Shown piece after piece: positions 1 through 64,000 of a stretch of 64,000 nucleotides of DNA. Origin of the DNA: an uncultured Bacteroides sp. (GTDB lineage: Bacteria; Bacteroidota; Bacteroidia; Bacteroidales; Bacteroidaceae); contig NZ_OY780936.1 in the NCBI RefSeq assembly GCF_963675905.1, forward strand, positions 124,001 to 188,000, in the 5' to 3' direction. The notes under the pieces are model-generated. The model made no database searches. It was not told the DNA's origin and saw only the letters and a list, made by a program, of their open reading frames with translations. The translations under genes were made by a program, and so were the position numbers. Each line of letters starts with the position of its first letter. Positions within the stretch are counted from its first letter, which is position 1.

Positions 1-1
1 T

Positions 2-292
2 GTGGAAGCAAAATTCCCAAGTCCGGGTGCCGCAAGTACTATTTATTCAACTTATGCAACTTCTTTGAAGTATGAGAAGGCTGATTATCTGAAGATTAAA
101 GACATAACTCTATCCTACAATTTACCTACTAAACTAATTTCCAGAGCAGGTATTCAAAAACTTAAATTGTATGGTTCATTGAAGAACTTCTTTACATTCA
201 GTGATATTGATAATTATGATGCTGAACGTGGTGGCTCTATTTCTTTCCCATTATCAAAGCAAGTTGTAGTTGGTGTTAATGTTCAATTCTAA
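2..292 (+). CDS. SusC-like TonB-dependent receptor, C-terminal end (partial)
   Basis: This is the last 96 codons of an outer-membrane SusC/RagA-type transporter; the 5' part lies before the window. It contains the usual end of the barrel: a strand rich in aromatic residues (YLKIKDITLSYNLP), a KNFFTFS segment, and a terminal strand ending VVVGVNVQF, where the final Phe is typical of outer-membrane barrels. A susD-like gene starts 13 bases downstream, as expected of a SusC/SusD pair. Given the enzymes that follow, the imported substrate is inferred to be pectin-derived oligosaccharide; the fragment itself does not show specificity. Confidence 0.9.
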   Translation: MEAKFPSPGAASTIYSTYATSLKYEKADYLKIKDITLSYNLPTKLISRAGIQKLKLYGSLKNFFTFSDIDNYDAERGGSISFPLSKQVVVGVNVQF

Positions 293-305
293 ATAAATGA
301 TTATT

Positions 306-2324
306 ATGAAAAATAAAAAATATATTCTTTTGGTTGCTTCAGCTTTAATGTTGAGCTTTTCATCTTGCTCAGACTTTCTTGAGGAAGATAATAAGGCAGG
401 CGAAACTGCCGATTTAACCTATTCAACTTCTTCCGGAGTTCAAGGCTTGGTGTCTTCCTGCTATAGTTTTGCTCGTGGCTGGTACGGAAAAGAGGCTGGT
501 CTTGGTTTATCTGAAATGGGTACCGATTTATTCTATTACGGATACGATAACAAACAAAAATCACTAAATTCATATAATATATCAGCAGTAAGTCTGGATG
601 GTAATTCAAGTGATAATTCATGTCTGGATCATTACTGGGAACTATTCTATAGTGCAGTCGATGTATGTAATAATGCTATTTATTATGTACCTAAAAACAC
701 CGTGATTAGCGAAACTACCCGTAATCAGTATATGGGAGAAGCTTATTTTATGCGTGCTTTCTACTACTTACATATGGTTAATATCTGGGGACCTATTCCT
801 TATAACAGTGAACCAATATCTCAAATATTAACAGATCCTACCCGTTTATCGGAAGAAATAGTATATAGCAATATTCTGTCCGATCTGGATAACTCTATAT
901 CTGCATTTGAAACTGCTGGCTACAAAGTTAAAACAGATGGTCGTTCTAACTATTGGGCAGCCCGCGCTTTGAAATCTCGTGTGTTGCTTTATGCTGCATC
1001 ATGGTTAGGTAAGAATAGTATAACCACTAATACAAGTTATTCTGGAAAAGATCTTTATACATTGGCTCAGGCTGAGGCTGAAGCTGTAATAGGTAGTGGA
1101 ATTGCTTCTTTCTATAATAAATATGAGGATACATGGTCAATGAATAACGAAGATATTACCACTAATAAGGAAGCTATCTTTGGTGTTGCTTATTCTCCTG
1201 AGATTACAACAACAGTAAACTGTATTCCTTATCGTTATAAAACAGATTCAGATGGCGATCCAATGGACTATAATTCATTGATTACTCGTACTGGATATTC
1301 TCGTGGCGGTAGTGCTATGTTACTGATGTTTGTTTCTATGTGGAGTAATGGTGCCAGTGATTTGGGTGGAAACGGAAAAGAAGTCTTTGTTCGCGTGTTG
1401 TCTGATGAGAAATCTCACTATGTTACAAATACTGTTACTAAGCAATCAGTAAATGTCTCTGAAGTATACTCTCCTTATGGACGTGGATTCACCCGTTACT
1501 TACCATCTCTTTATTTGTGGAATCTTCTTGAAGAACACCGTGCTACCGATCAGCGTACAGAAGCTACGTTGCTTGATGCTTATAAAATTGCTCCGGGCCT
1601 CGAAGGCAGCTCTACTAAATATAAGTCAATGCAAGATACTGCAATCTATTATTGCCATTTAGATGGAAATTCTGCAGAAGGAAAAGCTAAACAGGCTTGG
1701 GCAAAGAATCGTTACCGCATCCAGTTTATGAGCGGTGGTGATATTCCTGTATTTACTTCTTCTGATCCTGCTACAGCAAAACCTTCAGAAGCAGCTAAGA
1801 CTACTTCTGATGTATACGGCGATGGCAGATATAATTCATATAAGATTGCTGGATGGTGTTCATATCCGGGTATTAAGAAATTCCTGGATAATGTGTACGA
1901 CCCTGCTTATCCAACATGGGATATCTCAGATAGGGATGCTATTGTTATTCGCTTGGCCGAAATGTATTTAATCAAGGCCGAATGTCAGCTAAATACAGCA
2001 AATGGAACTGCTGCTATGGCAACTATCAATGCTCTTCGTCAGGTTCGTGCAATTAGTGGCAAAGACAATTCATTGAGTGGAACAGCAACTCTTGAGACTG
2101 TACTTAATGAACGTGCAATTGAACTTTGCGGCGAACAACAGCGCTGGTTTGATTTAAAACGTACTCATACGCTGGTTGACCATGTGAAGAAGTACAATGC
2201 ACAAGCTGCCGGACAGATTAAAGATTACCATTATCTTCGTCCTATTCCTCAGTCTCAGATTGATGCTGTTACTAATTTCTCTACAACATCTGGTCAGGGA
2301 TTCTGGCAGAACACAGGTTATTAA
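306..2324 (+). CDS. SusD/RagB-family outer-membrane lipoprotein
   Basis: Surface glycan-binding lipoprotein that would pair with the SusC fragment just upstream. The N-terminus is a lipoprotein signal (MKNKKYILL..., lipobox ending FSSC) followed by an acidic SDFLEED stretch. The rest has the SusD pattern: TPR-like helical N-terminal half with a GEAYFMRAFYYLHM motif and a C-terminal IRLAEMYLIKAE / NERAIELCGEQQRWFDLKR block. Length of about 672 residues is at the long end for the family. An in-frame ATG at 297 would add three residues; 306 fits the signal peptide better. A terminator-like hairpin follows, so the pair is probably its own transcript or the end of one. Confidence 0.93.
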   Translation: MKNKKYILLVASALMLSFSSCSDFLEEDNKAGETADLTYSTSSGVQGLVSSCYSFARGWYGKEAGLGLSEMGTDLFYYGYDNKQKSLNSYNISAVSLDGNSSDNSCLDHYWELFYSAVDVCNNAIYYVPKNTVISETTRNQYMGEAYFMRAFYYLHMVNIWGPIPYNSEPISQILTDPTRLSEEIVYSNILSDLDNSISAFETAGYKVKTDGRSNYWAARALKSRVLLYAASWLGKNSITTNTSYSGKDLYTLAQAEAEAVIGSGIASFYNKYEDTWSMNNEDITTNKEAIFGVAYSPEITTTVNCIPYRYKTDSDGDPMDYNSLITRTGYSRGGSAMLLMFVSMWSNGASDLGGNGKEVFVRVLSDEKSHYVTNTVTKQSVNVSEVYSPYGRGFTRYLPSLYLWNLLEEHRATDQRTEATLLDAYKIAPGLEGSSTKYKSMQDTAIYYCHLDGNSAEGKAKQAWAKNRYRIQFMSGGDIPVFTSSDPATAKPSEAAKTTSDVYGDGRYNSYKIAGWCSYPGIKKFLDNVYDPAYPTWDISDRDAIVIRLAEMYLIKAECQLNTANGTAAMATINALRQVRAISGKDNSLSGTATLETVLNERAIELCGEQQRWFDLKRTHTLVDHVKKYNAQAAGQIKDYHYLRPIPQSQIDAVTNFSTTSGQGFWQNTGY

Positions 2325-2358
2325 TAAAGTATATAAATCTAAATTTCTTTTGAAAAGT

Positions 2359-2400
2359 GAAGAGGCTGTGGATGTGATATTCACAGCTTTCTTCTTTCTA
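2359..2400 (+). terminator. Terminator-like hairpin after susD
   Basis: GAAGAGGCTGTG (2359-2370) pairs imperfectly with CACAGCTTTCTTC (2382-2394) and is followed by a T-rich stretch. It sits 35 bases after the SusD stop codon. Confidence 0.6.
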
Positions 2401-2496
2401 TCTGATAATATTTCCACATAATACAATAAAAATTAGACTATTGATCCCTACTTTTTTTGTAAACTTGCAGTCTGAATTTAAAACTGTATCGATATC

Positions 2497-4224
2497 ATGA
2501 AAAATAGACTCGTGCTTTTACTGCTTGCTTTCTTAACTTTTTCTGCCTTTAAGACAGATCGTGTGATAACTGTTTTTATGATTGGTGACTCAACGATGGC
2601 TAATAAAACGATTGAAGGTGGAAATCTTGAGAGAGGTTGGGGGCATTTGCTTGCCGGATTCTTCAGCGAAGATATTCGAGTGGATAATCATGCACAAAAC
2701 GGACGCAGTTCTAAAAGCTTTATTGACGAAGGCCGTTGGGAAAAGGTAATTAGTCAGGTGAAAAAAGGAGATTATGTTTTTATTCAGTTTGGTCATAATG
2801 ACGAAAAGCCGGACTCTGCACGCCATACTGATCCAGGTACAACTTTCGATGCAAACCTACGCAGATTTGTAAACGAAACACGTGCCAAAGGAGGAATACC
2901 TGTTCTTCTTAATTCGATTGTCCGTAGAAACTTTATTCGTCCGCAAGATAAGGATATGAATAACGATGCTCGTAAAGAACCGGGCAAAGAACCTGTTGCA
3001 GTAGAAGGAAATACACTTTTCGATACCCACGGAGCTTATCTTGATTCTCCTCGCAGAGTTGCAAAAGAACTTGGTGTAGCTTTTGTGGATATGAACAAGA
3101 TAACACATGATTTGGTTGAAGGCATGGGACCTGTGGAGTCTAAAAAACTATATATGTGGGTAGCTCCTAATACTTGTCCTGTTGCGCCAAAAGGTCGTGA
3201 AGATAATACTCACTTAAACATATACGGAGCCCGCAAAATTGCCGGACTTACTATTGATGCAATAGCTAAAGAGACTCCCGAATTAGCTAAATATGTACGT
3301 CATTACGACTATGTGGTTGCTAAAGACGGAAGCGGAGACTTTTTCACAGTTCAAGAGGCTATTAATGCTATTCCCGATTTCCGTAAAGCCGCTCGCACCA
3401 CAATTTTGTTACGCAAAGGCGTGTATAAGGAAAAGCTGGTTATTCCTGCTTCAAAAATAAATGTTTCCTTAATTGGACAAGAAGGTGCTGTGATATCTTA
3501 TGACGATTATGCTTCGAAGAAAAATGTGTTTGGAGAGGAAAAATCTACCTCTGGTTCTGCAAGTTGTTATATTTATGCTCCCGATTTTTATGCTGAGAAC
3601 ATTACGTTCGAGAATACTTCCGGTCCCGTAGGACAGGCCGTTGCTGCTTTTGTTGATGGCGACAGAGTTATGTTTCGCAATTGCAGATTCCTGGGCTTTC
3701 AGGATACACTTTATACCTATGGAAAAGATAGCCGCCAATATTATGAAGATTGCTATATTGAAGGAACAGTCGATTTTATTTTCGGATGGTCAACTGCTGT
3801 CTTTAATCGTTGCACCATTAACAGCAAAGGCGATGGTTATATAGCTGCTCCTTCTACCGATATGGGCAAACCTTATGGATATCTTTTTTATGATTGCAAA
3901 CTCACTGCCGATGAGGAAGTGAATAAAGTATATCTGGCTCGTCCATGGAGGCCTTATGCACAGGCTGTTTATATTCGCTGTGAAATGGGAAAACACATTG
4001 TGCCCGAAGGATGGAACAACTGGGATAATACAGAAGCAGAGAGAAATAGTTTCTTTGCTGAATATCAAAGCAAAGGCGAAGGTGCCAGTAATGAAACAAG
4101 GGTTTCTTACTCTCATCAGCTCACTAGTCTGAAAGACTATGATATTGAAAAAGTACTGGCAGGGCAAGATAACTGGAATCCTGTAAAAAACGGGGTGGAC
4201 AAAACTGTAACTGTTGTACGCTGA
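2497..4224 (+). CDS. CE12 acetylesterase - CE8 pectin methylesterase fusion
   Basis: Two pectin esterases in one secreted protein of 575 residues. After a signal peptide, residues ~25-260 form an SGNH/GDSL domain of the CE12 (rhamnogalacturonan acetylesterase) type: GDST nucleophile block near 29, NGRSS near 68, GHND near 99 and a DNTHLN Asp/His block near 237. Residues ~271-560 form a CE8 beta-helix: QAVA near 381, QDTLY near 402, the catalytic DFIFG near 426 and the LARPW block near 481. The protein would remove acetyl and methyl groups together, exposing galacturonan to lyases. The upstream promoter is unclear; TAAACTTG near 2460 is one mismatch from the -7 consensus. Confidence 0.93.
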   Translation: MKNRLVLLLLAFLTFSAFKTDRVITVFMIGDSTMANKTIEGGNLERGWGHLLAGFFSEDIRVDNHAQNGRSSKSFIDEGRWEKVISQVKKGDYVFIQFGHNDEKPDSARHTDPGTTFDANLRRFVNETRAKGGIPVLLNSIVRRNFIRPQDKDMNNDARKEPGKEPVAVEGNTLFDTHGAYLDSPRRVAKELGVAFVDMNKITHDLVEGMGPVESKKLYMWVAPNTCPVAPKGREDNTHLNIYGARKIAGLTIDAIAKETPELAKYVRHYDYVVAKDGSGDFFTVQEAINAIPDFRKAARTTILLRKGVYKEKLVIPASKINVSLIGQEGAVISYDDYASKKNVFGEEKSTSGSASCYIYAPDFYAENITFENTSGPVGQAVAAFVDGDRVMFRNCRFLGFQDTLYTYGKDSRQYYEDCYIEGTVDFIFGWSTAVFNRCTINSKGDGYIAAPSTDMGKPYGYLFYDCKLTADEEVNKVYLARPWRPYAQAVYIRCEMGKHIVPEGWNNWDNTEAERNSFFAEYQSKGEGASNETRVSYSHQLTSLKDYDIEKVLAGQDNWNPVKNGVDKTVTVVR

Positions 4225-4256
4225 TTTTAAATCCGTCGTTATTTCTCTTTTTAATC

Positions 4257-4332
4257 CTTGTACAAAACAATTAATTCTTCTGTACAAAAGAATGTAATGT
4301 TTTGTACAGAAGAATTCAATCTTTTGTACAAG
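4257..4332. repeat. 76-bp palindromic repeat, copy A (four 22-bp units)
   Basis: Four TGTACA cores lie at an exact 22-base period. Each is flanked by short arms of the ATTCTT/AAGAAT or ATTGTTTT/AAAACAAT type, so each unit and the whole element can fold back. A near-identical copy is at 31000-31075. Copy A sits between the stop of the CE12-CE8 gene and the promoter of the hybrid sensor gene. Confidence 0.9.
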
Positions 4333-4402
4333 GGAATAACTATTCATCGAGGATCTTTTTTAATACATAACTATTAGATGAAAATGGTACTCTTTATTTG
4401 TG

Positions 4403-4410
4403 TATTTTTG
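4403..4410 (+). promoter_or_regulatory. Bacteroides -7 box (TATTTTTG) for the hybrid sensor gene
   Basis: An exact TAnnTTTG match 33 bases before the ATG at 4444. I see no clear -33 TTTG at the right distance, so confidence is moderate. Confidence 0.55.
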
Positions 4411-4443
4411 AACCATGTTTTTATAAGCTAATAGATGCACACT

Positions 4444-7400
4444 ATGAAAAACTTTCTTTTTATATTCCTGTTCTGGGTAGCTGGATTGTGTGGCTATGCA
4501 CAGTTAAGATGCTCTTTTACACATTATTCTTCTGAAGATGGCTTGTCGCAAAATACAGTGATGAGTATGCTTCAGGATCGTAAAGGAATTATGTGGTTTG
4601 CTACTTGGGATGGGATAAATAAATTCAATGGATATACCTTTAAAACTTATAAGGCACGGCAGGGAGACCTGATCAGTTTAACAAATAACCGTGTGGATAG
4701 AATGGTGGAAGATGCCAACGGTTATATCTGGGTACTTACGTATGATAACCGTGCACATAGGTTTGATCCCGATACAGAAACATTTGTTCAGGTTCCTTCT
4801 TCCGGTGAAGCCAGTACTACTAATATTACTTCCATCGAAGTGATGAAGAATGGTACAGTATGGCTGTTCACAGAAAATGAAGGAGCTATCCGCGTGTTGA
4901 TCGATAAAAAGACTCGCAAACTCACAACTTACATATATTCACAAAAGTCAGGGCAATTCCCTGCTCAAAAAGTCAATAGAGTTTACGAAGATGCTGCCCA
5001 TAATGAGTGGATGCTTACGGATAATGGGTTGGCCATTATTCGTCCGGGACAAACAATACCGGTATCTTACTTTGCAGAGACTAAAGAAGATCGCCATCGT
5101 CTTAATCAATCTTTTTATTCCTTACAGGAAACCTCAACCGAAATATTCTTTGGTTCGGATAAAGGTCGCGTATGGAGGAGTCAGAAGAGGGGAGGGCGTT
5201 TTCAATTACTTCAGCTTCCTACAAAATCGAATGTAATTTCAGTGAATGCAGTCTCACCAGATGAAATGATATTTTCCACTGCCAATGATGGATTCTTTAC
5301 CTATCGTTTGAGCAACAAAGAGTTTATACATTACTCAACAACTACTTGTGCAGATCTTCCTTCAAATGTAATAGCTTCTGTTTACGTAGACCGTTACAAA
5401 GAAGTGTGGTTTGAGCTTGCTGGTGCTGATGGAGTTACACATTTTAATCCGCATACCAACAAAGTAAAACAAGAAACTGTACCTACTGAGCTTGGAAGTG
5501 CTGCGCGTTCACAACCGGCTTTTCATATCCATGAAGATGTGAACGGATATCTTTGGGTGCATCCTTATGGCGGAGGCTTGTCTTATTTTGATAGAAAGCA
5601 GAATAAGATTATACCTTTTTATGATGAACCGGGTTCTTCAAACTGGCGTTTCTCGAATAAACTCCATTCTGCTATGTCCGACAGACAAGGTAATTTGTGG
5701 ATGTGCACCCATTCAAAGGGACTCGAAAAGATTACTTTCCTTGATAATCAGTTTCATTTGAGCATTCCATATCCTCACGATTACGAATCGCTGAGCAATG
5801 AAACTCGTGCAATATTAGAAGATAATAACCGAAATCTTTGGGTAGCTTTTAAAGATGGTACATTGCGTATATATAATCCGCTTCGTAAATATATAGGATA
5901 TCTTACAGAGGCTGGAACAATAGCTCAAAGTGGACCTAAGGTGAAAGGTGTAGCTTACTTTATGACTCAGGATAAAAAAGGAATTATCTGGATTGGTATG
6001 AAAGGAGGCGGGCTGGTGCGTGCCGAAAAAGTAGGTAACCGCTTTTCTTTATCTCGTTTTAATTATAGCGAAGATGATATATACAGTCTGAGCGACGATA
6101 ATATTTATTGTGTTTTTGAGGATCATAAAGGTAGAATTTGGGTAGCTACTTATGGAGGTGGCATCAATTATCTGGATCACGACAAGAGTGGAAAGACCAT
6201 CTTTATCAATCATCGCAATAACTTGAAAGGATACCCTATCGATTGTTGCTATCGGGTTCGTTATATCACCGAAGATGCTAAAGGCAATATCTGGGCAGGT
6301 ACAACATCCGGAGTGATTTCTTTCAAAGATAATTTTGTGAATCCGGAGGAAGTTCAATTTAATCATTATTTGCGTGTGCCGGGCGATGTTACAAGTTTAA
6401 GTAATAACGATGTGCACTGGATTCATCCAACAAAGAAAGGTGAACTTTATCTGGCAACTTTTGGCGGAGGACTTAATAAACTTATCTCTGTTTCCGGAAA
6501 AAATAAAGCCGTTTTTAAATGTTATACAGTGAAAGATGGTGCACCATCTGATGTATTGCTCTCTATTCAGGAGGATACAAAAGGTAATTTATGGATTAGC
6601 ACTGAAAATGGATTAAGTAAATTTATTCCTTCTCAGCAGAGATTCGAGAATTATGACGACAGAAGTTTCGCTTCCAAAGTGAAGTTTAGCGAGGCTACAT
6701 CAGATATTACTGCTAATAATTATATATACTTTGGTACTACAACCGGATTCTTGTATTTCAATCCGGCAGCTATTCGTAAAAGTACCTATGTGCCTTATAT
6801 TTATCTGTCGCAGTTGATGGTAGCCAATAAGGAAGTTGCTCCGGGAGAAAAATCTGTTTTGAAAGTCTCATTGGATGATACTAAGGAACTTGAACTATCG
6901 CATAAAGAAAATATAGTTACTATTCAGTATGCAGCTCTCGATATGAGAAACTCTGAAAACATTCAGTATGCGTATATTCTCGAAGGATTTGACAAGGAGT
7001 GGACTTATGTTGATAAACAAAGAACTGCAACTTATACCAATTTGCCAAAAGGTGAATATGTATTCCGGGTAAAATCTACCAATAGTGACGGAGTGTGGGT
7101 AAATAATGAACGAAGCCTGAAAATTACTATTCTTCCATCTTTCTGGGAAACACCGTGGGCTTACATTATTTATTTTCTTTTAATTCTGGTTATTATTCTC
7201 ATTGCGGTATTTATTCTGTTTACTATCTACAGATTAAAGAATGAGGTATCTGTGGAGCAGCAAGTGTCGGATGTTAAACTGCGCTTCTTTACAAACATCT
7301 CGCATGAGTTGCGTACACCATTAACGTTGATTGCCGGTCCGGTGGAACATGTTCTTAAAAATTCAGAGTTACCAGAAGAAACGCGCGAACAACTAAATTT

Positions 7401-8874
7401 AGTGAAGCGCAATACAGATAGAATGTTGAGGCTGGTAAATCAGATTCTCGACTTCAGGAAGATTCAGAATAAGAAAATGAAAATGCAGATTGAAGAGATT
7501 GAACTGGTCTCTTTTGTTCGTCGTATTATGGATAATTTTGAATCCATGGCAGAAGAACATCATATAGACTTTGTATTCGAGAACGATAAACCACAGATGA
7601 ATCTTTGGGCAGATATAGACAAACTGGAGAAAATTATATTCAATCTCCTTTCCAATGCCTTTAAATATACTCCTCAGGGTAAGATGATCAAGGTCTTTAT
7701 AAAAGACGAAGGTTCATCGCTAGCAATTGGAGTAAAAGATCAGGGTATTGGAATAGCTGACAATAAGAAGAATTCTCTTTTTACCCGTTTTGAAAATCTG
7801 GTTGATAAGAATCTTTTTAATCAGCCAAGTACAGGTATCGGTCTTTCTTTAGTGAGAGAATTGGTAGAAATGCACAAAGCTACCATTCAGGTAGATAGTA
7901 AATTGGGCGAAGGTAGTTGCTTTACCACACATTTCCTTAAAGGTAAGGAACATTACGATGAAGGGGTAGAGTTTATACTTTCTGATTCAAAGAATCCGGA
8001 ATTGAAAGAATCAGTGCAGTATACCGTCGATATTCAGAATGAAGTTTTCTCTAATGAGGCTGGTGATTCTTCCGAAGAAGTAGATTCTTCAAAAGAAACA
8101 ATGTTGCTGGTAGAAGATAATGCAGAATTGCGTTTCTTCCTTCGCAGTATTTTTGGTTCTTCATTCCAGATAATTGAAGCGGCAAATGGTAAGGAAGGAC
8201 TGGAAAAGGCACAGAAATATCTACCTGATATGGTTATCAGTGATGTAATGATGCCCGAGATGGATGGCATAGAACTAACAAAGGAGCTGAAAGAGGAAAT
8301 GACTACCAGCCATATTCCTGTTGTTTTACTTTCTGCTAAAACGGCAATAGAAAGTAAACTGCAAGGGCTTGAATATGGTGCTGATGATTATATCACTAAA
8401 CCTTTTAGTGCTACTTATCTCAAGGCTAGAGTAGATAATCTGTTGGCTCAGCGAAATAAACTGCAAGAGCTTTACCGTGCCAATCTAATGGAAAAACCTA
8501 AGGAAGAGAGTACAACTCAACCTGAAATGTCTCCACACGATCGCAGGTTTATGGATAAGCTTATGGAGTTGATGGAGAAGAATATGGATAATGGTAATTT
8601 AGTTGTCGACGATTTTGTGCAGGAAATGGCTGTAAGTCGCTCTGTGTTCTTTAAAAAACTGAAGATGCTTACAGGATTTGCTCCAATTGAATTTATAAAA
8701 GAGATGCGGGTAAAAAGAGCTGCACAGCTTATAGAAACCGGAGAATACAACATGACACAAATTTCTTATCAGGTTGGAATTAATGATCCGCGCTATTTCA
8801 GCAAGTGCTTTAAGCAGAAGTTTGGAATGACTCCAACGGAATATAAGGATAGTTTAGGTAAGAATTATAAATAA
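4444..8874 (+). CDS. Hybrid two-component system sensor/regulator (HTCS)
   Basis: A one-protein sensor, kinase, receiver and transcription factor that in Bacteroides controls its own polysaccharide locus. In order: signal peptide (...LCGYAQ); a periplasmic two-component-regulator propeller with repeated D..G.iW.gt-type blades (residues ~25-770); a Y_Y_Y domain; one transmembrane helix near 902-928; HisKA with FFTNISHELRTP (His near 952); HATPase; a REC domain (LLVEDN..., phospho-acceptor Asp in ISDVMMPEMDG near 1263); and an AraC-type helix-turn-helix at the C-terminus. It is about 1476 residues, normal for the family. Its place inside the pectin gene set suggests an oligogalacturonide-type ligand. 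The ATG at 4435 is a less likely start. Confidence 0.95.
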   Translation: MKNFLFIFLFWVAGLCGYAQLRCSFTHYSSEDGLSQNTVMSMLQDRKGIMWFATWDGINKFNGYTFKTYKARQGDLISLTNNRVDRMVEDANGYIWVLTYDNRAHRFDPDTETFVQVPSSGEASTTNITSIEVMKNGTVWLFTENEGAIRVLIDKKTRKLTTYIYSQKSGQFPAQKVNRVYEDAAHNEWMLTDNGLAIIRPGQTIPVSYFAETKEDRHRLNQSFYSLQETSTEIFFGSDKGRVWRSQKRGGRFQLLQLPTKSNVISVNAVSPDEMIFSTANDGFFTYRLSNKEFIHYSTTTCADLPSNVIASVYVDRYKEVWFELAGADGVTHFNPHTNKVKQETVPTELGSAARSQPAFHIHEDVNGYLWVHPYGGGLSYFDRKQNKIIPFYDEPGSSNWRFSNKLHSAMSDRQGNLWMCTHSKGLEKITFLDNQFHLSIPYPHDYESLSNETRAILEDNNRNLWVAFKDGTLRIYNPLRKYIGYLTEAGTIAQSGPKVKGVAYFMTQDKKGIIWIGMKGGGLVRAEKVGNRFSLSRFNYSEDDIYSLSDDNIYCVFEDHKGRIWVATYGGGINYLDHDKSGKTIFINHRNNLKGYPIDCCYRVRYITEDAKGNIWAGTTSGVISFKDNFVNPEEVQFNHYLRVPGDVTSLSNNDVHWIHPTKKGELYLATFGGGLNKLISVSGKNKAVFKCYTVKDGAPSDVLLSIQEDTKGNLWISTENGLSKFIPSQQRFENYDDRSFASKVKFSEATSDITANNYIYFGTTTGFLYFNPAAIRKSTYVPYIYLSQLMVANKEVAPGEKSVLKVSLDDTKELELSHKENIVTIQYAALDMRNSENIQYAYILEGFDKEWTYVDKQRTATYTNLPKGEYVFRVKSTNSDGVWVNNERSLKITILPSFWETPWAYIIYFLLILVIILIAVFILFTIYRLKNEVSVEQQVSDVKLRFFTNISHELRTPLTLIAGPVEHVLKNSELPEETREQLNLVKRNTDRMLRLVNQILDFRKIQNKKMKMQIEEIELVSFVRRIMDNFESMAEEHHIDFVFENDKPQMNLWADIDKLEKIIFNLLSNAFKYTPQGKMIKVFIKDEGSSLAIGVKDQGIGIADNKKNSLFTRFENLVDKNLFNQPSTGIGLSLVRELVEMHKATIQVDSKLGEGSCFTTHFLKGKEHYDEGVEFILSDSKNPELKESVQYTVDIQNEVFSNEAGDSSEEVDSSKETMLLVEDNAELRFFLRSIFGSSFQIIEAANGKEGLEKAQKYLPDMVISDVMMPEMDGIELTKELKEEMTTSHIPVVLLSAKTAIESKLQGLEYGADDYITKPFSATYLKARVDNLLAQRNKLQELYRANLMEKPKEESTTQPEMSPHDRRFMDKLMELMEKNMDNGNLVVDDFVQEMAVSRSVFFKKLKMLTGFAPIEFIKEMRVKRAAQLIETGEYNMTQISYQVGINDPRYFSKCFKQKFGMTPTEYKDSLGKNYK

Positions 8875-8886
8875 TTTATTTAATGT

Positions 8887-8985
8887 ATGGAAAAGCATAA
8901 TCTAATATTCTGGATTGTAGTTGTCCTTCTTTTGGCAGGATTGGCAACTTTGCTTTTTGTCCTTCTTCTTGGAGCTTTTCTATGA
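8887..8985 (+). CDS. Possible 32-residue single-pass membrane peptide
   Basis: A short open frame starts 12 bases after the hybrid sensor stop. After MEKHN it is almost entirely hydrophobic (IFWIVVVLLLAGLATLL...) and ends at TGA, so it would make one membrane helix. There is no ribosome binding site, which is normal here. A terminator-like hairpin at 9016-9085 follows it, so it would share the sensor transcript. I know no family for it; the frame could be chance in an AT-rich gap. Confidence 0.35.
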   Translation: MEKHNLIFWIVVVLLLAGLATLLFVLLLGAFL

Positions 8986-9015
8986 ATATACTATAGATTC
9001 AGTTTATATAAAACG

Positions 9016-9085
9016 AAAGGCTATATTTTTGCTGATGTTTCATTATTCTTTAAGTTGAGACATTGGCAAAGATATAGCCTTTTTA
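9016..9085 (+). terminator. Long terminator hairpin downstream of the hybrid sensor
   Basis: AAAGGCTATAT (9016-9026) pairs with ATATAGCCTTT (9072-9082), followed by a T-tract. The stem continues inward through TTTGCTGATGT against ACATTGGCAAA. Apart from this and a weak hairpin at 9151-9192, the gap from 8986 to 9303 shows only a TATTCTTG box near 9260, one mismatch from the -7 consensus. Confidence 0.75.
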
Positions 9086-9303
9086 TTTATTATCTGAAGA
9101 ATAATGTTTTATGAAACAGTAAGTAATGCCGGTGTTTGTATGATCGCTTATGCTAGATTTGTTGACAAAGTTTTTGTTTTTCAAATTTTTAGCATTGATA
9201 GAAACTGAAAAATCCTCTATTAATATCAAATATTACACTTTTTATTGTCATTTAGTTTGTATTCTTGCATCGTAAAAAATTGTTTAACCTAATTAATACT
9301 AAA

Positions 9304-11097
9304 ATGAATTTTGCATTTAAGTTTTTTTACATTGCATTGTTCTCTTTTGCTTTTGGAGGAATGCATTTGTACGGGCAAAGTATACCTGCCTTTCCCGGGG
9401 CCGAAGGACATGGAAGATATGTAACTGGTGGTCGGGGTGGAACTGTTTACCATGTTACTTCACTTGAAGATAATGCGTATGGTACTACTCCGGCTCCCGG
9501 AACTCTGAGGTTTGGAATTGAAAAGATTACTTCGGCACGGACTATTGTTTTTGATATTTCAGGAACCATTCAGTTAAAGCAACAGCTAAAGATTAAGAAT
9601 GACAATATTACCATTGCCGGACAAACTGCACCGGGTGACGGAATTTGTTTGGCTGGTTGGCCGGTTTCCATTAACTGTAATAATGTAATTCTCCGTTTTG
9701 TTCGTTTCAGAATGGGAGATAGGGATAATATTAATGCGGATGGTGCCGATGCATTAAGTACACGCGATTATAAAAATATAATTGTTGACCATTGCTCTAT
9801 GTGTTGGTCGTCTGATGAGTGTTGTTCCCTTTACGGAACTGAGAATCTCACACTGCAATGGTCTATTATTTCTGAGAGTATGAGACTGTCCGGACATACA
9901 AAGGGTGCACATGGATATGGAGGAATCTGGGGAGGAAACCACGCATCTTTTCATCATAACCTGATGGCGCATCACGATAGTAGAGTTCCTCGTCTTGGTC
10001 CGGCAGAACGTACGCAGACTAAAGAACTTATGGATATACGAAATAATGTTTATTATAATTGGAAAGGAAACGGATGCTATGGTGCCGAAGGCATGAAAGC
10101 TAATATAGTGAATAATTACTATAAGCCAGGACCGGCCACAGCTAATGCAAGCTCGCTGGTTAAATACAGAATTGTGGCGATTGATATCCGCACGGAAGAG
10201 TATGTTACCAGGTATCCGGCGTTTGCGCCGATGGTAAACATTTGGGGAAAGTTCTTTATTGATGGTAATGTTATGGAAGGAAATTCTACTGTAACCAATG
10301 ATAACTGGACAAACGGGGTATATGCTCAGATATCAAGTAGCTATGGAATTAGTCAGACTACTAAAGATACAATTAGATTATCAGATCCTCTTCCTACCGG
10401 AGTTGTGACTACTCATACTGCACAGAAAGCTTATGATCAGGTTCTTCTTTATGCCGGATGCTCGCTTTTACGCGACGATATTGATAAGCGAATTGTTTCT
10501 GAGACTCAGAATAAGACATTCACCTTTACAGGATCAAAGTCGGGAGCTTTATACCCGGGAATTATTGATACGCAGGATGATACCAAACCCGTTGGAGCTG
10601 CTGCCGACTGGTCGCCCTGGCCAACTCTTACTCAGAAAACTGCTCCGACAGATACCGATGGCGACGGAATGCCGGATGCCTGGGAAACGGCTCACGGTCT
10701 TAATCCGGCACTTGCTGCAGATAGAAATGATAAGAATGTAGATCCTAAAGGTGAGTATACAAATCTGGAAGTTTATTTAAATGGATTAGTAGATGATATC
10801 ACTAATAAACAGAACGATGGAGGAATAATATCTTCCTCCATTCATTCGGAGATTTGTGATGGAGATAAGTTAATGGTTTCAGCTTATCCAAATCCGGTAA
10901 AAGAGTTTTTAACTATATCGAGCAACTCGGAGTTGAATAAAGCTGAGTTATTAACCTTAACAGGGAGTTTGCTCCATGTGTTTATGTTGGAAGGAATGCG
11001 AAGCAATATAAACTTATCATCATTGAATGACGGGGTATATGTTCTAAGAATTTCAGATAATAAAGAAAGATGTGTAAGCCTTAAAGTCTTGAAATAG
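9304..11097 (+). CDS. Secreted pectate lyase, PL1 family, with C-terminal sorting-like domain
   Basis: Cleaves de-esterified homogalacturonan by beta-elimination. Start 9304 gives a proper signal peptide; an upstream TTG at 9265 overlaps the probable -7 box near 9260. The N-terminal AFPGAEGHGRYVTGGRGG is the classic start of Bacteroidota PL1 lyases. It leads into a right-handed beta-helix with VDHCSMCWSSDECCS and HHNLMAHHDSRVPR blocks, the latter holding the catalytic-type Arg. Residues ~455-475 include a DTDGDGMPDAWE calcium-binding-like motif. The last ~75 residues (AYPNPVKEFL...) resemble a type A Por-secretion/T9SS tail. IS982 debris begins immediately after the stop codon. Confidence 0.93.
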   Translation: MNFAFKFFYIALFSFAFGGMHLYGQSIPAFPGAEGHGRYVTGGRGGTVYHVTSLEDNAYGTTPAPGTLRFGIEKITSARTIVFDISGTIQLKQQLKIKNDNITIAGQTAPGDGICLAGWPVSINCNNVILRFVRFRMGDRDNINADGADALSTRDYKNIIVDHCSMCWSSDECCSLYGTENLTLQWSIISESMRLSGHTKGAHGYGGIWGGNHASFHHNLMAHHDSRVPRLGPAERTQTKELMDIRNNVYYNWKGNGCYGAEGMKANIVNNYYKPGPATANASSLVKYRIVAIDIRTEEYVTRYPAFAPMVNIWGKFFIDGNVMEGNSTVTNDNWTNGVYAQISSSYGISQTTKDTIRLSDPLPTGVVTTHTAQKAYDQVLLYAGCSLLRDDIDKRIVSETQNKTFTFTGSKSGALYPGIIDTQDDTKPVGAAADWSPWPTLTQKTAPTDTDGDGMPDAWETAHGLNPALAADRNDKNVDPKGEYTNLEVYLNGLVDDITNKQNDGGIISSSIHSEICDGDKLMVSAYPNPVKEFLTISSNSELNKAELLTLTGSLLHVFMLEGMRSNINLSSLNDGVYVLRISDNKERCVSLKVLK

Positions 11098-11975
11098 AAC
11101 AACCATTCTTTATTTCTGCTGATTTAGTAAATGAAAAAGGTAATATACCTCGCAGAGGAGTTGTCCCTAAGTTCTCTGATTTAGAAGTAATCAGTTTAAG
11201 CCTTGCTGCCGAATCAATAAGCATAGATAGTGAAAGCTTTTTGTTTTCTAAATTAAATGAATACAAAGATGATTTTTCTTCTCTCATATCCCGTCGTCAA
11301 TATAAAGATCGCAGGAAGCTTACTATCGGTTTATGTAATCAGGTGCGTGAAAGAATTGCATCCAACATTGATGGTGGAGAAGATATTTTCTGTATTGATT
11401 CTATACCAATTCAAGTCTGTCGTCCCATAAGGTCAAAACGTTGTAAAATGGGAAAGAATAATTATGATAAAGCTCCCAATTATGGCTATTGTGCTTCACA
11501 GGGTAAACATTATTACGGATATAAATTGCATTCTCTCTGTGGGTTGAGCGGTGTTATACACTCTTTTGACCTGACAAAGGCGAGTGTTCACGACATTCAT
11601 TATTTGAAAGACGTAAAGTATAACTTTCAGAATTGCACCATCATCGGTGATCGTGGATATATTGGAGCAGCCATACAACTTGATTTATTTTGAAAATGCT
11701 AATATCAAGTTAGAAGTTCCATCTCGGTCGAATCAAAAAGATTGGGAACCTGTTTTTAGTCCATTTGCTAAAGCAAGGAAAAGGGTTGAAACGCTTTTTG
11801 CACAATTATGTGATTAATTTATGATAATCAGAAATTATGCAAAACAAACAGAAGGATTGTTTACTAGAATTACCGGGAAAATTAGTGCACTTACAATCCT
11901 TCAATATATAAACAAGATTAATAACAAACCCATTGGACAAATTAAATATGCGTTAATTTAATTCCGCCAACGGGT
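11098..11975 (+). pseudogene. Decayed IS982-family insertion sequence
   Basis: Remains of a DDE transposase. Blocks CIDSIPIQVCRPIRSKR, YGYKLHSLCGLSGVIHSF and IIGDRGYIGA are typical of the IS982 family. Three lesions are visible: the N-terminal part is missing, with readable transposase starting right after the lyase stop; an extra T in the run before 11691 shifts the frame, after which ENANIKLEVPSRS continues in the next frame; and a TAA at 11815-11817 replaces an expected codon before FMIIRNYAKQ. The frame ends at 11961. The right end (11962-11975) reads, reversed, ACCCGTTGGCGGAA, fitting an IS982-type ACC-starting terminus. No left terminus is visible. Confidence 0.85.
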
Positions 11976-12029
11976 TACATAGTATTTCAATCAGTTCTTT
12001 TTTTAATAATTAAACCTATTACTATCACT

Positions 12030-15000
12030 ATGGAAAAACAAAAATTACTCAAATCACTTTTTGTGTTACTATTTGTTCTATTGCCGTTTGCAGTGCAGGC
12101 AGTGGAAAAGGAAAAGTTTATTTATAGTACAACTTTTCAAGATTGGGCAGCAACAGCTTCAAGTGCCACGCCTAAAGTTATTTCTAAGACAACTCAGTTT
12201 AGTAACGAGACTTTGAATTTCTCTTTACTCGGAGTTAGTGTGTCTCCAAGCGGAACGAATACTAAATTTACTTCTGCAGTGTGTACTCCGGGTTACTTAA
12301 TGATGGAGAAAAATACAACTGCGGGTTTTACAGGTGTCGATATGTCCGTTGAACTCTCTCCTTTAAAGTCTATCACCACACTTTCTTTTGTTGTTGCGAC
12401 AACCGGAAACCCTAGGGGAGTAATCGTATCGAAAAAAGTAGGTACGGGAGATTGGTCTGTGATTTACAATACTGCGGCTAATCCCGCAGGAGGACAACTA
12501 GTGGAGATTCCTGTGAATGAGAAAGATGTTGCCATTAAGTTTACAAACTTAGCACCGGCACAGAATGCTTATTTGCTAAGTTTGGATATTAAAGGAAACG
12601 TGGAAGTCACTTCAGAGCAAGTTACCTTGAATACTGAAGTTAGTCCTATAGGTGCCGGAATTGTAGCCGTTAATCCTCAAGGAACTGAATTTGATAAGAA
12701 TACAGTTGTAGCGTTGACTGCTACTCCTAATTTTGGTTATAAGTTCTCTAAATGGGTAGATTCAGTAACGGGTACAGATTTATCTACAGATAATCCGTTT
12801 AACTATACCTTGGCAGCAAGTTCTGCCGTGAAAGCAGTCTTTGATGCCAAGCAGACCTATGCTTTTGCTGTTAATATTTTGGGAGACACGCAAGGTAGAG
12901 TTACTGTTACACCTGCTGCTACCGATGGGAAATATGAAGCAGGTACAATTATTACTTTGACAGCTGAGTCTAATGACCTGATTAAGTTCAATAACTGGGA
13001 TGATGCTTCTACTAATGCGGTGAAAACGATTACAATAGATAAAGATACTCAGGTAGGGGCTACTTTTAGTGCAGTATCTTATATAGTAGGATGGGACTTT
13101 TATACTACAGAGCCCAAACAAGACAGGGCGGGAGATTTTAAATCAGAAACGTCAAATGCGGGAATCTTTAAATTGCAAAAAGCCGATGAAACCTCTGTAG
13201 GATGGCTTGCAAAAGGCGGTGCTCAATATCATTACAGCAAACATGCAGCCGTTAACTGGCAGAAACCAGCTGATAAATGGTACTTCCAGGCAAGCTTCTC
13301 TACTGTAAACTATACTAATATAGTGGTTAAAGCAAAGCTTTTATCTTGCTATTTTGGCTATCAAGTTGAGAATATTGAATATTCTTTGGACGGATCAACC
13401 TTTACGAAGTTAGGCAGTGTAACGTTTGATGCCCAACAAGCATGGTATGATTCAAGCATAAATTTGCCAGCCGATGCGAATGGAAAAGATAAAGTCTACA
13501 TCCGCTGGATTCCCGATTATACTTCTGAGGTAGTGAATGGCACTCAGACAAGTGATGGAACATCAATCACTGATATTTTTGTCTTTGCTGATAAAGAGGT
13601 TGTTAATGATACAACGGCACCAACGCTGATATCTTCTCTTCCTGTAAACAATGGAACAGGAGCATCGGCCACCGGTTCTGTTATTTTAAACTTTAATGAA
13701 AGAGTGCAGGCAGGTACAGGCGATTGTACGTTAAACGGTGAAGCAATAATAGGAACTTATGGTAGTTCTACAGTAATCTTTAAGTATTCAGGTCTTTCTT
13801 ATGATACATCTTATACCTTTACTGTGCCCGATGGAGCTATAAAAGATATGAATGGGAATCCATTTGCTGGAATAACTGTTACATTTAAAACTATGCAAAA
13901 AGTGCAACCAGCTGCCAAACTATATAACGCTGTAGTTGCAGCAGACGGAAGCGGAGATTATACCACGGTAACAGATGCGGTAAAAGCGGCTCCTTCTGCA
14001 AATGCTGTTCCCTGGCTTATTTTTATAAAAGAGGGCATTTATACCGGTCATGTGGCAATTGATAAACCAAATATTTATCTGATAGGTCAGAGCAGAGACA
14101 AGGTGTTTATTTCTGATAACTTGCTTTGTGGTGGAACTACTGCTGTTGATGTGAAAGTTGGATCAACCGTATACGTTTCTGGTGATAACTTTTATGCAGA
14201 AAATATCACTTTCGATAATACCTGGGGAGTGACACAAAATGCCGGACCACAAGCGTTAGCTTTATTTACAGACGGTGATAAGGCTATTTTGAATAACTGT
14301 GCTTTGAGAAGTTATCAGGATACCTACCGTACTTCAACCAGCGGAATCACGGACAGGCACTATGTAAGGAATTGCTTTATTGAAGGAGCGGTAGACTTTA
14401 TTTACGGTGCGGGTGATGTGTTTTTCGATGCATGTACATTGAATATTGTTCGTGATGGTGGCGGTTATATTGTTGCTCCAAGTCACAATGCTTCAACAGC
14501 ATGGGGATACGTGTTCAATAATTGTACAATTACTGCTCCATCAAATAAAATAGCCTCCACAACAATTTATTTGGGCCGTCCGTGGATTGATTCTCCTAAA
14601 ACAGTATATCTGAATACTACCAGCTTGATTAATATTTATCCTTCGGGATGGTATTATAAGATGGGAACTATCCCTGCTATTTTTGCTGATTACAACACTA
14701 TGGATCAGTATGGCAATAAGATGGATCTTAGTTCCCGTATTAAAGATTATGAATATGATATAAAGGATGCTTCCGGCAATGTGACTTCTACAGTGAAAGG
14801 AACAGCGAAGAATTCACTTACTGATACTGAGGCAGCTACTTATACATTGAAAAATGTACTGAGTGGCAGTGACGACTGGCAACCAGCTTTGATAACAGAA
14901 TCCGTTGCAGCTCCGGTTATAGCTGGAAATTCACAAACTATTACCTGGACTAAGGTGAAATATGCAATTTGTTATGTGATTACTAAGAATAACAAAGTTG

Positions 15001-15359
15001 TTAAGTTTACCACAGATTTAACTTTTACGGATACTGCAGCTAGTAATGGTGATATCTATTCTGTGCAAGCAGCCAATGAATATGGAGGATTAAGTCCGGT
15101 TTCCAATACTTACACAGCAGTAGTTACCGGATTTGAAAAGATAGATAAGTCTGGAATAACCGTTCTAGCTGTTAAGGGAGCAATAAATGTTTCGGGCATT
15201 GATAGTGATGCTACAGTTTCAATCTATTCCATAAACGGATCGTTATTGAAATCTGAAAAAGTTGTAGGGACTGCCAGCTTTCCTCTCAATAAGGGGACTT
15301 ATGTTGTAAAAGTTGTTTCGACTCATACAACAAATAAAACTGTCGTGTTGGTAAGATAA
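12030..15359 (+). CDS. Large multidomain CE8 pectin methylesterase
   Basis: A 1109-residue secreted pectin methylesterase. After the signal peptide come an uncharacterised N-terminal beta domain (~25-195), two divergent InlB B-repeat-like modules (~200-350, with repeated FxxWxD and AVKAVFDA/VGATFSA ends), a second beta domain (~355-530), and a Big_5/SbsA-type Ig module (DTTAPTLISSLPVNNGTG..., ~530-625). The CE8 beta-helix spans ~633-955: QALALF near 740, YQDTYR near 762, catalytic DFIYG near 789 and LGRPW near 848. It ends in a fibronectin-like segment and a short sorting-like tail. The extra modules may bind glycan or act as spacers; this is inference. A strong terminator follows. Confidence 0.92.
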   Translation: MEKQKLLKSLFVLLFVLLPFAVQAVEKEKFIYSTTFQDWAATASSATPKVISKTTQFSNETLNFSLLGVSVSPSGTNTKFTSAVCTPGYLMMEKNTTAGFTGVDMSVELSPLKSITTLSFVVATTGNPRGVIVSKKVGTGDWSVIYNTAANPAGGQLVEIPVNEKDVAIKFTNLAPAQNAYLLSLDIKGNVEVTSEQVTLNTEVSPIGAGIVAVNPQGTEFDKNTVVALTATPNFGYKFSKWVDSVTGTDLSTDNPFNYTLAASSAVKAVFDAKQTYAFAVNILGDTQGRVTVTPAATDGKYEAGTIITLTAESNDLIKFNNWDDASTNAVKTITIDKDTQVGATFSAVSYIVGWDFYTTEPKQDRAGDFKSETSNAGIFKLQKADETSVGWLAKGGAQYHYSKHAAVNWQKPADKWYFQASFSTVNYTNIVVKAKLLSCYFGYQVENIEYSLDGSTFTKLGSVTFDAQQAWYDSSINLPADANGKDKVYIRWIPDYTSEVVNGTQTSDGTSITDIFVFADKEVVNDTTAPTLISSLPVNNGTGASATGSVILNFNERVQAGTGDCTLNGEAIIGTYGSSTVIFKYSGLSYDTSYTFTVPDGAIKDMNGNPFAGITVTFKTMQKVQPAAKLYNAVVAADGSGDYTTVTDAVKAAPSANAVPWLIFIKEGIYTGHVAIDKPNIYLIGQSRDKVFISDNLLCGGTTAVDVKVGSTVYVSGDNFYAENITFDNTWGVTQNAGPQALALFTDGDKAILNNCALRSYQDTYRTSTSGITDRHYVRNCFIEGAVDFIYGAGDVFFDACTLNIVRDGGGYIVAPSHNASTAWGYVFNNCTITAPSNKIASTTIYLGRPWIDSPKTVYLNTTSLINIYPSGWYYKMGTIPAIFADYNTMDQYGNKMDLSSRIKDYEYDIKDASGNVTSTVKGTAKNSLTDTEAATYTLKNVLSGSDDWQPALITESVAAPVIAGNSQTITWTKVKYAICYVITKNNKVVKFTTDLTFTDTAASNGDIYSVQAANEYGGLSPVSNTYTAVVTGFEKIDKSGITVLAVKGAINVSGIDSDATVSIYSINGSLLKSEKVVGTASFPLNKGTYVVKVVSTHTTNKTVVLVR

Positions 15360-15382
15360 TTAAAATTCCAATCTAATAAAAA

Positions 15383-15428
15383 AAATCAGGAACTTTCTAT
15401 CAAGTATGGAAAGTTCCTGATTTTTTTG
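15383..15428 (+). terminator. Strong rho-independent terminator
   Basis: AAATCAGGAACTTTC (15383-15397) pairs perfectly with GAAAGTTCCTGATTT (15409-15423) and runs into a T-tract. It closes the + strand pectin genes and precedes the convergent esterase. Confidence 0.9.
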
Positions 15429-15499
15429 TCTCAATGTAAACCGTCTGGATTATCCTTGTTAATTGGAACGGTGTGTTAACACGATTCATTTATTCAACA

Positions 15500-16417
15500 T
15501 TATTTAGCAGAAAGCATTCCAATATCCCCCAACCACTCTTCTGCCAAAATAGTCCACTTATTTGTTGTTCCCGGATTGTTTCGCAAAGCTATGTTATGAC
15601 CACCTTCAGGGAAAATATGGAGAGTGCTCATCTTTACATTGTGCTCTTTTAAAGCGGTATAATAGAAGATACTGTTCAGACAAGGCACTGTTTTATCGTC
15701 CGTAGCATGTACAATAAATGCCGGAGGCGTATTTTCGGTAACTCTTTTGTTGCACGAGAACTGATCCTTCAGTTCTTTTGACGGATCTTTTCCCAACAGG
15801 TTCTGCACACTCCCTTTATGAGCATATTCTTCCATCGAAATAACCGGAGATATTAGTATGGTAAAATTAGGTGTAAAAGAGAAAGTATCCATTTTGTCGC
15901 CTGCCTTGCTCCAGTCTTCTGTGAAAGTAGATACACTTGCGGAGAGATGTCCTCCGGCCGAACAGCCCATTACACCAACCTTATTGATATTGATTCCCCA
16001 TTGTTCTGCATTGGCACGGATATAACGGAGGGCTCTTTGAGCATCCTGCAGCGGAGCTTTGAACGATTCCTTTACATCGGGCGATTGCGGCATGCGGTGA
16101 TTCAATACAAAAGCGGTTACTCCAAAGGTGTTAAACCACTTAGCCAGTTGAAAACCACTTATCTGATAAGCAAGCCTGGCGTATCCTCCTCCGGGAATAA
16201 TCAGAACGGCGGCTCCTTTATTCTCCTGCATTGATGGCTCGAATACGTAAACACCTGGAGTGCCAACCTGATAAACACGTTCGTTGGCTATGCTGTCTTT
16301 CACTTCTATTCCTTTGCTGTTTGGCATTTTAACGCCTTTCCAGATAGGGATAAAGTCTTGTGCAAATACTGAGGAAGCAATTCCCCATACAAGTAAGAAT
16401 AAAACTTTTGTTTTCAT
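15500..16417 (-). CDS. Secreted alpha/beta-hydrolase esterase, probable pectin/xylan acetylesterase type
   Basis: A 305-residue exported esterase with signal peptide ending ASSVFAQ. It has an oxyanion-hole IPGGGYARLA motif, the nucleophile elbow GCSAGG near residue 151, an Asp in HATDDKTVP near 241 and the His in PEGGHNIA near 274. This fits the alpha/beta hydrolase group containing BD-FAE and acetyl-xylan esterases. Among pectin genes the likely task is removing acetyl or other acyl groups from galacturonan side positions, but sequence alone does not fix the substrate. It is convergent with the CE8 gene and lies downstream of the HAD gene on the same strand. Confidence 0.85.
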   Translation of the reverse strand: MKTKVLFLLVWGIASSVFAQDFIPIWKGVKMPNSKGIEVKDSIANERVYQVGTPGVYVFEPSMQENKGAAVLIIPGGGYARLAYQISGFQLAKWFNTFGVTAFVLNHRMPQSPDVKESFKAPLQDAQRALRYIRANAEQWGININKVGVMGCSAGGHLSASVSTFTEDWSKAGDKMDTFSFTPNFTILISPVISMEEYAHKGSVQNLLGKDPSKELKDQFSCNKRVTENTPPAFIVHATDDKTVPCLNSIFYYTALKEHNVKMSTLHIFPEGGHNIALRNNPGTTNKWTILAEEWLGDIGMLSAK

Positions 16418-16450
16418 AGTAATATTATCTTTTAAAGAATAAGGTTATTG

Positions 16451-16486
16451 TGGTCTGCAATATCTATAAAGAGATTCTGCAGACCA
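16451..16486. promoter_or_regulatory. Inverted repeat between HAD and esterase genes
   Basis: TGGTCTGCA (16451-16459) and TGCAGACCA (16478-16486) are perfect arms separated by 18 bases, with a further ATCT/AGAT pairing inside. There is no T-tract on the - strand. It could be an operator for the esterase gene or an attenuating hairpin after the HAD gene. Confidence 0.5.
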
Positions 16487-16544
16487 GATTATCTCCGTTT
16501 CCAGAGTGTTGTTTTTTTATTTATAATAGAATTCTTCCCGATCT

Positions 16545-17192
16545 TTAAATCAGAGAAAGAATTTCCTGTGCTTCATTTACAATATGTGCAGGCTCATATT
16601 GCTTAAGCTCCTCCAGCGGACGAAATCCCCAGGTTACTCCGGCAGCAGTTATCCCTGCATTTTTTGCTGTCAGCATATCAATGCCCGAGTCTCCCACATA
16701 AAGAACATCTTCTTTAGCCACTTTTGTTACAGCAAGAATATCTTCTACAATCTGCGGATCGGGCTTTGTTTTTACACCTTCCCGTTGTCCGAAAATAGCT
16801 GCAAAAGGCACGCCGCTGAAGTAATGCTCAACAAGTAGTTCCGTAGCCGACTGATATTTATTGGATGCTACCGCCAGCATCACCCCTTTGGCGTGAAGGG
16901 CAGACAGCAGTTCGGGAATGCCCGGATAAGGAGAGCTTTTATCCATTTTGTGCTCACTATAATGAACCAGAAAATGTTTGCGAACCTTTGAAATATTTTC
17001 TTCACTCTTTTCCCCTTCTGGCAGTGCACGCTCAAAAAGCTTATTTATTCCGTTACCTACAAAAAACCTGTATTCATTCTCTTCGTGCTCAGGAAATCCT
17101 GTTTTCCTCAGTGCATAATTTGTACTTTGTGCCAAGTCGGCAATTGTGTTAAGTAGAGTTCCGTCTAAATCGAATATTACTAATCTTTTCAT
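16545..17192 (-). CDS. HAD-superfamily phosphatase, phosphoglycolate-phosphatase-like
   Basis: Cytoplasmic HAD subfamily IA hydrolase of 215 residues. All four motifs are visible: FDLDGTLLNT at residues 5-14 (nucleophile Asp), AVASNK, a KPDPQ lysine motif and YVGDSGIDMLTAKNAG. The helical cap follows motif I. Closest functional label is phosphoglycolate phosphatase (Gph), but HAD IA substrates cannot be assigned from motifs. It has its own promoter and diverges from the EEP gene, so its presence among pectin genes may be incidental. Confidence 0.88.
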   Translation of the reverse strand: MKRLVIFDLDGTLLNTIADLAQSTNYALRKTGFPEHEENEYRFFVGNGINKLFERALPEGEKSEENISKVRKHFLVHYSEHKMDKSSPYPGIPELLSALHAKGVMLAVASNKYQSATELLVEHYFSGVPFAAIFGQREGVKTKPDPQIVEDILAVTKVAKEDVLYVGDSGIDMLTAKNAGITAAGVTWGFRPLEELKQYEPAHIVNEAQEILSLI

Positions 17193-17212
17193 ACCTTAAT
17201 ATATTTGCAGTG

Positions 17213-17220
17213 CAAAATTA
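17213..17220 (-). promoter_or_regulatory. -7 box (TAATTTTG) for the HAD gene
   Basis: An exact TAnnTTTG match on the - strand, 20 bases before the ATG at 17192. This implies a very short 5' untranslated region. Confidence 0.6.
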
Positions 17221-17419
17221 CAGAAAATAAAAGCTGAAGTCCCTAGTAGTTTGCATATAATTTAAAGATATTTGGTTATTGTACTTTGCCAATGCAATTA
17301 AATATTAAATTTTAAAATAAACCTGTTCATAATACAAGATGATTATTTAATTTTGAATCTGTAATATTCCATAACATTTTTGTTTATAAGCACACACTTT
17401 GTTTAATTAATATTTGATT

Positions 17420-18337
17420 ATGAAGAAAATTTACTGTCTTATTTTATTTTCATTCCTATTTGTAGGAATGATATGCGCTGTAACTCCAACTACATTTACC
17501 GTAGCAACCTACAATGTGCGTAATGCCAATCACGGCGATTCTATAAATGGCAACGGATGGGGCCAACGTTGCCCTTATATTACCCAATTAATCCGCTTCC
17601 ATGGTTTTGATATCTTCGGAACTCAGGAAGGATTGTATAATCAGCTTCAGGAGTTGAAACAGATGTTGCCTGGCTATAATTATATAGGCAAAGGGCGTGA
17701 CGATGGAAAAACCAAAGGCGAACATTCAGCCATATTTTATCGAACCGATAAATTCCAATTACTTGATCAGGGTGACTTCTGGTTATCAAAAGATGAAACT
17801 AAACCTAATCTGGGCTGGGACGCTGTTTGTGTGAGGATTTGCACATGGGGAAAATTTAAAGAGATTAAAAGTGGTTTTGTTTTTGTTTATTTCAATTTAC
17901 ACATGGACCATATTGGTACGGTTGCCCGTTCTGAAAGTGCTAAACTAATCTTAAAGAAAATTCAGGAAATGCCTAAAGGCATGCCGGTTATCTTGTCGGG
18001 TGATTTTAATGTAGACCAGGATTCCCCTTCTTATAAACTGCTGAATACTTCGGGCATCCTTCAAGATTCTTATGGAATGTCTAAATTAGTATATGCGCCT
18101 AACGGAACATTCAATGATTTTAATCCGAATAGTAAAACTGATAGCCGTATAGATCATATCTTCCTTACTGATAATTTTAAGGTGTTGAAATACGGAATCC
18201 TGACAGATACTTATAGATCAGAAAATAAAGGTGAGTTTAATTCTAATGCTGCTCCAAAAGAAATAAAGTTGCAGGAGAATTCAGCCAGATGTCCGTCAGA
18301 TCACTTTCCGGTAATGATTGTTGTTCAAACTAAATAA
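17420..18337 (+). CDS. Secreted endonuclease/exonuclease/phosphatase (EEP) family protein
   Basis: A 305-residue exported member of the DNase I-like fold. The signal peptide is MKKIYCLILFSFLFVGMICA. Catalytic motifs are present in order: ATYNVRN near 30, a QEGLYNQ glutamate, FNLHMDHIG, GDFNVDQDS, DSRIDHIFL, and SDHFPVMI at the end. In Bacteroidota such exported proteins are usually predicted nucleases or phosphodiesterases of unknown substrate. The in-frame TTG at 17414 is a poorer start than the ATG at 17420. A folded RNA candidate begins at its stop codon. Confidence 0.85.
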   Translation: MKKIYCLILFSFLFVGMICAVTPTTFTVATYNVRNANHGDSINGNGWGQRCPYITQLIRFHGFDIFGTQEGLYNQLQELKQMLPGYNYIGKGRDDGKTKGEHSAIFYRTDKFQLLDQGDFWLSKDETKPNLGWDAVCVRICTWGKFKEIKSGFVFVYFNLHMDHIGTVARSESAKLILKKIQEMPKGMPVILSGDFNVDQDSPSYKLLNTSGILQDSYGMSKLVYAPNGTFNDFNPNSKTDSRIDHIFLTDNFKVLKYGILTDTYRSENKGEFNSNAAPKEIKLQENSARCPSDHFPVMIVVQTK

Positions 18338-18416
18338 TCCGGTAATAGTTTATTGTTCTTAGGAGGTTAAGCCGATGTCTCGCCAGACCTAAGCAATTTA
18401 TTAACCGGATATTTTT
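18337..18416 (+). ncRNA. Folded 3' RNA element or elaborate terminator
   Basis: ATCCGGT (18337-18343) pairs with ACCGGAT (18404-18410). Pairing continues imperfectly through the ATTG/CAAT and CTTAGG/CCTAAG segments. Between the last two lies a ~25-base internal region with a GTCT-CGCC-AGAC mini-hairpin option. ATTTTTG follows. It starts exactly at the EEP stop codon. It may be an unusually structured terminator or a 3'-derived small RNA; I do not recognise a known RNA family. Confidence 0.45.
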
Positions 18417-18421
18417 GTAAA

Positions 18422-18475
18422 GGTGTACACCTTAATTTTAAAAAGACTACTCTTTGAATATTTAATGTGTACACC
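18422..18475. repeat. Palindromic repeat, relative C (GGTGTACACC)
   Basis: GGTGTACACC at 18422-18431 and GTGTACACC at 18467-18475 have GTGTAC cores exactly 44 bases (2 x 22) apart. A GACTAC sequence sits at the intermediate 22-base position. It has the same 22-base architecture as the elements at 4257 and 31000 but different flanks. It lies between convergent genes. Confidence 0.6.
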
Positions 18476-18533
18476 TTTTGTAAATAAAGTCTATGTTTAA
18501 AAATGAATGTCCGGCCGGAGTTTGTCTTAATAG

Positions 18534-18580
18534 TAAAGGCTGCCTTATCTACTTCTTTAGTAAGATTAGGCAGCCTTTAA
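18534..18580. terminator. Bidirectional terminator between EEP and GH43 genes
   Basis: TAAAGGCTGCC (18534-18544) pairs with GGCAGCCTTTA (18569-18579), with A/T-rich arms on both sides. It ends the GH43 cluster transcript on the - strand. Confidence 0.75.
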
Positions 18581-18597
18581 CTATATAAGAATGAATA

Positions 18598-20226
18598 TTA
18601 CTTCTCGATACGGAACCAGTCTACTTCAGCCCATCCGCCATCATTAATTACAATAGCCGGACGAGTGCAGAATGTTCCAACTTTAGCGCCTATCCATTTG
18701 CCTTCACGCGCCTGAAATTGTTTTCCTAGCTTCTGGAATTTCTTTCCATCAAGGCTATAACTGAAATCACACTTAGCTTCTTTATTGAATGTTACTTTAA
18801 GGTAAATAGTGTTATCCTTCAAAGTAACCGATTCATTAACCGCTTCTATGGTTCCTTTATCAGCTTTTTTGCATTCATTCTGTGAAAGAATCAATCCCTC
18901 TTTTGTATTCTCGAGTGAAAGAAGTGCATAATCAAGTCCCATAACTAGTAATCCGGTACGTTCTCCGAAATATTTTGGACTTGGAGCGAAGCGAAGTTTC
19001 ATCACAGCACTGAATTCATTGGAAGGAGTCTTCTGTAAAAGCAGATTAGGCACGTCCCACAGACTCTTGTATTCCTTAGTAACAGGGTAGGAGTATAGGC
19101 GTGCATAACCTTTGTCGGCAGCAAGGAATATCCATTTTGGGTTATAATTTGCATGCCATTGCCATTGTGGAGACAAAGTAAGGGTATTAAATTCATCACT
19201 TTCCTGAGGAGTGCAGATAGGATAAGTCTTGCCTACATTAGGTTTCTTGTAAGAAAGAACAGGTTCACCGCATCCGTCACTATCTTTATCAACACCGATA
19301 ACCGGCCAGTCTTTTACCCACTTCATTGGTTGCAGGTGAGTCAGTCGGCCATAAGCACCCACATCCTGAAAATTAAGGAACCAGTCTTCACCGGTGGTTG
19401 TATCTACCCAGGCTCCCTGGTGAGGGCCATTAATTTTACTCTTTCCCTGAGCCATTACCACTTTTTCTTCGTAAGGACCATAAGGATTCTTTGAACGAAG
19501 CACCAACTGCCATCCGGTAGCTACACCGCCTGCAGGAGTAAAGATATAGTAATAACCGTTTCTTTTATAAAACTTAGGACCTTCACATGTTTCGTGATGA
19601 TCGTGTCCGTCGAATACAATTCTTGATTCGGTAATAGCCTGATTTGCTTCAGCATTCAGTTCGCATACAGCCAGTACACTCTTTAATCCGGCACGGCTTC
19701 CGGCAAATGCATGAACCAGATAAACCCTGCCATCTTCATCCCACAAAGGAGTTGTATCAATAAGACCTTTCGCAGCTTTTACCAAAACAGGTTTGCTCCA
19801 GGTTCCTTTCGGGTCTTTGGCTTTAGTCATAAATACTCCCTGATCAGGATCTCCCCAGAAAATATAAAATTCATTATTGTGAAAACGGATACTTGGCGCC
19901 CAAACACGATTCCCGTGCTCCGGCTTTTCAACAGCTTCAATAGGTTCAAGAGCATAAGGAACGGCAGCATTTACAATTGTCCAGTTTACCAAATCCTTTG
20001 AATGAAGAATCTGCAAAGCCGGAATGCAATTAAAGCTGGATGCCGTCATGTAATAATCATCCCCTACACGGCAAGCGTCAGGATCGGAATAATCAGCATA
20101 AATAATTGGGTTACGATAAGTTCCATCTCCTTTGTCCGCTACCCATACTTTTGAAACATAGTTCTGCGCTGTGGCAGGTAAAGCCGTTATCAGGCATAAG
20201 CCTAAAATCGTTGTAAGCTTTTTCAT
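18598..20226 (-). CDS. Secreted GH43 glycoside hydrolase
   Basis: A 542-residue exported GH43 enzyme (beta-xylosidase/alpha-L-arabinofuranosidase type). The signal peptide ends PATAQ. The five-bladed propeller starts at GTYRNPIIYADYSDPD, whose Asp in YSDPD is the usual catalytic base. The general acid lies in ETCEGPKFY and the third carboxylate near IDTTPLWDEDG. Residues ~350-540 form a beta-sandwich of the GH43 C2/DUF1349-like kind. With GH28 and DUF4861 upstream on the same strand, removal of arabinose or xylose decorations from pectin is plausible; the exact sugar is not determined. It is last in the three-gene cluster. Confidence 0.92.
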   Translation of the reverse strand: MKKLTTILGLCLITALPATAQNYVSKVWVADKGDGTYRNPIIYADYSDPDACRVGDDYYMTASSFNCIPALQILHSKDLVNWTIVNAAVPYALEPIEAVEKPEHGNRVWAPSIRFHNNEFYIFWGDPDQGVFMTKAKDPKGTWSKPVLVKAAKGLIDTTPLWDEDGRVYLVHAFAGSRAGLKSVLAVCELNAEANQAITESRIVFDGHDHHETCEGPKFYKRNGYYYIFTPAGGVATGWQLVLRSKNPYGPYEEKVVMAQGKSKINGPHQGAWVDTTTGEDWFLNFQDVGAYGRLTHLQPMKWVKDWPVIGVDKDSDGCGEPVLSYKKPNVGKTYPICTPQESDEFNTLTLSPQWQWHANYNPKWIFLAADKGYARLYSYPVTKEYKSLWDVPNLLLQKTPSNEFSAVMKLRFAPSPKYFGERTGLLVMGLDYALLSLENTKEGLILSQNECKKADKGTIEAVNESVTLKDNTIYLKVTFNKEAKCDFSYSLDGKKFQKLGKQFQAREGKWIGAKVGTFCTRPAIVINDGGWAEVDWFRIEK

Positions 20227-20265
20227 TTAGTATTAATTTAAATTATTTTCTTTGCCGACAAAAAT

Positions 20266-20319
20266 AAAAAAATCCGAGAGAAAGCAAGTGTATTAATTGT
20301 GCAATCTCCCGGATTTTTA
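20266..20319 (-). terminator. Terminator after the DUF4861 gene
   Basis: On the - strand AAAAATCCGGGAGA pairs imperfectly with TCTCTCGGATTTTT and is followed by more T residues. It sits between DUF4861 and GH43, so GH43 may be expressed partly on its own or by read-through. Confidence 0.7.
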
Positions 20320-20335
20320 GTATAATAATTGATAC

Positions 20336-21550
20336 TTATTTAATCCTTATAGTACAAGGATGCTCAAGTTCCTTTTTCCATTCCTGAATATAGGCAAACC
20401 ATGCCTCTTTTGTTTTATAACCAAAGGTTTCTTTCATGGATGTAAATACAATATTGTAATCAATGGACTTCTTGCCTTCGGCTCCTACGGTATACAGATA
20501 ATTATCGTTATCCTTCACTTCAGCCTTTACATATTTCTGAGGAATACAAGTTGCAAGTCCAACAGTCTCCTTTGCATATTTGATTGTATCGTTTACAGGC
20601 CAGTCAGTACCCCAGCAGGCAACCAGTCCTTTATGATCTGAGAAAGATTCTGATCCTTTAATATTCTGAACTCCGGTAGAGAAAACTTCTTTTTTAAGAG
20701 GTTCATCGAACAGAATCTTCACTTCGGCATCACGGTGTCCGGCGTAGAGAATATAACGAGTAGTCATATTCAACTCAGAACCCTGGTATTTCCAGTCGTT
20801 CGCAATAACATCAACAACAGTTCTTACTGGTCCGTAAGCCAGGATACTCTCAGTGCGGTTACTAACCGGATCAATATGAGTAGCTTTTTTACCATCCCAT
20901 CCTTTTAAAGCACCCAATCCGCAGCTTCCGCCCACGCGAAGAACATCATCACCAAAACCTTTAGCCAACTGAGCATCGGTAGGGTAGAACTGAGATTCTT
21001 TAATTTCGAAACCTTTATTGAACTTTCCGTATAAATCCACAGTCTGTTTTTTATCGAAGTAAATACGATAAGCAACCAACTCAGACTCGAAAGCCGGACC
21101 ATGGTGGTGTAGCTGATTATAAAGTATTCCTCCGGGAACAGAAACAGAAGAGATAGGAACATGCTGTCCTTTCTTATCGCTTACCAACATTTCTGCATAT
21201 ACTTTAGAAGGATATGTTTTGGTAGATTTCTCCGAAGAAAGAGTAATTTTAAAAGTTCTTTTTCCTTTAGCAGGCACATCTGTTACAAAAGCAAGTTCAT
21301 CGGTTTTGCGGTCTCCGTTTAAGTCATCCAGCTGAGAAGGAATTTCTCTATTCCCAACCCAAACAGTAGCAGATTTTACTGTAAATCCGGCCTTTAAATC
21401 TTTAATTTTTAAAACAACCGGTTCGTTTTCTTTAGCTTTGCTCCATCCGTTTTCTACTTCGATGGAGATACTTTTCTCCGCTTTTTGTGCAAGTGCATTT
21501 AAAGGAAGGCAACAAATTATTGCCAAAGCTATTTTAATACTCTTTTTCAT
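20336..21550 (-). CDS. DUF4861 domain protein, pectin-locus associated
   Basis: A 404-residue exported protein with signal peptide ending NALAQ. I recognise it as a DUF4861-type protein; these occur repeatedly in Bacteroidota pectin loci beside GH28 and GH105 enzymes. Visible features are an Ig-like N-terminal part with VWVGNREIPSQLDDLNGD, then LHHHGPAFESELVAYRIYFD, which carries a histidine cluster, and a beta-rich C-terminal half resembling the supersandwich folds of carbohydrate-active enzymes. The His/Glu cluster could be catalytic, but no activity is assigned here. It lies 76 bases downstream of GH28 and probably shares its promoter. Confidence 0.8.
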   Translation of the reverse strand: MKKSIKIALAIICCLPLNALAQKAEKSISIEVENGWSKAKENEPVVLKIKDLKAGFTVKSATVWVGNREIPSQLDDLNGDRKTDELAFVTDVPAKGKRTFKITLSSEKSTKTYPSKVYAEMLVSDKKGQHVPISSVSVPGGILYNQLHHHGPAFESELVAYRIYFDKKQTVDLYGKFNKGFEIKESQFYPTDAQLAKGFGDDVLRVGGSCGLGALKGWDGKKATHIDPVSNRTESILAYGPVRTVVDVIANDWKYQGSELNMTTRYILYAGHRDAEVKILFDEPLKKEVFSTGVQNIKGSESFSDHKGLVACWGTDWPVNDTIKYAKETVGLATCIPQKYVKAEVKDNDNYLYTVGAEGKKSIDYNIVFTSMKETFGYKTKEAWFAYIQEWKKELEHPCTIRIK

Positions 21551-21626
21551 GATTAATAAAATTCAGTTAATAACAATGCAAATGTATAATAAATGCAATG
21601 ACTTTCCCTGTCCTTTTTGATTGAAA

Positions 21627-23240
21627 TCATTTAAATATTACTGTTTTGCCCTTTTCGTCTACTTCTTTAAAAAGAATACCGTCCACCTTAATATTGTTTG
21701 CATTCTTTATAGACAAGCTGTTTCCTGTTGGAGAAGTAATTTTAATGTTTTCCATAACTACTCCATCCGCCTGACTAACAACTGCGCCTTCCTGTGCATC
21801 GGATATGATTACGTTTTTAACCGTAACATTCTGAATCTTCATTTCAGGCAGACCGTTGAAGAACATTGCTCTTCCTGATTTTTTGCAGAAAACGTTGGAA
21901 ATATGAATATCTTTAAACGTAGGAGTTTCTACCGTTACAGGAGGTATTGTAGTTGAAAGATTTTCTTTGGTATCCTCTTCCGTTACTTCATCGGGAGCTT
22001 TTCCTCCATAGAATAAATCGAATAAAAGAGGCTCGTTAGGTATGTTAATCATGTTTATATGGTCAATATAGATACCTTCAACAACTCCGCCTCGTCCGCG
22101 AGTACTCTTAAAACGTAAACCAACATCGGTACCAACGAAAGAACAATTAGAAACATATATGTTCTTTACTCCGCCGGACATTTCACTACCCACTACAAAT
22201 CCGCCGTGACCGTGAAGTACCAGATTGTTTTTTACTATCACATTCTGACAAGGTTCGCCTCTTCTGCGTCCGTCTTCATCTTTACCCGATTTAATACAGA
22301 TGGCATCATCTCCGGCGTCAAAGGTACTGTTTATAATAAGAGCGTTTTTGCATGATTCCAAATCAAGGGCATCTCCGTTCTGTGAATACCATGGGTTAGA
22401 TACATTAACCTTATTGATTGTGATGTTTTCGCAAGAAAGCGGGTGAAGACACCAGCTTGGAGAATTCTTGAAAGTTACACCTTCCAGAAGTACATTCTTG
22501 CATTTAACAATACTAACCATTACCGGACGAAGCCATTCTCTGATGCTTTCCCATTCAGCATCAGTATTAATACCTGTAGGGTTGTTAAAGTTCTCAGTAG
22601 ACGAAGCACCTTTAAAAGACTTCTCGGTTGGGTACCAAATTTTCTTATCAGAACTTAATACACCTCCCGATTTAATGAGGTTTTTCCACTGAGCTTCGGT
22701 CATTTTATCTTTCTTTACCGGACGCCATGCATCACCCGAACCATCAAAGATACCTTTTCCTGTAATTGCAATATTAGTAGCATTGCGAGCTGAAATAGGA
22801 GACTGGCAACGGCGAGTCTCGAGTCCTTCGAATGAAGTCTTTATAACAGGATAAGCATTATAATCATCAGTGAAAACAACTAAAGCGTTTTGTGCTGCGT
22901 ACAAGTTTACGTTACTCAATAATTCAATAGGGCCGGTCAACCATAATCCCGAAGGTATAACAACTGTTCCCCCTCCTTTGGCATTTACCTTTTTAATGGC
23001 ATCGTTAATTGCTTTTGTATTGAGGAATATTCCATCTCCTTTTGCACCAAAATCAAGAATGTTTGCCTTGTAAACTGGGAAAGAGGGTTGCACAACCTTT
23101 GGCATTTTAAATGGTACCCCATTATAAATAGCAGGATCAATATTGCTTCCTTTCGAAACTGCTAATGAATTGGTACTGTATAATAGAGATAGTGCGCATG
23201 CTACTGGTAGCACAATGTACTTTTTTATAAAACTGTTCAT
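21627..23240 (-). CDS. Secreted GH28 polygalacturonase
   Basis: A 537-residue exported beta-helix hydrolase that cleaves galacturonan or rhamnogalacturonan. The GH28 signature blocks are intact: QNGDALDLES near residue 286, AGDDAICIKSG near 308 (paired catalytic Asp), GHGGFVVGSEMSGG near 343 and the substrate-binding LRFKSTRGRGG near 376. The N-terminal YKANILDFGAKGDG region starts the helix. It is the first gene of a - strand cluster with DUF4861 and GH43. A 17-bp inverted repeat lies about 60 bases upstream of its start, in the leader. Confidence 0.95.
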   Translation of the reverse strand: MNSFIKKYIVLPVACALSLLYSTNSLAVSKGSNIDPAIYNGVPFKMPKVVQPSFPVYKANILDFGAKGDGIFLNTKAINDAIKKVNAKGGGTVVIPSGLWLTGPIELLSNVNLYAAQNALVVFTDDYNAYPVIKTSFEGLETRRCQSPISARNATNIAITGKGIFDGSGDAWRPVKKDKMTEAQWKNLIKSGGVLSSDKKIWYPTEKSFKGASSTENFNNPTGINTDAEWESIREWLRPVMVSIVKCKNVLLEGVTFKNSPSWCLHPLSCENITINKVNVSNPWYSQNGDALDLESCKNALIINSTFDAGDDAICIKSGKDEDGRRRGEPCQNVIVKNNLVLHGHGGFVVGSEMSGGVKNIYVSNCSFVGTDVGLRFKSTRGRGGVVEGIYIDHINMINIPNEPLLFDLFYGGKAPDEVTEEDTKENLSTTIPPVTVETPTFKDIHISNVFCKKSGRAMFFNGLPEMKIQNVTVKNVIISDAQEGAVVSQADGVVMENIKITSPTGNSLSIKNANNIKVDGILFKEVDEKGKTVIFK

Positions 23241-23298
23241 TCTGTACTTTTACTTTAATATTATAATCTATTTATTTGAAAACTTGTTAAACACTAAA

Positions 23299-23350
23299 TA
23301 TTATTTCTTCCACAAACTATTCTCACGGACGGCTTGTGAAAGAAATAATA
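23299..23350. promoter_or_regulatory. 17-bp inverted repeat upstream of the GH28 cluster
   Basis: TATTATTTCTTCCACAA (23299-23315) and TTGTGAAAGAAATAATA (23334-23350) match at 16 of 17 positions around an 18-base centre. It could be a dimeric regulator site for the hybrid sensor or a leader RNA hairpin. The 338-base gap to fabI otherwise shows only the fabI promoter. Confidence 0.6.
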
Positions 23351-23516
23351 AAAACAATTCTAATAATCTAATCTAACCTTAAATAATTATTTTGAAAAAA
23401 CTTATTGTCTATTTTGCAAATATAGGTTTGATACTGAAAATCAATGTGTACATTTTGTTAGTTTAGGTGTATTTTTTGTTGATTTACACTATAGAAATGC
23501 AAAACTTGGCAACTCT

Positions 23517-23549
23517 TTTGTTCAGTTCGAATAAATGTTTATATCTTTG
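23517..23549 (+). promoter_or_regulatory. fabI promoter (TTTG-N21-TATCTTTG)
   Basis: Both Bacteroides sigma elements are present: -33 TTTG at 23517-23520 and -7 TATCTTTG at 23542-23549, 21 bases apart. The fabI ATG is 30 bases downstream. Confidence 0.85.
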
Positions 23550-23578
23550 CGCCATATTTAAACTAATAAGAACTAGGT

Positions 23579-24436
23579 ATGAGTTACAACTTATTAAAAG
23601 GTAAAAGAGGTATAATTTTTGGTGCACTTAATGAACAGTCAATTGCTTGGAAAGTAGCAGAACTGGCTGTAGAAGAAGGTGCAACCATTACATTATCAAA
23701 CACACCGGTAGCTGTGCGCATGGGTGAAATTTCAGCATTGTCTGATAAACTTAACTGTGAAGTTATTCCAGCAGATGCAACCAGCGTTGAAGATTTAGAA
23801 GTGGTTTTCCAACGTTCAATGGAAATTTTAGGTGGAAAAATCGACTTTGTACTACATTCTATAGGAATGTCTCCAAATGTTCGTAAAAAGAATACATACG
23901 ATAATTTGGATTATAATATGTTAGGTAAAACATTGGATATTTCAGCGATATCATTCCATAAAATGTTGCAGGTTGCAAAGAAAATGAATGCTATAGCTGA
24001 TTATGGTTCTGTTGTTGCATTATCATATATCGCTGCACAACGTACATTCTTTGGATATAATGACATGGCCGATGCAAAATCATTGCTTGAGTCAATCTGT
24101 CGTAGTTTTGGATATATATATGGTAGAGAACATAATGTTCGTATTAACACTATTTCTCAGTCTCCAACTATGACTACTGCAGGTTCGGGAGTAAAAGGTA
24201 TGGATAAGTTAATGGACTTCTCAGACCGTATGTCTCCACTTGGTAATGCCGATGCTGATGAATGTGCTAACTATTGTATCACAATGTTCTCTGATTTAAC
24301 TCGTAAGGTTACAATGCAGACTTTGTTCCACGATGGAGGATTCTCTAGCATGGGAATGAGTCTTCGTGCAATGGTTCAGTACGAGAAGAGTTTCGAGGAG
24401 TACTGTGATGAAAACGGAAATATAATCTACGGATAA
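23579..24436 (+). CDS. fabI: Enoyl-[acyl-carrier-protein] reductase (NADH)
   Basis: Last reductive step of each fatty-acid elongation cycle in the cytoplasm. It is a 285-residue short-chain dehydrogenase-like protein. The N-terminal KGKRGIIFGALNEQSIAWKVA is the FabI-type nucleotide-binding loop; HSIGMSP and SYIAAQRTFFGYNDMADAK carry the FabI Tyr-X6-Lys-type active-site arrangement (Y...MADAK). SQSPTMTTAGSGV is the mobile substrate loop. It has its own promoter and a perfect hairpin just after the stop, so it is probably monocistronic with some read-through into the next gene. Confidence 0.96.
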   Translation: MSYNLLKGKRGIIFGALNEQSIAWKVAELAVEEGATITLSNTPVAVRMGEISALSDKLNCEVIPADATSVEDLEVVFQRSMEILGGKIDFVLHSIGMSPNVRKKNTYDNLDYNMLGKTLDISAISFHKMLQVAKKMNAIADYGSVVALSYIAAQRTFFGYNDMADAKSLLESICRSFGYIYGREHNVRINTISQSPTMTTAGSGVKGMDKLMDFSDRMSPLGNADADECANYCITMFSDLTRKVTMQTLFHDGGFSSMGMSLRAMVQYEKSFEEYCDENGNIIYG

Positions 24437-24442
24437 ATAAAA

Positions 24443-24478
24443 AATGAGCAGTGAAAAAGCTATTTTTCACTGCTCATT
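24443..24478 (+). terminator. Hairpin after fabI
   Basis: AATGAGCAGTGAAAAA pairs with TTTTTCACTGCTCATT around a very short loop. It lacks a long T-tract outside the stem, so it may be an attenuator or an mRNA stabiliser ahead of the GldB-like gene. Confidence 0.6.
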
Positions 24479-24494
24479 GCTAAATAATTTAGTA

Positions 24495-25493
24495 ATGAGA
24501 AAATTTTTATTCTTCTTTCTTGTTTGCCTGGTCTTTTTTTCCTGCAAATTTGTAGCAGATAAAAAAGATAGCGATGCTGTTGATGAAAGAATAGAAATAG
24601 CTCGTTATGATAAACTACTGAATGAGTATGTAGAATTCAACAGTTTTTCTGCTCTTCAGAAAATGAATACAGAATATCTTCTGGCTACAAAGTATCTTAT
24701 AGAAGATGTTTTGAGGCTTGGACAAGTTAATGATGATAAAATTAACGAGAAGTTAAAGGTCTTTTATTCTGATTCAACTTTACGTAAACTAACGGCTGAT
24801 GCACTTGCAAAGTATAGCAATATGAGTTGGTTAGAAAAGAAATTCACCAAAGGATTCCAAAGATTAAAAAAAGAAGTTCCTTCGCTCAAGATTCCCCATA
24901 TTTATTCTCAGATATCTGCTCTCAACGAATCGGTTGTTGTGGGAGATAGCATTTTAGGCTTTAGCATTGATAAATATATGGGAGAAGATTATCCTTTATA
25001 TAAACGTTTCTTTTACGATTATCAAAGAAAGAGCATGAAGCCGGAGAGAATTTTGCCGGACTGTTTCAATTTTTATCTGTTAAGTGAATATCCTTATCCA
25101 GAAGATAGAGGTCGTTTAATAGACAGAATGCTTCACAGAGGTAAATTGGAATATATTGTTTCTGAAATTCTTAATTATAAAACTTTTGGAGAAGAGCTAG
25201 GTTATACCAAAGAAGAAGAAGAGTGGTGTGAATATAACCGGTTTAAGATATGGGAGTACATGATGCAGAACGGACACCTTTATAGTACGGATCCAATGGT
25301 TCAGCGTAAATACTTGAAACCGGCACCTAATACAGCGTTTTTTGGCGATCAGTCTCCAATGATGGTTGGCGTTTGGATGGGAATGCAGATTGTAGAATCT
25401 TACATGAAAAATCATAAAGAGGCTACCATAAAGGATTTATTGGAAATGACCGACTACTCCAAAATGCTTGCTGGAGCAAGATTTAACCCGTAA
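24495..25493 (+). CDS. GldB-like lipoprotein
   Basis: A 332-residue predicted lipoprotein (lipobox LVFFSC) that I recognise as related to gliding-motility protein GldB of Bacteroidota. Supporting features are the IEIARYD start after the lipobox, the ISALNESVVVGDSILGFSIDKYMGEDYPLY region, and a C-terminal PNTAFFGDQSPMMVGVWMGMQIVESYMK block. GldB is needed for T9SS function in flavobacteria, but homologues persist in non-gliding Bacteroides, where the role is unclear. It follows fabI and is closely followed by the methyltransferase gene (12-base gap). The ATG at 24444 falls inside the fabI hairpin and is not used here. Confidence 0.75.
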   Translation: MRKFLFFFLVCLVFFSCKFVADKKDSDAVDERIEIARYDKLLNEYVEFNSFSALQKMNTEYLLATKYLIEDVLRLGQVNDDKINEKLKVFYSDSTLRKLTADALAKYSNMSWLEKKFTKGFQRLKKEVPSLKIPHIYSQISALNESVVVGDSILGFSIDKYMGEDYPLYKRFFYDYQRKSMKPERILPDCFNFYLLSEYPYPEDRGRLIDRMLHRGKLEYIVSEILNYKTFGEELGYTKEEEEWCEYNRFKIWEYMMQNGHLYSTDPMVQRKYLKPAPNTAFFGDQSPMMVGVWMGMQIVESYMKNHKEATIKDLLEMTDYSKMLAGARFNP

Positions 25494-25505
25494 TATAAAA
25501 TAATA

Positions 25506-26210
25506 ATGGAAGTTGCATTATATCTTTTGCCCGTTACTTTGGGTGAAACACCTATTGAGTCAGTATTACCACCTTATAATAAAGAAATAATTCTTCAGAT
25601 AAAGCATTTTATTGTCGAAGATATACGTTCTGCTCGTCGTTTTCTTAAGAAAGTAGATAAAGAGATTGATATTGATACTCTAACTTTCTATCCTTTGAAC
25701 AAGCATACATCTGCTGAAGAAATTTCAGGTTATCTGAAACCATTAATTGCCGGTTCCCCAATGGGAGTGATATCCGAAGCCGGATGTCCTGCTGTTGCCG
25801 ATCCCGGAGCTGATGTTGTGGCTATGGCTCAGCGAAAGAATCTTAAAGTTGTTCCATTAGTTGGTCCATCATCAATTATCCTTTCTGTAATGGCTTCTGG
25901 TTTCAACGGACAAAGTTTTGCTTTTCATGGCTATTTACCAATTGATCCTTCTGAAAGAGTGAAGACTATAAAACATCTGGAATCGCGTATCTATTCAGAG
26001 AATCAAACGCAGTTGTTTATTGAAACTCCATATAGAAATAACAAGATGGCAGAAGATATATTACACAATTGCCGTCCTCAGACTAAGTTATGTATCGCAG
26101 CAGATATTACATGCGAAGGAGAATTCATAAAAACGAAAACAGTAAAAGAGTGGCAGGGAAAACTTCCTGATCTGACAAAGATTCCTTGTATATTCTTGTT
26201 GTATAAATAA
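25506..26210 (+). CDS. RsmI/YraL-like SAM-dependent methyltransferase
   Basis: A 234-residue tetrapyrrole-methylase-fold protein of the RsmI type. RsmI itself 2'-O-methylates C1402 of 16S rRNA. Family blocks seen: GVISEAGCPAVADPGADVV, VVPLVGPSSIILSVMASGFNGQSFAFHGYLP and the QLFIETPYRNNKM motif. It is shorter than classic RsmI (about 280 residues) and its N-terminus (VALYLLPVTLGETPIESVLP) matches the shorter Bacteroidota variant. The target of this variant is not certain. It is co-directional with the GldB-like gene and convergent with the membrane protein gene 16 bases away. Confidence 0.85.
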   Translation: MEVALYLLPVTLGETPIESVLPPYNKEIILQIKHFIVEDIRSARRFLKKVDKEIDIDTLTFYPLNKHTSAEEISGYLKPLIAGSPMGVISEAGCPAVADPGADVVAMAQRKNLKVVPLVGPSSIILSVMASGFNGQSFAFHGYLPIDPSERVKTIKHLESRIYSENQTQLFIETPYRNNKMAEDILHNCRPQTKLCIAADITCEGEFIKTKTVKEWQGKLPDLTKIPCIFLLYK

Positions 26211-26226
26211 GTAAGATACCTGGTAT

Positions 26227-27360
26227 TTAATTTATTTTCTTGTATTCTTCGCTTATGAGTGCGGCTTCTTTTAATTGGTCGTACTCTTTTTCAAAACATT
26301 CTCCGAAGAAGTTTTTATCAAGGTTTGTTTCAATTTGCTGGAAAGTCCATAATTTTCCATCTCTGAATTTGGGAGAACAAAGCAATTTATCATTCTCAAT
26401 GTAAAGAATGTATAGATAAATAAGACGATTGGTCTCTTCTGTTTTAAACCGATATTTAATGCTGAATCTATGTTCCAGTTTATCTTCATTAGGAAAAACT
26501 CTTCTCATAGTACGATTCAATCCCTCTTCCAGGCTTTCTTCGTATCGTAAGTAGCTTTCCATGGGAAGATCAATCTTATCAGGATTGAAATTGGCATTTT
26601 CAGATCTTCTGCTAAGAAATAATAGTCCGTTAGATATAACAGCAATTCGGATAACCGGATTGATATACATGTTCTTATAATAATGTTTTTCGAAACTATA
26701 TTTCTTGTCTACAACTTCACCTTTTTCGTTTAATATAGGAATCTTTTCAATTTTTGATGATAAAGAAAGAAGAAGTGTAAGACCTATCTGACTAATAATG
26801 ATTGCAATGAAAAGAATTGCAGGAGGTAGTATATGAAGCAGAATTAAATCTGTTATTTTTCCTAACGGTGATGCAAAGATTATAATCAGAGATGTTATAA
26901 TGAAATGAGGAATACATAAAACTTGTATCACTCTGGAATAGATTGCTCCGGAATCAATGCTATACATTAAGTCTTTATCATAATGAGAACTGTTTTTCTT
27001 AAGAAACAATTTCTTTATTTTTCTTTTTTCGTAAAGTATAACAGAAGCAATAATTATTATTCCAATCTCAATATAAAAAGGTAACATCCCTTGAGGTATG
27101 TTCAGCGAGGGTGCAAAAGTAGATGTACCCATAAACAGAAGCAATAATGTGGACGCTGATAAGAGTAAAAGACTGCCTCCCCGTCCTATTAAGAAGTATA
27201 CAAGTAGTGAAAAAAACAATCCTACAGCGGTACTAACGTAGATAGCCGTTGAAGCTGAAATAAATTCACTAAGAATCATGCATAATATGATAGGCAACAC
27301 TCCAATAGTCCCATTAATAATAAGTAATTTGGACGTGTTTTTAATATAATTTCTTATCAT
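26227..27360 (-). CDS. Multipass membrane protein with degenerate Nudix-like C-terminus
   Basis: A 377-residue protein with about six hydrophobic segments in residues ~10-200 (pairs near 10-60, 62-110 and 150-200), then a soluble C-terminal part from ~215. That part reads INPVIRIAVISNGLLFLSRRS, like the first strands of a Nudix domain, then a helix LPMESYLRYEESLEEGLNR. The E-x7-R spacing of the Nudix box is kept, but the catalytic Glu pair is replaced by Arg and Val. Hydrolysis is therefore unlikely; nucleotide sensing is possible. No named family is recognised. It is the third gene of a DPP IV-lipA-membrane protein run. Confidence 0.7.
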   Translation of the reverse strand: MIRNYIKNTSKLLIINGTIGVLPIILCMILSEFISASTAIYVSTAVGLFFSLLVYFLIGRGGSLLLLSASTLLLLFMGTSTFAPSLNIPQGMLPFYIEIGIIIIASVILYEKRKIKKLFLKKNSSHYDKDLMYSIDSGAIYSRVIQVLCIPHFIITSLIIIFASPLGKITDLILLHILPPAILFIAIIISQIGLTLLLSLSSKIEKIPILNEKGEVVDKKYSFEKHYYKNMYINPVIRIAVISNGLLFLSRRSENANFNPDKIDLPMESYLRYEESLEEGLNRTMRRVFPNEDKLEHRFSIKYRFKTEETNRLIYLYILYIENDKLLCSPKFRDGKLWTFQQIETNLDKNFFGECFEKEYDQLKEAALISEEYKKIN

Positions 27361-27411
27361 ATACTTCCTTCTATTATATATTCAAGAACAAATATTCTGT
27401 ATAATAGGTTC

Positions 27412-28272
27412 TTATATTTTATGTTTGTTAATTAAATGTTTTTCCGCATGATAAGAAGAACGAACCAGTGGGGCACTTTCTACTTGTTTGAATCCTTTTT
27501 TTAGTCCGGTTTCTTTATAAATATCAAATTGTTTGGGAGTTATATATGCTTCAACAGGAAAGTGTTTATGTGATGGTTGCAGGTATTGTCCAATGGTTAG
27601 TATCTGGCAGCCGTTCTCTAATAAATCGTCCATAAGCTCTTCTACTTCTGAGGACGATTCTCCCAGACCAACCATAATACCAGATTTTGCAACAAGGCCA
27701 CTTTTGGAGATCTGATTAATAACTTTTAGACTGGTTTCATAATTGGCTGCACTGCGAACGGTAGGGCTAATGCGTCGAACCGTTTCCATATTGTGAGAAA
27801 TAATATCCGGTTTTGCGGCGATAATCATTTCAATAAGGTCGGTTCTTCCTTGAAAATCGGGAATCAGAACTTCTGTTGTAGTTTCTGGATTGAGAAGTTT
27901 TATCTGGTAAAGAGTATTTGCCCAGTGCGAAGCGCCTAAGTCGGGAAGGTCATCCCGGTCTACTGAAGTGATTACGGCATGAGAGAGTTTCATTAATCTG
28001 ATAGATTCTGCTACATGCAACGGCTCATCGCTGTTTAAAGGGTGAGGTTTTCCTGTAAGAGTATTACAAAACTTACAGGAGCGGGTGCAGATTTCTCCGC
28101 AAATCATAAAGGTTGCAGTTCCTTTACCCCAGCATTCACCCATATTCGGGCAACGTCCGCTACTACAAATAGTATGTAGTTTATGAGACTCTACAATACG
28201 TTTTGTATCTGTATAGCGCTCGTTGCTCCCAATATTTATTTTAAGCCAATCCGGCTTTCTTACTCTTTCCAT
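27412..28272 (-). CDS. lipA: Lipoyl synthase
   Basis: Radical SAM enzyme that inserts two sulfurs into octanoyl groups on lipoyl domains. The protein is 286 residues. It has both cluster motifs: the auxiliary CSSGRCPNMGECW near residues 35-47 and the radical SAM CGEICTRSCKFC near 57-68. VDRDDLPDLGASHWA and MVGLGESSSEV are family-typical. It lies 41 bases after the DPP IV gene and 51 bases before the membrane protein gene on the same strand. Confidence 0.96.
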   Translation of the reverse strand: MERVRKPDWLKINIGSNERYTDTKRIVESHKLHTICSSGRCPNMGECWGKGTATFMICGEICTRSCKFCNTLTGKPHPLNSDEPLHVAESIRLMKLSHAVITSVDRDDLPDLGASHWANTLYQIKLLNPETTTEVLIPDFQGRTDLIEMIIAAKPDIISHNMETVRRISPTVRSAANYETSLKVINQISKSGLVAKSGIMVGLGESSSEVEELMDDLLENGCQILTIGQYLQPSHKHFPVEAYITPKQFDIYKETGLKKGFKQVESAPLVRSSYHAEKHLINKHKI

Positions 28273-28313
28273 TTGTGTTGTGTTTTTAATAGTATTTGTT
28301 TACGGTATGTTGC

Positions 28314-30521
28314 TTACAGATTATTCTTGAAGAATTCTGTAATGCGAGTAAACAAGTGGTAACGGGTATTTCCTCCGTATATGCTATGATTGCGATTAGT
28401 GTAAACCTGCATATCAAATTGTTTGTTAGATTGTACTAACTGTTCACTATATTCGGCGGTATTCTGGAAATGAACATTGTCATCAGCCATACCGTGTACA
28501 ATCAAAAGCTTTCCGCTAAGATTTCCAGCACGTGTAAATGCTGAGGAGGCTGCATAGCCATCTGCATTTTCCTGTGGAGTTCTCATGAAACGTTCAGTGT
28601 AAACAGAGTCATAGAATTTCCAGTCGGTTACCGGTGCAACTGCTACTCCGGCTTTAAATACATTGCTGCCTTCGCTCATGCTCATAATAGTCATGTATCC
28701 ACCAAAGCTCCATCCCCAGATTCCAATTCTTCCGTTATCAACATAGGATTGTTTATTGAAGTACTTGGCAGTTTCTACCTGATCCTGTGCCTCTTTAACT
28801 CCTAAGTTCATATATGTACATTTAGTAAACTCTTCGCCACGTCCACCTGTGCCTCGTCCGTCAACACAAGCTACGATATATCCTTGAGTAGCCATGTAAG
28901 CTTCCCATCCTAATCCGCTTCTTATTCCACCCAGGCTCCAGCGATCAGCCACTTCTTGAGTGCCAGGTCCACTGTATTGGTAAAGAATTACAGGAAATTT
29001 TTTAGACTCAGAGAAGTCGGCTGGCTTAATCATCCATCCGTTTAACTGAACCCCAGCAGAAGTTGTGAAAGAGAAAAATTCCTTTTTAGGCAAAACCATC
29101 TTGCTGATCTCTTCTTTCAGCTTACTGTTGCTGATAAGTACACCAAGTTCTTTTCCTTTATTATCATTTAGAGTTACCGTCGATGGAGTAGTCAGGTTTG
29201 AGAAGGTATTAATAAAGTATTTCATTGTTCTTCCAAAGATGGCATTGTTTGTACCTTCCTTTTCAGTGAGTTTATCTTTTCTTCCCTTTGCATCTATTGC
29301 ATACACAGCTTTGCGTAGAGGATTGCCTTCGTTACTTTCATAATAGAAAGTATTGTTTGCAGGATCCCAACCGTGGTACTTGCTCACTTCAAAGTTACCC
29401 TTAGTTACTTGTTTTATCAGATTTCCTCCGATAGAATACCAGTAAAGGTGACTATATCCATCTTTCTCACTCAGAAGGCTGAAGTTGTTATCATAGAAAA
29501 CAATATTATCAAAGTTGTTTTCATTAATGTAGTATTTACTTTCGTCTCTTAGAATTAACTTAGCAACTCCTGAACGAGGATTCACGAAGTACATGTCAAA
29601 CTGGTTTTGTGTACGGTTCAGCGTCATAACTGCCAGTTTACTTGCATCTTTAGTAAAACGTATACGTGGAATATAATCATCCTTCTTGATAGGAATATTT
29701 AATTTTCTGATCACCTTTGATTTGATATCAAAAGAGTGTACGGTTACAGTAGAGTTAGTTTGTCCCGATTTTGGGTATTTATAAGAATAGCTTCCGGGAT
29801 AATATTCGTTCTCTTTGTTAGTAGGATATTGTCCGGCATACAACGGAAAAGAATAAGAAGACACAGCTGTTTCGTCAAAGCGAACAAAAGTAATCATTAA
29901 GTTATCGGGCGAGAATTCCAGTGCGCGGTTATACTCAAACTCCTCTTCATATACCCAGTCGGGAGCGCCATTGATAATTTTTCCAAATGCCCCATCGGTG
30001 GTTACTTGTGATTCGCTGTTGCCATAGAGGAACTTCACCAGGAAGATATTATTGTTTCTTACGAAAGCCACCATGTTTCCATCAGGAGAAAAAGTAGGAA
30101 CCTGTTGAGGACCTCCGTCCGAAAGTTTCTCTACTAGATTACGTTTAATAGTGTACACATAGTGAACAGCAGTAAACGAGCGGCGGTAGATCGGTTTTGT
30201 TTCTGTCTGAATCAGGATTTTAGTTTCATCAGGAGACAGCTGATAGCCATCGAAGGTTTTGAATGTACACTCACGTGCTGTTGAAACATCAAATAGCGTT
30301 TCTACTTCTTTGCCTGTCTTGAATGAATATTTTACAATGCGCTTTCTGTCATTACTTATCATCGTGTAATGTTCTCCATCGGCCATCGGCACAAGTTCGC
30401 CTAACCTTTCGCCATTGTATTTGCCTGTTACAGCATCTTTTAATGTTAATACTTTGCTATCCTGGGCATAGATTGCCAATGAGAGAGCACAAAATATCAA
30501 TAGTAAATTAATTTTTTTCAT
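28314..30521 (-). CDS. Exported dipeptidyl peptidase IV (S9B)
   Basis: Cleaves X-Pro/X-Ala dipeptides from the N-termini of peptides in the periplasm or at the cell surface. After a signal peptide (...LSLAIYAQ) comes an eight-bladed propeller with the Glu motif DWVYEEEFEYN, then an alpha/beta hydrolase domain. The catalytic Ser is in GWSFGGY near residue 605, the Asp in HGMADDNVHF and the His in NRNHSIYGGN. The start is placed at 30521 because a -7 box at 30555-30562 rules out the upstream frame extension to 30557. The length of 735 residues is normal for Bacteroidota DPP IV. Confidence 0.94.
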   Translation of the reverse strand: MKKINLLLIFCALSLAIYAQDSKVLTLKDAVTGKYNGERLGELVPMADGEHYTMISNDRKRIVKYSFKTGKEVETLFDVSTARECTFKTFDGYQLSPDETKILIQTETKPIYRRSFTAVHYVYTIKRNLVEKLSDGGPQQVPTFSPDGNMVAFVRNNNIFLVKFLYGNSESQVTTDGAFGKIINGAPDWVYEEEFEYNRALEFSPDNLMITFVRFDETAVSSYSFPLYAGQYPTNKENEYYPGSYSYKYPKSGQTNSTVTVHSFDIKSKVIRKLNIPIKKDDYIPRIRFTKDASKLAVMTLNRTQNQFDMYFVNPRSGVAKLILRDESKYYINENNFDNIVFYDNNFSLLSEKDGYSHLYWYSIGGNLIKQVTKGNFEVSKYHGWDPANNTFYYESNEGNPLRKAVYAIDAKGRKDKLTEKEGTNNAIFGRTMKYFINTFSNLTTPSTVTLNDNKGKELGVLISNSKLKEEISKMVLPKKEFFSFTTSAGVQLNGWMIKPADFSESKKFPVILYQYSGPGTQEVADRWSLGGIRSGLGWEAYMATQGYIVACVDGRGTGGRGEEFTKCTYMNLGVKEAQDQVETAKYFNKQSYVDNGRIGIWGWSFGGYMTIMSMSEGSNVFKAGVAVAPVTDWKFYDSVYTERFMRTPQENADGYAASSAFTRAGNLSGKLLIVHGMADDNVHFQNTAEYSEQLVQSNKQFDMQVYTNRNHSIYGGNTRYHLFTRITEFFKNNL

Positions 30522-30554
30522 GTTGCAATACATCTGATTATCTGTTATACCCCA

Positions 30555-30562
30555 CAAAAGTA
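30555..30562 (-). promoter_or_regulatory. -7 box (TACTTTTG) for DPP IV
   Basis: An exact TAnnTTTG match on the - strand. It would start transcription near 30548, about 27 bases before the ATG at 30521, so it decides the translation start. Confidence 0.65.
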
Positions 30563-30705
30563 AACAATTTAATCGATTCTGTACATAAGCATTTCTTAAA
30601 AGTTATTTTTATATAATCAAGATGAAGAACTCTCCACGGATAGTAAGCATACTTTTCTTTTTCAGCACTATTTTTTTTGATTACTATATGTGTTTCTTAA
30701 AAAAA

Positions 30706-30895
30706 TAATCTCATCCCTCACTCCTGTAATGCTAAAGATTTGATTGTTAGGTTGTATGCTATGGATTTGATAATCTCATCCCTCACTCATCCCTCACTGA
30801 GTGAAATCTAAATCAGTAGTTATTAGATAGTTAATGAAGTGGTGGATAAAGACAAAAAAAACTTATCCCTCACTATTTGGGGCCATCTCTCACTT
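30706..30895. repeat. CCCTCACT-rich repeat region in a 730-base gap
   Basis: TAATCTCATCCCTCACTC occurs twice exactly (30706-30723 and 30771-30788). Further ATCCCTCACT copies start near 30789 and 30865, and a TCTCTCACT near 30885. A related set on the opposite strand is at 34454-34571. No open frame is credible here. Confidence 0.7.
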
Positions 30896-30999
30896 TTTCG
30901 TTTAAAAAATAGCTGTTTTGTAGCTATTATATGTCCCGTTATGTTTCCGGAATTCTAATAAGAAGAAAACAAAAGAACATCCTGAGATATTATATATTT

Positions 31000-31075
31000 C
31001 TTGTACAAAACAATGCATTCTTCTGTACAAAAGAATTAATTGTTTTGTACAGAAGAATGCATTCTTTTGTACAAG
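31000..31075. repeat. 76-bp palindromic repeat, copy B (four 22-bp units)
   Basis: Same element as 4257-4332, with the same length, the same four TGTACA cores at a 22-base period and differences confined mostly to the two-base centres between units. Here it lies in a divergent intergenic region upstream of the radical SAM gene. Confidence 0.9.
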
Positions 31076-31215
31076 ATAATATGAATTGCTGGTTTATAAT
31101 TAAAAAATGAACGCGGAAGATGAATTAAGATGAAAGGATAAAATGGAAATTAAACCTTAGAGAGCAATTATTATTGTAAATGAAGAAATCGCGAACCTTA
31201 TTTAAATAAAATACT

Positions 31216-31223
31216 TAACTTTG
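31216..31223 (+). promoter_or_regulatory. -7 box (TAACTTTG) for the radical SAM operon
   Basis: An exact TAnnTTTG match 28 bases before the ATG at 31252. Likely drives the radical SAM-flavodiiron-nagB run. Confidence 0.65.
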
Positions 31224-31251
31224 CGATTAAATAAAAAACAGAACGAATTAT

Positions 31252-32169
31252 ATGCCTGCTTATAACGACTTTTCTACCTTTCTAAGAAAGTATTTTGAAT
31301 GCAAAGTTCAGAAGATTTCTCTTAACGCCGGATTTACTTGTCCAAACAGAGACGGAGTAAAAGGTAAAGGAGGCTGTACTTATTGTAATAACCAGACTTT
31401 TAATCCGGAATATTGCAAAACGGAAAAAACAGTAAAAGAGCAGTTGGAAGAAGGACGCTTGTTTTTCTCTCGAAAATATCCGGAAATGAAATATCTGGCC
31501 TATTTTCAGGCATATACAAATACTTATTCAGAGCTCGAAGAACTGAAAAGAAAATATGAAGATGCGTTAAGCGTTGATGGGGTAGTGGGATTGGTCATTG
31601 GAACTCGTCCTGATTGTATGCCGGATGCTTTACTTGATTACTTGCAGGAATTGAATAAACATACTTTTCTTCTTGTTGAATATGGCATTGAAAGTACTAA
31701 TGATGATACGCTGCGAAGAATTAACCGCGGGCATACTTATGCAGACACAGTTGATGCTGTGAAAAGAACCGCTGCCAGAGGTATTCTTACCGGTGGGCAT
31801 GTGATACTTGGACTACCGGGGGAAACACATGATGATATCGTAAGTCAGGCTGCCCGATTATCAGAATTGCCGCTTACAACTTTAAAGCTTCATCAGTTAC
31901 AGCTTATCCGCGGAACAAAGATGGCTCATGAGTTTGAAGAACATCCGGAAGAATTTCATTTGTATGAAGTGGATGAATATATAGATCTTGTTATAGATTA
32001 TGTGGAACAACTTCGTCCGGATATGGTGCTGGAGCGCTTCGTTTCTCAGTCTCCGAAGGAGTTACTTATTGCACCCGATTGGGGACTAAAGAATTACGAG
32101 TTTACCGAACGTGTAAAAAAAAGAATGCATGAAAGGGATGCTTATCAAGGAAAATTATACGGACTTTAA
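31252..32169 (+). CDS. TIGR01212-family radical SAM protein
   Basis: A 305-residue radical SAM protein of the YhcC/TIGR01212 kind. The cluster motif is the long-spaced CPNRDGVKGKGGCTYC near residues 24-39, and EYGIESTNDDTLRRINRGHTY and GGHVILGLPGE are family blocks. The function of this family is poorly defined; E. coli YhcC has been linked to anaerobic metabolism. It starts a same-strand run with a flavodiiron protein 33 bases downstream, which suits an oxygen-sensitive enzyme, although a functional link is only inferred. Confidence 0.9.
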   Translation: MPAYNDFSTFLRKYFECKVQKISLNAGFTCPNRDGVKGKGGCTYCNNQTFNPEYCKTEKTVKEQLEEGRLFFSRKYPEMKYLAYFQAYTNTYSELEELKRKYEDALSVDGVVGLVIGTRPDCMPDALLDYLQELNKHTFLLVEYGIESTNDDTLRRINRGHTYADTVDAVKRTAARGILTGGHVILGLPGETHDDIVSQAARLSELPLTTLKLHQLQLIRGTKMAHEFEEHPEEFHLYEVDEYIDLVIDYVEQLRPDMVLERFVSQSPKELLIAPDWGLKNYEFTERVKKRMHERDAYQGKLYGL

Positions 32170-32202
32170 GATAAAAAGATTATTTTTGCTATTAAAAACC
32201 AG

Positions 32203-33423
32203 ATGGATACAAATATGCAACAGAAGACTACAATAAAAGGGAAAGTTCACTATGTAGGAGTGAATGACAGAAATAAACAGTTGTTTGAAGGAATGTGGCC
32301 GTTACCTTACGGTGTATCTTATAATTCTTATCTTATTGACGATGAATTAGTGGCACTTGTTGATACGGTTGATGTATGCTATTTTGAGATTTTTCTTCGC
32401 AAAATTAAAAATATAATAGGTGATCGTCCTATCAATTATTTGATTATTAATCACATGGAGCCAGATCATTCGGGTTCCATTCGTTTGATAAAACAACATT
32501 ATCCGGATATTGTTATTGTGGGTAACAAGCAGACTTTCGGAATGATTGAAGGTTTCTACGGAGTTACCGGTGAACAATATCTGGTAAAAGATGGAGATTA
32601 TCTTGCTTTAGGACATCATAAACTTAAATTCTACCTTACACCAATGGTTCACTGGCCCGAAACCATGATGACTTACGACGAAACAGACGGAGTTCTCTTC
32701 TCGGGTGATGGATTTGGTTGTTTTGGAACATTAGACGGAGGCTTTATCGATTCCCGTATGAATATTGATAAATACTGGGATGAGATGGTACGTTACTATT
32801 CCAATATTGTAGGAAAGTATGGTTCTCCGGTACAAAAAGCACTCGAAAAACTAGCTGGATTGCATATTAGTGCAATTTGTTCTACACATGGCCCTGTATG
32901 GATGGAGAATATAGAAAGAGTAATTGGTATCTACGATAAATTAAGTCGCTACGATGCCGATGAAGGAGTGGTCATTGTTTACGGAAGCATGTATGGTAAT
33001 ACAGAACAGATGGCCGAAACCATTGCATCGGAACTTTCTGCCTGTGGCATTAAGAATATTGTGATGCACAATGTCTCAAAATCTAATCCTTCTTATATCC
33101 TTATGGATATATTTAAATACAAAGGACTGATTATCGGAAGTCCTACTTACAGCAACCAGATATTCCCTGAAGTAGAAGCAATTCTTTCAAAAATACTTGT
33201 GAGAGATATGAAAGGACGCTATCTGGGATACTTTGGATCTTTTTGCTGGGCTGGCGCTGCCGTGAAAAGAATGGCTGAATTTGCAGAAAAGAGTAAGTTT
33301 GAATTGGTAGGTGATCCTGTGGAAATGAAACAAAGTATGAAGGATATTACTTATACTCAATGTGAAAACCTGGCTAAAGCTATGGCCGATCGTTTAAAAG
33401 TTGACAGATCTAAAACACTATAA
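32203..33423 (+). CDS. Flavodiiron protein (FprA family, A-type flavoprotein)
   Basis: Cytoplasmic oxygen and/or nitric-oxide reductase used by anaerobes for detoxification. It is 406 residues. The N-terminal metallo-beta-lactamase domain has the diiron ligands HMEPDHSGS, a conserved MVHWPETM and a SGDGFG Asp ligand, and STHGPVW. The C-terminal flavodoxin domain starts at VVIVYGSMYGNTEQMAE, an FMN loop. ATG 32215 is an alternative start four residues in. Confidence 0.94.
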   Translation: MDTNMQQKTTIKGKVHYVGVNDRNKQLFEGMWPLPYGVSYNSYLIDDELVALVDTVDVCYFEIFLRKIKNIIGDRPINYLIINHMEPDHSGSIRLIKQHYPDIVIVGNKQTFGMIEGFYGVTGEQYLVKDGDYLALGHHKLKFYLTPMVHWPETMMTYDETDGVLFSGDGFGCFGTLDGGFIDSRMNIDKYWDEMVRYYSNIVGKYGSPVQKALEKLAGLHISAICSTHGPVWMENIERVIGIYDKLSRYDADEGVVIVYGSMYGNTEQMAETIASELSACGIKNIVMHNVSKSNPSYILMDIFKYKGLIIGSPTYSNQIFPEVEAILSKILVRDMKGRYLGYFGSFCWAGAAVKRMAEFAEKSKFELVGDPVEMKQSMKDITYTQCENLAKAMADRLKVDRSKTL

Positions 33424-33450
33424 ATAATCTAACTTAAAACAAACTTTATT

Positions 33451-34263
33451 ATGAGACTAATCATTCAACCTGATTATCAGAAGATATCTCAGTGGGCTGC
33501 GAATTATGTAGCTGCAAAGATTAACAAGGCTAATCCTACTGCAGAGAAACCTTTTGTTCTTGGTTTGCCAACAGGATCTTCTCCTCTTGGAATGTACAAA
33601 GCACTAATTGATCTACACAAAAAAGGCATTGTATCATTTAAAAATGTGGTAACGTTCAATATGGACGAATACGTAGGTCTTCCACAAGCACACCCGGAAA
33701 GCTACTATTCATTTATGTGGAACAATTTCTTTAGTCATATTGATATTGTTAAGGCAAACGTAAATATCCTGAATGGTAATGCTGCTGATCTGGAAGCTGA
33801 ATGCGAACGTTATGAAGCTAAGATCAAAGAATATGGTGGTATTGACCTTTTCCTTGGTGGTATTGGTCCTGATGGACACATTGCTTTTAATGAACCGGGA
33901 TCTTCTCTAACTTCTCGCACTAGAGTGAAGACTTTGACAACAGATACAATCATTGCTAACTCTCGTTTCTTTGAAAATGATGTGAATAAGGTTCCTAAAA
34001 CAGCTTTAACTGTAGGTGTTGGAACGGTTCTTTCTGCTAAAGAAGTTCTTATCATTGTTAATGGACACAACAAGGCTCGTGCTTTGTATCATGCTGTTGA
34101 AGGTTCAATTACTCAGATGTGGACTATCAGTGCACTTCAACTTCACGAAAAAGGAATTATTGTTTGTGATGATGCAGCTGCCGATGAATTGAAGGTGGGT
34201 ACTTACCGTTACTTCAAAGATATTGAAGCTGATCATCTTGATCCTGAAACTTTACTGAAATAA
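33451..34263 (+). CDS. nagB: Glucosamine-6-phosphate deaminase
   Basis: Converts glucosamine-6-phosphate to fructose-6-phosphate and ammonia. The protein is 270 residues, the usual NagB length. Blocks visible: [31 protein letters not shown] (active-site Asp), and [18 protein letters not shown], which holds the catalytic His/Glu region. It lies 27 bases after the flavodiiron gene and is closed by a strong terminator. Confidence 0.96.
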
Positions 34264-34316
34264 GATTATATCAGATATAAATAAATGGACTTATAAATGT
34301 CTGGTTATTTATATTA

Positions 34317-34359
34317 AACAGACTTGAGACTTCATCCAAAGCCTCAAGTCTGTTTTTTT
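34317..34359 (+). terminator. nagB terminator
   Basis: AACAGACTTGAG pairs with CTCAAGTCTGTT, followed by T residues; a textbook intrinsic terminator about 55 bases after the stop. Confidence 0.9.
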
Positions 34360-34453
34360 ATGGTAAGTTAAAGAGTGGTATCACTCTTTTAAGCACAATC
34401 GGTAGATTTTAGGCTTAATTTGTCTTGAGCAACTTTAGATAAAAAGAACTCGA

Positions 34454-34571
34454 AAAGGTGATGGATGAACCAAAAAGTGAGGGTTTGGTGAGGGTCTTAA
34501 ATGCTACCATCACCAAATAAAATGCTATATTTAAATACATTACAAGAAAAAGTGAGGGAGTGATGGATGAT
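34454..34571. repeat. GTGAGGG-rich repeat region
   Basis: On the opposite strand this reads CCCTCACTTTTT twice, plus CATCCATCAC motifs. It resembles the repeats at 30706-30895. It lies in the 436-base gap between nagB and the Sua5-type gene; no gene is credible here. Confidence 0.6.
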
Positions 34572-34587
34572 TTTAGTTTTTCTGTAA

Positions 34588-34638
34588 GAAAAGTCCAAAC
34601 CACACTCAATATAGTATTGGTGTGGCTTGGACTTTTTC
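34588..34638. terminator. Bidirectional hairpin terminator
   Basis: AAAGTCCAAACCACAC pairs with GTGTGGCTTGGACTTT (one mismatch) and has T-rich flanks in both directions. It can end the - strand transcript of the Sua5-type gene (stop at 34700). Confidence 0.75.
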
Positions 34639-34699
34639 TTAGCTGTTCCAAAGTACGCTTTGAGTTCAATGTTTTTTTAAGCGAACTCTATTTAATAAA

Positions 34700-35314
34700 C
34701 TAAACTTCTTCCAGAATACCTTTTCCCTGACGAACAATTTCCGCTTCACCAGAAGTACAGTCTACGATGGTTGATGGCTCTATGCCTCCAATTCCTCCAT
34801 CAACAACCAAATCTACTTCATAACCAAATTTCTCGTCAATCAGTTCCGGATTTGTGAGATATTCAATGTCTTCTTTTTCATTCCAGGGAATAGTTGTGGT
34901 TAAGATTGGTGCATCCAGTTGTCTGCATATCTCACGGATAATATTATTATCGGGCACACGAATACCAACTTCTTTCCTGTTCTTGAATATTTTAGGAAGT
35001 TTGCCGCCGGCAGCCAGGATAAAAGTAAACGCTCCCGGCAAATTCTTTTTCATTAGTTTGAATGTAGAGTTTTCCACTTTTGCATATTCACTGATGTTGC
35101 TCAGGTCATAACAAATAATGGAAAGACTCTTCTTTTTCGGATCAATGTCTTTTATACGGCAGATGTTCTCTACTGCACGGACTTGTAATGCATGACAACC
35201 AATGGCATACACTGTATCCGTTGGGTAAATAACCACTCCTCCGTCGCGGAGGACTTGAACGATTTGTTCTATATCCTTCGGGTTATTGTTCTTTTCGTAT
35301 AATTTTAATAGCAT
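34700..35314 (-). CDS. Sua5/YciO/YrdC-family protein (threonylcarbamoyl-AMP synthase type)
   Basis: A 204-residue YrdC-fold protein. The family's N-terminal GGVVIYPTDTVYAIGCHA, the KKKSLSIICYDLSNISEYAKV block and LPGAFTFIL are all visible, as is the C-terminal STIVDCTSGEAEIVRQGKG. TsaC/Sua5 makes threonylcarbamoyl-AMP for t6A tRNA modification. The length matches the YciO-like branch, whose activity is less certain. It lies 17 bases downstream of the AsmA-like gene. Confidence 0.85.
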   Translation of the reverse strand: MLLKLYEKNNNPKDIEQIVQVLRDGGVVIYPTDTVYAIGCHALQVRAVENICRIKDIDPKKKSLSIICYDLSNISEYAKVENSTFKLMKKNLPGAFTFILAAGGKLPKIFKNRKEVGIRVPDNNIIREICRQLDAPILTTTIPWNEKEDIEYLTNPELIDEKFGYEVDLVVDGGIGGIEPSTIVDCTSGEAEIVRQGKGILEEV

Positions 35315-35331
35315 TTTATATAGAGTTTAGA

Positions 35332-38040
35332 TTACTCGCTTTTTGCTTTTTCTATCAGCTTGTCACCTTGTGCTTCAGCTTCCTTTACTAATTTATCCGA
35401 TTCTTTCTTAGCTTGTTTTACCAAAACCTCTCCGGCTTTCTGAGCAGCAAGTTTCTTTAATATATTGCCTCCGGCTTTTGCAACTAAATCATCTGCTTGC
35501 TTTTGCGCTTCGGCTACTAGTCTATCTCCGGCTTTCTGAGCATTGGCAACTAAAGCCTCTTTCTGTTTCTGTGCATCACCTAAATCTATACCCAGTTTCT
35601 TTCCCACTTCACCGATAGCTTTGTTTTTAGCACTGCTGAGTACTTGTTTTGCCATGCTCTTTGTGTCGATAGAAACTTTTGGCGAAGTGAATGTTCCACC
35701 AATTTTAAGATCGAGCGTGCTGAGTTGTCCAAGAGTACCGGTTGAAGCAGGAAGTTTAATCTTTCCTGAATAATCAATAGTCTGATCCAGACCAGTAGTT
35801 CCTGAAAGGTTAAGCATTGTTTCACCAAGTTTAATGTCGAATGGTTTTGTAGACACCCGTCCGTCTTTAATGGTGAAATCTATCTTCATGTCCTTCACTT
35901 TCATGTTCTTCAGACTCTCTTTCTTTACAGCTGTGGCAATCTTATCGATAACATTAACACCGCTGAGGCTGATGTCTTTTGTAGATAAACTACCGGCTCC
36001 TTGCATAGAAGTAAATACCGGAGATAATTGTTCATCAAGTTTGGTAGAAATATTCATATTTCCAGAGAAGTCTCCCTTAAGACCTTCGAAGATAGGTGCC
36101 AGTTTCTGAACCATATCCAGTTCTTTGTAAGCCTGTGCAAAAGAAATGCTGTTCATCTTAAATCCGGCATTCAGGTCGGGACTTTTTACGCTTTGAGCTG
36201 TAGAATAAGAACCATTCATTACAACCGATCCACCCATGGTGTTCATTGACAGATTCTGCATATCTACCTTGCCGTCTTTAACCAATAACTTTCCGTTCAT
36301 GTTATTGAAAGCCATTTTATCAAAGAGTACCTGTTTCATGTTGGCAGTCATATTGAAATCGATATTCTTAGGAATTTCAATAGCTGAAGTTGCAGTACTT
36401 GTTGTTGTGGTAGCAGCAGTTGCGCCCTGAGCTGTTCCCGAAGTTCCGGTTGCAGTGGTGGAGGTAGTTCCCATAAAGTCGTTCAGGTTAAAGTAGTTAG
36501 ACTTTATGTTCATTGTACCTTTCAACGTTTTGTCTTTCAGAACATATCCCATGTAGTTCTCCAGTCGGCAATCGGCTGTAATGTCATTCTTGCCAATCTT
36601 TACGGTAGTTTCGCTTAGGTTAAGATATTTAGGAGAGAAAGTAAAGGTAGATCTTTGAATATCTACATCAGGCATATCTTTCATCTTTAGTTTCATATTG
36701 CTAAGCTTCAAAGAACCTGAAGCCTGGAACTTGTCATACTGTTCTTTTTCTATGTAAGACATACGGCCCGCCATATTTACATCGGCACTGATAATACCAT
36801 TCAGAGCCATACCTTCATCCAGTGGATATACCTGTTTAATCATTCCCAGATTTAGAGTACCTTTTGCGCTACCTTTTACATCAGGATCACTTACAGGAGT
36901 CTTGATGATAGAGGTTAAGCTAAACTGATTGCCTGCCATGCGAAAGCTGAACGGATTGATGTTTACCTCGGTTAAATCTGCACTACCGCCCGGATTCTTC
37001 ACACTTGCATTGATATTTATCTGATCTACCCCCATAGGAAGTGACGGATATTTGAATGTTCCATTCTTTACCACCATACTTGCATTGAAAGCAGGTAAAG
37101 TGTCGCCCAGCATAATGCCCTTAGCGTTGACTTTAAGAGAAACATTACCGGTAGCTTTTACATCTTCAAAATCTTTAGCATAGATAGCCGGTATCAGAGA
37201 AAGCACATCTTTAAAGCCCACTTCGTTAGTGTTAACCTTCAAGTCCATATCCGTACCGCCATTGTTGAGCATAGCCACCCATCCGTCAACATCTGCCTTG
37301 ATAGCATTCAGCTGGAATTTGTTTTCTTTCAGGGTATATTTACTATGAGCAAGGTCGGCATCCAAATCCATATCTGCAGAGACAACCGCATTGCTGATAT
37401 AAGGAATTGCGCCCATCTTGAATGTAAATCCTTTACTTTTAGCAGCAATCTTCAGAGTAGAGCGATCGGCAGTCAAGTCGCCGGAACATTCTGTGTTCAG
37501 TCCCACGATTGAAGCATACATATCCGCCTGACGATCATCATAGATGATGTTTACGTTGTCTGTAGTAAACTTTTTAAGCTTCAATTTAAATGGTGTAGTT
37601 TCTTCTGTTGCAGGAGTAGCTTTGGTGGTGTCGGCTTTCATTATATCCCAGTTCACCTTTCCGTTCTTCAGAACTATGGCATGGATATAGGCATCTGATA
37701 TCTCAATTTTAGAAACATCATAGCCACTGCTTCCAAATAGGGAGAAAAGATCAATAGCTACTGTAGCGTCTCCGGCTTTTACCAAAGTATCTTTAGCAAA
37801 CTCATCGACCCCTTTCAGGTAGAAGTTATTCAGAGAAATAGAAGCTTTAGGGAAGTTCTTGAACAAGCTAATGTTCAAATCTTCGAAGCCAAATCTGGCA
37901 TTTAGCATCTTATTACCTTCTGTAATAACTATCTTCTCAATTTTTCCGCGAAAAGCATACGGCAATATTGCCATAAGTGCCAGAATACATACAATTACAA
38001 GACCTGTAATTTTTAAACTTTTCTTTGTTCTTTGATTCAT
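35332..38040 (-). CDS. AsmA-family envelope protein with amphipathic repeat tail
   Basis: A 902-residue inner-membrane-anchored protein of the AsmA group, whose members are linked to outer-membrane lipid traffic. One transmembrane helix near residues 10-30 is followed by the AsmA start FGFEDLNISLFKNFPKASISL. A long beta-rich region runs to ~780, interrupted by a low-complexity Thr/Ala linker near 520-550. The final ~95 residues are an Ala/Lys/Glu-rich helix with repeats of the form AQKxxDxLVxxA. AsmA proteins normally lack such a tail in my knowledge. The gene sits between the helicase and the Sua5-type gene on one strand with gaps under 20 bases. Confidence 0.88.
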   Translation of the reverse strand: MNQRTKKSLKITGLVIVCILALMAILPYAFRGKIEKIVITEGNKMLNARFGFEDLNISLFKNFPKASISLNNFYLKGVDEFAKDTLVKAGDATVAIDLFSLFGSSGYDVSKIEISDAYIHAIVLKNGKVNWDIMKADTTKATPATEETTPFKLKLKKFTTDNVNIIYDDRQADMYASIVGLNTECSGDLTADRSTLKIAAKSKGFTFKMGAIPYISNAVVSADMDLDADLAHSKYTLKENKFQLNAIKADVDGWVAMLNNGGTDMDLKVNTNEVGFKDVLSLIPAIYAKDFEDVKATGNVSLKVNAKGIMLGDTLPAFNASMVVKNGTFKYPSLPMGVDQININASVKNPGGSADLTEVNINPFSFRMAGNQFSLTSIIKTPVSDPDVKGSAKGTLNLGMIKQVYPLDEGMALNGIISADVNMAGRMSYIEKEQYDKFQASGSLKLSNMKLKMKDMPDVDIQRSTFTFSPKYLNLSETTVKIGKNDITADCRLENYMGYVLKDKTLKGTMNIKSNYFNLNDFMGTTSTTATGTSGTAQGATAATTTTSTATSAIEIPKNIDFNMTANMKQVLFDKMAFNNMNGKLLVKDGKVDMQNLSMNTMGGSVVMNGSYSTAQSVKSPDLNAGFKMNSISFAQAYKELDMVQKLAPIFEGLKGDFSGNMNISTKLDEQLSPVFTSMQGAGSLSTKDISLSGVNVIDKIATAVKKESLKNMKVKDMKIDFTIKDGRVSTKPFDIKLGETMLNLSGTTGLDQTIDYSGKIKLPASTGTLGQLSTLDLKIGGTFTSPKVSIDTKSMAKQVLSSAKNKAIGEVGKKLGIDLGDAQKQKEALVANAQKAGDRLVAEAQKQADDLVAKAGGNILKKLAAQKAGEVLVKQAKKESDKLVKEAEAQGDKLIEKAKSE

Positions 38041-38052
38041 AATATCTATGTC

Positions 38053-40065
38053 TTAGTTACTTGAATTATCTTTTTCTTTCCTTAATTCTTCGGCTATACG
38101 CCAATGAATTGCTGCTTTTTCTTCATCTCCCAGTCGGGAATAAGCATCGCCTAACAATTCGTGCGATTTATCATGCTCAGGTTTTATAGAACAAGCCTTT
38201 TCCAAATCGGCAATACCTTCTTCTATATGATTCAGCTGTAGATGAATTTTTCCTCTGTTGTACCGAGGCTTGAATGCTCTTGGACTTAGCTTGACAGCTT
38301 CGTTCAGGCATGCCAATGCTTCGGGTATTTTATTATCCTCGAAAAGAGTTAATCCCTTTCTTACCCAGGCATCAACCATTTTAGGGTCCAACTCCAGCGC
38401 TTTATCATAATTGGCCAGTGCAGCCCGAAGATCATGCGCATGAGTAATACACTGATTACCCATGACGTAATATTCCTTGGCATACTTTTTCAGATTAGCG
38501 CGTTGCTCCTCCATTTTCCTCTTAATAGCAACGTTTTCCTCCTTTAGTTTGTTTATGATTCCCAGCTTTTTTCGTATAAATCTTTTTACGACAGGTCTTT
38601 CTATGTCATATCTGGAATGGATGGCTAAAAAGAACTGCTCCAGGAATTCTTCAAAGTTTCCGCTGTCAAATTGCTTAACAGCTTCCGCATATTGAATATC
38701 GGCCTGAGCTTGCTTTAGTGCTTTTTCAATTGCCAGCTGGTTATTGAAACGTGTGGCAAAGTCCACAATTTCCTGTCTCACGAATATATCTCCGCGGGAA
38801 ATTTGTTTCTTTAGCTGAATACCTTCCAAAGAGGTACATCGGCTAAGTGCTACATACGCTTGTCCGCCGGCAAATACCCCTCCGCTAAAGTCAACAACCA
38901 CTCTGCTAAAAGTAAGGCCCTGACTTTTGTGAACAGTAATGGCCCATGCCAACCGAATGGGATATTGCGTGAATACACCCAGTTCCTCTTCTTCTATCTT
39001 TTTTTCTTTCTCGTTATATACGTAGCGAATGTTGCGCCAGCAGTCTTTGTTTACGTCGCATTCCTTTCCATCGTCCGTAAGTACGTAGATAGTGCCTTCT
39101 TCGTCGATGGCAGAAATTACTCCAATGGTTCCGTTTACCCAGCGACGTTCGTAATCGTTCTTGATAAATATAATCTGTGCACCCACTTTCAGCTCCAAGT
39201 CTTTCTGGGTAGGCAGACTGCTTTCCGGAAAATCTCCGGTTATCTCACCTCTGAATATCACAGAATCACCCGGCAACTCGGCCAGTTTTTTTTCATTGAT
39301 GAAGTCTACATTATCGCGCCTGGTGGCCAAAGTGATGTACATATCTTCTTCAGATTCCTCTATACGAGTATTGTATCTGGTATTGAGCAATTGCAAGTCG
39401 GCAGCACCGGCGGTGTTGTTACGGATATGGTCCAGAACACTTACAAAAACCTTGTCAGTTTGACGGTAAACCTTTTTAAGTTCAATTGATACCAGATCAA
39501 TTTCACCAAAGACCCTTGCCGAAAAGAAAAATGGCGAAGGATAAAAACGATTCAAAATCTCCCGTTCGTCATTCTTTATAACAGGCTCCAACTGGTAAAC
39601 ATCACCCACTAGAAGTATTTGCTTACCACCAAACGGCTCCCTCATGTTATTGGAATAGATTCTCAGCACCCTATCTACAAAGTCGATAATATCTGCACGT
39701 ACCATCGAGATCTCATCAATGATAATTAGCTCAACCTCCTTAATTAACTTGCGGTGTGCAGAGCGATATTTCAGGAACTCGTGAATTCGTCCGCCCTGAA
39801 GACTAAAGTTTGGATCATCGGGTAGGAGAGGGTAAAAGGGAAGTTTAAAAAAGCTGTGAAGTGTACTACCACCCGCATTGATTGCTGCTATGCCCGTTGG
39901 AGCAAGAACTACATGCTTCTTTCGGGTATTTTCACAAATATATTTCAGAAATGTAGATTTTCCCGTACCAGCCTTTCCAGTTAAAAAGACGGATTGCCGG
40001 GTATATTGAATTAAGTTCAGTGCATCCTGAAACTCTTTGTTATCCGTATCGATAGTAAATTTCAC
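38053..40065 (-). CDS. Pif1/RecD-like helicase with C-terminal TPRs
   Basis: A 670-residue superfamily 1B helicase. Walker A GKAGTGKS is at residues 30-37, followed by HVVLAPTGIAAINAGGSTLHSFF (typical of Pif1), Walker B ELIIIDEISMVRADI, and the C-terminal AWAITVHKSQGLTF motif. From about residue 560 there are TPR units (ALANYDKALELDPKMVDAW, ALACLNEAVKLSPRAFKPRY, GIADLEKACSIKPEH). The start is set at GTG 40065 because a -7 box at 40091-40098 excludes the upstream extension to 40119. Pif1 enzymes act on structured DNA; the TPRs suggest a protein partner. Confidence 0.88.
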   Translation of the reverse strand: MKFTIDTDNKEFQDALNLIQYTRQSVFLTGKAGTGKSTFLKYICENTRKKHVVLAPTGIAAINAGGSTLHSFFKLPFYPLLPDDPNFSLQGGRIHEFLKYRSAHRKLIKEVELIIIDEISMVRADIIDFVDRVLRIYSNNMREPFGGKQILLVGDVYQLEPVIKNDEREILNRFYPSPFFFSARVFGEIDLVSIELKKVYRQTDKVFVSVLDHIRNNTAGAADLQLLNTRYNTRIEESEEDMYITLATRRDNVDFINEKKLAELPGDSVIFRGEITGDFPESSLPTQKDLELKVGAQIIFIKNDYERRWVNGTIGVISAIDEEGTIYVLTDDGKECDVNKDCWRNIRYVYNEKEKKIEEEELGVFTQYPIRLAWAITVHKSQGLTFSRVVVDFSGGVFAGGQAYVALSRCTSLEGIQLKKQISRGDIFVRQEIVDFATRFNNQLAIEKALKQAQADIQYAEAVKQFDSGNFEEFLEQFFLAIHSRYDIERPVVKRFIRKKLGIINKLKEENVAIKRKMEEQRANLKKYAKEYYVMGNQCITHAHDLRAALANYDKALELDPKMVDAWVRKGLTLFEDNKIPEALACLNEAVKLSPRAFKPRYNRGKIHLQLNHIEEGIADLEKACSIKPEHDKSHELLGDAYSRLGDEEKAAIHWRIAEELRKEKDNSSN

Positions 40066-40090
40066 GTTTTTACCTGTTATTAGTATATTA

Positions 40091-40098
40091 CAAAGATA
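40091..40098 (-). promoter_or_regulatory. -7 box (TATCTTTG) for the helicase operon
   Basis: An exact match on the - strand. Transcription would start near 40084, leaving the GTG at 40065 as the only sensible start. It probably drives helicase-AsmA-Sua5. Confidence 0.7.
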
Positions 40099-40170
40099 AG
40101 ATATATTACGAAAATACAATAAATGATTTTATTAAATACTAATGAATGACGTGTAAAATGAAATATTAAA

Positions 40171-40178
40171 TATATTTG
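40171..40178 (+). promoter_or_regulatory. -7 box (TATATTTG) for the small barrel gene
   Basis: An exact TAnnTTTG match on the + strand, giving a leader of about 80 bases before the ATG at 40263. Confidence 0.6.
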
Positions 40179-40262
40179 CATAAAATTCATTATTAAAATG
40201 AAAGCTAAACTAAATTCGCAGACACTTATATTTTTTGTATTAAAAACTAAACGATTTAAAAA

Positions 40263-40760
40263 ATGAGAAAACTATTTTTATCATTAGGACTAATGTTTTT
40301 AGTCTCAATGGGTTATGCACAGAGTCCTCTTCGTGTAGGACAAACTCAACTTAATGTCGGTCTTGGATTGTCAGACTACGGTTTGCCTGTATATGTAGGT
40401 TTCGACCACGCTGTTCACCCAGATATTACTCTAGGTGGAGAATTATCTTACCGCGGTTATGATGATCATGATTATTATGATTACCATCTAAATTCATGGG
40501 GAATTTCGGGTAATGGTAATTATCACTTTAATAGCATTCTTGACATTCCAAGGAATTGGGATTTTTATGCAGGACTAAATGTTGGTTTTTACGTTTGGAA
40601 TGCACCAGATGGTTACCATGGAGATCATACATCGGGATTAGGTCTTGGAGCACAGATTGGCGGTCGTTATTACTTCAACAATAAGGTTGGTATTAATCTT
40701 GAAGTTGGTGGTGGCAATGAATTTAGCGGAGGTAAAATAGGTCTTACTATTAAACTGTAA
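40263..40760 (+). CDS. Small outer-membrane beta-barrel protein
   Basis: A 165-residue exported protein with signal peptide ending GYAQS. The mature part alternates polar and aromatic residues with Gly-rich turns (LGLSDYGLPVYVGFDHA, LGLGAQIGGRYYFN), consistent with an eight-stranded barrel of the OmpW/OmpA-like size. The acidic, His/Tyr-rich YDDHDYYDYH would be an external loop and could bind metal; this is inference. It is monocistronic, with its own promoter and a perfect terminator. Confidence 0.75.
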   Translation: MRKLFLSLGLMFLVSMGYAQSPLRVGQTQLNVGLGLSDYGLPVYVGFDHAVHPDITLGGELSYRGYDDHDYYDYHLNSWGISGNGNYHFNSILDIPRNWDFYAGLNVGFYVWNAPDGYHGDHTSGLGLGAQIGGRYYFNNKVGINLEVGGGNEFSGGKIGLTIKL

Positions 40761-40780
40761 TAAATTTATTTTTTCAGCGA

Positions 40781-40819
40781 AGAGCCTTATTTCATTTTTA
40801 GAAATAAGGCTCTTTTTTT
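40781..40819 (+). terminator. Terminator after the small barrel gene
   Basis: AGAGCCTTATTTC (40781-40793) pairs perfectly with GAAATAAGGCTCT (40801-40813), followed by seven or so T residues. Confidence 0.92.
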
Positions 40820-40910
40820 GTGATTGGATACTTTTAAAAGATACTTTCAGCGTAGTTTAATTATTTCTTCCCGAAAGCTAATTAATTTATTAACTATATG
40901 TTTATAATAA

Positions 40911-40965
40911 GGTGTAGACTATAATAATATAGATGGTAGACTATATATTGCTAAGGTCTACACCT
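40911..40965. repeat. Palindromic repeat, relative D (GGTGTAGAC)
   Basis: Starts AGGTGTAGAC and ends GGTCTACACCT, with a second GGTAGAC 22 bases after the first. This is another 22-base-period element with complementary ends, like the one at 18422 but with GTAGAC cores. Edges are accurate to about one base. It lies in the 372-base gap before the SPFH gene, which otherwise holds only the barrel gene terminator and AT-rich sequence. Confidence 0.55.
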
Positions 40966-41132
40966 TTTTTAAAAAAGCTCTAAAATAAAGATAAAATATA
41001 TACTGAATAAATTATCAAGCTTAATTGATAAATGATGTTAAGTACCTTAATAAATTATCACAAAACATTTGTTTATCTTAAAAATTATCAACAATATTTG
41101 TGAAATGAAAAATTAAAAAAAAAGAAAATATC

Positions 41133-42095
41133 ATGGAAACTGCTGAATTTGATTTCAAAGGATTTAAAATGAATGGATTTATGATGCTATTTCTTAATAT
41201 CTGTTTGATATTTGTAAGTGTGGCAATGTTTATCTATTATGACGTATTAGGAACTTTAGGAATTATTTTAGGAGTGATAGGAATAATTTCCTGTTTCTTT
41301 ATTTTGGCAGGTTTCATGCAATTGGAACCAAATCAGGCACGGGCCATGGTCTTTTTTGGAAAATACAAAGGAACGTTCAAAGAAACCGGCTTTTTTTGGG
41401 TAAATCCTTTTCTTGATAAGAAGAAACTTTCACTACGTGCTAGGAATCTTGATGTGAAGCCTATTAAAGTAAACGATAAAACCGGTAATCCGATAATGAT
41501 TGGATTGGTTTTGGTATGGAAGCTTAAGGATACATATAAGGCTATGTTCGAGATTGATTCTCAGACATTGGCAGAGGCTGGGGCAACTTCTCCAAATGCG
41601 GCTGTCAGTCTAGGAAATTCTGTAGCCGGACGTATGACTGCATTCGAGAATTTTGTTAAAATACAGAGCGATGCTGCTCTTCGACAGGTGGCCGGACAGT
41701 ATGCTTATGATGATAATGAAGGAGAAACTAGCGGACTTACTCTTCGTTCGGGTGGGGATGAGATAAATATTCAGTTAGAACAGAAGCTGAACGAACGTTT
41801 AGCTATGGCCGGAATTGAGGTTGTCGAAGCAAGACTTAATTATCTGGCTTATGCACCTGAGATTGCAGCAGTGATGCTTCGCCGTCAGCAGGCCTCTGCT
41901 ATTATTTCTGCTCGAGAAAAGATAGTGGAAGGTGCAGTGTCTATGGTAAAAATGGCTCTGACAAAGCTTTCTGATGAAAAGATTGTAGAATTGAACGAAG
42001 AGAAAAAAGCAGCAATGGTGAGCAATCTTCTGGTTGTTCTTTGTGCCGATGAGGCTGCTCAGCCGGTTGTAAATGCCGGAGCTCCAAATAACTAA
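41133..42095 (+). CDS. SPFH (band 7/stomatin-like) membrane protein
   Basis: A 320-residue inner-membrane scaffold protein. Two hydrophobic segments (residues ~12-35 and ~40-62) precede the SPFH domain, which starts near [19 protein letters not shown] and includes [35 protein letters not shown] helical C-terminal part follows with [28 protein letters not shown]. Such proteins organise membrane microdomains and often act with a partner. The neighbours downstream are a tiny membrane peptide frame and a DUF1648 protein, both membrane-associated. Confidence 0.9.
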
Positions 42096-42126
42096 CTAAT
42101 TTTAAATTTAAATAAAGACTAAAGGT

Positions 42127-42189
42127 ATGATTATTGTTGTAGGTATAGTAGCATTCGTTGTCAATTTAATATTTATATTGACTCGTTAA
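42127..42189 (+). CDS. Possible 20-residue membrane peptide between SPFH and DUF1648 genes
   Basis: ATG at 42127 opens a frame reading MIIVVGIVAFVVNLIFIL-Thr-Arg, one continuous hydrophobic helix with a positive end, stopping at TAA. It begins 31 bases after the SPFH stop and is preceded by AAAGG. If translated it would be a membrane micropeptide of the SPFH operon. At this size chance cannot be excluded, and no family is known to me. Confidence 0.3.
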   Translation: MIIVVGIVAFVVNLIFILTR

Positions 42190-42263
42190 TAAGGTAAATA
42201 AGGCATTTATTCATTTGCCTTATTATTTATTTATTGGATTGTTCTAGTAAGAAAAGCAGTTTT

Positions 42264-42788
42264 ATGATTAAATTCTTTTCAGTTAGAAGGCAAAAGTTGC
42301 CAGAAGTTCGTGCTCCACGAGCTTTTGGTGATAAGATTCTTGAGGCAATAGCCGTTCTTCTTTTATTGGGAATATGGGTGGTCGCTTTTATTTTATATAA
42401 TAAGGCGCCCGATGTAATTCCTACTCATATTAATATTTATGGAAAAGCTGACAGGATAGGAAGCAAAGATACGTTGCTTGTTCTTGCTGGAATAGCAACA
42501 TTTGTTATGGCTTTAACCGGATACAGATCATTCTTCCCTTCAAGGATGTCTCGTTTCCCTGTGCAGATAACTGAGAAAAATATGCTTATTCAGTATGCCT
42601 TGATAGCTCGTTACCTTCGTGTATTGAATGTTTTGGTTGGTATGTTGTTCGTTAATATGTTATTCAGTCTTTCCGATTTCTTTCTTTCAATTGGAAATGG
42701 AATATTTGAAATTCTGATGGTAATAATCGTGGTACTGCTATTACTTTCTGCAGTTATTTATAATATTCTGGCCAGGAGATATAGATAA
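42264..42788 (+). CDS. DUF1648 membrane protein
   Basis: A 174-residue protein with four predicted transmembrane segments. After the first segment comes the DUF1648 signature, DVIPTHINIYGKADRIGSK, followed by three more hydrophobic stretches. DUF1648 also occurs in SdpI, an immunity and signalling protein of Bacillus, but this protein is shorter and no immunity role is shown. ATG 42264 is preferred over the TTG at 42234, which lacks support. It lies 168 bases after the SPFH stop on the same strand and may belong to that operon. Confidence 0.75.
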   Translation: MIKFFSVRRQKLPEVRAPRAFGDKILEAIAVLLLLGIWVVAFILYNKAPDVIPTHINIYGKADRIGSKDTLLVLAGIATFVMALTGYRSFFPSRMSRFPVQITEKNMLIQYALIARYLRVLNVLVGMLFVNMLFSLSDFFLSIGNGIFEILMVIIVVLLLLSAVIYNILARRYR

Positions 42789-42797
42789 TGTTATCAG

Positions 42798-43703
42798 CTA
42801 AGAATTAAGCTTCTTTTTGATATAATCCATAATATATTCTTCCTGATTAGGGTGAAACCAGGTGATATCATTATCTCTTTTGAACCAGGTCATCTGTTTA
42901 CGAGAATAGATACGTGAGTTTTGCTTGATTTTTTCTATAGCGAAAGGTAAATCCCAAACGCCATCGAGATAGTTAAAAAGCTCCTTGTAACCAACTGTAT
43001 TCAGGGAGTTAAGATGCTTGTATGGGTATACGGATTTTACTTCTTCTAACAGGCCATCTTCCATCATGATATCTACACGACGGTTAATTCGTTCGTAAAG
43101 TTCTTCACGATCGCGGGTAAGTCCTATTTTAAGGATGTGAAATGGTCTTTCCCTTGTAGAGCGAGTGCGGAAAGAAGTATAAGTCTTTCCTGTCATGTAG
43201 CAAATCTCCAACGCGTGTATAACCCGTTTGGGGTTTTTTAGATCAACAATCTTGTAATATTCAGGGTCAAGAAGCTTTAATTCACTGCATAAACGTTCCA
43301 ATCCTTCTGATTCATATCTGTGAATCAACAGCTCGCGTGTTTCCTTATCTACGGTAGGTATATCATCAATGCCCTTACAAACAGCATCAACATACATCAT
43401 TGATCCGCCGGTCATAACAATAACATCTTTGGATTGAAAAAGCTTTTCCAGAAGTTTTAATACCTCAGCTTCGTATTGTGCGGCACTGTAGTAATCAGTC
43501 AGTTTAAGTGTGCCTACGAAGTAATGTGGAACTTTATTAAGTTGCTCGGGAGTAGGAGCAGCAGTTCCTATTTTAAGATCGGCATACAGCTGTCGGGAAT
43601 CGGAAGAAATAATTGGTGAACCAAAATTTTCGGCCAAGCGTAAACTTAGCTCCGTCTTTCCGACACCTGTAGGCCCTATGAGAACTAGTAAGGTTTTAGC
43701 CAT
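42798..43703 (-). CDS. miaA: tRNA dimethylallyltransferase
   Basis: Adds a dimethylallyl group to A37 of tRNAs reading UNN codons. It is 301 residues. The P-loop [11 protein letters not shown] is at residues 8-18, [19 protein letters not shown] follows, and [18 protein letters not shown] and the [13 protein letters not shown] block are typical of MiaA. Its ATG overlaps the stop codon of the upstream gene by one base (TAATG), implying coupled translation. Confidence 0.96.
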
Positions 43704-44263
43704 TAAAAGCTCCCTTTGTCAAAAGAATCATCAGCAATACTATTAATGTCTATATCGAATCCTTCTGTGTCAAAGTCTTCAGTATCAAAAGTTTCATCGC
43801 CATAGAAGTTCTCGTCTAAATCAATGGTAGTATTAGTTGCTGCCATATCTTCAAAATCAATGACTTGTTTAGGCGCAATACCCGATTTCTTGGAACAAAT
43901 AGCTTTGTCCAAGTCTTTACCTGTGATGATTTCCGATAATTCAATGAAGAATGAACGTTCTGTCATGTAATCAAAAACATAAATCAGCTTTTGTTTTTCA
44001 TCTTCAATTAAATCACTTAATAGTGTGTCTTTCATAACCCAGCTATCTTCCTCTGAATTGTTGTCCATATCTTCGAGGGTGATTTCTTTTTCTTTTTCCC
44101 AATCTTCATCACAAATAAAGAAAGAGGTCATTTGATCATTTGAATAGTCAACTGATTTTAGAATAGCCTCGTGTAAATCCTGGAAGGTTGCTTCTGAATC
44201 AATTTGTATTTCTCTGACAAAATCATCAACTTCATCAGATATGATTGTGAATCTGTATACCAT
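43703..44263 (-). CDS. Acidic pRiA4b ORF-3-like protein
   Basis: A 186-residue very acidic cytoplasmic protein. The N-terminal [21 protein letters not shown] with [25 protein letters not shown] matches the plasmid pRiA4b ORF-3/IS1096 passenger-protein fold. The C-terminal third is dominated by Asp/Glu ([20 protein letters not shown]). The family name comes from mobile elements but the function is unknown, and here nothing mobile is nearby. It is translationally coupled to miaA. A TAAAAGTA-like box near 44289 (- strand TACTTTTA) is one base off the -7 consensus. Confidence 0.75.
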
Positions 44264-44348
44264 ATTCTTTTTAAATTTATTGATGGCGTAAAAGTAGTAA
44301 AAATCTCAAAATGTACAATAATTAAGTTCTATTCGTTTATAAAAAAAG

Positions 44349-44388
44349 TAAAAGGGAAGAACCATCAATTCGATGATCTTCCCTTTTC
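44349..44388 (-). terminator. Terminator after lpxA
   Basis: AAAAGGGAAGA pairs with TCTTCCCTTTT, with an inner ATCA/TGAT-type pairing. On the - strand it is followed by a T-rich run. It separates the lpx operon from the miaA pair. Confidence 0.8.
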
Positions 44389-44418
44389 TGCTGAATATAA
44401 ACCTTACTATAGCAATGT

Positions 44419-45186
44419 TTATCTTATTATTCCTCGTTTTGAGTTTTGAACAAACTCAATAATATATTCAATTTCCGGACTTGACGGAATTTCTTTTTTC
44501 ACTTTTTCCAAAGCTTCACTCACATTCAATCCGCTTTGGTAGATAATACGGTATACATTGTGAATATTCTCAATTAATTCATTTGAGAAACCATGTCTGC
44601 GCAAACCAACAATATTAATCCCGCAATAAGCAATAGGATCTCGTCCTGCAATAATGTATGGAGGTATGTCTTTGCTAAAACGTGAACCACCTTGAAGCAT
44701 TACATAACTACCTACACGGCAGAATTGATGCATCAATACTGCGGCACTGATTATTGCATTATCGTCTATGATAATTTCGCCGGCCATTTTTGTGGAATTA
44801 CCAATAATACAATTGCTACCAACTATTGCATCATGCGCTACGTGTACTCCTTCCATTAAAAGGTTATTGCTTCCAACAACCGTTTTTCCTTTGGCTGCAG
44901 TTCCACGGTTAACAGTTACATTCTCACGAATAGTATTGTTATTGCCTATTTCTGCAGTAGTTTCTTCTCCCTGAAATTTTAAATCCTGTGGCACAGCACC
45001 AATTACTGCTCCAGGGAAAATAGTATTTCCGTTTCCAATGCGTGCTCCGTATAATATGCTTACATTAGACATAATGTTGTTATTATCACCAATAACAACA
45101 TTCTTATCAATATAAACAAAAGGTGCAATTTTTACATTCTCTCCAATTATTGCTTCGGGATGTATATATGCTAATGGACTAATCAT
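44419..45186 (-). CDS. lpxA: UDP-N-acetylglucosamine acyltransferase
   Basis: First acyl transfer of lipid A synthesis, in the cytoplasm. The 255-residue protein has the left-handed beta-helix hexapeptide repeats (IHPEAIIGENVKIAPFVYI, VIGDNNNIMSNVSI) and the catalytic-His region GVHVAHDAIVGSNCI. The C-terminal helical part starts near NIVGLRRHGFSNELI. It is last in lpxD-lpxC/fabZ-lpxA, 8 bases after the fusion gene. Confidence 0.96.
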   Translation of the reverse strand: MISPLAYIHPEAIIGENVKIAPFVYIDKNVVIGDNNNIMSNVSILYGARIGNGNTIFPGAVIGAVPQDLKFQGEETTAEIGNNNTIRENVTVNRGTAAKGKTVVGSNNLLMEGVHVAHDAIVGSNCIIGNSTKMAGEIIIDDNAIISAAVLMHQFCRVGSYVMLQGGSRFSKDIPPYIIAGRDPIAYCGINIVGLRRHGFSNELIENIHNVYRIIYQSGLNVSEALEKVKKEIPSSPEIEYIIEFVQNSKRGIIR

Positions 45187-45194
45187 TTGTTATT

Positions 45195-46580
45195 TTATTT
45201 GTTCTTAACTATTTGAGCCATAAATTCTGCTTCACAAGCCACTGTTTCACCAACAAATACATATCCTTTCATTGTTGATATGCCACGGCGAATTGGTGCT
45301 AACAGTTCCAGTTTGAAGATAAGTGTATCTCCTGGTACTACTTTCTGACGGAACTTAACTCCATCAATCTTCATAAAGTAAGTAGAATATCTTTCAGGTT
45401 CATCAACAGAGTTGAGTACAAGTAATCCTCCGGTTTGTGCCATTGCTTCTACCAGCAATACACCAGGCATAACCGGTTCTTGTGGAAAATGTCCCTGGAA
45501 GAATGGTTCGTTTACTGTAACATTCTTTAATCCTACAATGTGGTTTGGACCTATTTCAATAATCTTATCAACCAAAAGGAATGGATAACGGTGAGGCAAC
45601 AGTTCACGGATGCGGTTTACATCCATAACAGGTGCTTCATTGCAACTATATGAAGGTGCTTGTATTTCGTGCTTTCTGATTTCTTTTCTCATCTGACGGG
45701 CAAACTTATTATTAATTGTATGTCCCGGACGAGTAGCAATAATACGGCCTTTGATTGGTTTTCCAATTAAAGCCAAGTCGCCAATGATGTCGAGTAACTT
45801 GTGACGAGCTGGTTCATTATCCCATACCAATGGTTTATGATTGATATATCCCAATTGATTTGCATCTTTGTGAGGCACTTTCATAACATCAGCCAGTGCA
45901 TCAAGCTTTTCCTGTGAAACCTGGCGCTCGTAAATTACAATTGCGTTATCTAAATCGCCTCCTTTAATAAGACCTGCAGAAAGTAAAGGTTCAATTTCAC
46001 GAACAAAAACAAAAGTTCTGCTAGCAGCAATCTCTTTTGAGAAATCGTTCATACTATCTAATGTAGCATACTGGTTAGGTATAATCTTAGAATCATATGA
46101 TATTAGAACATTTAAGCTGAAATCTTCATCAGGAAGTACCATTATAGAAGAACCAGTTTCTTCGTCTTTAAACTCAATCTTATGCTTGATAATATAGAAA
46201 TCTTTAACAGCCGCTTGTTCAACAATACCAACTTTCTCAATTTCTTCTACATAGGATATGGCGCTACCGTCAAGAATTGGGAATTCCGGTCCGTTAACCT
46301 GTATTAAACAGTTGTCTATTCCTGCAGCATAAAGAGCAGCCATTCCATGTTCTACTGTACTAACTTTAACTCCGCTTTTTGCAAGAACAGTGCCACGAGT
46401 CGTTTCTATAACATTATCTGCTACTGCATCTATTATAGGTTGTTCTTCCAGATCAATTCTTTGAATCTTGTATCCGTGATTATCCGGAGCTGGATTGAAA
46501 GTTACAGTAAGATCTAGTCCAGTGTGAAGACCTTTTCCTCTTAGTGAAAAGCTATCTTTTAGAGTCTTTTGTTTCAACAT
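45195..46580 (-). CDS. lpxC/fabZ: Bifunctional LpxC deacetylase / FabZ dehydratase
   Basis: A natural fusion found in Bacteroidota. Residues ~1-305 are LpxC, the zinc-dependent deacetylase of the committed lipid A step: [30 protein letters not shown] (zinc His) and the [14 protein letters not shown] zinc motif. Residues ~318-461 are FabZ, the beta-hydroxyacyl-ACP dehydratase: [17 protein letters not shown] and [20 protein letters not shown] with its catalytic His and Glu. Joining the enzymes at the shared hydroxyacyl-ACP branch point may balance lipid A against fatty-acid synthesis. Confidence 0.97.
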
Positions 46581-46583
46581 TGG

Positions 46584-47624
46584 TTACTTATTTAATTGTT
46601 TCTTAAGTTCATTAATTTCTCTCTCTAAATTATTGAGAGTAGTATACATTTCTGGTAATTTCTTGAATACAACAGATGATTTGAAATATTTCTTTGCATC
46701 AAATGCTGGAGCTCCCATTACGTTTGTGTTTGATGGAATGTTGCCGGCAATTCCAGATTGTGCTGCCATACCTACCTTGTCTCCAATTTTTATATGTCCG
46801 GCTAAACCAACCTGACCACCAATCATACACCATTCTCCCACTTGAGTTGAACCAGCAACACCAGCTTGAGCAGCCATTACTGTGTGAGAACCAATTTTGT
46901 CGTTATGAGCAATCTGAACCAAATTATCCAGTTTTACTCCTTTATGTATAATTGTAGCTCCCATTGTTGCTCTGTCTACACAAGTATTAGCACCAATTTC
47001 TACATCGTCTTCCAAAACAACAATACCAATCTGAGGTATTTTGGAATATCCTTCAGGAGTAGGAGCAAATCCAAATCCGTCAGCTCCAATCACACTTCCT
47101 GCATGCAAAATGCAATTGTTGCCTACACGGCAGTCATGGTAGATAGTTACGTGTGGATATAAGATACAGTTGTTTCCCACTTTAGCATCGCTTCCAACTG
47201 TTACGTGAGGATGAAGTATTGTATTATCACCTACTTCAGCATTGTCTTCTACACATGCAAACGGTGCAATATATACATCTTTACCAATTTTGGCGGTAGG
47301 AGAAATGAAAGCCAGTGGATCAATACCCACTTTTTTTGGTTTGCTCATTTCATATAAGTTAAGCAGCTTTGCCAGACTTTCATAGGCATTCTCTACTTTT
47401 ATAAGAGTTGTCTTGATTTCATGTTCGGCAGTGAAATCCTTATTAACTAATACAATACTTGATTGTGTGTTATATATGTAATGAGTATATTTTGGATTGG
47501 AAAGGAATGAAATAGCTCCAGGCACACCTTCTTCTATTTTAGCAAAGGTATGAACACTAGCGTTCTCATCTCCTATTATTTCTCCCTGAATAAATTCTGC
47601 AATTTGCTTAGCCGAAAATTCCAT
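46584..47624 (-). CDS. lpxD: UDP-3-O-acylglucosamine N-acyltransferase
   Basis: Second acyl transfer of lipid A synthesis. It is 346 residues: an N-terminal uridine-binding domain ([18 protein letters not shown]), a hexapeptide-repeat helix from ~100, the active-site region [20 protein letters not shown], and a C-terminal helix. It is first in the lpx operon. The 140-base gap upstream holds a GAACTTTG box (- strand, 47707-47714) one mismatch from the -7 consensus, so it may have its own promoter. Confidence 0.96.
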
Positions 47625-47764
47625 GTTTTTATTGTTGATTGATTCTAGTATTTTTTCAATATTGTAAAATGGAGATTACATTCCTATGTATATGACCATT
47701 GGGGCGCAAAGTTCGTGTTTTTTTTTTAGATTTCCGTACAGTTGGCTAAATATTTAGTTCTTTT

Positions 47765-48991
47765 TTAAGCTAAACGCTGATAACAAAGGTAGTATTTCTT
47801 TACTTTCTTTGAAAGCAGCGAAATGTTTAGCATATCTGATGCTTCAGCTATATTCTTTATTGTACCGTCCTTATAGATAATATCAATGCTATCATCGGCA
47901 GGATCGTACATGTTTTTTTCTATGCTTGAAGTGGAAATTAAATAAACAGCTTCTTCTTTGTTAATTTGGACTGACCGGCTAATTTTATCGACTAAACTTT
48001 CCATTCTTTCTTCACTAACCTGATCTGAAGAAATCTCAACTTTAAAGATGTTCCGGTTAATTAAGCCGTGGCTTAAAGTGGAAAGAACTTTATCTGAATG
48101 ATTGCTCCATACTTTTAGTGCAGTCCATATATCATTATCATCAAGTTGCCCAAAGTTTTCCAGGCAAGTTGAATTACTATAAAATTCTTTTGAGTCTATG
48201 TTGTTATAAAGAAAAAAACGAAGGGCTGGTGATGCAAATAGTTCTATTCCTTTACTTGCTAATTTTTTTGCACGTAAAAGAGAATTTATCAGCATTTGCT
48301 CATACGCCACAGATGTTTTGTGCAGGTATACCTGCCAATACATTAGCCTTCTGGCGGTAAGAAAGTTTTCGATTGAGTAAATGCCTTTTGATTCTACAAC
48401 TAGGTGGTCATCTTTTACATCGAGCATTTTTATAATTCGTGCAGAACCAATATTTCCTTCAATAACTCCGGTATAAAAACTGTCTCGTCGTAAGTAGTCG
48501 AGTCGGTCCATGTCTAACTGACCGCTTACCAGCTGATGAAGAAACTTTTTATGATACTCGTCTTTGAAGATGCTAATTGCCAGATCGAGTTGTCCATTCA
48601 TCTCTTTATTCATCTTCTCCATAAAAAGAAGAGATATTTCTTCATGCGAGATTCCTTTTACAATTGTATCTTCCAATACATGTGAAAAAGGACCGTGCCC
48701 AATATCGTGTAGTAAAATGGCAGCCAGTACTCCATCTGATTCCTCCTGAGTAATTTCATTACCTTTATTTCGAAGTTGAGCGATAGCTTCACTCATTAGA
48801 TGAAAAGCTCCCAGGGAATGTTGAAAACGAGTGTGTTGTGCACCAGGGTAAACAACCGAAGATAGCCCCATCTGTTTTATACGGGTTAACCTGTACAATA
48901 ATGGATGGCTTATTATATTATATAATAATCCACCCGGAATATTGATGAATCCGAAAACCGGGTCGTTGACTATCTTTCGTTCGTTTGTCAT
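47765..48991 (-). CDS. HD-domain phosphohydrolase (dGTPase-like)
   Basis: A 408-residue cytoplasmic HD hydrolase. The N-terminal part has YRLTRIKQMGLSSVVYPGAQHTRFQHSLGA and the metal-binding LLHDIGHGPFSHVLED, followed by the DMDRLDYLRRDS ligand motif. This is the dNTP triphosphohydrolase-like branch sometimes annotated as SAMHD1-like or YdhJ-like. The true substrate is not shown. It is last in purM-prfA-pyrF-HD, 8 bases after pyrF. Confidence 0.88.
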   Translation of the reverse strand: MTNERKIVNDPVFGFINIPGGLLYNIISHPLLYRLTRIKQMGLSSVVYPGAQHTRFQHSLGAFHLMSEAIAQLRNKGNEITQEESDGVLAAILLHDIGHGPFSHVLEDTIVKGISHEEISLLFMEKMNKEMNGQLDLAISIFKDEYHKKFLHQLVSGQLDMDRLDYLRRDSFYTGVIEGNIGSARIIKMLDVKDDHLVVESKGIYSIENFLTARRLMYWQVYLHKTSVAYEQMLINSLLRAKKLASKGIELFASPALRFFLYNNIDSKEFYSNSTCLENFGQLDDNDIWTALKVWSNHSDKVLSTLSHGLINRNIFKVEISSDQVSEERMESLVDKISRSVQINKEEAVYLISTSSIEKNMYDPADDSIDIIYKDGTIKNIAEASDMLNISLLSKKVKKYYLCYQRLA

Positions 48992-48999
48992 GTGTATTT

Positions 49000-49824
49000 T
49001 TATAGAATAGCTTTTAATTGCTCTTCCATTTCAGTCTGAACAGCTTTAGCTGCCTTTCTTGCTTCTTCTGCAAATTCTTCAGTTTTATCAGCATAAATAA
49101 TACCACGTGAAGAATTTACAATTAATCCACACATCTGATTCATACCATATTTGCAGACTTCTTCAAGAGACCCTCCTTGTGCACCTACTCCCGGAACAAG
49201 AAGAAAGTGATTTGGTACATGTTTACGAATGTTCAGGAACATTTTTCCTTGAGTGGCTCCAACTACATACATCATTTGTTCGTCTGAAGCCCATTGTTGA
49301 GAAGTCTTTAAGACTTTTTCGAATAAACGTTCTCCGTTGACATCTTCTGTAAGCTGAAAATCATGTGATCCTTTATTGGAAGTTAATGCAAGCAAGATAA
49401 CCCATTTCTCAGGGTAAATAAGGAATGGTTTTACACTGTCTTCACCCATATAAGGAGCAACAGTTACTGAATCTATATTTAATTCATCAAAGAAAGAACG
49501 AGCATACATTTCACTGGTGTTACCAATATCGCCACGTTTAGCATCGGCAATAATAAACTGATCAGGATAATTCTCCTTGATGTAATTTACAGTCTTTTCA
49601 AAAGCTATCCAACCCTTTACACCCATACTTTCATAAAAGGCAAGGTTTGGTTTATAGGCGATACATAAATCGGCAGTAGCATCAATGATTGCTTTATTGA
49701 ATGCAAAGATCGGATCTTCTTCTTTCAGTAAATGTGCCGGAATTTTCTTGATATCAGTATCAAGGCCAACGCAAAGAAATGATTTTTTGCGTTTAATATT
49801 TTCAAATAATTGTTGTTTATTCAT
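49000..49824 (-). CDS. pyrF: Orotidine-5'-phosphate decarboxylase
   Basis: Final step of UMP synthesis. The 274-residue length and sequence fit the longer bacterial class: [15 protein letters not shown], the catalytic [29 protein letters not shown] and [13 protein letters not shown] 49824 is chosen; the GTG at 49848 would add eight residues and overlap prfA. Confidence 0.95.
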
Positions 49825-49837
49825 TGGAAAATCAATT

Positions 49838-50953
49838 TTATAATTCACTTTCTTTCATTCGTTCTGCATTTTCAGCTACAATCAGACGGTCGATGCAATC
49901 TTGAATGTCTCCGTCCATAAAGGCAGAAAGGTTATATATAGTATAGTTTATGCGGTGATCGGTCATACGTCCCTGCGGATAGTTGTAGGTCCGGATTTTA
50001 GCCGAACGGTCACCTGTAGAAACCATCGTTTTACGCTTTGACGCAATATCATCCAGATATTTCTGATGTTCTTTGTCGTAAATGAAAGAACGAAGTCGTG
50101 TGAGTGCTCTTTCTTTATTCTTTGGTTGGTCACGGGTTTCAGTACATTCTATACGAATTTCTTCTGAAACGCCAGTGTTAGGATTCTTCCACATATAACG
50201 CAAGCGGACACCTGATTCTACTTTGTTTACGTTCTGACCACCAGCACCACCCGAACGGAATGTATCCCATTTAATTTCGCCTTCATTGATTTCTACATCA
50301 AATTCTTCAGCTTCCGGAAGTACAGCTACGGAAGAAGCCGATGTGTGAACACGTCCTTGAGTTTCAGTGGCGGGAACTCTCTGCACACGGTGTACGCCCG
50401 ATTCATATTTCAAAGTCCCGTATACGTTTTCACCGCTTACGGTAAAGACAACTTCCTTGAATCCTCCGGATGTTCCTTCACTGGTACTTGTTATTTCTAC
50501 TTTCCAACCTTTGTTCTCGCAGTATTTCAAATACATACGAAATAAGTCTCCGGCAAAGATAGCAGCTTCGTCTCCACCAGTTCCACCACGAATTTCAACA
50601 ATGGCATTCTTACCATCCTGAGGATCGGCAGGAACAAGGAGCAGTTTTATTTCCTCTTCCAGTTCCGGAATACGGGATTGGCAGGCATTTAATTCTTCTC
50701 TTGCCATTTCACGCATTTCCTGATCTTGTTCAGTATCCAGAATTACTTTGGCTTCCTCAACTCCATCGAGCATTTGTATGTACTCTTTGCGGGCGTTCAT
50801 TATATTTTCCAATTCTTTGTATTCCTTGGTTAGTTTCACGTAACGCTTCATATCTGAAATTACATCAGGGTCGGTAATAAGGGTCGAGATTTCTTCAAAA
50901 CGGCTTACCAAGCCTTCAAGTTTGTCTAATATTGTATTGTTATATTCTGCCAT
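49838..50953 (-). CDS. prfA: Peptide chain release factor 1
   Basis: Terminates translation at UAA and UAG. It is 371 residues, with [18 protein letters not shown], the anticodon-like PAT tripeptide in [12 protein letters not shown], and the peptidyl-transferase GGQ in [15 protein letters not shown] rather than SPF tripeptide identifies RF1 over RF2. It lies three bases after purM. Confidence 0.97.
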
Positions 50954-50956
50954 AAT

Positions 50957-52123
50957 TTAATATCTGAACTCTCCGAATTCACTTTTAATAATCAGCTCTT
51001 TTTTATCAGATTCTTCAATGCGTCCAACGATTTGCGATTCAATACCGAATGACTTTGAAATAGCAATAACTTCTTCTGCATGTTCTGGTGAAAGATATAC
51101 TTCCAGACGATGGCCCATATTAAACACCTTGTACATTTCATTCCAATCTGTGCCCGATTGCTCTTTAATAGTCTTAAACAATGGAGGTACAGGGAAGAGG
51201 TTGTCTTTTATAATTCTTACATTATCCACAAAGTGAAGTACTTTTGTCTGTGCACCGCCGGAACAATGAACCATACCATGTATTTCAGGACGAAGAGCAT
51301 CAAGCAGCTTCTTTACAACCGGAGCATATGTACGGGTAGGAGAGAGAACCATCTTTCCTGCATCAAGGCTGATACCTTCAATCGGATCAGTCAGCTTTAA
51401 ATTTCCAGAATAAACAAGATCTTCAGGAACGCCGGCATCATAGCTTTCAGGATATTTTTCTGCAAGATATTTGGCAAATACATCATGGCGGGCAGAAGTA
51501 AGTCCATTACTTCCCATACCACCGTTGTATTCTTTCTCGTATGTAGCTTGTCCGTAAGACGTAAGTCCTACAATAACGTCTCCTGGACGGATATTAGCAT
51601 TGTCGATTACGTCACTGCGCTTCATGCGGCAAGTTACTGTACTATCCACGATGATAGTACGAACCAAATCGCCAACATCGGCTGTTTCACCACCAGTAGC
51701 ATAAACACCCACACCCATTTCTCGAAGTTCTGCAAGTAACTCATCTGTACCATTGATGATAGCCGAGATTACTTCTCCCGGAATCAGTAACTTGTTACGA
51801 CCGATAGTGGAGGAAACCAGAATATTGTCTACTGCGCCAACGCAAAGTAAATCATCAATATTCATAATCAACGCATCCTGTGCAATGCCTTTCCACACAG
51901 AAACATCGCCAGTTTCTTTCCAGTAAAGATATGCCAGACTTGATTTTGTTCCAGCTCCGTCTGCATGCATAATGTTACAATATTCAGGATCACCTCCCAA
52001 GATATCAGGAATAATTTTACAGAAAGCTTTAGGGAAGATTCCCTTGTCGATGTTCTTTATAGCGTTATGCACATCTTCTTTTGATGCAGAAACGCCACGC
52101 TGCATGTATCGTTGATTACTCAT
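50957..52123 (-). CDS. purM: Phosphoribosylformylglycinamidine cyclo-ligase (AIR synthetase)
   Basis: ATP-dependent ring closure in purine synthesis. The 388-residue protein has HADGAGTKSSLAYLYW, the GIAQDALIMNIDDLLCVGA block and the YATGGETADVGDLVRTI glycine-rich segment. Bacteroidota PurM proteins are somewhat longer than the E. coli enzyme, as here. First gene of the purM-prfA-pyrF-HD run, driven by the promoter at 52159-52190. Confidence 0.94.
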   Translation of the reverse strand: MSNQRYMQRGVSASKEDVHNAIKNIDKGIFPKAFCKIIPDILGGDPEYCNIMHADGAGTKSSLAYLYWKETGDVSVWKGIAQDALIMNIDDLLCVGAVDNILVSSTIGRNKLLIPGEVISAIINGTDELLAELREMGVGVYATGGETADVGDLVRTIIVDSTVTCRMKRSDVIDNANIRPGDVIVGLTSYGQATYEKEYNGGMGSNGLTSARHDVFAKYLAEKYPESYDAGVPEDLVYSGNLKLTDPIEGISLDAGKMVLSPTRTYAPVVKKLLDALRPEIHGMVHCSGGAQTKVLHFVDNVRIIKDNLFPVPPLFKTIKEQSGTDWNEMYKVFNMGHRLEVYLSPEHAEEVIAISKSFGIESQIVGRIEESDKKELIIKSEFGEFRY

Positions 52124-52158
52124 TTGTAGTTATATAAAAGGATTTTGTATACAGCGTG

Positions 52159-52190
52159 CAAAAGTACTGTATTTTTTTCTTGTAGACAAA
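52159..52190 (-). promoter_or_regulatory. purM promoter (TTTG-N20-TACTTTTG)
   Basis: On the - strand TTTG (52187-52190) and TACTTTTG (52159-52166) are 20 bases apart, both exact Bacteroides consensus. The ATG is 35 bases downstream. Confidence 0.85.
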
Positions 52191-52198
52191 TCTTTGTA

Positions 52199-52780
52199 TC
52201 AGAACTCTACTGTTGGAGCTTTTTCAGAGCCAGCTTCTGCTTCAAAATATGGTCTTTTTTCAAAGCCAAACATTCCTGCAAACATATTTCTTGGGAATTT
52301 GCGGATATAAGCGTTATACTCTTTTGCTAATTCGTTGAAACGTCCGCGTTCTACTGCAATACGATTTTCTGTGCCTTCCAACTGCGATTGTAGCTCAAGG
52401 AAATTCTGGTTTGCTTTTAAATCAGGGTAGTTCTCGGAAATGGCCAACAGTTTACCAAGAGCTGTTGTAACATCACCTTGCGCTTTTTGAAATGCCTGCA
52501 ACTTTTCAGGAGTCAGGTTCTCAGGATCGACAGTTATCTGAGTTGCCTTAGAACGTGCCGCAATAACTCCTTCCAAAGTAGTTTTTTCGTGTTTAGCATA
52601 TCCTTTTACTGTATTAACAAGATTTGGAATAAGATCAGAACGACGCTGATATTGATTTTCTACGTTCGACCAAGCTTTTGTTACACTTTCTTGTTTATCT
52701 ACCATTGAGTTATAAGCACTTGAACCAAGTAATGCAATAAGAACAATTACCGCAATGGCAATAATTACTGACTTTTTCAT
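52199..52780 (-). CDS. LemA family protein
   Basis: A 193-residue membrane-anchored protein: one N-terminal helix (VIIAIAVIVLIALLGSSAY) then a helical domain with NSMVDKQESVTKAWSNVENQYQRRSDLIPNLV, the LemA signature. Function is not well defined; LemA proteins recur beside TPM-domain proteins, as here, which suggests they work as a pair at the envelope. The start is taken at 52780; frame upstream to 52834 would overlap the TPM gene. ATG 52792 is an alternative. Confidence 0.92.
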   Translation of the reverse strand: MKKSVIIAIAVIVLIALLGSSAYNSMVDKQESVTKAWSNVENQYQRRSDLIPNLVNTVKGYAKHEKTTLEGVIAARSKATQITVDPENLTPEKLQAFQKAQGDVTTALGKLLAISENYPDLKANQNFLELQSQLEGTENRIAVERGRFNELAKEYNAYIRKFPRNMFAGMFGFEKRPYFEAEAGSEKAPTVEF

Positions 52781-52805
52781 GTTTATATTCATTTTTGTTG
52801 TTATG

Positions 52806-53732
52806 TTAAAAATCTGAACCTGCTCCTCCGCCACCAGACATGCCGCCGCCGAAGCTACCTCCGCTGAATCCTCCGCCTCCTGAACCTAGACCTCCGCCAA
52901 GACCGCCTAGGAAGATTCCTCCGCCAAGGCCGCCTCTTCCACCACGGTAATTATCGTCTGATGATTCCGTTTCACGAATTATTTTGTGCCCACAATTCTG
53001 GCAAGTATACACCACTTCTTCTCTTTTTACTCCATGACGGTAAGAAAGAAGTTTGGAATCCGTTCTCATCAGTTTATGTTGTTTGCATTTTGGGCAGCGT
53101 GTCGCTCTCCAGGAAGCAATTCCACCTATAAAAGCTAACAATATAATAAATCCGCCTGCAGCAAAGAACAAAAACATAATATTTCCGCCTTCCTCATTAT
53201 TCAATTCATCGTTACTCATGGAACCATCCAGACGAGCACAAACGGCCTGAATACCACTAACCATTCCTCCGTCCCAGTTGTTGTTGCGGAAGAAAGGATT
53301 CATTTTTTTGACTTGAATTCTTTTGCAAATGGCATCCGGTAAATCTCCTTCAAGTCCATAACCGGTTATGAAACGTATCGTGCGTTGGTCTTCTACCAGC
53401 AAAATTACCAGTCCGTTATCTTTGCTTTTTTTTCCTACTTTCCATGCATTAAATATTCCAAGAGCAAAATCAAAGCTGTTCTCATTCCCAATAGATGGAA
53501 GAGCAATAACTGCAACTTCAATGGACGTTTTTTGTTCCAGTTTCCAAAGCATGCTGTCTATAGCTGCACAAGCTTCCTGAGATAAAAGCCCACCGGGATT
53601 GCTCACGTAGCGCATTTTATTTTCTAAATGCACATTCGGAACACTTTCTACTGTATATGCATTATCCTGGGCATTTGCTTGAAAGCTAACGAATAACAGC
53701 AAGAAAAGCATTGTCTTTTTTAATAAATCCAT
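52806..53732 (-). CDS. TPM-domain membrane protein with Gly-rich tail
   Basis: A 308-residue protein. It has a signal peptide ending ANAQ, a TPM domain (~30-165, YVSNPGGLLSQEACAAIDSML and TGYGLEGDLPDAICKRI), a transmembrane helix near 183-205, a two-CxxC zinc ribbon (RCPKCKQHK and YTCQNCGHK), and a C-terminal tail of almost pure Gly/Ser. This is the YgcG/TPM arrangement. It lies 25 bases ahead of lemA and probably shares a transcript. Confidence 0.9.
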   Translation of the reverse strand: MDLLKKTMLFLLLFVSFQANAQDNAYTVESVPNVHLENKMRYVSNPGGLLSQEACAAIDSMLWKLEQKTSIEVAVIALPSIGNENSFDFALGIFNAWKVGKKSKDNGLVILLVEDQRTIRFITGYGLEGDLPDAICKRIQVKKMNPFFRNNNWDGGMVSGIQAVCARLDGSMSNDELNNEEGGNIMFLFFAAGGFIILLAFIGGIASWRATRCPKCKQHKLMRTDSKLLSYRHGVKREEVVYTCQNCGHKIIRETESSDDNYRGGRGGLGGGIFLGGLGGGLGSGGGGFSGGSFGGGMSGGGGAGSDF

Positions 53733-54092
53733 GATCGTATATTTCCGTATTTATTTTATTTTTTTTCTCAAATCGTCCAAATTCATCAGTCTCAATATGT
53801 AGTTGTATTCATTTGATTGCCTGAAAATCAATATTCATACTATCCTACACATTTTCTTTCCGTACTATTACCAATCTGCATTAGCTGTAGTAATAGAATA
53901 GTTCTAAAATTATTAATAGCAATAATATCTTAGGTACAAAGATATAAAAGTATTCGGGTTATTTAATAGCAATTGTACCAAAAATGTATTAAAGTGAGAA
54001 TCTGTAAATTAGAAACAGAAGTTTATCTCTAAGAACTTCATGCAAGTTTGTTTTTTTGGGGTTTGTTTGCATAAATCATACCGCAAAAGATT

Positions 54093-54135
54093 GGGCCGTA
54101 TCCTGTTTGAGCATATACTCTTCAGAATACGACCC
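54093..54135. terminator. Hairpin downstream of the PL11 gene
   Basis: GGGCCGTATCCTG pairs with CAGAATACGACCC through 13 positions including wobble pairs. It lies in the 452-base gap after the TPM gene start; no T-tract follows on the - strand. Nothing else in the gap (53733-54184) is recognised. Confidence 0.5.
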
Positions 54136-54184
54136 GTGAAATTTTACTTTATCTCAGATAAAAGAATAAAGCTTTTGCTTGGTC

Positions 54185-57100
54185 TTAGTTTTTAGTTATT
54201 TTTTGCGAAAATGATCCGTTTTTATTAGTAATACGGATAATATATATCCCTTTATTGAAGCTTCCTAAATGTAATGTAGCAATAGAGGCTGAATTAACAT
54301 TTTTACTCAAAATACAATTTCCCGTTGCGTCAAAAACCTGTATGATAATATCTCCGTCACATACTCGCGTTGCATCAACGTAACACTCATCTATAACAAC
54401 TGTTGGATAGATGTGTAAACCTTTAGCATCAGTCTTATTTATACCGGTGTTTAAGGTTACTTTCAATATTCCATTGGAAAGTAACTGGCTGTCGTCCCAT
54501 GCCAATCCTTGAGCTGGTGCTGCAGGATAAATATTGTATGAGCCAGTGCGAAGTCCATTTCCCGTAAATACAGTAAATGCATCACCAGCTGAGAGAGAAC
54601 GGTCTGATATATCGATTAATATTGTGTTTCCTTTGAAAGTTGCATCGTTTGAAAAGGTAAAACCATCGTTTGTGTTTTTGCGAATTTTAATTTTAAGTGT
54701 GGATAAAGTATCTACAGTTAAAATTCCATTTATAGATAGTGTTCCACAATCATTAATTGTTGCTCCTGCGGTCAGAGTTCCACCTTGCTTAACTTCTACA
54801 TTTGCTACTGCGCCGTTGCCTCCCAATATTCCACCATTGTTTATTGTGATGAGTTTATTGGTAGTAGAATTTACATTGTTTGCATATATTGTTCCACCGT
54901 AAATATTTAAAAGAGCTCCACTTTGTCCGGTAAGCGTCCAATTCCCAGTACCATACTTATTAACAGTAACTTCATCAAGGATGCCGGCAAAAGTAGCATC
55001 AGCATTATTGTAACCAATGTTGTATGTTCCGTTGACTAAGTGACAGTCGGTTGCAGTAGAAGCAAGAGTTCCAATTTCGCTATTGGCTGATAGAGCTGTT
55101 CCACTTCCCTTTTTATAATGTCCGGCATAGAGCCCTGTTCCAAGTGATAGAGTTGTTTTGCTCATATCAGTTGATTGGCAAAGACGTAACTGATTACCTG
55201 TTACATTTAGATTTCCTGAAAAATCAGACCAGTCAGCCAACATATCTCCTCTAACATAAGGCATGTTTAAGTTGATTGTTCCTGCTCCATGAAATGAACC
55301 ATTAATATAGCATCGGTCGCCCGCTTTAATTGCAACAGTTTTTCCAAAAGGAATAGTGGTAGCATAATCAAAGTTTGGAACAGCCGAGGTATTGTTGTTA
55401 TTAAATATAGTAATGGTCCCACTATTGGCTTCAATATTTCCACCGATCTTTCCAAATGTGGTATTCCAGCTTCCCATTGCAAGAGTTCCTTCATTAAGAA
55501 CAGTTCCACCAGTCCAGGTATTTGCTCCGGCATAGGTAATATTCACTTGTCCGGCACCGGTTTTTACCAATTTACCTTCTCCCAGGATAATTCCTTTAAG
55601 AGCAGTGGTTCCGGTAGGTATATTTATATTACAAGTGTCAGTAATGGTTATGCCACGGTTAGTAGCTGTATTGGCATTGTTTATAGTCAAAGTGGCATGG
55701 TTGAGCTGAAAATTAGATGCATCGGTTGTAGCAGCACCAATACTGCTGGCTGTTCCCCCATCGGCAAGTGCACTGATAGCAAGTGTTCCGCCATTAATTA
55801 TAGTTGCGCCAGTATACTCACTTTTATTTGCAGAAAGGGTTAATGTACCTTTACCGTTTTTGATAACTCCGCCAGTACTACTTAATCCACCTGAACCAGA
55901 TAGAGTATAATTCAAATTATCATTGTTAAAAGTAACACCAGAAGTTTCCATAAGACTGTTTAAAACTATATTGCTGGTTATAGCATTATCGTTAAAGATC
56001 AGTTGATCTCCGGAAACAAACTGGGTTATTTGATTATTGAGTTTGAAATTTTCTGTCTGGTAGTCCCAATTATTATTGATACTTCCCATCCACACAACAC
56101 CTTGTGTAGCAGCCCGCTGTCCTTTAATGTTTAATATAAGCGAATGTTCTTTTACTTCAATGGTGTATGAAAGGCCTTTCAGTCCACGTACAACAAAACT
56201 ATCAGGATTGGCAGTAAGAGCTCCGGTGCAGTTTACTAATGTATATTCACCTACGGCAGGTTTTTCTTCACTTGCAATGATGGTAAAGATATTCGATCCT
56301 TTCATTGTTAAACTTCCATTTACCTGAATGAGATCATTTTTTATGCTACCTTCTGTTTGCAGATTCATTTCCATATAAACTTTGCCTGGGAATGTTGTGC
56401 TTTTGTTGAACGTGATTGTTCCGAAAGGGCTGTTGGCTGTACCAGGTGCTAATCGGCATCCTTCGTAGTTGAGACCTCCTTCGAAAATAACAGTGTCATT
56501 CAGAATAGCATTTCCGGCAAGAGTACCTTTTGCACGTAACTCCAGTGAACCAACAATAGAATTATTTAATTCAAGGGTGCCTTCCGAAATATAGGTTTTA
56601 CCCGTATAAGATAATGGGCAGTTTACAGTCAGCTTTCCGTTACAACTCTTCCAAAGTTCCATTTCGCCAGCAAGTGTTCCAGTTCCTTTCCATGTGTAGT
56701 CTTTGTTTTTTGGAATCATTGCATATACGGACAAAGGTTTTATAGTACCATTTATATTTATTTCGGAAGTGTTATTTCCGGATATATCAAACATAACACT
56801 TTTCCCATCTGCAAAACTAGTAGTAGTACGACTGTTGAAATCAATAAAATTCTGATTTCCTGCAGACCATTCCGAACCATTTTTCCAAACCATATCAGTT
56901 GCTATTGAAGGAGGTAGTGGAGGTACAGGCATATCATATCCCCAATAGAAATCGGTATTCGGACTTTGGTAATAACCACGACAAGTACATTGCATGCGAT
57001 ATGCCGGATTTTGTTGAAGACAATATAAAGTGTAAGGTGTTGCATAATCGGTCGTAAATCCCACTATCCCTGTATATCCATTAGTCTCATCACCTTTACG

Positions 57101-58823
57101 TAGAATGATTTCTTCTCGCCAGTCACCTATAATGTCACCGAAGAAAGCTGGACGAACACCATTTGAACAGGTCAGAGTCCAGTTTGATATGCGGCTAAAC
57201 TCTATGAGACGATTTGTTGAAGAACTATTCATTACATATTTACCAATGTATCCGTTATAGCCGTTTTTATCCGGAGCTGATAGAAGTTCATGATCAAGTT
57301 CTCCATCCCATGCAACACCTTCAGTCGGGAAAGGTACACTGCCACTGCTAATCAAATCACCCTTACTGTTGTACAGGCTTCCCATTGTGCTCCAAATTTC
57401 ATAACCTTTATGAGTTTTATCCACATCAATACATTCTCCTCTGCCTACGTCTCCTGTATTTGGAAGATACCATTTCTTGATAGGGGTAGCTGTTGCAGCA
57501 TCATAAAGAATCTGCCCCAACATATCGGGTGCATACTGTTGAATGGCATAGGTCTCTAGTCCCGGACGATCTGGGTCAATATCACTTACGCGAAAACGGT
57601 CCCCATGAGATATACCTGCGCTACATAACATAGTACCGTCGTCATTAAGTACATAACCACCTTCCAGCATTTCATCCTTGCCATCAAAATCAACATCACC
57701 AATACGAATCATGTGAAATTCTGCTGGCCATGGCGTTTTGTCGTTTCGGCTCCAGGTAAACTTTTCATGCCAGTTACTAGCTGTAGCATCATTAAAGTCA
57801 TATCCCCAGGCGGAAACGTAATAATGATGAGTTTTATCTATTGTACGATCGCAATATTCCATTATAATACTTGGATGAATACCATCCAAATAAGCAATAG
57901 CGCAGTGTCCGTTTAGTTCGTTATACCGGTCAGACATATAATCAGCTTTATTGTTGCGTGAATAATTATCACCCGTTGGGTCACTTGGATAATTAAATTC
58001 CACAGTATTCATCTCTTCGCCGGTGAGTCCATTGATGACGGTCATATACTGTGGCGGGTTTCTTACAGATTGAGTATTATAGTCTATAATTCCGTCATTA
58101 TCTGTATCTGCTGTAGGGTTGCCATTTACAAATTTCCCCCAGGTTTTATTAGCCTTATCGTAAAAACGCGTGCCATCTGAACTTTTGATTATAACTTCTG
58201 ATTTACCATCACAGTTAATATCATAAGCTAATACCATATCACCATGTCCTTCACTTATGGGGATATTAGGTCCCATATCTACGGTCCATAGATGTTGGCC
58301 AAACCGAGAATACCCTTCAATTTTAGAAGTCTCTCCTGTGAGAGAAAGACGATCTACTACATAATCGTATTCACCATCTCCGTCCAAATCAGCAGGCCAT
58401 ATAAATTTAGTATTATAAGCTCCTGAAAGAAAGTTGCTAAAAGTTATCTCCAGAAACTTACTTCTTAAAGCCATATCTTTTAATGTAAATGGTTGGCTTC
58501 TTGTTTGCTCTATACCATTAATAATTGGAGCTACTGAAATTTCACTCCCCATGCTGATAGACGATGTTGTGAAATTTGTCACGTTAAGTGGTGAAGAATT
58601 TATTTTTGTATAGTCTGTTGTTCCTACAGGGCGAGAGTAAATGTTGTATTGTTGCTTCTCGGGCTCTTGTGCTAGCTTTCGCCAGGAAATAAAGACAGAA
58701 CCGCTGTTATTAACAGCTACAACACCGCGACCTAATGGTTGCTGAATTCGTTGTGCATTTGTCGGCTGAAGTAAAAAGCAGGATGCTATACCGGCAAATA
58801 AATAAAATTTTAGTTTTTTTCAT
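54185..58823 (-). CDS. PL11-like rhamnogalacturonan lyase with beta-strand repeats; N-terminal frameshift
   Basis: A predicted rhamnogalacturonan-I lyase of about 1545 residues if read through. Residues ~25-640 match PL11 (YesW-like): QRIQQPLGRGVVAVNNSGSV, FIWPADLDGDGEYDYVVDR, SEGHGDMVLAYDINCDGKSE, VGRGECIDVDKTHKGYE and DIIGDWREEIILR, with several calcium-binding D-x-D-G-D loops. Residues ~640-1440 hold autotransporter-associated beta-strand repeats (GKGTLTLSANKSEYTGATIINGGTL). The tail is sorting-like. The intact open frame reaches only 58582 (GTG), inside the domain. The missing start lies one frame over: ATG 58823 followed by seven A residues; with six it would read MKKLKFYLFAGIAS...TNAQ. 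Confidence 0.85.
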
Positions 58824-58867
58824 AGTATTTATATAAATGATTGTATTAAGACCCACGGTTTCGGTTG

Positions 58868-58875
58868 CAAAAATA
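58868..58875 (-). promoter_or_regulatory. -7 box (TATTTTTG) for the PL11 gene
   Basis: An exact match on the - strand about 45 bases before the ATG at 58823. It supports that ATG as the true start and excludes the upstream ATG at 58898. Confidence 0.6.
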
Positions 58876-59121
58876 TATTTTACTTCATTGAAACGCATGT
58901 GTAATTGTACAATCTTATGTAGATTTGTATGAGTATAATAAAATTACATGAAATTTATTAAACTGCTTACAAGTAGTTTCTTGTGATTAATACGAAATAC
59001 AGGATCTTCTCTATATTTTCTGGAGACTGTATTATGTTTGTACTTTTATGGAATCGTACTTTATTTCCAATTAGGCAGGACGGAAATTTTTTTGAGAAAA
59101 AGCTTAATAGTGAAGAAAGAG

Positions 59122-60084
59122 TTATTTAATATACTTATCAGTAAACGCTTTAACTTTTGCAAGATAAAGCTGAGGACTTTGTTTGTACGATTTTGCATGC
59201 TCAGCTCCCCGAACAATCCATAATTCTTTTGGTGCTGATTTTGCTTCATAAAGCGGATAAACCATCCAGGTAGGAACATAAGTATCTGCATCACCATGAA
59301 TAAAGAACATTGGTAAACGGCATTTTTTAACTTGATTCAGTGGAGACGCTTCTTTGAAATTCCAGTTATATTTAATGTCGCATAGCAAGCTGGTAGCATA
59401 CATTAACGGAAACTTGGGTAAGTTGAAACGTTCTTCCAATTCTTTAGAAAACTCATCCCATACACTGGTGTATCCGCAATCTTCCACAAAGCATTTTACA
59501 TTTGAAGGAAGGTTTTCTCCACTTACCATCATTGTTGTTGCAGCTCCCATTGAGATGCCATGAACCACAATGTTTGTACTATCTCCATATATACCTTTTG
59601 CTACATCAATCCAGTGAATTACATCAAGACGATCTTTCCATCCCATCTGAATAGCATAACCTTCACTTTTTCCATGTGCCCGCAGATCAGGAAGAAGAAC
59701 ATTATAATTCAAATCATGATTGTACAAATAGCCAATCATCATCATACGGATGGCATTGTCTGTATAACCATGAACCAATATAGCTGTCTTTTTTGTTGGT
59801 TTGTTAGCGGCAATGAAATAGGCGTGCAGTTTGTTATTTTCGTTGCCAATAATGAAAGTATCCTTTAATGCCGAAACCTTATTCAGACTATCCACCCATT
59901 GATGCAGGTAAGGATAATTGTCGTACATATACTGATACGACTCAGCTTCGTCATTATTGTTATGTTTTGATGCTAGCGAGTAATCAAGCATATAAAAGCT
60001 TCCCCCCACTGTACTTGCTATGAAAAGAAGTAATAGTGAGAGAAGCAAATATTTTATAATTTTGATGACCTTTTTTGCTACCAT
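59122..60084 (-). CDS. Membrane-anchored alpha/beta hydrolase
   Basis: A 320-residue protein with one N-terminal hydrophobic helix (YLLLSLLLLFIASTVGG) and an alpha/beta hydrolase domain. HGYTDNA is the oxyanion region, VVHGISMGAATT the nucleophile elbow, HGDADTYVP the Asp and GAEHAKSY the His. This fits the serine aminopeptidase S33/DUF1749-like group in Bacteroidota; substrate unknown. The start at 60084 lies seven bases after the aroE stop; the frame extending to 60150 overlaps aroE and is not used. Confidence 0.85.
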   Translation of the reverse strand: MVAKKVIKIIKYLLLSLLLLFIASTVGGSFYMLDYSLASKHNNNDEAESYQYMYDNYPYLHQWVDSLNKVSALKDTFIIGNENNKLHAYFIAANKPTKKTAILVHGYTDNAIRMMMIGYLYNHDLNYNVLLPDLRAHGKSEGYAIQMGWKDRLDVIHWIDVAKGIYGDSTNIVVHGISMGAATTMMVSGENLPSNVKCFVEDCGYTSVWDEFSKELEERFNLPKFPLMYATSLLCDIKYNWNFKEASPLNQVKKCRLPMFFIHGDADTYVPTWMVYPLYEAKSAPKELWIVRGAEHAKSYKQSPQLYLAKVKAFTDKYIK

Positions 60085-60091
60085 AAATGAA

Positions 60092-60835
60092 TTACTTATT
60101 CCATATTTCCCATGCAGCAAAAGCCTGAAGTAAAAGCATTTCCAAACCATTTTTGGTTTTAGCTCCTCGTTCTGCCCCTTTCTTCATAAATAGTGTTGTG
60201 TCCGGATTATACAATAAATCGTATAACAAATGATTTTTAGTAAGACACTCATAAGGAATGTTCGGGCAGGCATCTACATTAGGAAACATACCTACAGGAG
60301 TGGCATTTACAATAATAGTGTTTTCGGCTATAATTTCAGGAGTAAGTTCCTCATAAGTAAGCATATCTGGCTGCTGTTTAGTGCGCGATACATACGTACT
60401 TGTAATACCCAGATTCTTTAATCCGTGAAATACTGCTTTAGCAGCACCTCCTGCTCCCAGAATAAGAGCTTTTTTGTGATGCACTTTTAGCAAAGGTTCA
60501 ATAGATTGTGTAAAACCAATAATATCAGAATTATATCCAACCAGTTTTATTTTTCCTTTCTGACGAATGATTTTAATTACATTGACTGCACCAATTTTAG
60601 CAGTATCTTTATCTAATTCGTCGAGGAAAGGGATAATTTGTTCCTTATACGGAATAGTGACATTCAAACCACAAAGATCAGAGTTTTCACTGATTACATT
60701 CATAAAAAGATTGATATCAGGAATCTCAAAATTTACATATTCGGCATCGATGTTTTCCGATTTGAATTTCTCGTTGAAAAATCCAATCGAGAAAGAATGT
60801 TTGAGAGGATAGCCTATTAAACCGTACTTTTGCAT
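60092..60835 (-). CDS. aroE: Shikimate dehydrogenase
   Basis: Reduces 3-dehydroshikimate in aromatic amino-acid synthesis. It is 247 residues: GLIGYPLKHSFSIGFFNEKF (shikimate-binding), CGLNVTIPYKEQII (catalytic Lys region) and the NADP loop ALILGAGGAAKAVFHGL. It lies between menG and the alpha/beta hydrolase, with a 21-base gap after menG. Confidence 0.95.
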   Translation of the reverse strand: MQKYGLIGYPLKHSFSIGFFNEKFKSENIDAEYVNFEIPDINLFMNVISENSDLCGLNVTIPYKEQIIPFLDELDKDTAKIGAVNVIKIIRQKGKIKLVGYNSDIIGFTQSIEPLLKVHHKKALILGAGGAAKAVFHGLKNLGITSTYVSRTKQQPDMLTYEELTPEIIAENTIIVNATPVGMFPNVDACPNIPYECLTKNHLLYDLLYNPDTTLFMKKGAERGAKTKNGLEMLLLQAFAAWEIWNK

Positions 60836-60856
60836 AGTCTGTGTTTTTTGGTTTTA

Positions 60857-61594
60857 TTATTTTGCAGCAGTGTAAAGGGTGCAGATTCCAAATGTCAGTC
60901 GTTTGAAAGAAACATCTTTGAATCCCGCCTTTTCAATAACTCCCTTCATTACTTCCCCTTGTGGAAAGGCTTTGATGGTTTCAGGTAGATAGGTGTAAGC
61001 ATTATCATCTTTTGAAAGAAGCTTACCCATTGTAGGAATCACAATCTTAGAATAGATGGCAAATAACTGTTTCATCGGGAAAGAATCCGGAGTGGTCAGT
61101 TCCAGAATAACCAAATGCCCGTCTTTGTTCAGTACCCTATGCATTTCTGATAAACCTTTGTCCAGGTTTTCAAAGTTACGGATACCAAAAGCAACAGTGA
61201 TTGCATCAAAAGTGTTGTCAGTGAAAGTCAGGTTCATACAATCTTCCTTGGCGAAAGATATACTCTGGTCAAGTCCCAACTTTAGCACCTTCTCTTTACC
61301 AATTCTCATCATCCCTTCCGAAATATCTGTACCAATCAGTTCTTCAGGTAATAAATCGCGGTAAGCCTGAATAGCAAAATCGCCTGTTCCGGTAGCTACA
61401 TCCATCATTTTCTGAGGACGAAAAGGTTTCAACCAGGCAATTGCCTTCCGTCTCCAACCCTTGTCAATACCAAAAGACATGGTATGGTTTAAAAGGTCGT
61501 AATGATGAGCTATATTATCAAACATAGTCTCCACCTGTTGGGTTTTTTTTCCTTCGGAGCTATAAGGCTTTATTTCTTCTTGAGGGTATTTCAT
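60857..61594 (-). CDS. menG: Demethylmenaquinone methyltransferase
   Basis: SAM-dependent C-methylation in menaquinone synthesis (UbiE/MenG family). The 245-residue protein has [28 protein letters not shown], the SAM motif [32 protein letters not shown] and a C-terminal [14 protein letters not shown] 61594 is chosen; the extension to 61660 would pass through the purC terminator. Confidence 0.95.
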
Positions 61595-61648
61595 GAATGA
61601 AAATAGATAAATATAAAAGTCAAAAACTATGTGTTGCAGTAAAAAAGT

Positions 61649-61685
61649 AATTAATAACAAGAGGACTTCCCCCTTGTTATTAATT
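61649..61685 (-). terminator. Terminator after purC
   Basis: AATTAATAACAAG is paired with CTTGTTATTAATT, and on the - strand TTACTTTTTTAC follows. It probably partly separates phoH-purC from menG-aroE. Confidence 0.8.
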
Positions 61686-61694
61686 GAATGCTAT

Positions 61695-62639
61695 TTATTT
61701 AGAAAGGAATGCAGTAACATTCTTTTCAATTCTTGCAGCTACATCATCAAGATCAGCTTTTACAAACTTTTCTCCAACGATGTTTTCGTATAATTCAATG
61801 TAGCGGTCACTTACACTGTTTACATATTCTTCAGTCATAGCAGGAACCTGTTGTCCTTCTTTTCCCTGGAAACCATTTTCAATTAACCATTGGCGAACAA
61901 ACTCTTTAGATAACTGTTTCTGTGGTTCATTCTTAGCCAAACGTTCTTCAAAGCCGTCAGCATAGAAATAACGAGAAGAGTCCGGAGTATGGATTTCATC
62001 CATCAGAATAATCTTGCCATCCTTCTTACCAAATTCATATTTAGTATCAACAAGGATAAGACCCATTTGTTTTGCAATTTCACATCCGCGTGCATAAACA
62101 GCCAATGTGTATTTTTCTAATTGCTCATAATCTTCTTTGCTTACAATGCCCTGTGCAATAATCTCTTCTTTAGAGATATCTTCATCATGACCTTCATAAG
62201 CTTTTGTTGTAGGAGTAATGATAGGAGTAGGGAATGGTTGGTTTTCTTTCATTCCTTCAGGCATTGCAACACCGCAAAGTGTACGTTTGCCTTCTTTATA
62301 TTCTCTCCAGGCGTGTCCGGTAAGATATCCACGTACTACCATTTCCACTTCAAAAGGAACACATTTAATACCTACAGTAACCATTGGGTCTGGAGTAGCT
62401 ATTTTCCAGTTAGGTACAATATCAGCAGTTGCATCAAGGAATTTGGCAGCAATCTGATTCAGCACTTGTCCTTTATAAGGAATACCTTCTGGCAGAATAA
62501 CATCGAATGCAGAGATACGGTCACTTACAACCATCACCAATAATTCGTCGTTGATATTATACACATCACGTACTTTTCCGTGGTAAACACTTTTTTGTCC
62601 CGGAAAATTAAAATCTGTTTTTACTAATGCTTTGCTCAT
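61695..62639 (-). CDS. purC: Phosphoribosylaminoimidazole-succinocarboxamide synthase
   Basis: SAICAR synthetase of purine synthesis. The protein is 314 residues, the longer form seen in Bacteroidota and fungi. It has [50 protein letters not shown] and [28 protein letters not shown]. Its ATG overlaps the phoH stop by one base. Confidence 0.96.
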
Positions 62640-63622
62640 TATTGTATTTGTTTTTGGGATTCTTCTAATTGTTTTTCTTTTTTCTTTTTCTCGTCGAATT
62701 TTTCATAAGCTTCAACGATTCGTTCCACTATCTTGTGACGAACAATATCTTTCTTTCCAAGTTCTACAAAGCTGATACCTTTTACTCCTTTCAGAATACG
62801 CATTGCCTGAACAAGTCCGGAAGTTTGGGCAGCCGGAAGGTCAATCTGAGTAAGGTCGCCCGTAATAATCATTTTAGTATTCATCCCCATGCGGGTAAGA
62901 AACATTTTAATTTGTTGAGTGGTAGTGTTTTGGGCTTCGTCGAGAATAACGACAGCGTCGTTTAGTGTACGGCCGCGCATAAAAGCCAGCGGTGCAATCT
63001 GAATAATATTTAGTTCCATATATTCCTTTAACTTAGCAGCGGGAATCATATCCTGAAGTGCGTCGTATAGAGGTTGCAGATACGGATCAATCTTTTCTTT
63101 TATATCACCCGGAAGAAAACCTAGTTTCTCACCAGCTTCAACAGCAGGGCGACTTAAAATGATTTTTTTAATTTCTTTTTGTTTCAATGCTCTTACAGCC
63201 AGAGCAATAGAAGTGTAAGTCTTTCCCGAACCAGCCGGGCCGATAGCAAAGAGCATATCATTCTTTTCAAATCCTTCCACTAGTTTTAATTGATTGTCAC
63301 TGCGTGGAATGATAGGCTTTCCTGTAACACTGAATACAATTACGTTTCCGTTTTTTTCAGTCTGGGGAGCGTTACCTTTTATAATATCTATAATGACCTC
63401 TTCTTTTAAAGAATTGTATTGAACACAATGTTTTTCTAAAGCTAAAATATTCTCCTCAAACGCGCACATCTCCTCTTCGTCACCCATCACCTTAATTACA
63501 TTTCCACGAGCTACTATCCTTAATTTTGGGAATAAGGCTTTTATTAGTTGAATGTTGGTGTTATTCACACCATAGAAGATAACCGGATCGATGTCTTCGA
63601 GAACAATCAGTTTTTCTATCAT
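62639..63622 (-). CDS. PhoH-like ATPase
   Basis: A 327-residue PhoH/YbeZ-type ATPase linked to RNA metabolism. An N-terminal KH-like region is followed by the P-loop [36 protein letters not shown], the Walker [13 protein letters not shown] and the [10 protein letters not shown] motif. The C-terminus is a charged Lys/Glu helix. It is first in phoH-purC-(menG-aroE-hydrolase) with its own -7 box. Confidence 0.94.
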
Positions 63623-63665
63623 TGAATCAATTTAAAGGATCAAATGTTTATTTCTAAATTGCTTG

Positions 63666-63673
63666 CAAATTTA
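63666..63673 (-). promoter_or_regulatory. -7 box (TAAATTTG) for phoH
   Basis: An exact TAnnTTTG on the - strand, 43 bases before the ATG at 63622. Confidence 0.6.
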
Positions 63674-63820
63674 CATAAAAACTTCGAATTATATACCTCT
63701 CTAACGAAAATAAACTGAGCGCTCTTGCATTATGCAGAAACTTTATTTGCAGCTCTGAATTCATTTACTTTTTTAATTGAGTTTATTCAGAAATTGTTTT
63801 TATAGAAAGGCATTTTAATA

Positions 63821-63828
63821 TATATTTG
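63821..63828 (+). promoter_or_regulatory. -7 box (TATATTTG) for the final lipoprotein gene
   Basis: An exact TAnnTTTG on the + strand, 43 bases before the ATG at 63872; no clear -33 TTTG. Confidence 0.6.
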
Positions 63829-63871
63829 CAAAATAAAGTACATAATATAAAATCTGATAAATTACTTTCTG

Positions 63872-64000
63872 ATGCGCAAACTTATACCAATTGTAGGCTT
63901 GTTTTTTTTAATTTGCTGTCTGTCTGCCTGTAAGGATAAAACCTTAAAGCTAAATCATCCTAAAAACATACGGGGTGTGATAAGTTTTAAACGTTCATTT
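63872..64000 (+). CDS. Predicted lipoprotein, N-terminal 43 codons (partial)
   Basis: The frame starts MRKLIPIVGLFFLICC and has a lipobox LSAC, followed by KDKTLKLNHPKNIRGVISF, and runs off the window without a stop. It diverges from phoH and has its own promoter. Too little is present to name a family. Confidence 0.75.
   Translation, partial: MRKLIPIVGLFFLICCLSACKDKTLKLNHPKNIRGVISFKRSF

What the first reader, a model, noticed from the sequence alone, without database searches (positions are those of the whole stretch)
4257..4332. Two near-identical 76-bp elements of four TGTACA units at an exact 22-bp period
Copy A (4257-4332) and copy B (31000-31075) have the same length and the same four TGTACA cores 22 bases apart. 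They differ mostly at the two-base centres between units. Each arm is complementary to another arm, so changes appear to keep pairing. Twenty-seven kilobases separate them and no IS or gene links them. A two-turn (22-bp) period places all cores on one DNA face, which suits cooperative protein binding; RNA or DNA hairpins are also possible. I know no named element like this.
Basis: seen in the sequence. Interest (0 to 1): 0.72.

Follow-up and report, generated by a model that had tools for sequence, protein, structure and literature searches.

The report
HU-family proteins' dedicated chromosomal site arrays
The two odd repeats belong to a set of about 55 similar DNA arrays spread round this Bacteroides chromosome, and they are most likely the dedicated landing sites of one particular HU-type DNA-packing protein, one of many such proteins that each seem to have a site sequence of their own.

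Summary
Copies A (4257-4332) and B (31000-31075) belong to about 55 family-1 arrays found in the 4.17-Mb genome, nearly all with four TGTACA cores at exactly 22 bp. They are intergenic, even round the chromosome, at least 12.7 kb apart, and 11 of 14 fetched Bacteroides luti arrays lie at orthologous sites. Flanks carry a fading two-sided 22-bp GC/AT wave. Hairpin covariation is not supported. The lead to a binder: one copy sits 70-137 bp before the start codon of a small HU-family gene (Pfam HU-HIG, PF18291; genome position 1207222). A close orthologue (84-100% identity) was found in exactly the 7 of 149 genus genomes with 24-60 such arrays, each time with the array before it. Other HU-HIG paralogues have their own arrays of different sequence at their promoters: 22 of 40 against 7 of 261 control genes. 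In a distant Bacteroidales genome the dispersed GATGTACATC arrays also match the array before one HU-HIG gene; in two further lineages no match was found. Conclusion: paralogue-specific operator and chromosome-organising sites of HU-HIG proteins. Binding is inferred. BrickBuilt of Porphyromonas gingivalis may be a published relative.

The parts
4257..4332 (+). Array copy A: four TGTACA cores at 22 bp, family-1 arms (oriented + by the AAAC/AAAG rule)
31000..31075 (+). Array copy B: four TGTACA cores at 22 bp, family-1 arms (oriented +)
4177..4256 (.). Left flank of copy A: zone in which the 54-copy average shows the fading 22-bp GC/AT wave (a property of the set, not shown for this single copy)
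4333..4412 (.). Right flank of copy A, same average wave
30920..30999 (.). Left flank of copy B, same average wave
31076..31155 (.). Right flank of copy B, same average wave

Best explanation
Each array is a four-dimer binding site for one particular HU-superfamily protein of the HU-HIG type (PF18291): here the 146-aa protein encoded at G000:C1:1207222-1207659, about 1 Mb from the window. Each palindromic TGTACA unit would hold one symmetric dimer; the 22-bp (two-turn) period puts four dimers on one DNA face, bends the AT-rich spacers in phase and lets DNA be wrapped about a dyad, reaching some 80 bp beyond the array on each side. The copy at the protein's own promoter gives autoregulation; the other ~54 found, evenly spread and at least 12.7 kb apart, act mainly as chromosome-organising sites rather than as gene switches. 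Shown by sequence: copy number, spacing, conserved position in B. luti, orthologue/array co-occurrence, arrays at HU-HIG promoters. Inferred: binding, dimer count, wrapping, autoregulation, nucleoid role.
For: (1) A family-1 array lies at -137/-136 to -70 of the ATG of this HU-HIG gene in own genome and in the six other genomes with its orthologue (8 gene copies: 6 with four exact cores, 2 with three). (2) Orthologue at 84-100% identity in exactly the 7 of 149 genus genomes that hold 24-60 exact arrays; in the other 142 nothing above 32% identity reached E 1e-15. (3) HU-HIG paralogues have their own upstream arrays of different sequence: by eye 10 of 15 full-length own genes; by scan (score >=10) 8 of 15 own and 14 of 25 in G062 against 7 of 261 control genes (Fisher 8e-17); at score >=12, 16 of 40 against 7 of 261 (6e-11); against controls with free upstream space 22 of 40 against 7 of 107 (7e-10). 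Two of the 7 control hits are copies A and B. In G539 9 of 15 (no control of its own). (4) Family-2 arrays (at least 9 in own genome) match the array before the HU-HIG gene at 2110723 and, more loosely, the one at 1836063. (5) In G539 (isolate STF2_138) the dispersed GATGTACATC arrays match the array about 155-250 bp before HU-HIG gene L375. (6) In a Prevotellaceae contig (L109) the fetched TGTACA array ends 70 bp before an HU-HIG gene. (7) More similar HU-HIG proteins have more similar arrays: within-genome Mantel r 0.25, p 0.014. (8) Family-1 arrays are uniform round the chromosome (Rayleigh p 0.94), smallest gap 12,751 bp, reached by 0.02% of 5,000 random sets.
Against: No binding data. The 7-of-149 co-occurrence may be one clade, so it is not seven independent events. 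G062's dispersed ATCTATAGAT arrays have no match in the 3-kb loci of any of its 29 HU-HIG matches; Colivivens' GGTGTACACC arrays have none before its 3 longer HU-HIG genes (draft). Among the 148 loci L093-L240 only L109 and L206 hold an HU-HIG gene, so most array lineages were not linked to one. Of 31 upstream arrays that pass the scan, 25 have period 22 or 23, 6 have 21 or 24; 11 beat shuffles for palindromes; a few look like low-complexity chance hits. 18 of 40 HU-HIG genes of own genome and G062 show no scan hit. Similarity of arrays of similar proteins could also come from recent gene duplication. The gap CV is only borderline (p 0.065). Of 15 bin_67 array loci only 4 map firmly to own array loci. 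The structure model failed (pLDDT 35).
Confidence: 0.7

Rival explanations
1. The arrays bind another protein (for instance an unlinked regulator or an Lrp-type octamer with four dimers), and HU-HIG genes are merely frequent targets of it.
For: A ring of four dimers would fit four sites at 22 bp (recalled geometry of the Lrp family). HU-HIG proteins carry no proven sequence specificity.
Against: Many HU-HIG paralogues have an array of their own sequence, which would need as many separate regulators. Neither of the two AsnC/Lrp matches of the genome has an array within the 1.5 kb scanned on each side.
Confidence: 0.15
2. Non-autonomous mobile repeats (MITE- or REP/RAYT-like) that spread as sequence parasites; their presence next to HU-HIG genes is secondary.
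For: Some copies share flanks of 150-650 bp at about 69-93% identity, so copying of whole stretches has occurred; BrickBuilt was published as a MITE.
Against: No sharp shared boundary: conservation fades with the 22-bp wave. 11 of 14 B. luti array loci map to own array loci and the 10 aligned arrays are 93-100% identical (loci were fetched by exact cores). Random jumping would rarely leave every gap above 12.7 kb and would not put different arrays at different HU-HIG paralogues. RAYT genes were not searched for, and empty sites were not compared.
Confidence: 0.15
3. RNA or cruciform hairpins act, for example as attenuators or RNA stabilisers.
For: Units are near-palindromic; in several HU-HIG leaders the array lies between a promoter-like word and the ATG, so it may be transcribed.
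Against: No pairing covariation beyond two central columns in 54 copies; mispairs are kept; no Rfam match in the window; 13 of 62 own arrays lie between convergent ORFs.
Confidence: 0.06
4. Plasmid-type iterons left in the chromosome.
For: 22-bp TGTACA direct repeats lie before initiator-like genes on Pontibacter and Adhaeribacter contigs, in two of them with a ParA-like gene further on (gene names recalled from the sequences, no family search run).
Against: Those are directional direct repeats; window copies have pectinesterase, two-component, peptidase and radical-SAM neighbours, about 55 copies and no initiator gene beside A or B.
Confidence: 0.02

Closest known systems
BrickBuilt minisatellite/MITE of Porphyromonas gingivalis (PMC4596501; abstract, section list, section 5 and search passages read)
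   Same: Order Bacteroidales (recalled); intergenic; 19 dispersed loci; repeat unit of 23 nt, within the 22-23-bp range common at HU-HIG promoters; one locus, BrickBuilt_14, lies between PGN_0871 (-) and PGN_0872 (+), listed as a DNA-binding protein of PF00216.
   Different: Described as 1 to 22.8 direct repeats with leader and tail subunits and small inverted-repeat ends and as a transposable element; no binder proposed in the parts read. Family 1 has a fixed number of four near-palindromic units and no sharp ends. No sequence comparison was made.
Dedicated chromosomal site systems MatP/matS, SlmA/SBS, Noc/NBS (recalled)
   Same: Tens of dispersed sites for one DNA-binding protein with a chromosome-level role.
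   Different: Other protein folds; single sites instead of four-unit arrays; site sequence widely conserved, whereas here it changes from paralogue to paralogue.
HU/IHF (DNABII) proteins; P. gingivalis HU PG0121 with its 77-bp inverted repeat (PMC3969353; abstract, section list and Introduction read)
   Same: Same superfamily; the Introduction cites E. coli HU as negatively regulating hupA/hupB, with an inverted repeat overlapping the hupA promoter.
   Different: HU is described there as binding non-specifically, IHF as the sequence-specific homologue. Paralogue-specific tandem palindrome arrays are not described in the parts read.
Replication iterons of 22 bp (recalled)
   Same: Tandem 22-bp repeats, some even with TGTACA.
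   Different: Direct repeats beside an initiator gene on plasmids, single locus.

Membership tests
HU-HIG cognate array (class proposed here) | Same array family directly upstream of an HU-HIG gene in the same genome | tested here: met
   7 of 7 genomes with the family-1 orthologue
HU-HIG cognate array (class proposed here) | 3-4 units at 22-23 bp | tested here: met
HU-HIG cognate array (class proposed here) | Specific binding by the protein | not testable with these tools
   needs EMSA or ChIP
HU-HIG cognate array (class proposed here) | Every dispersed array family has a cognate HU-HIG gene | tested here: inconclusive
   found for family 1, family 2 and G539; not found for G062 and Colivivens; G030 and G060 not tested
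BrickBuilt | Tandem 23-nt direct repeat | tested here: not met
   period exactly 22, units near-palindromic
BrickBuilt | Leader and tail with terminal inverted repeats | tested here: inconclusive
   flank conservation fades without a fixed end; some copies have inverted GCGGGATGTTT/AAACATCCCGC flanks
REP/BIME with RAYT | Y1/RAYT transposase gene in the genome | not tested
Structured RNA | Compensatory base changes | tested here: not met
   2 of 45 column pairs above shuffles, 7 below, at p<=0.05
Structured RNA | Match to an Rfam family | tested here: not met
   no match in the window at the gathering threshold
Plasmid iterons | Replication initiator gene beside the repeats | tested here: not met
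   neighbours of A and B by Pfam

The most novel reading that the evidence does not exclude
Bacteroidales encode a diversified set of sequence-specific HU-type chromatin proteins (HU-HIG). Each reads its own array of about four units at two-turn period, autoregulates through it, and nucleates a dyad-symmetric wrapped particle of 200 bp or more. In several lineages one paralogue's array has been multiplied into dozens of evenly spaced chromosomal sites, so that related species organise their chromosomes with different protein/site pairs.
Probability: 0.4. Interest if true: 0.92.

Novelty: new variant of a known kind. Interest (0 to 1): 0.8.

Why it matters
HU proteins are usually thought of as general DNA benders. 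A family of 15-25 HU paralogues per genome, many with a recognisable private site, would help explain their multiplication in Bacteroidales, give these bacteria a mappable chromosome-architecture system, and offer a natural series for studying how DNA recognition and its sites change together. It may also give species-specific repeats such as BrickBuilt a testable function.

Tried and rejected
Hairpin/covariation reading: tested on 54 copies and dropped. Lrp/AsnC as binder: two matches, no array near. Gene-specific regulation shared between distant lineages: adjacent genes shared with Colivivens, CAMAMB and other distant genomes are few, about what chance gives (my estimate, not computed). Viral origin: 2 contigs in the viral collection, both looking like simple tandem repeats. 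Neighbour enrichment by Pfam: PF00216 and one glycosyl-hydrolase domain were the most frequent, 3 of 124 neighbours each; this was the clue, weak alone. A first search of the fetched loci with three HU-HIG queries found only one further locus beside the query loci, L206. Papers: searches for TGTACA with Bacteroides, REP with Bacteroidetes, HU-HIG, the IHF superfamily, nucleoid proteins with B. thetaiotaomicron, HU-like with inverted repeats, 22-bp with Bacteroidales/nucleoid, and HU family with upstream repeats listed no paper on these arrays that I recognised (listings only, a very broad one); three papers were opened: PMC4596501, PMC3969353, and PMC5771137 (passages only). The Mantel test over all genomes (p 0.0006) mixes base composition; the within-genome version is the one to use. 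Structure prediction from two sequences: no usable model, so no fold search was made. No solved HU-HIG structure by sequence: best match an HU at E 0.11.

Rows dropped and limits: of 62 own arrays, 54 family-1 arrays were used for alignment statistics (left out: 6 family-2, 1 singleton at 3143429, the 5-core copy at 2610545). The listing is cut among its 3-mismatch places, so degenerate copies may be missing from the count of 55 and from the spacing test. Of 20 own HU-HIG matches 15 were used, of 29 in G062 25, of 22 in G539 15 (fragments, canonical HU or short flanks left out). In one search some genomes had more candidates than were scored. The promoter-like words had no control. Gene arrangement rests on mechanical ORFs of 90 aa or more.

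Full report
OBSERVATION. Copies A and B are as described: 76 bp, four TGTACA cores with a 22-bp period. Chance gives none, and a scan of twelve periods over the window has hits only at 22 bp and only at these two places. The window is G000:C1:124001-188000 of a 4,166,832-base single-contig genome. Its genus is Bacteroides by inference: genus member G034 carries the same 242,523-base contig and array as the B. pyogenes locus L168.

COPY NUMBER. The exact four-core pattern occurs 57 times in the genome, control 1. Reading the fetched regions gives 62 arrays: 55 of the window's family (54 with four units, one of these with a changed last core, and one with five units), 6 of a second family with the same core and period but arms such as AAGATTG/CAAACA and mostly three units, and one singleton at 3143429. 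Three further family-2 places are listed but were not fetched. Because the listing is cut among 3-mismatch places, degenerate copies may be missing. Own arrays are intergenic (3 of 62 overlap a short mechanical ORF) with neighbouring ORFs in all arrangements: 22 --, 19 ++, 13 convergent, 8 divergent. The 55 family-1 arrays are uniform round the circle (Rayleigh p 0.94); the smallest gap is 12,751 bp, reached by 0.02% of 5,000 random sets, while the gap CV (0.81 against 0.97) is borderline at p 0.065.

ANATOMY. Outside the array, averaged over 108 flanks of 54 copies, GC-rich positions recur at about 19, 42 and 62 bp and AT-rich positions at about 11, 32, 54 and 76 bp from the last core, fading by 80-90 bp. 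The array is thus the centre of a two-sided, 22-bp-phased stretch of some 200 bp or more. Half-sites are of two main kinds, AAAC (X) and AAAG (Y): 24 of 54 copies follow XYYXYY or its reverse, and 15 have X in the middle spacer only. The middle spacer therefore keeps a mispair: one column is mispaired in 49 of 54 copies. Over all 45 column pairs tested, 2 pair more often than shuffles and 7 less often at p<=0.05. So the near-palindromes are not hairpins under selection for pairing. In one B. luti orthologue the middle spacer is inverted relative to this genome (L111 against 2984395), which points to small inversions between palindromic cores.

CONSERVATION. All 14 fetched B. luti array loci were compared: 11 map by their flanking genes to array loci of this genome (10 aligned, arrays 93-100% identical; one maps to the window and was not aligned), one match is weak, two have no counterpart among the fetched regions. 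Of 15 loci of the more distant isolate bin_67, four map firmly with 79-89% identical arrays, four weakly, seven not at all. These loci were fetched by exact cores, so kept cores are no evidence by themselves. In the genus, 13 of 149 genomes hold at least one exact four-core array, seven of them 24-60. In the order, 3 of 392 genomes do, own genome and two with plain tandems.

GENERALITY. In 100-kb samples of three other genus genomes the period scan found 1-2 arrays each at 22 bp (in G030 also one hit each at 21 and 23 bp; none at the nine other periods) with other sequences: AACTAGTT-type in G060, ATCTATAGAT in G062, TTTATWATAAA in G030; the second G030 hit is weak and AT-rich. ATCTATAGAT arrays recur in G062 at 17 places with up to 3 mismatches, all between 0.2 and 1.9 Mb; the G030 core at two places. 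G072 and G418 have ACATGT arrays. The architecture is shared, the sequence is not.

THE LINK TO HU-HIG. Among 124 genes next to own arrays, HU-type proteins (PF00216) were the joint most frequent family, 3 genes. The genome has 20 HU-HIG (PF18291) matches. A period scan round them found arrays at six; by eye 10 of 15 full-length genes have one within about 150 bp of the ATG: TGTACA family 1 (1207222), TGTACA family 2 (2110723 and, looser, 1836063), CTGCGCAG, GGTCGCGACC, GACCCGGGTC, ACACCCGGGTGT, TTTGATGTACATCAAA, CTCGACCGAG-type and TCTAGA-type. With a fixed threshold (score >=10) 8 of 15 own and 14 of 25 G062 genes are positive, against 7 of 261 control genes, two of which are the window's own copies (Fisher 8e-17); at score >=12 it is 16 of 40 against 7 of 261 (6e-11). 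Against controls with free upstream space it is 22 of 40 against 7 of 107 (7e-10). In G539 9 of 15 are positive, without a control of its own. Of the 31 positives 25 have period 22 or 23; 11 beat shuffles for palindromes. A -7-like word (Bacteroides consensus, recalled) occurs within 175 bp of the ATG in 8 of 10 own cases, with a -33-like TTT in 4 of 10 (no control).

THE COGNATE PAIR. A close orthologue (84-100% identity) of the HU-HIG protein at 1207222 was found in exactly seven of 149 genus genomes: own, G003, G026, G050, G074, G088, G101. These are exactly the seven with 24-60 arrays. In all of them, in eight gene copies, the array lies at -137/-136 to -70 from the ATG, with four exact cores in six copies and three in two. 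The seven may be one clade, so this is strong co-inheritance but not seven independent events.

PREDICTION TESTS. If dispersed arrays are sites of one HU-HIG protein, one copy should lie before its gene in other lineages too. In G539 (contigs of isolate STF2_138) it does: HU-HIG gene L375 has, about 155-250 bp upstream, four GATGTACATC units at 22 bp that match the dispersed arrays of that genome. In a Prevotellaceae contig the fetched array ends 70 bp before an HU-HIG gene (L109), but no further copies of that genome were seen. In G062 none of the 29 HU-HIG loci carries the ATCTATAGAT core, and in the Colivivens draft none of three longer HU-HIG genes carries GGTGTACACC. Among loci L093-L240 only L109 and L206 hold an HU-HIG gene. 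So the rule held for family 1, family 2 and G539, and was not found in two lineages. Within genomes, similar HU-HIG proteins have similar arrays (r 0.25, p 0.014, 155 pairs).

MECHANISM. Most likely one HU-HIG dimer sits on each palindromic unit; four dimers at two-turn spacing bend the DNA in one direction and seed a wrapped particle; at the promoter this controls the gene itself; elsewhere it marks or folds the chromosome at intervals. Binding, stoichiometry, wrapping and function are inferences. Regulation of neighbouring genes remains possible at many copies, less so at the 13 between convergent ORFs.

KNOWN RELATIVES. BrickBuilt of P. gingivalis is a 23-nt tandem repeat at 19 intergenic loci, one of them (BrickBuilt_14) next to a PF00216 gene, PGN_0872 (PMC4596501, Table 1). 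The paper treats it as a MITE; the words nucleoid, palindrom- and histone do not occur in its main text. I made no sequence comparison. For HU itself, autoregulation and an inverted repeat at the hupA promoter are cited in PMC3969353 (Introduction). My searches listed no paper that I recognised as linking HU-HIG proteins to arrays (calls named in Tried and rejected).

Noticed in passing
window 30700-30900: Left of copy B the words CATCCCTCACT / TATCCCTCACT recur several times. Clusters of similar words (GATCTAGC, AGTCTAGC, TAGTAGCA/ATCTGCTA) lie within 900 bp of 10 of 62 own arrays, against 0 of 35 background windows with any such cluster. An unexplained second repeat class beside some arrays.
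   Followed up: partly
L108, L112, L116, L177, L163: 22-bp TGTACA direct repeats before initiator-like genes, in L112 and L116 with a ParA-like gene further on (names recalled): plasmid iterons, a look-alike of the arrays. L163 is filed as Streptomyces cinereus.
   Followed up: partly
L111 against own array 2984395: The 16-bp middle spacer between two cores is exactly inverted between B. luti and this genome.
   Followed up: no
G062:C1:206097-1894438: All listed ATCTATAGAT arrays lie in the first half of the 4.0-Mb chromosome, unlike the even spread of family 1.
   Followed up: no
L168:1908-2067 (B. pyogenes) and own 3069006: A TGTACA array lies near homologous genes (secDF by my recall) in both, although the arms differ; B. 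pyogenes has eight nearly identical units.
   Followed up: no
L034:1324-1386: Fluoride riboswitch (RF01734, 50.6 bits) near the family-2 array at 288224.
   Followed up: no
own 3643124, 3956346, 1180930 and 392612, 2038092: These array loci share 550-650 bp of sequence at 72-93% identity, so whole intergenic stretches have been copied between places.
   Followed up: partly
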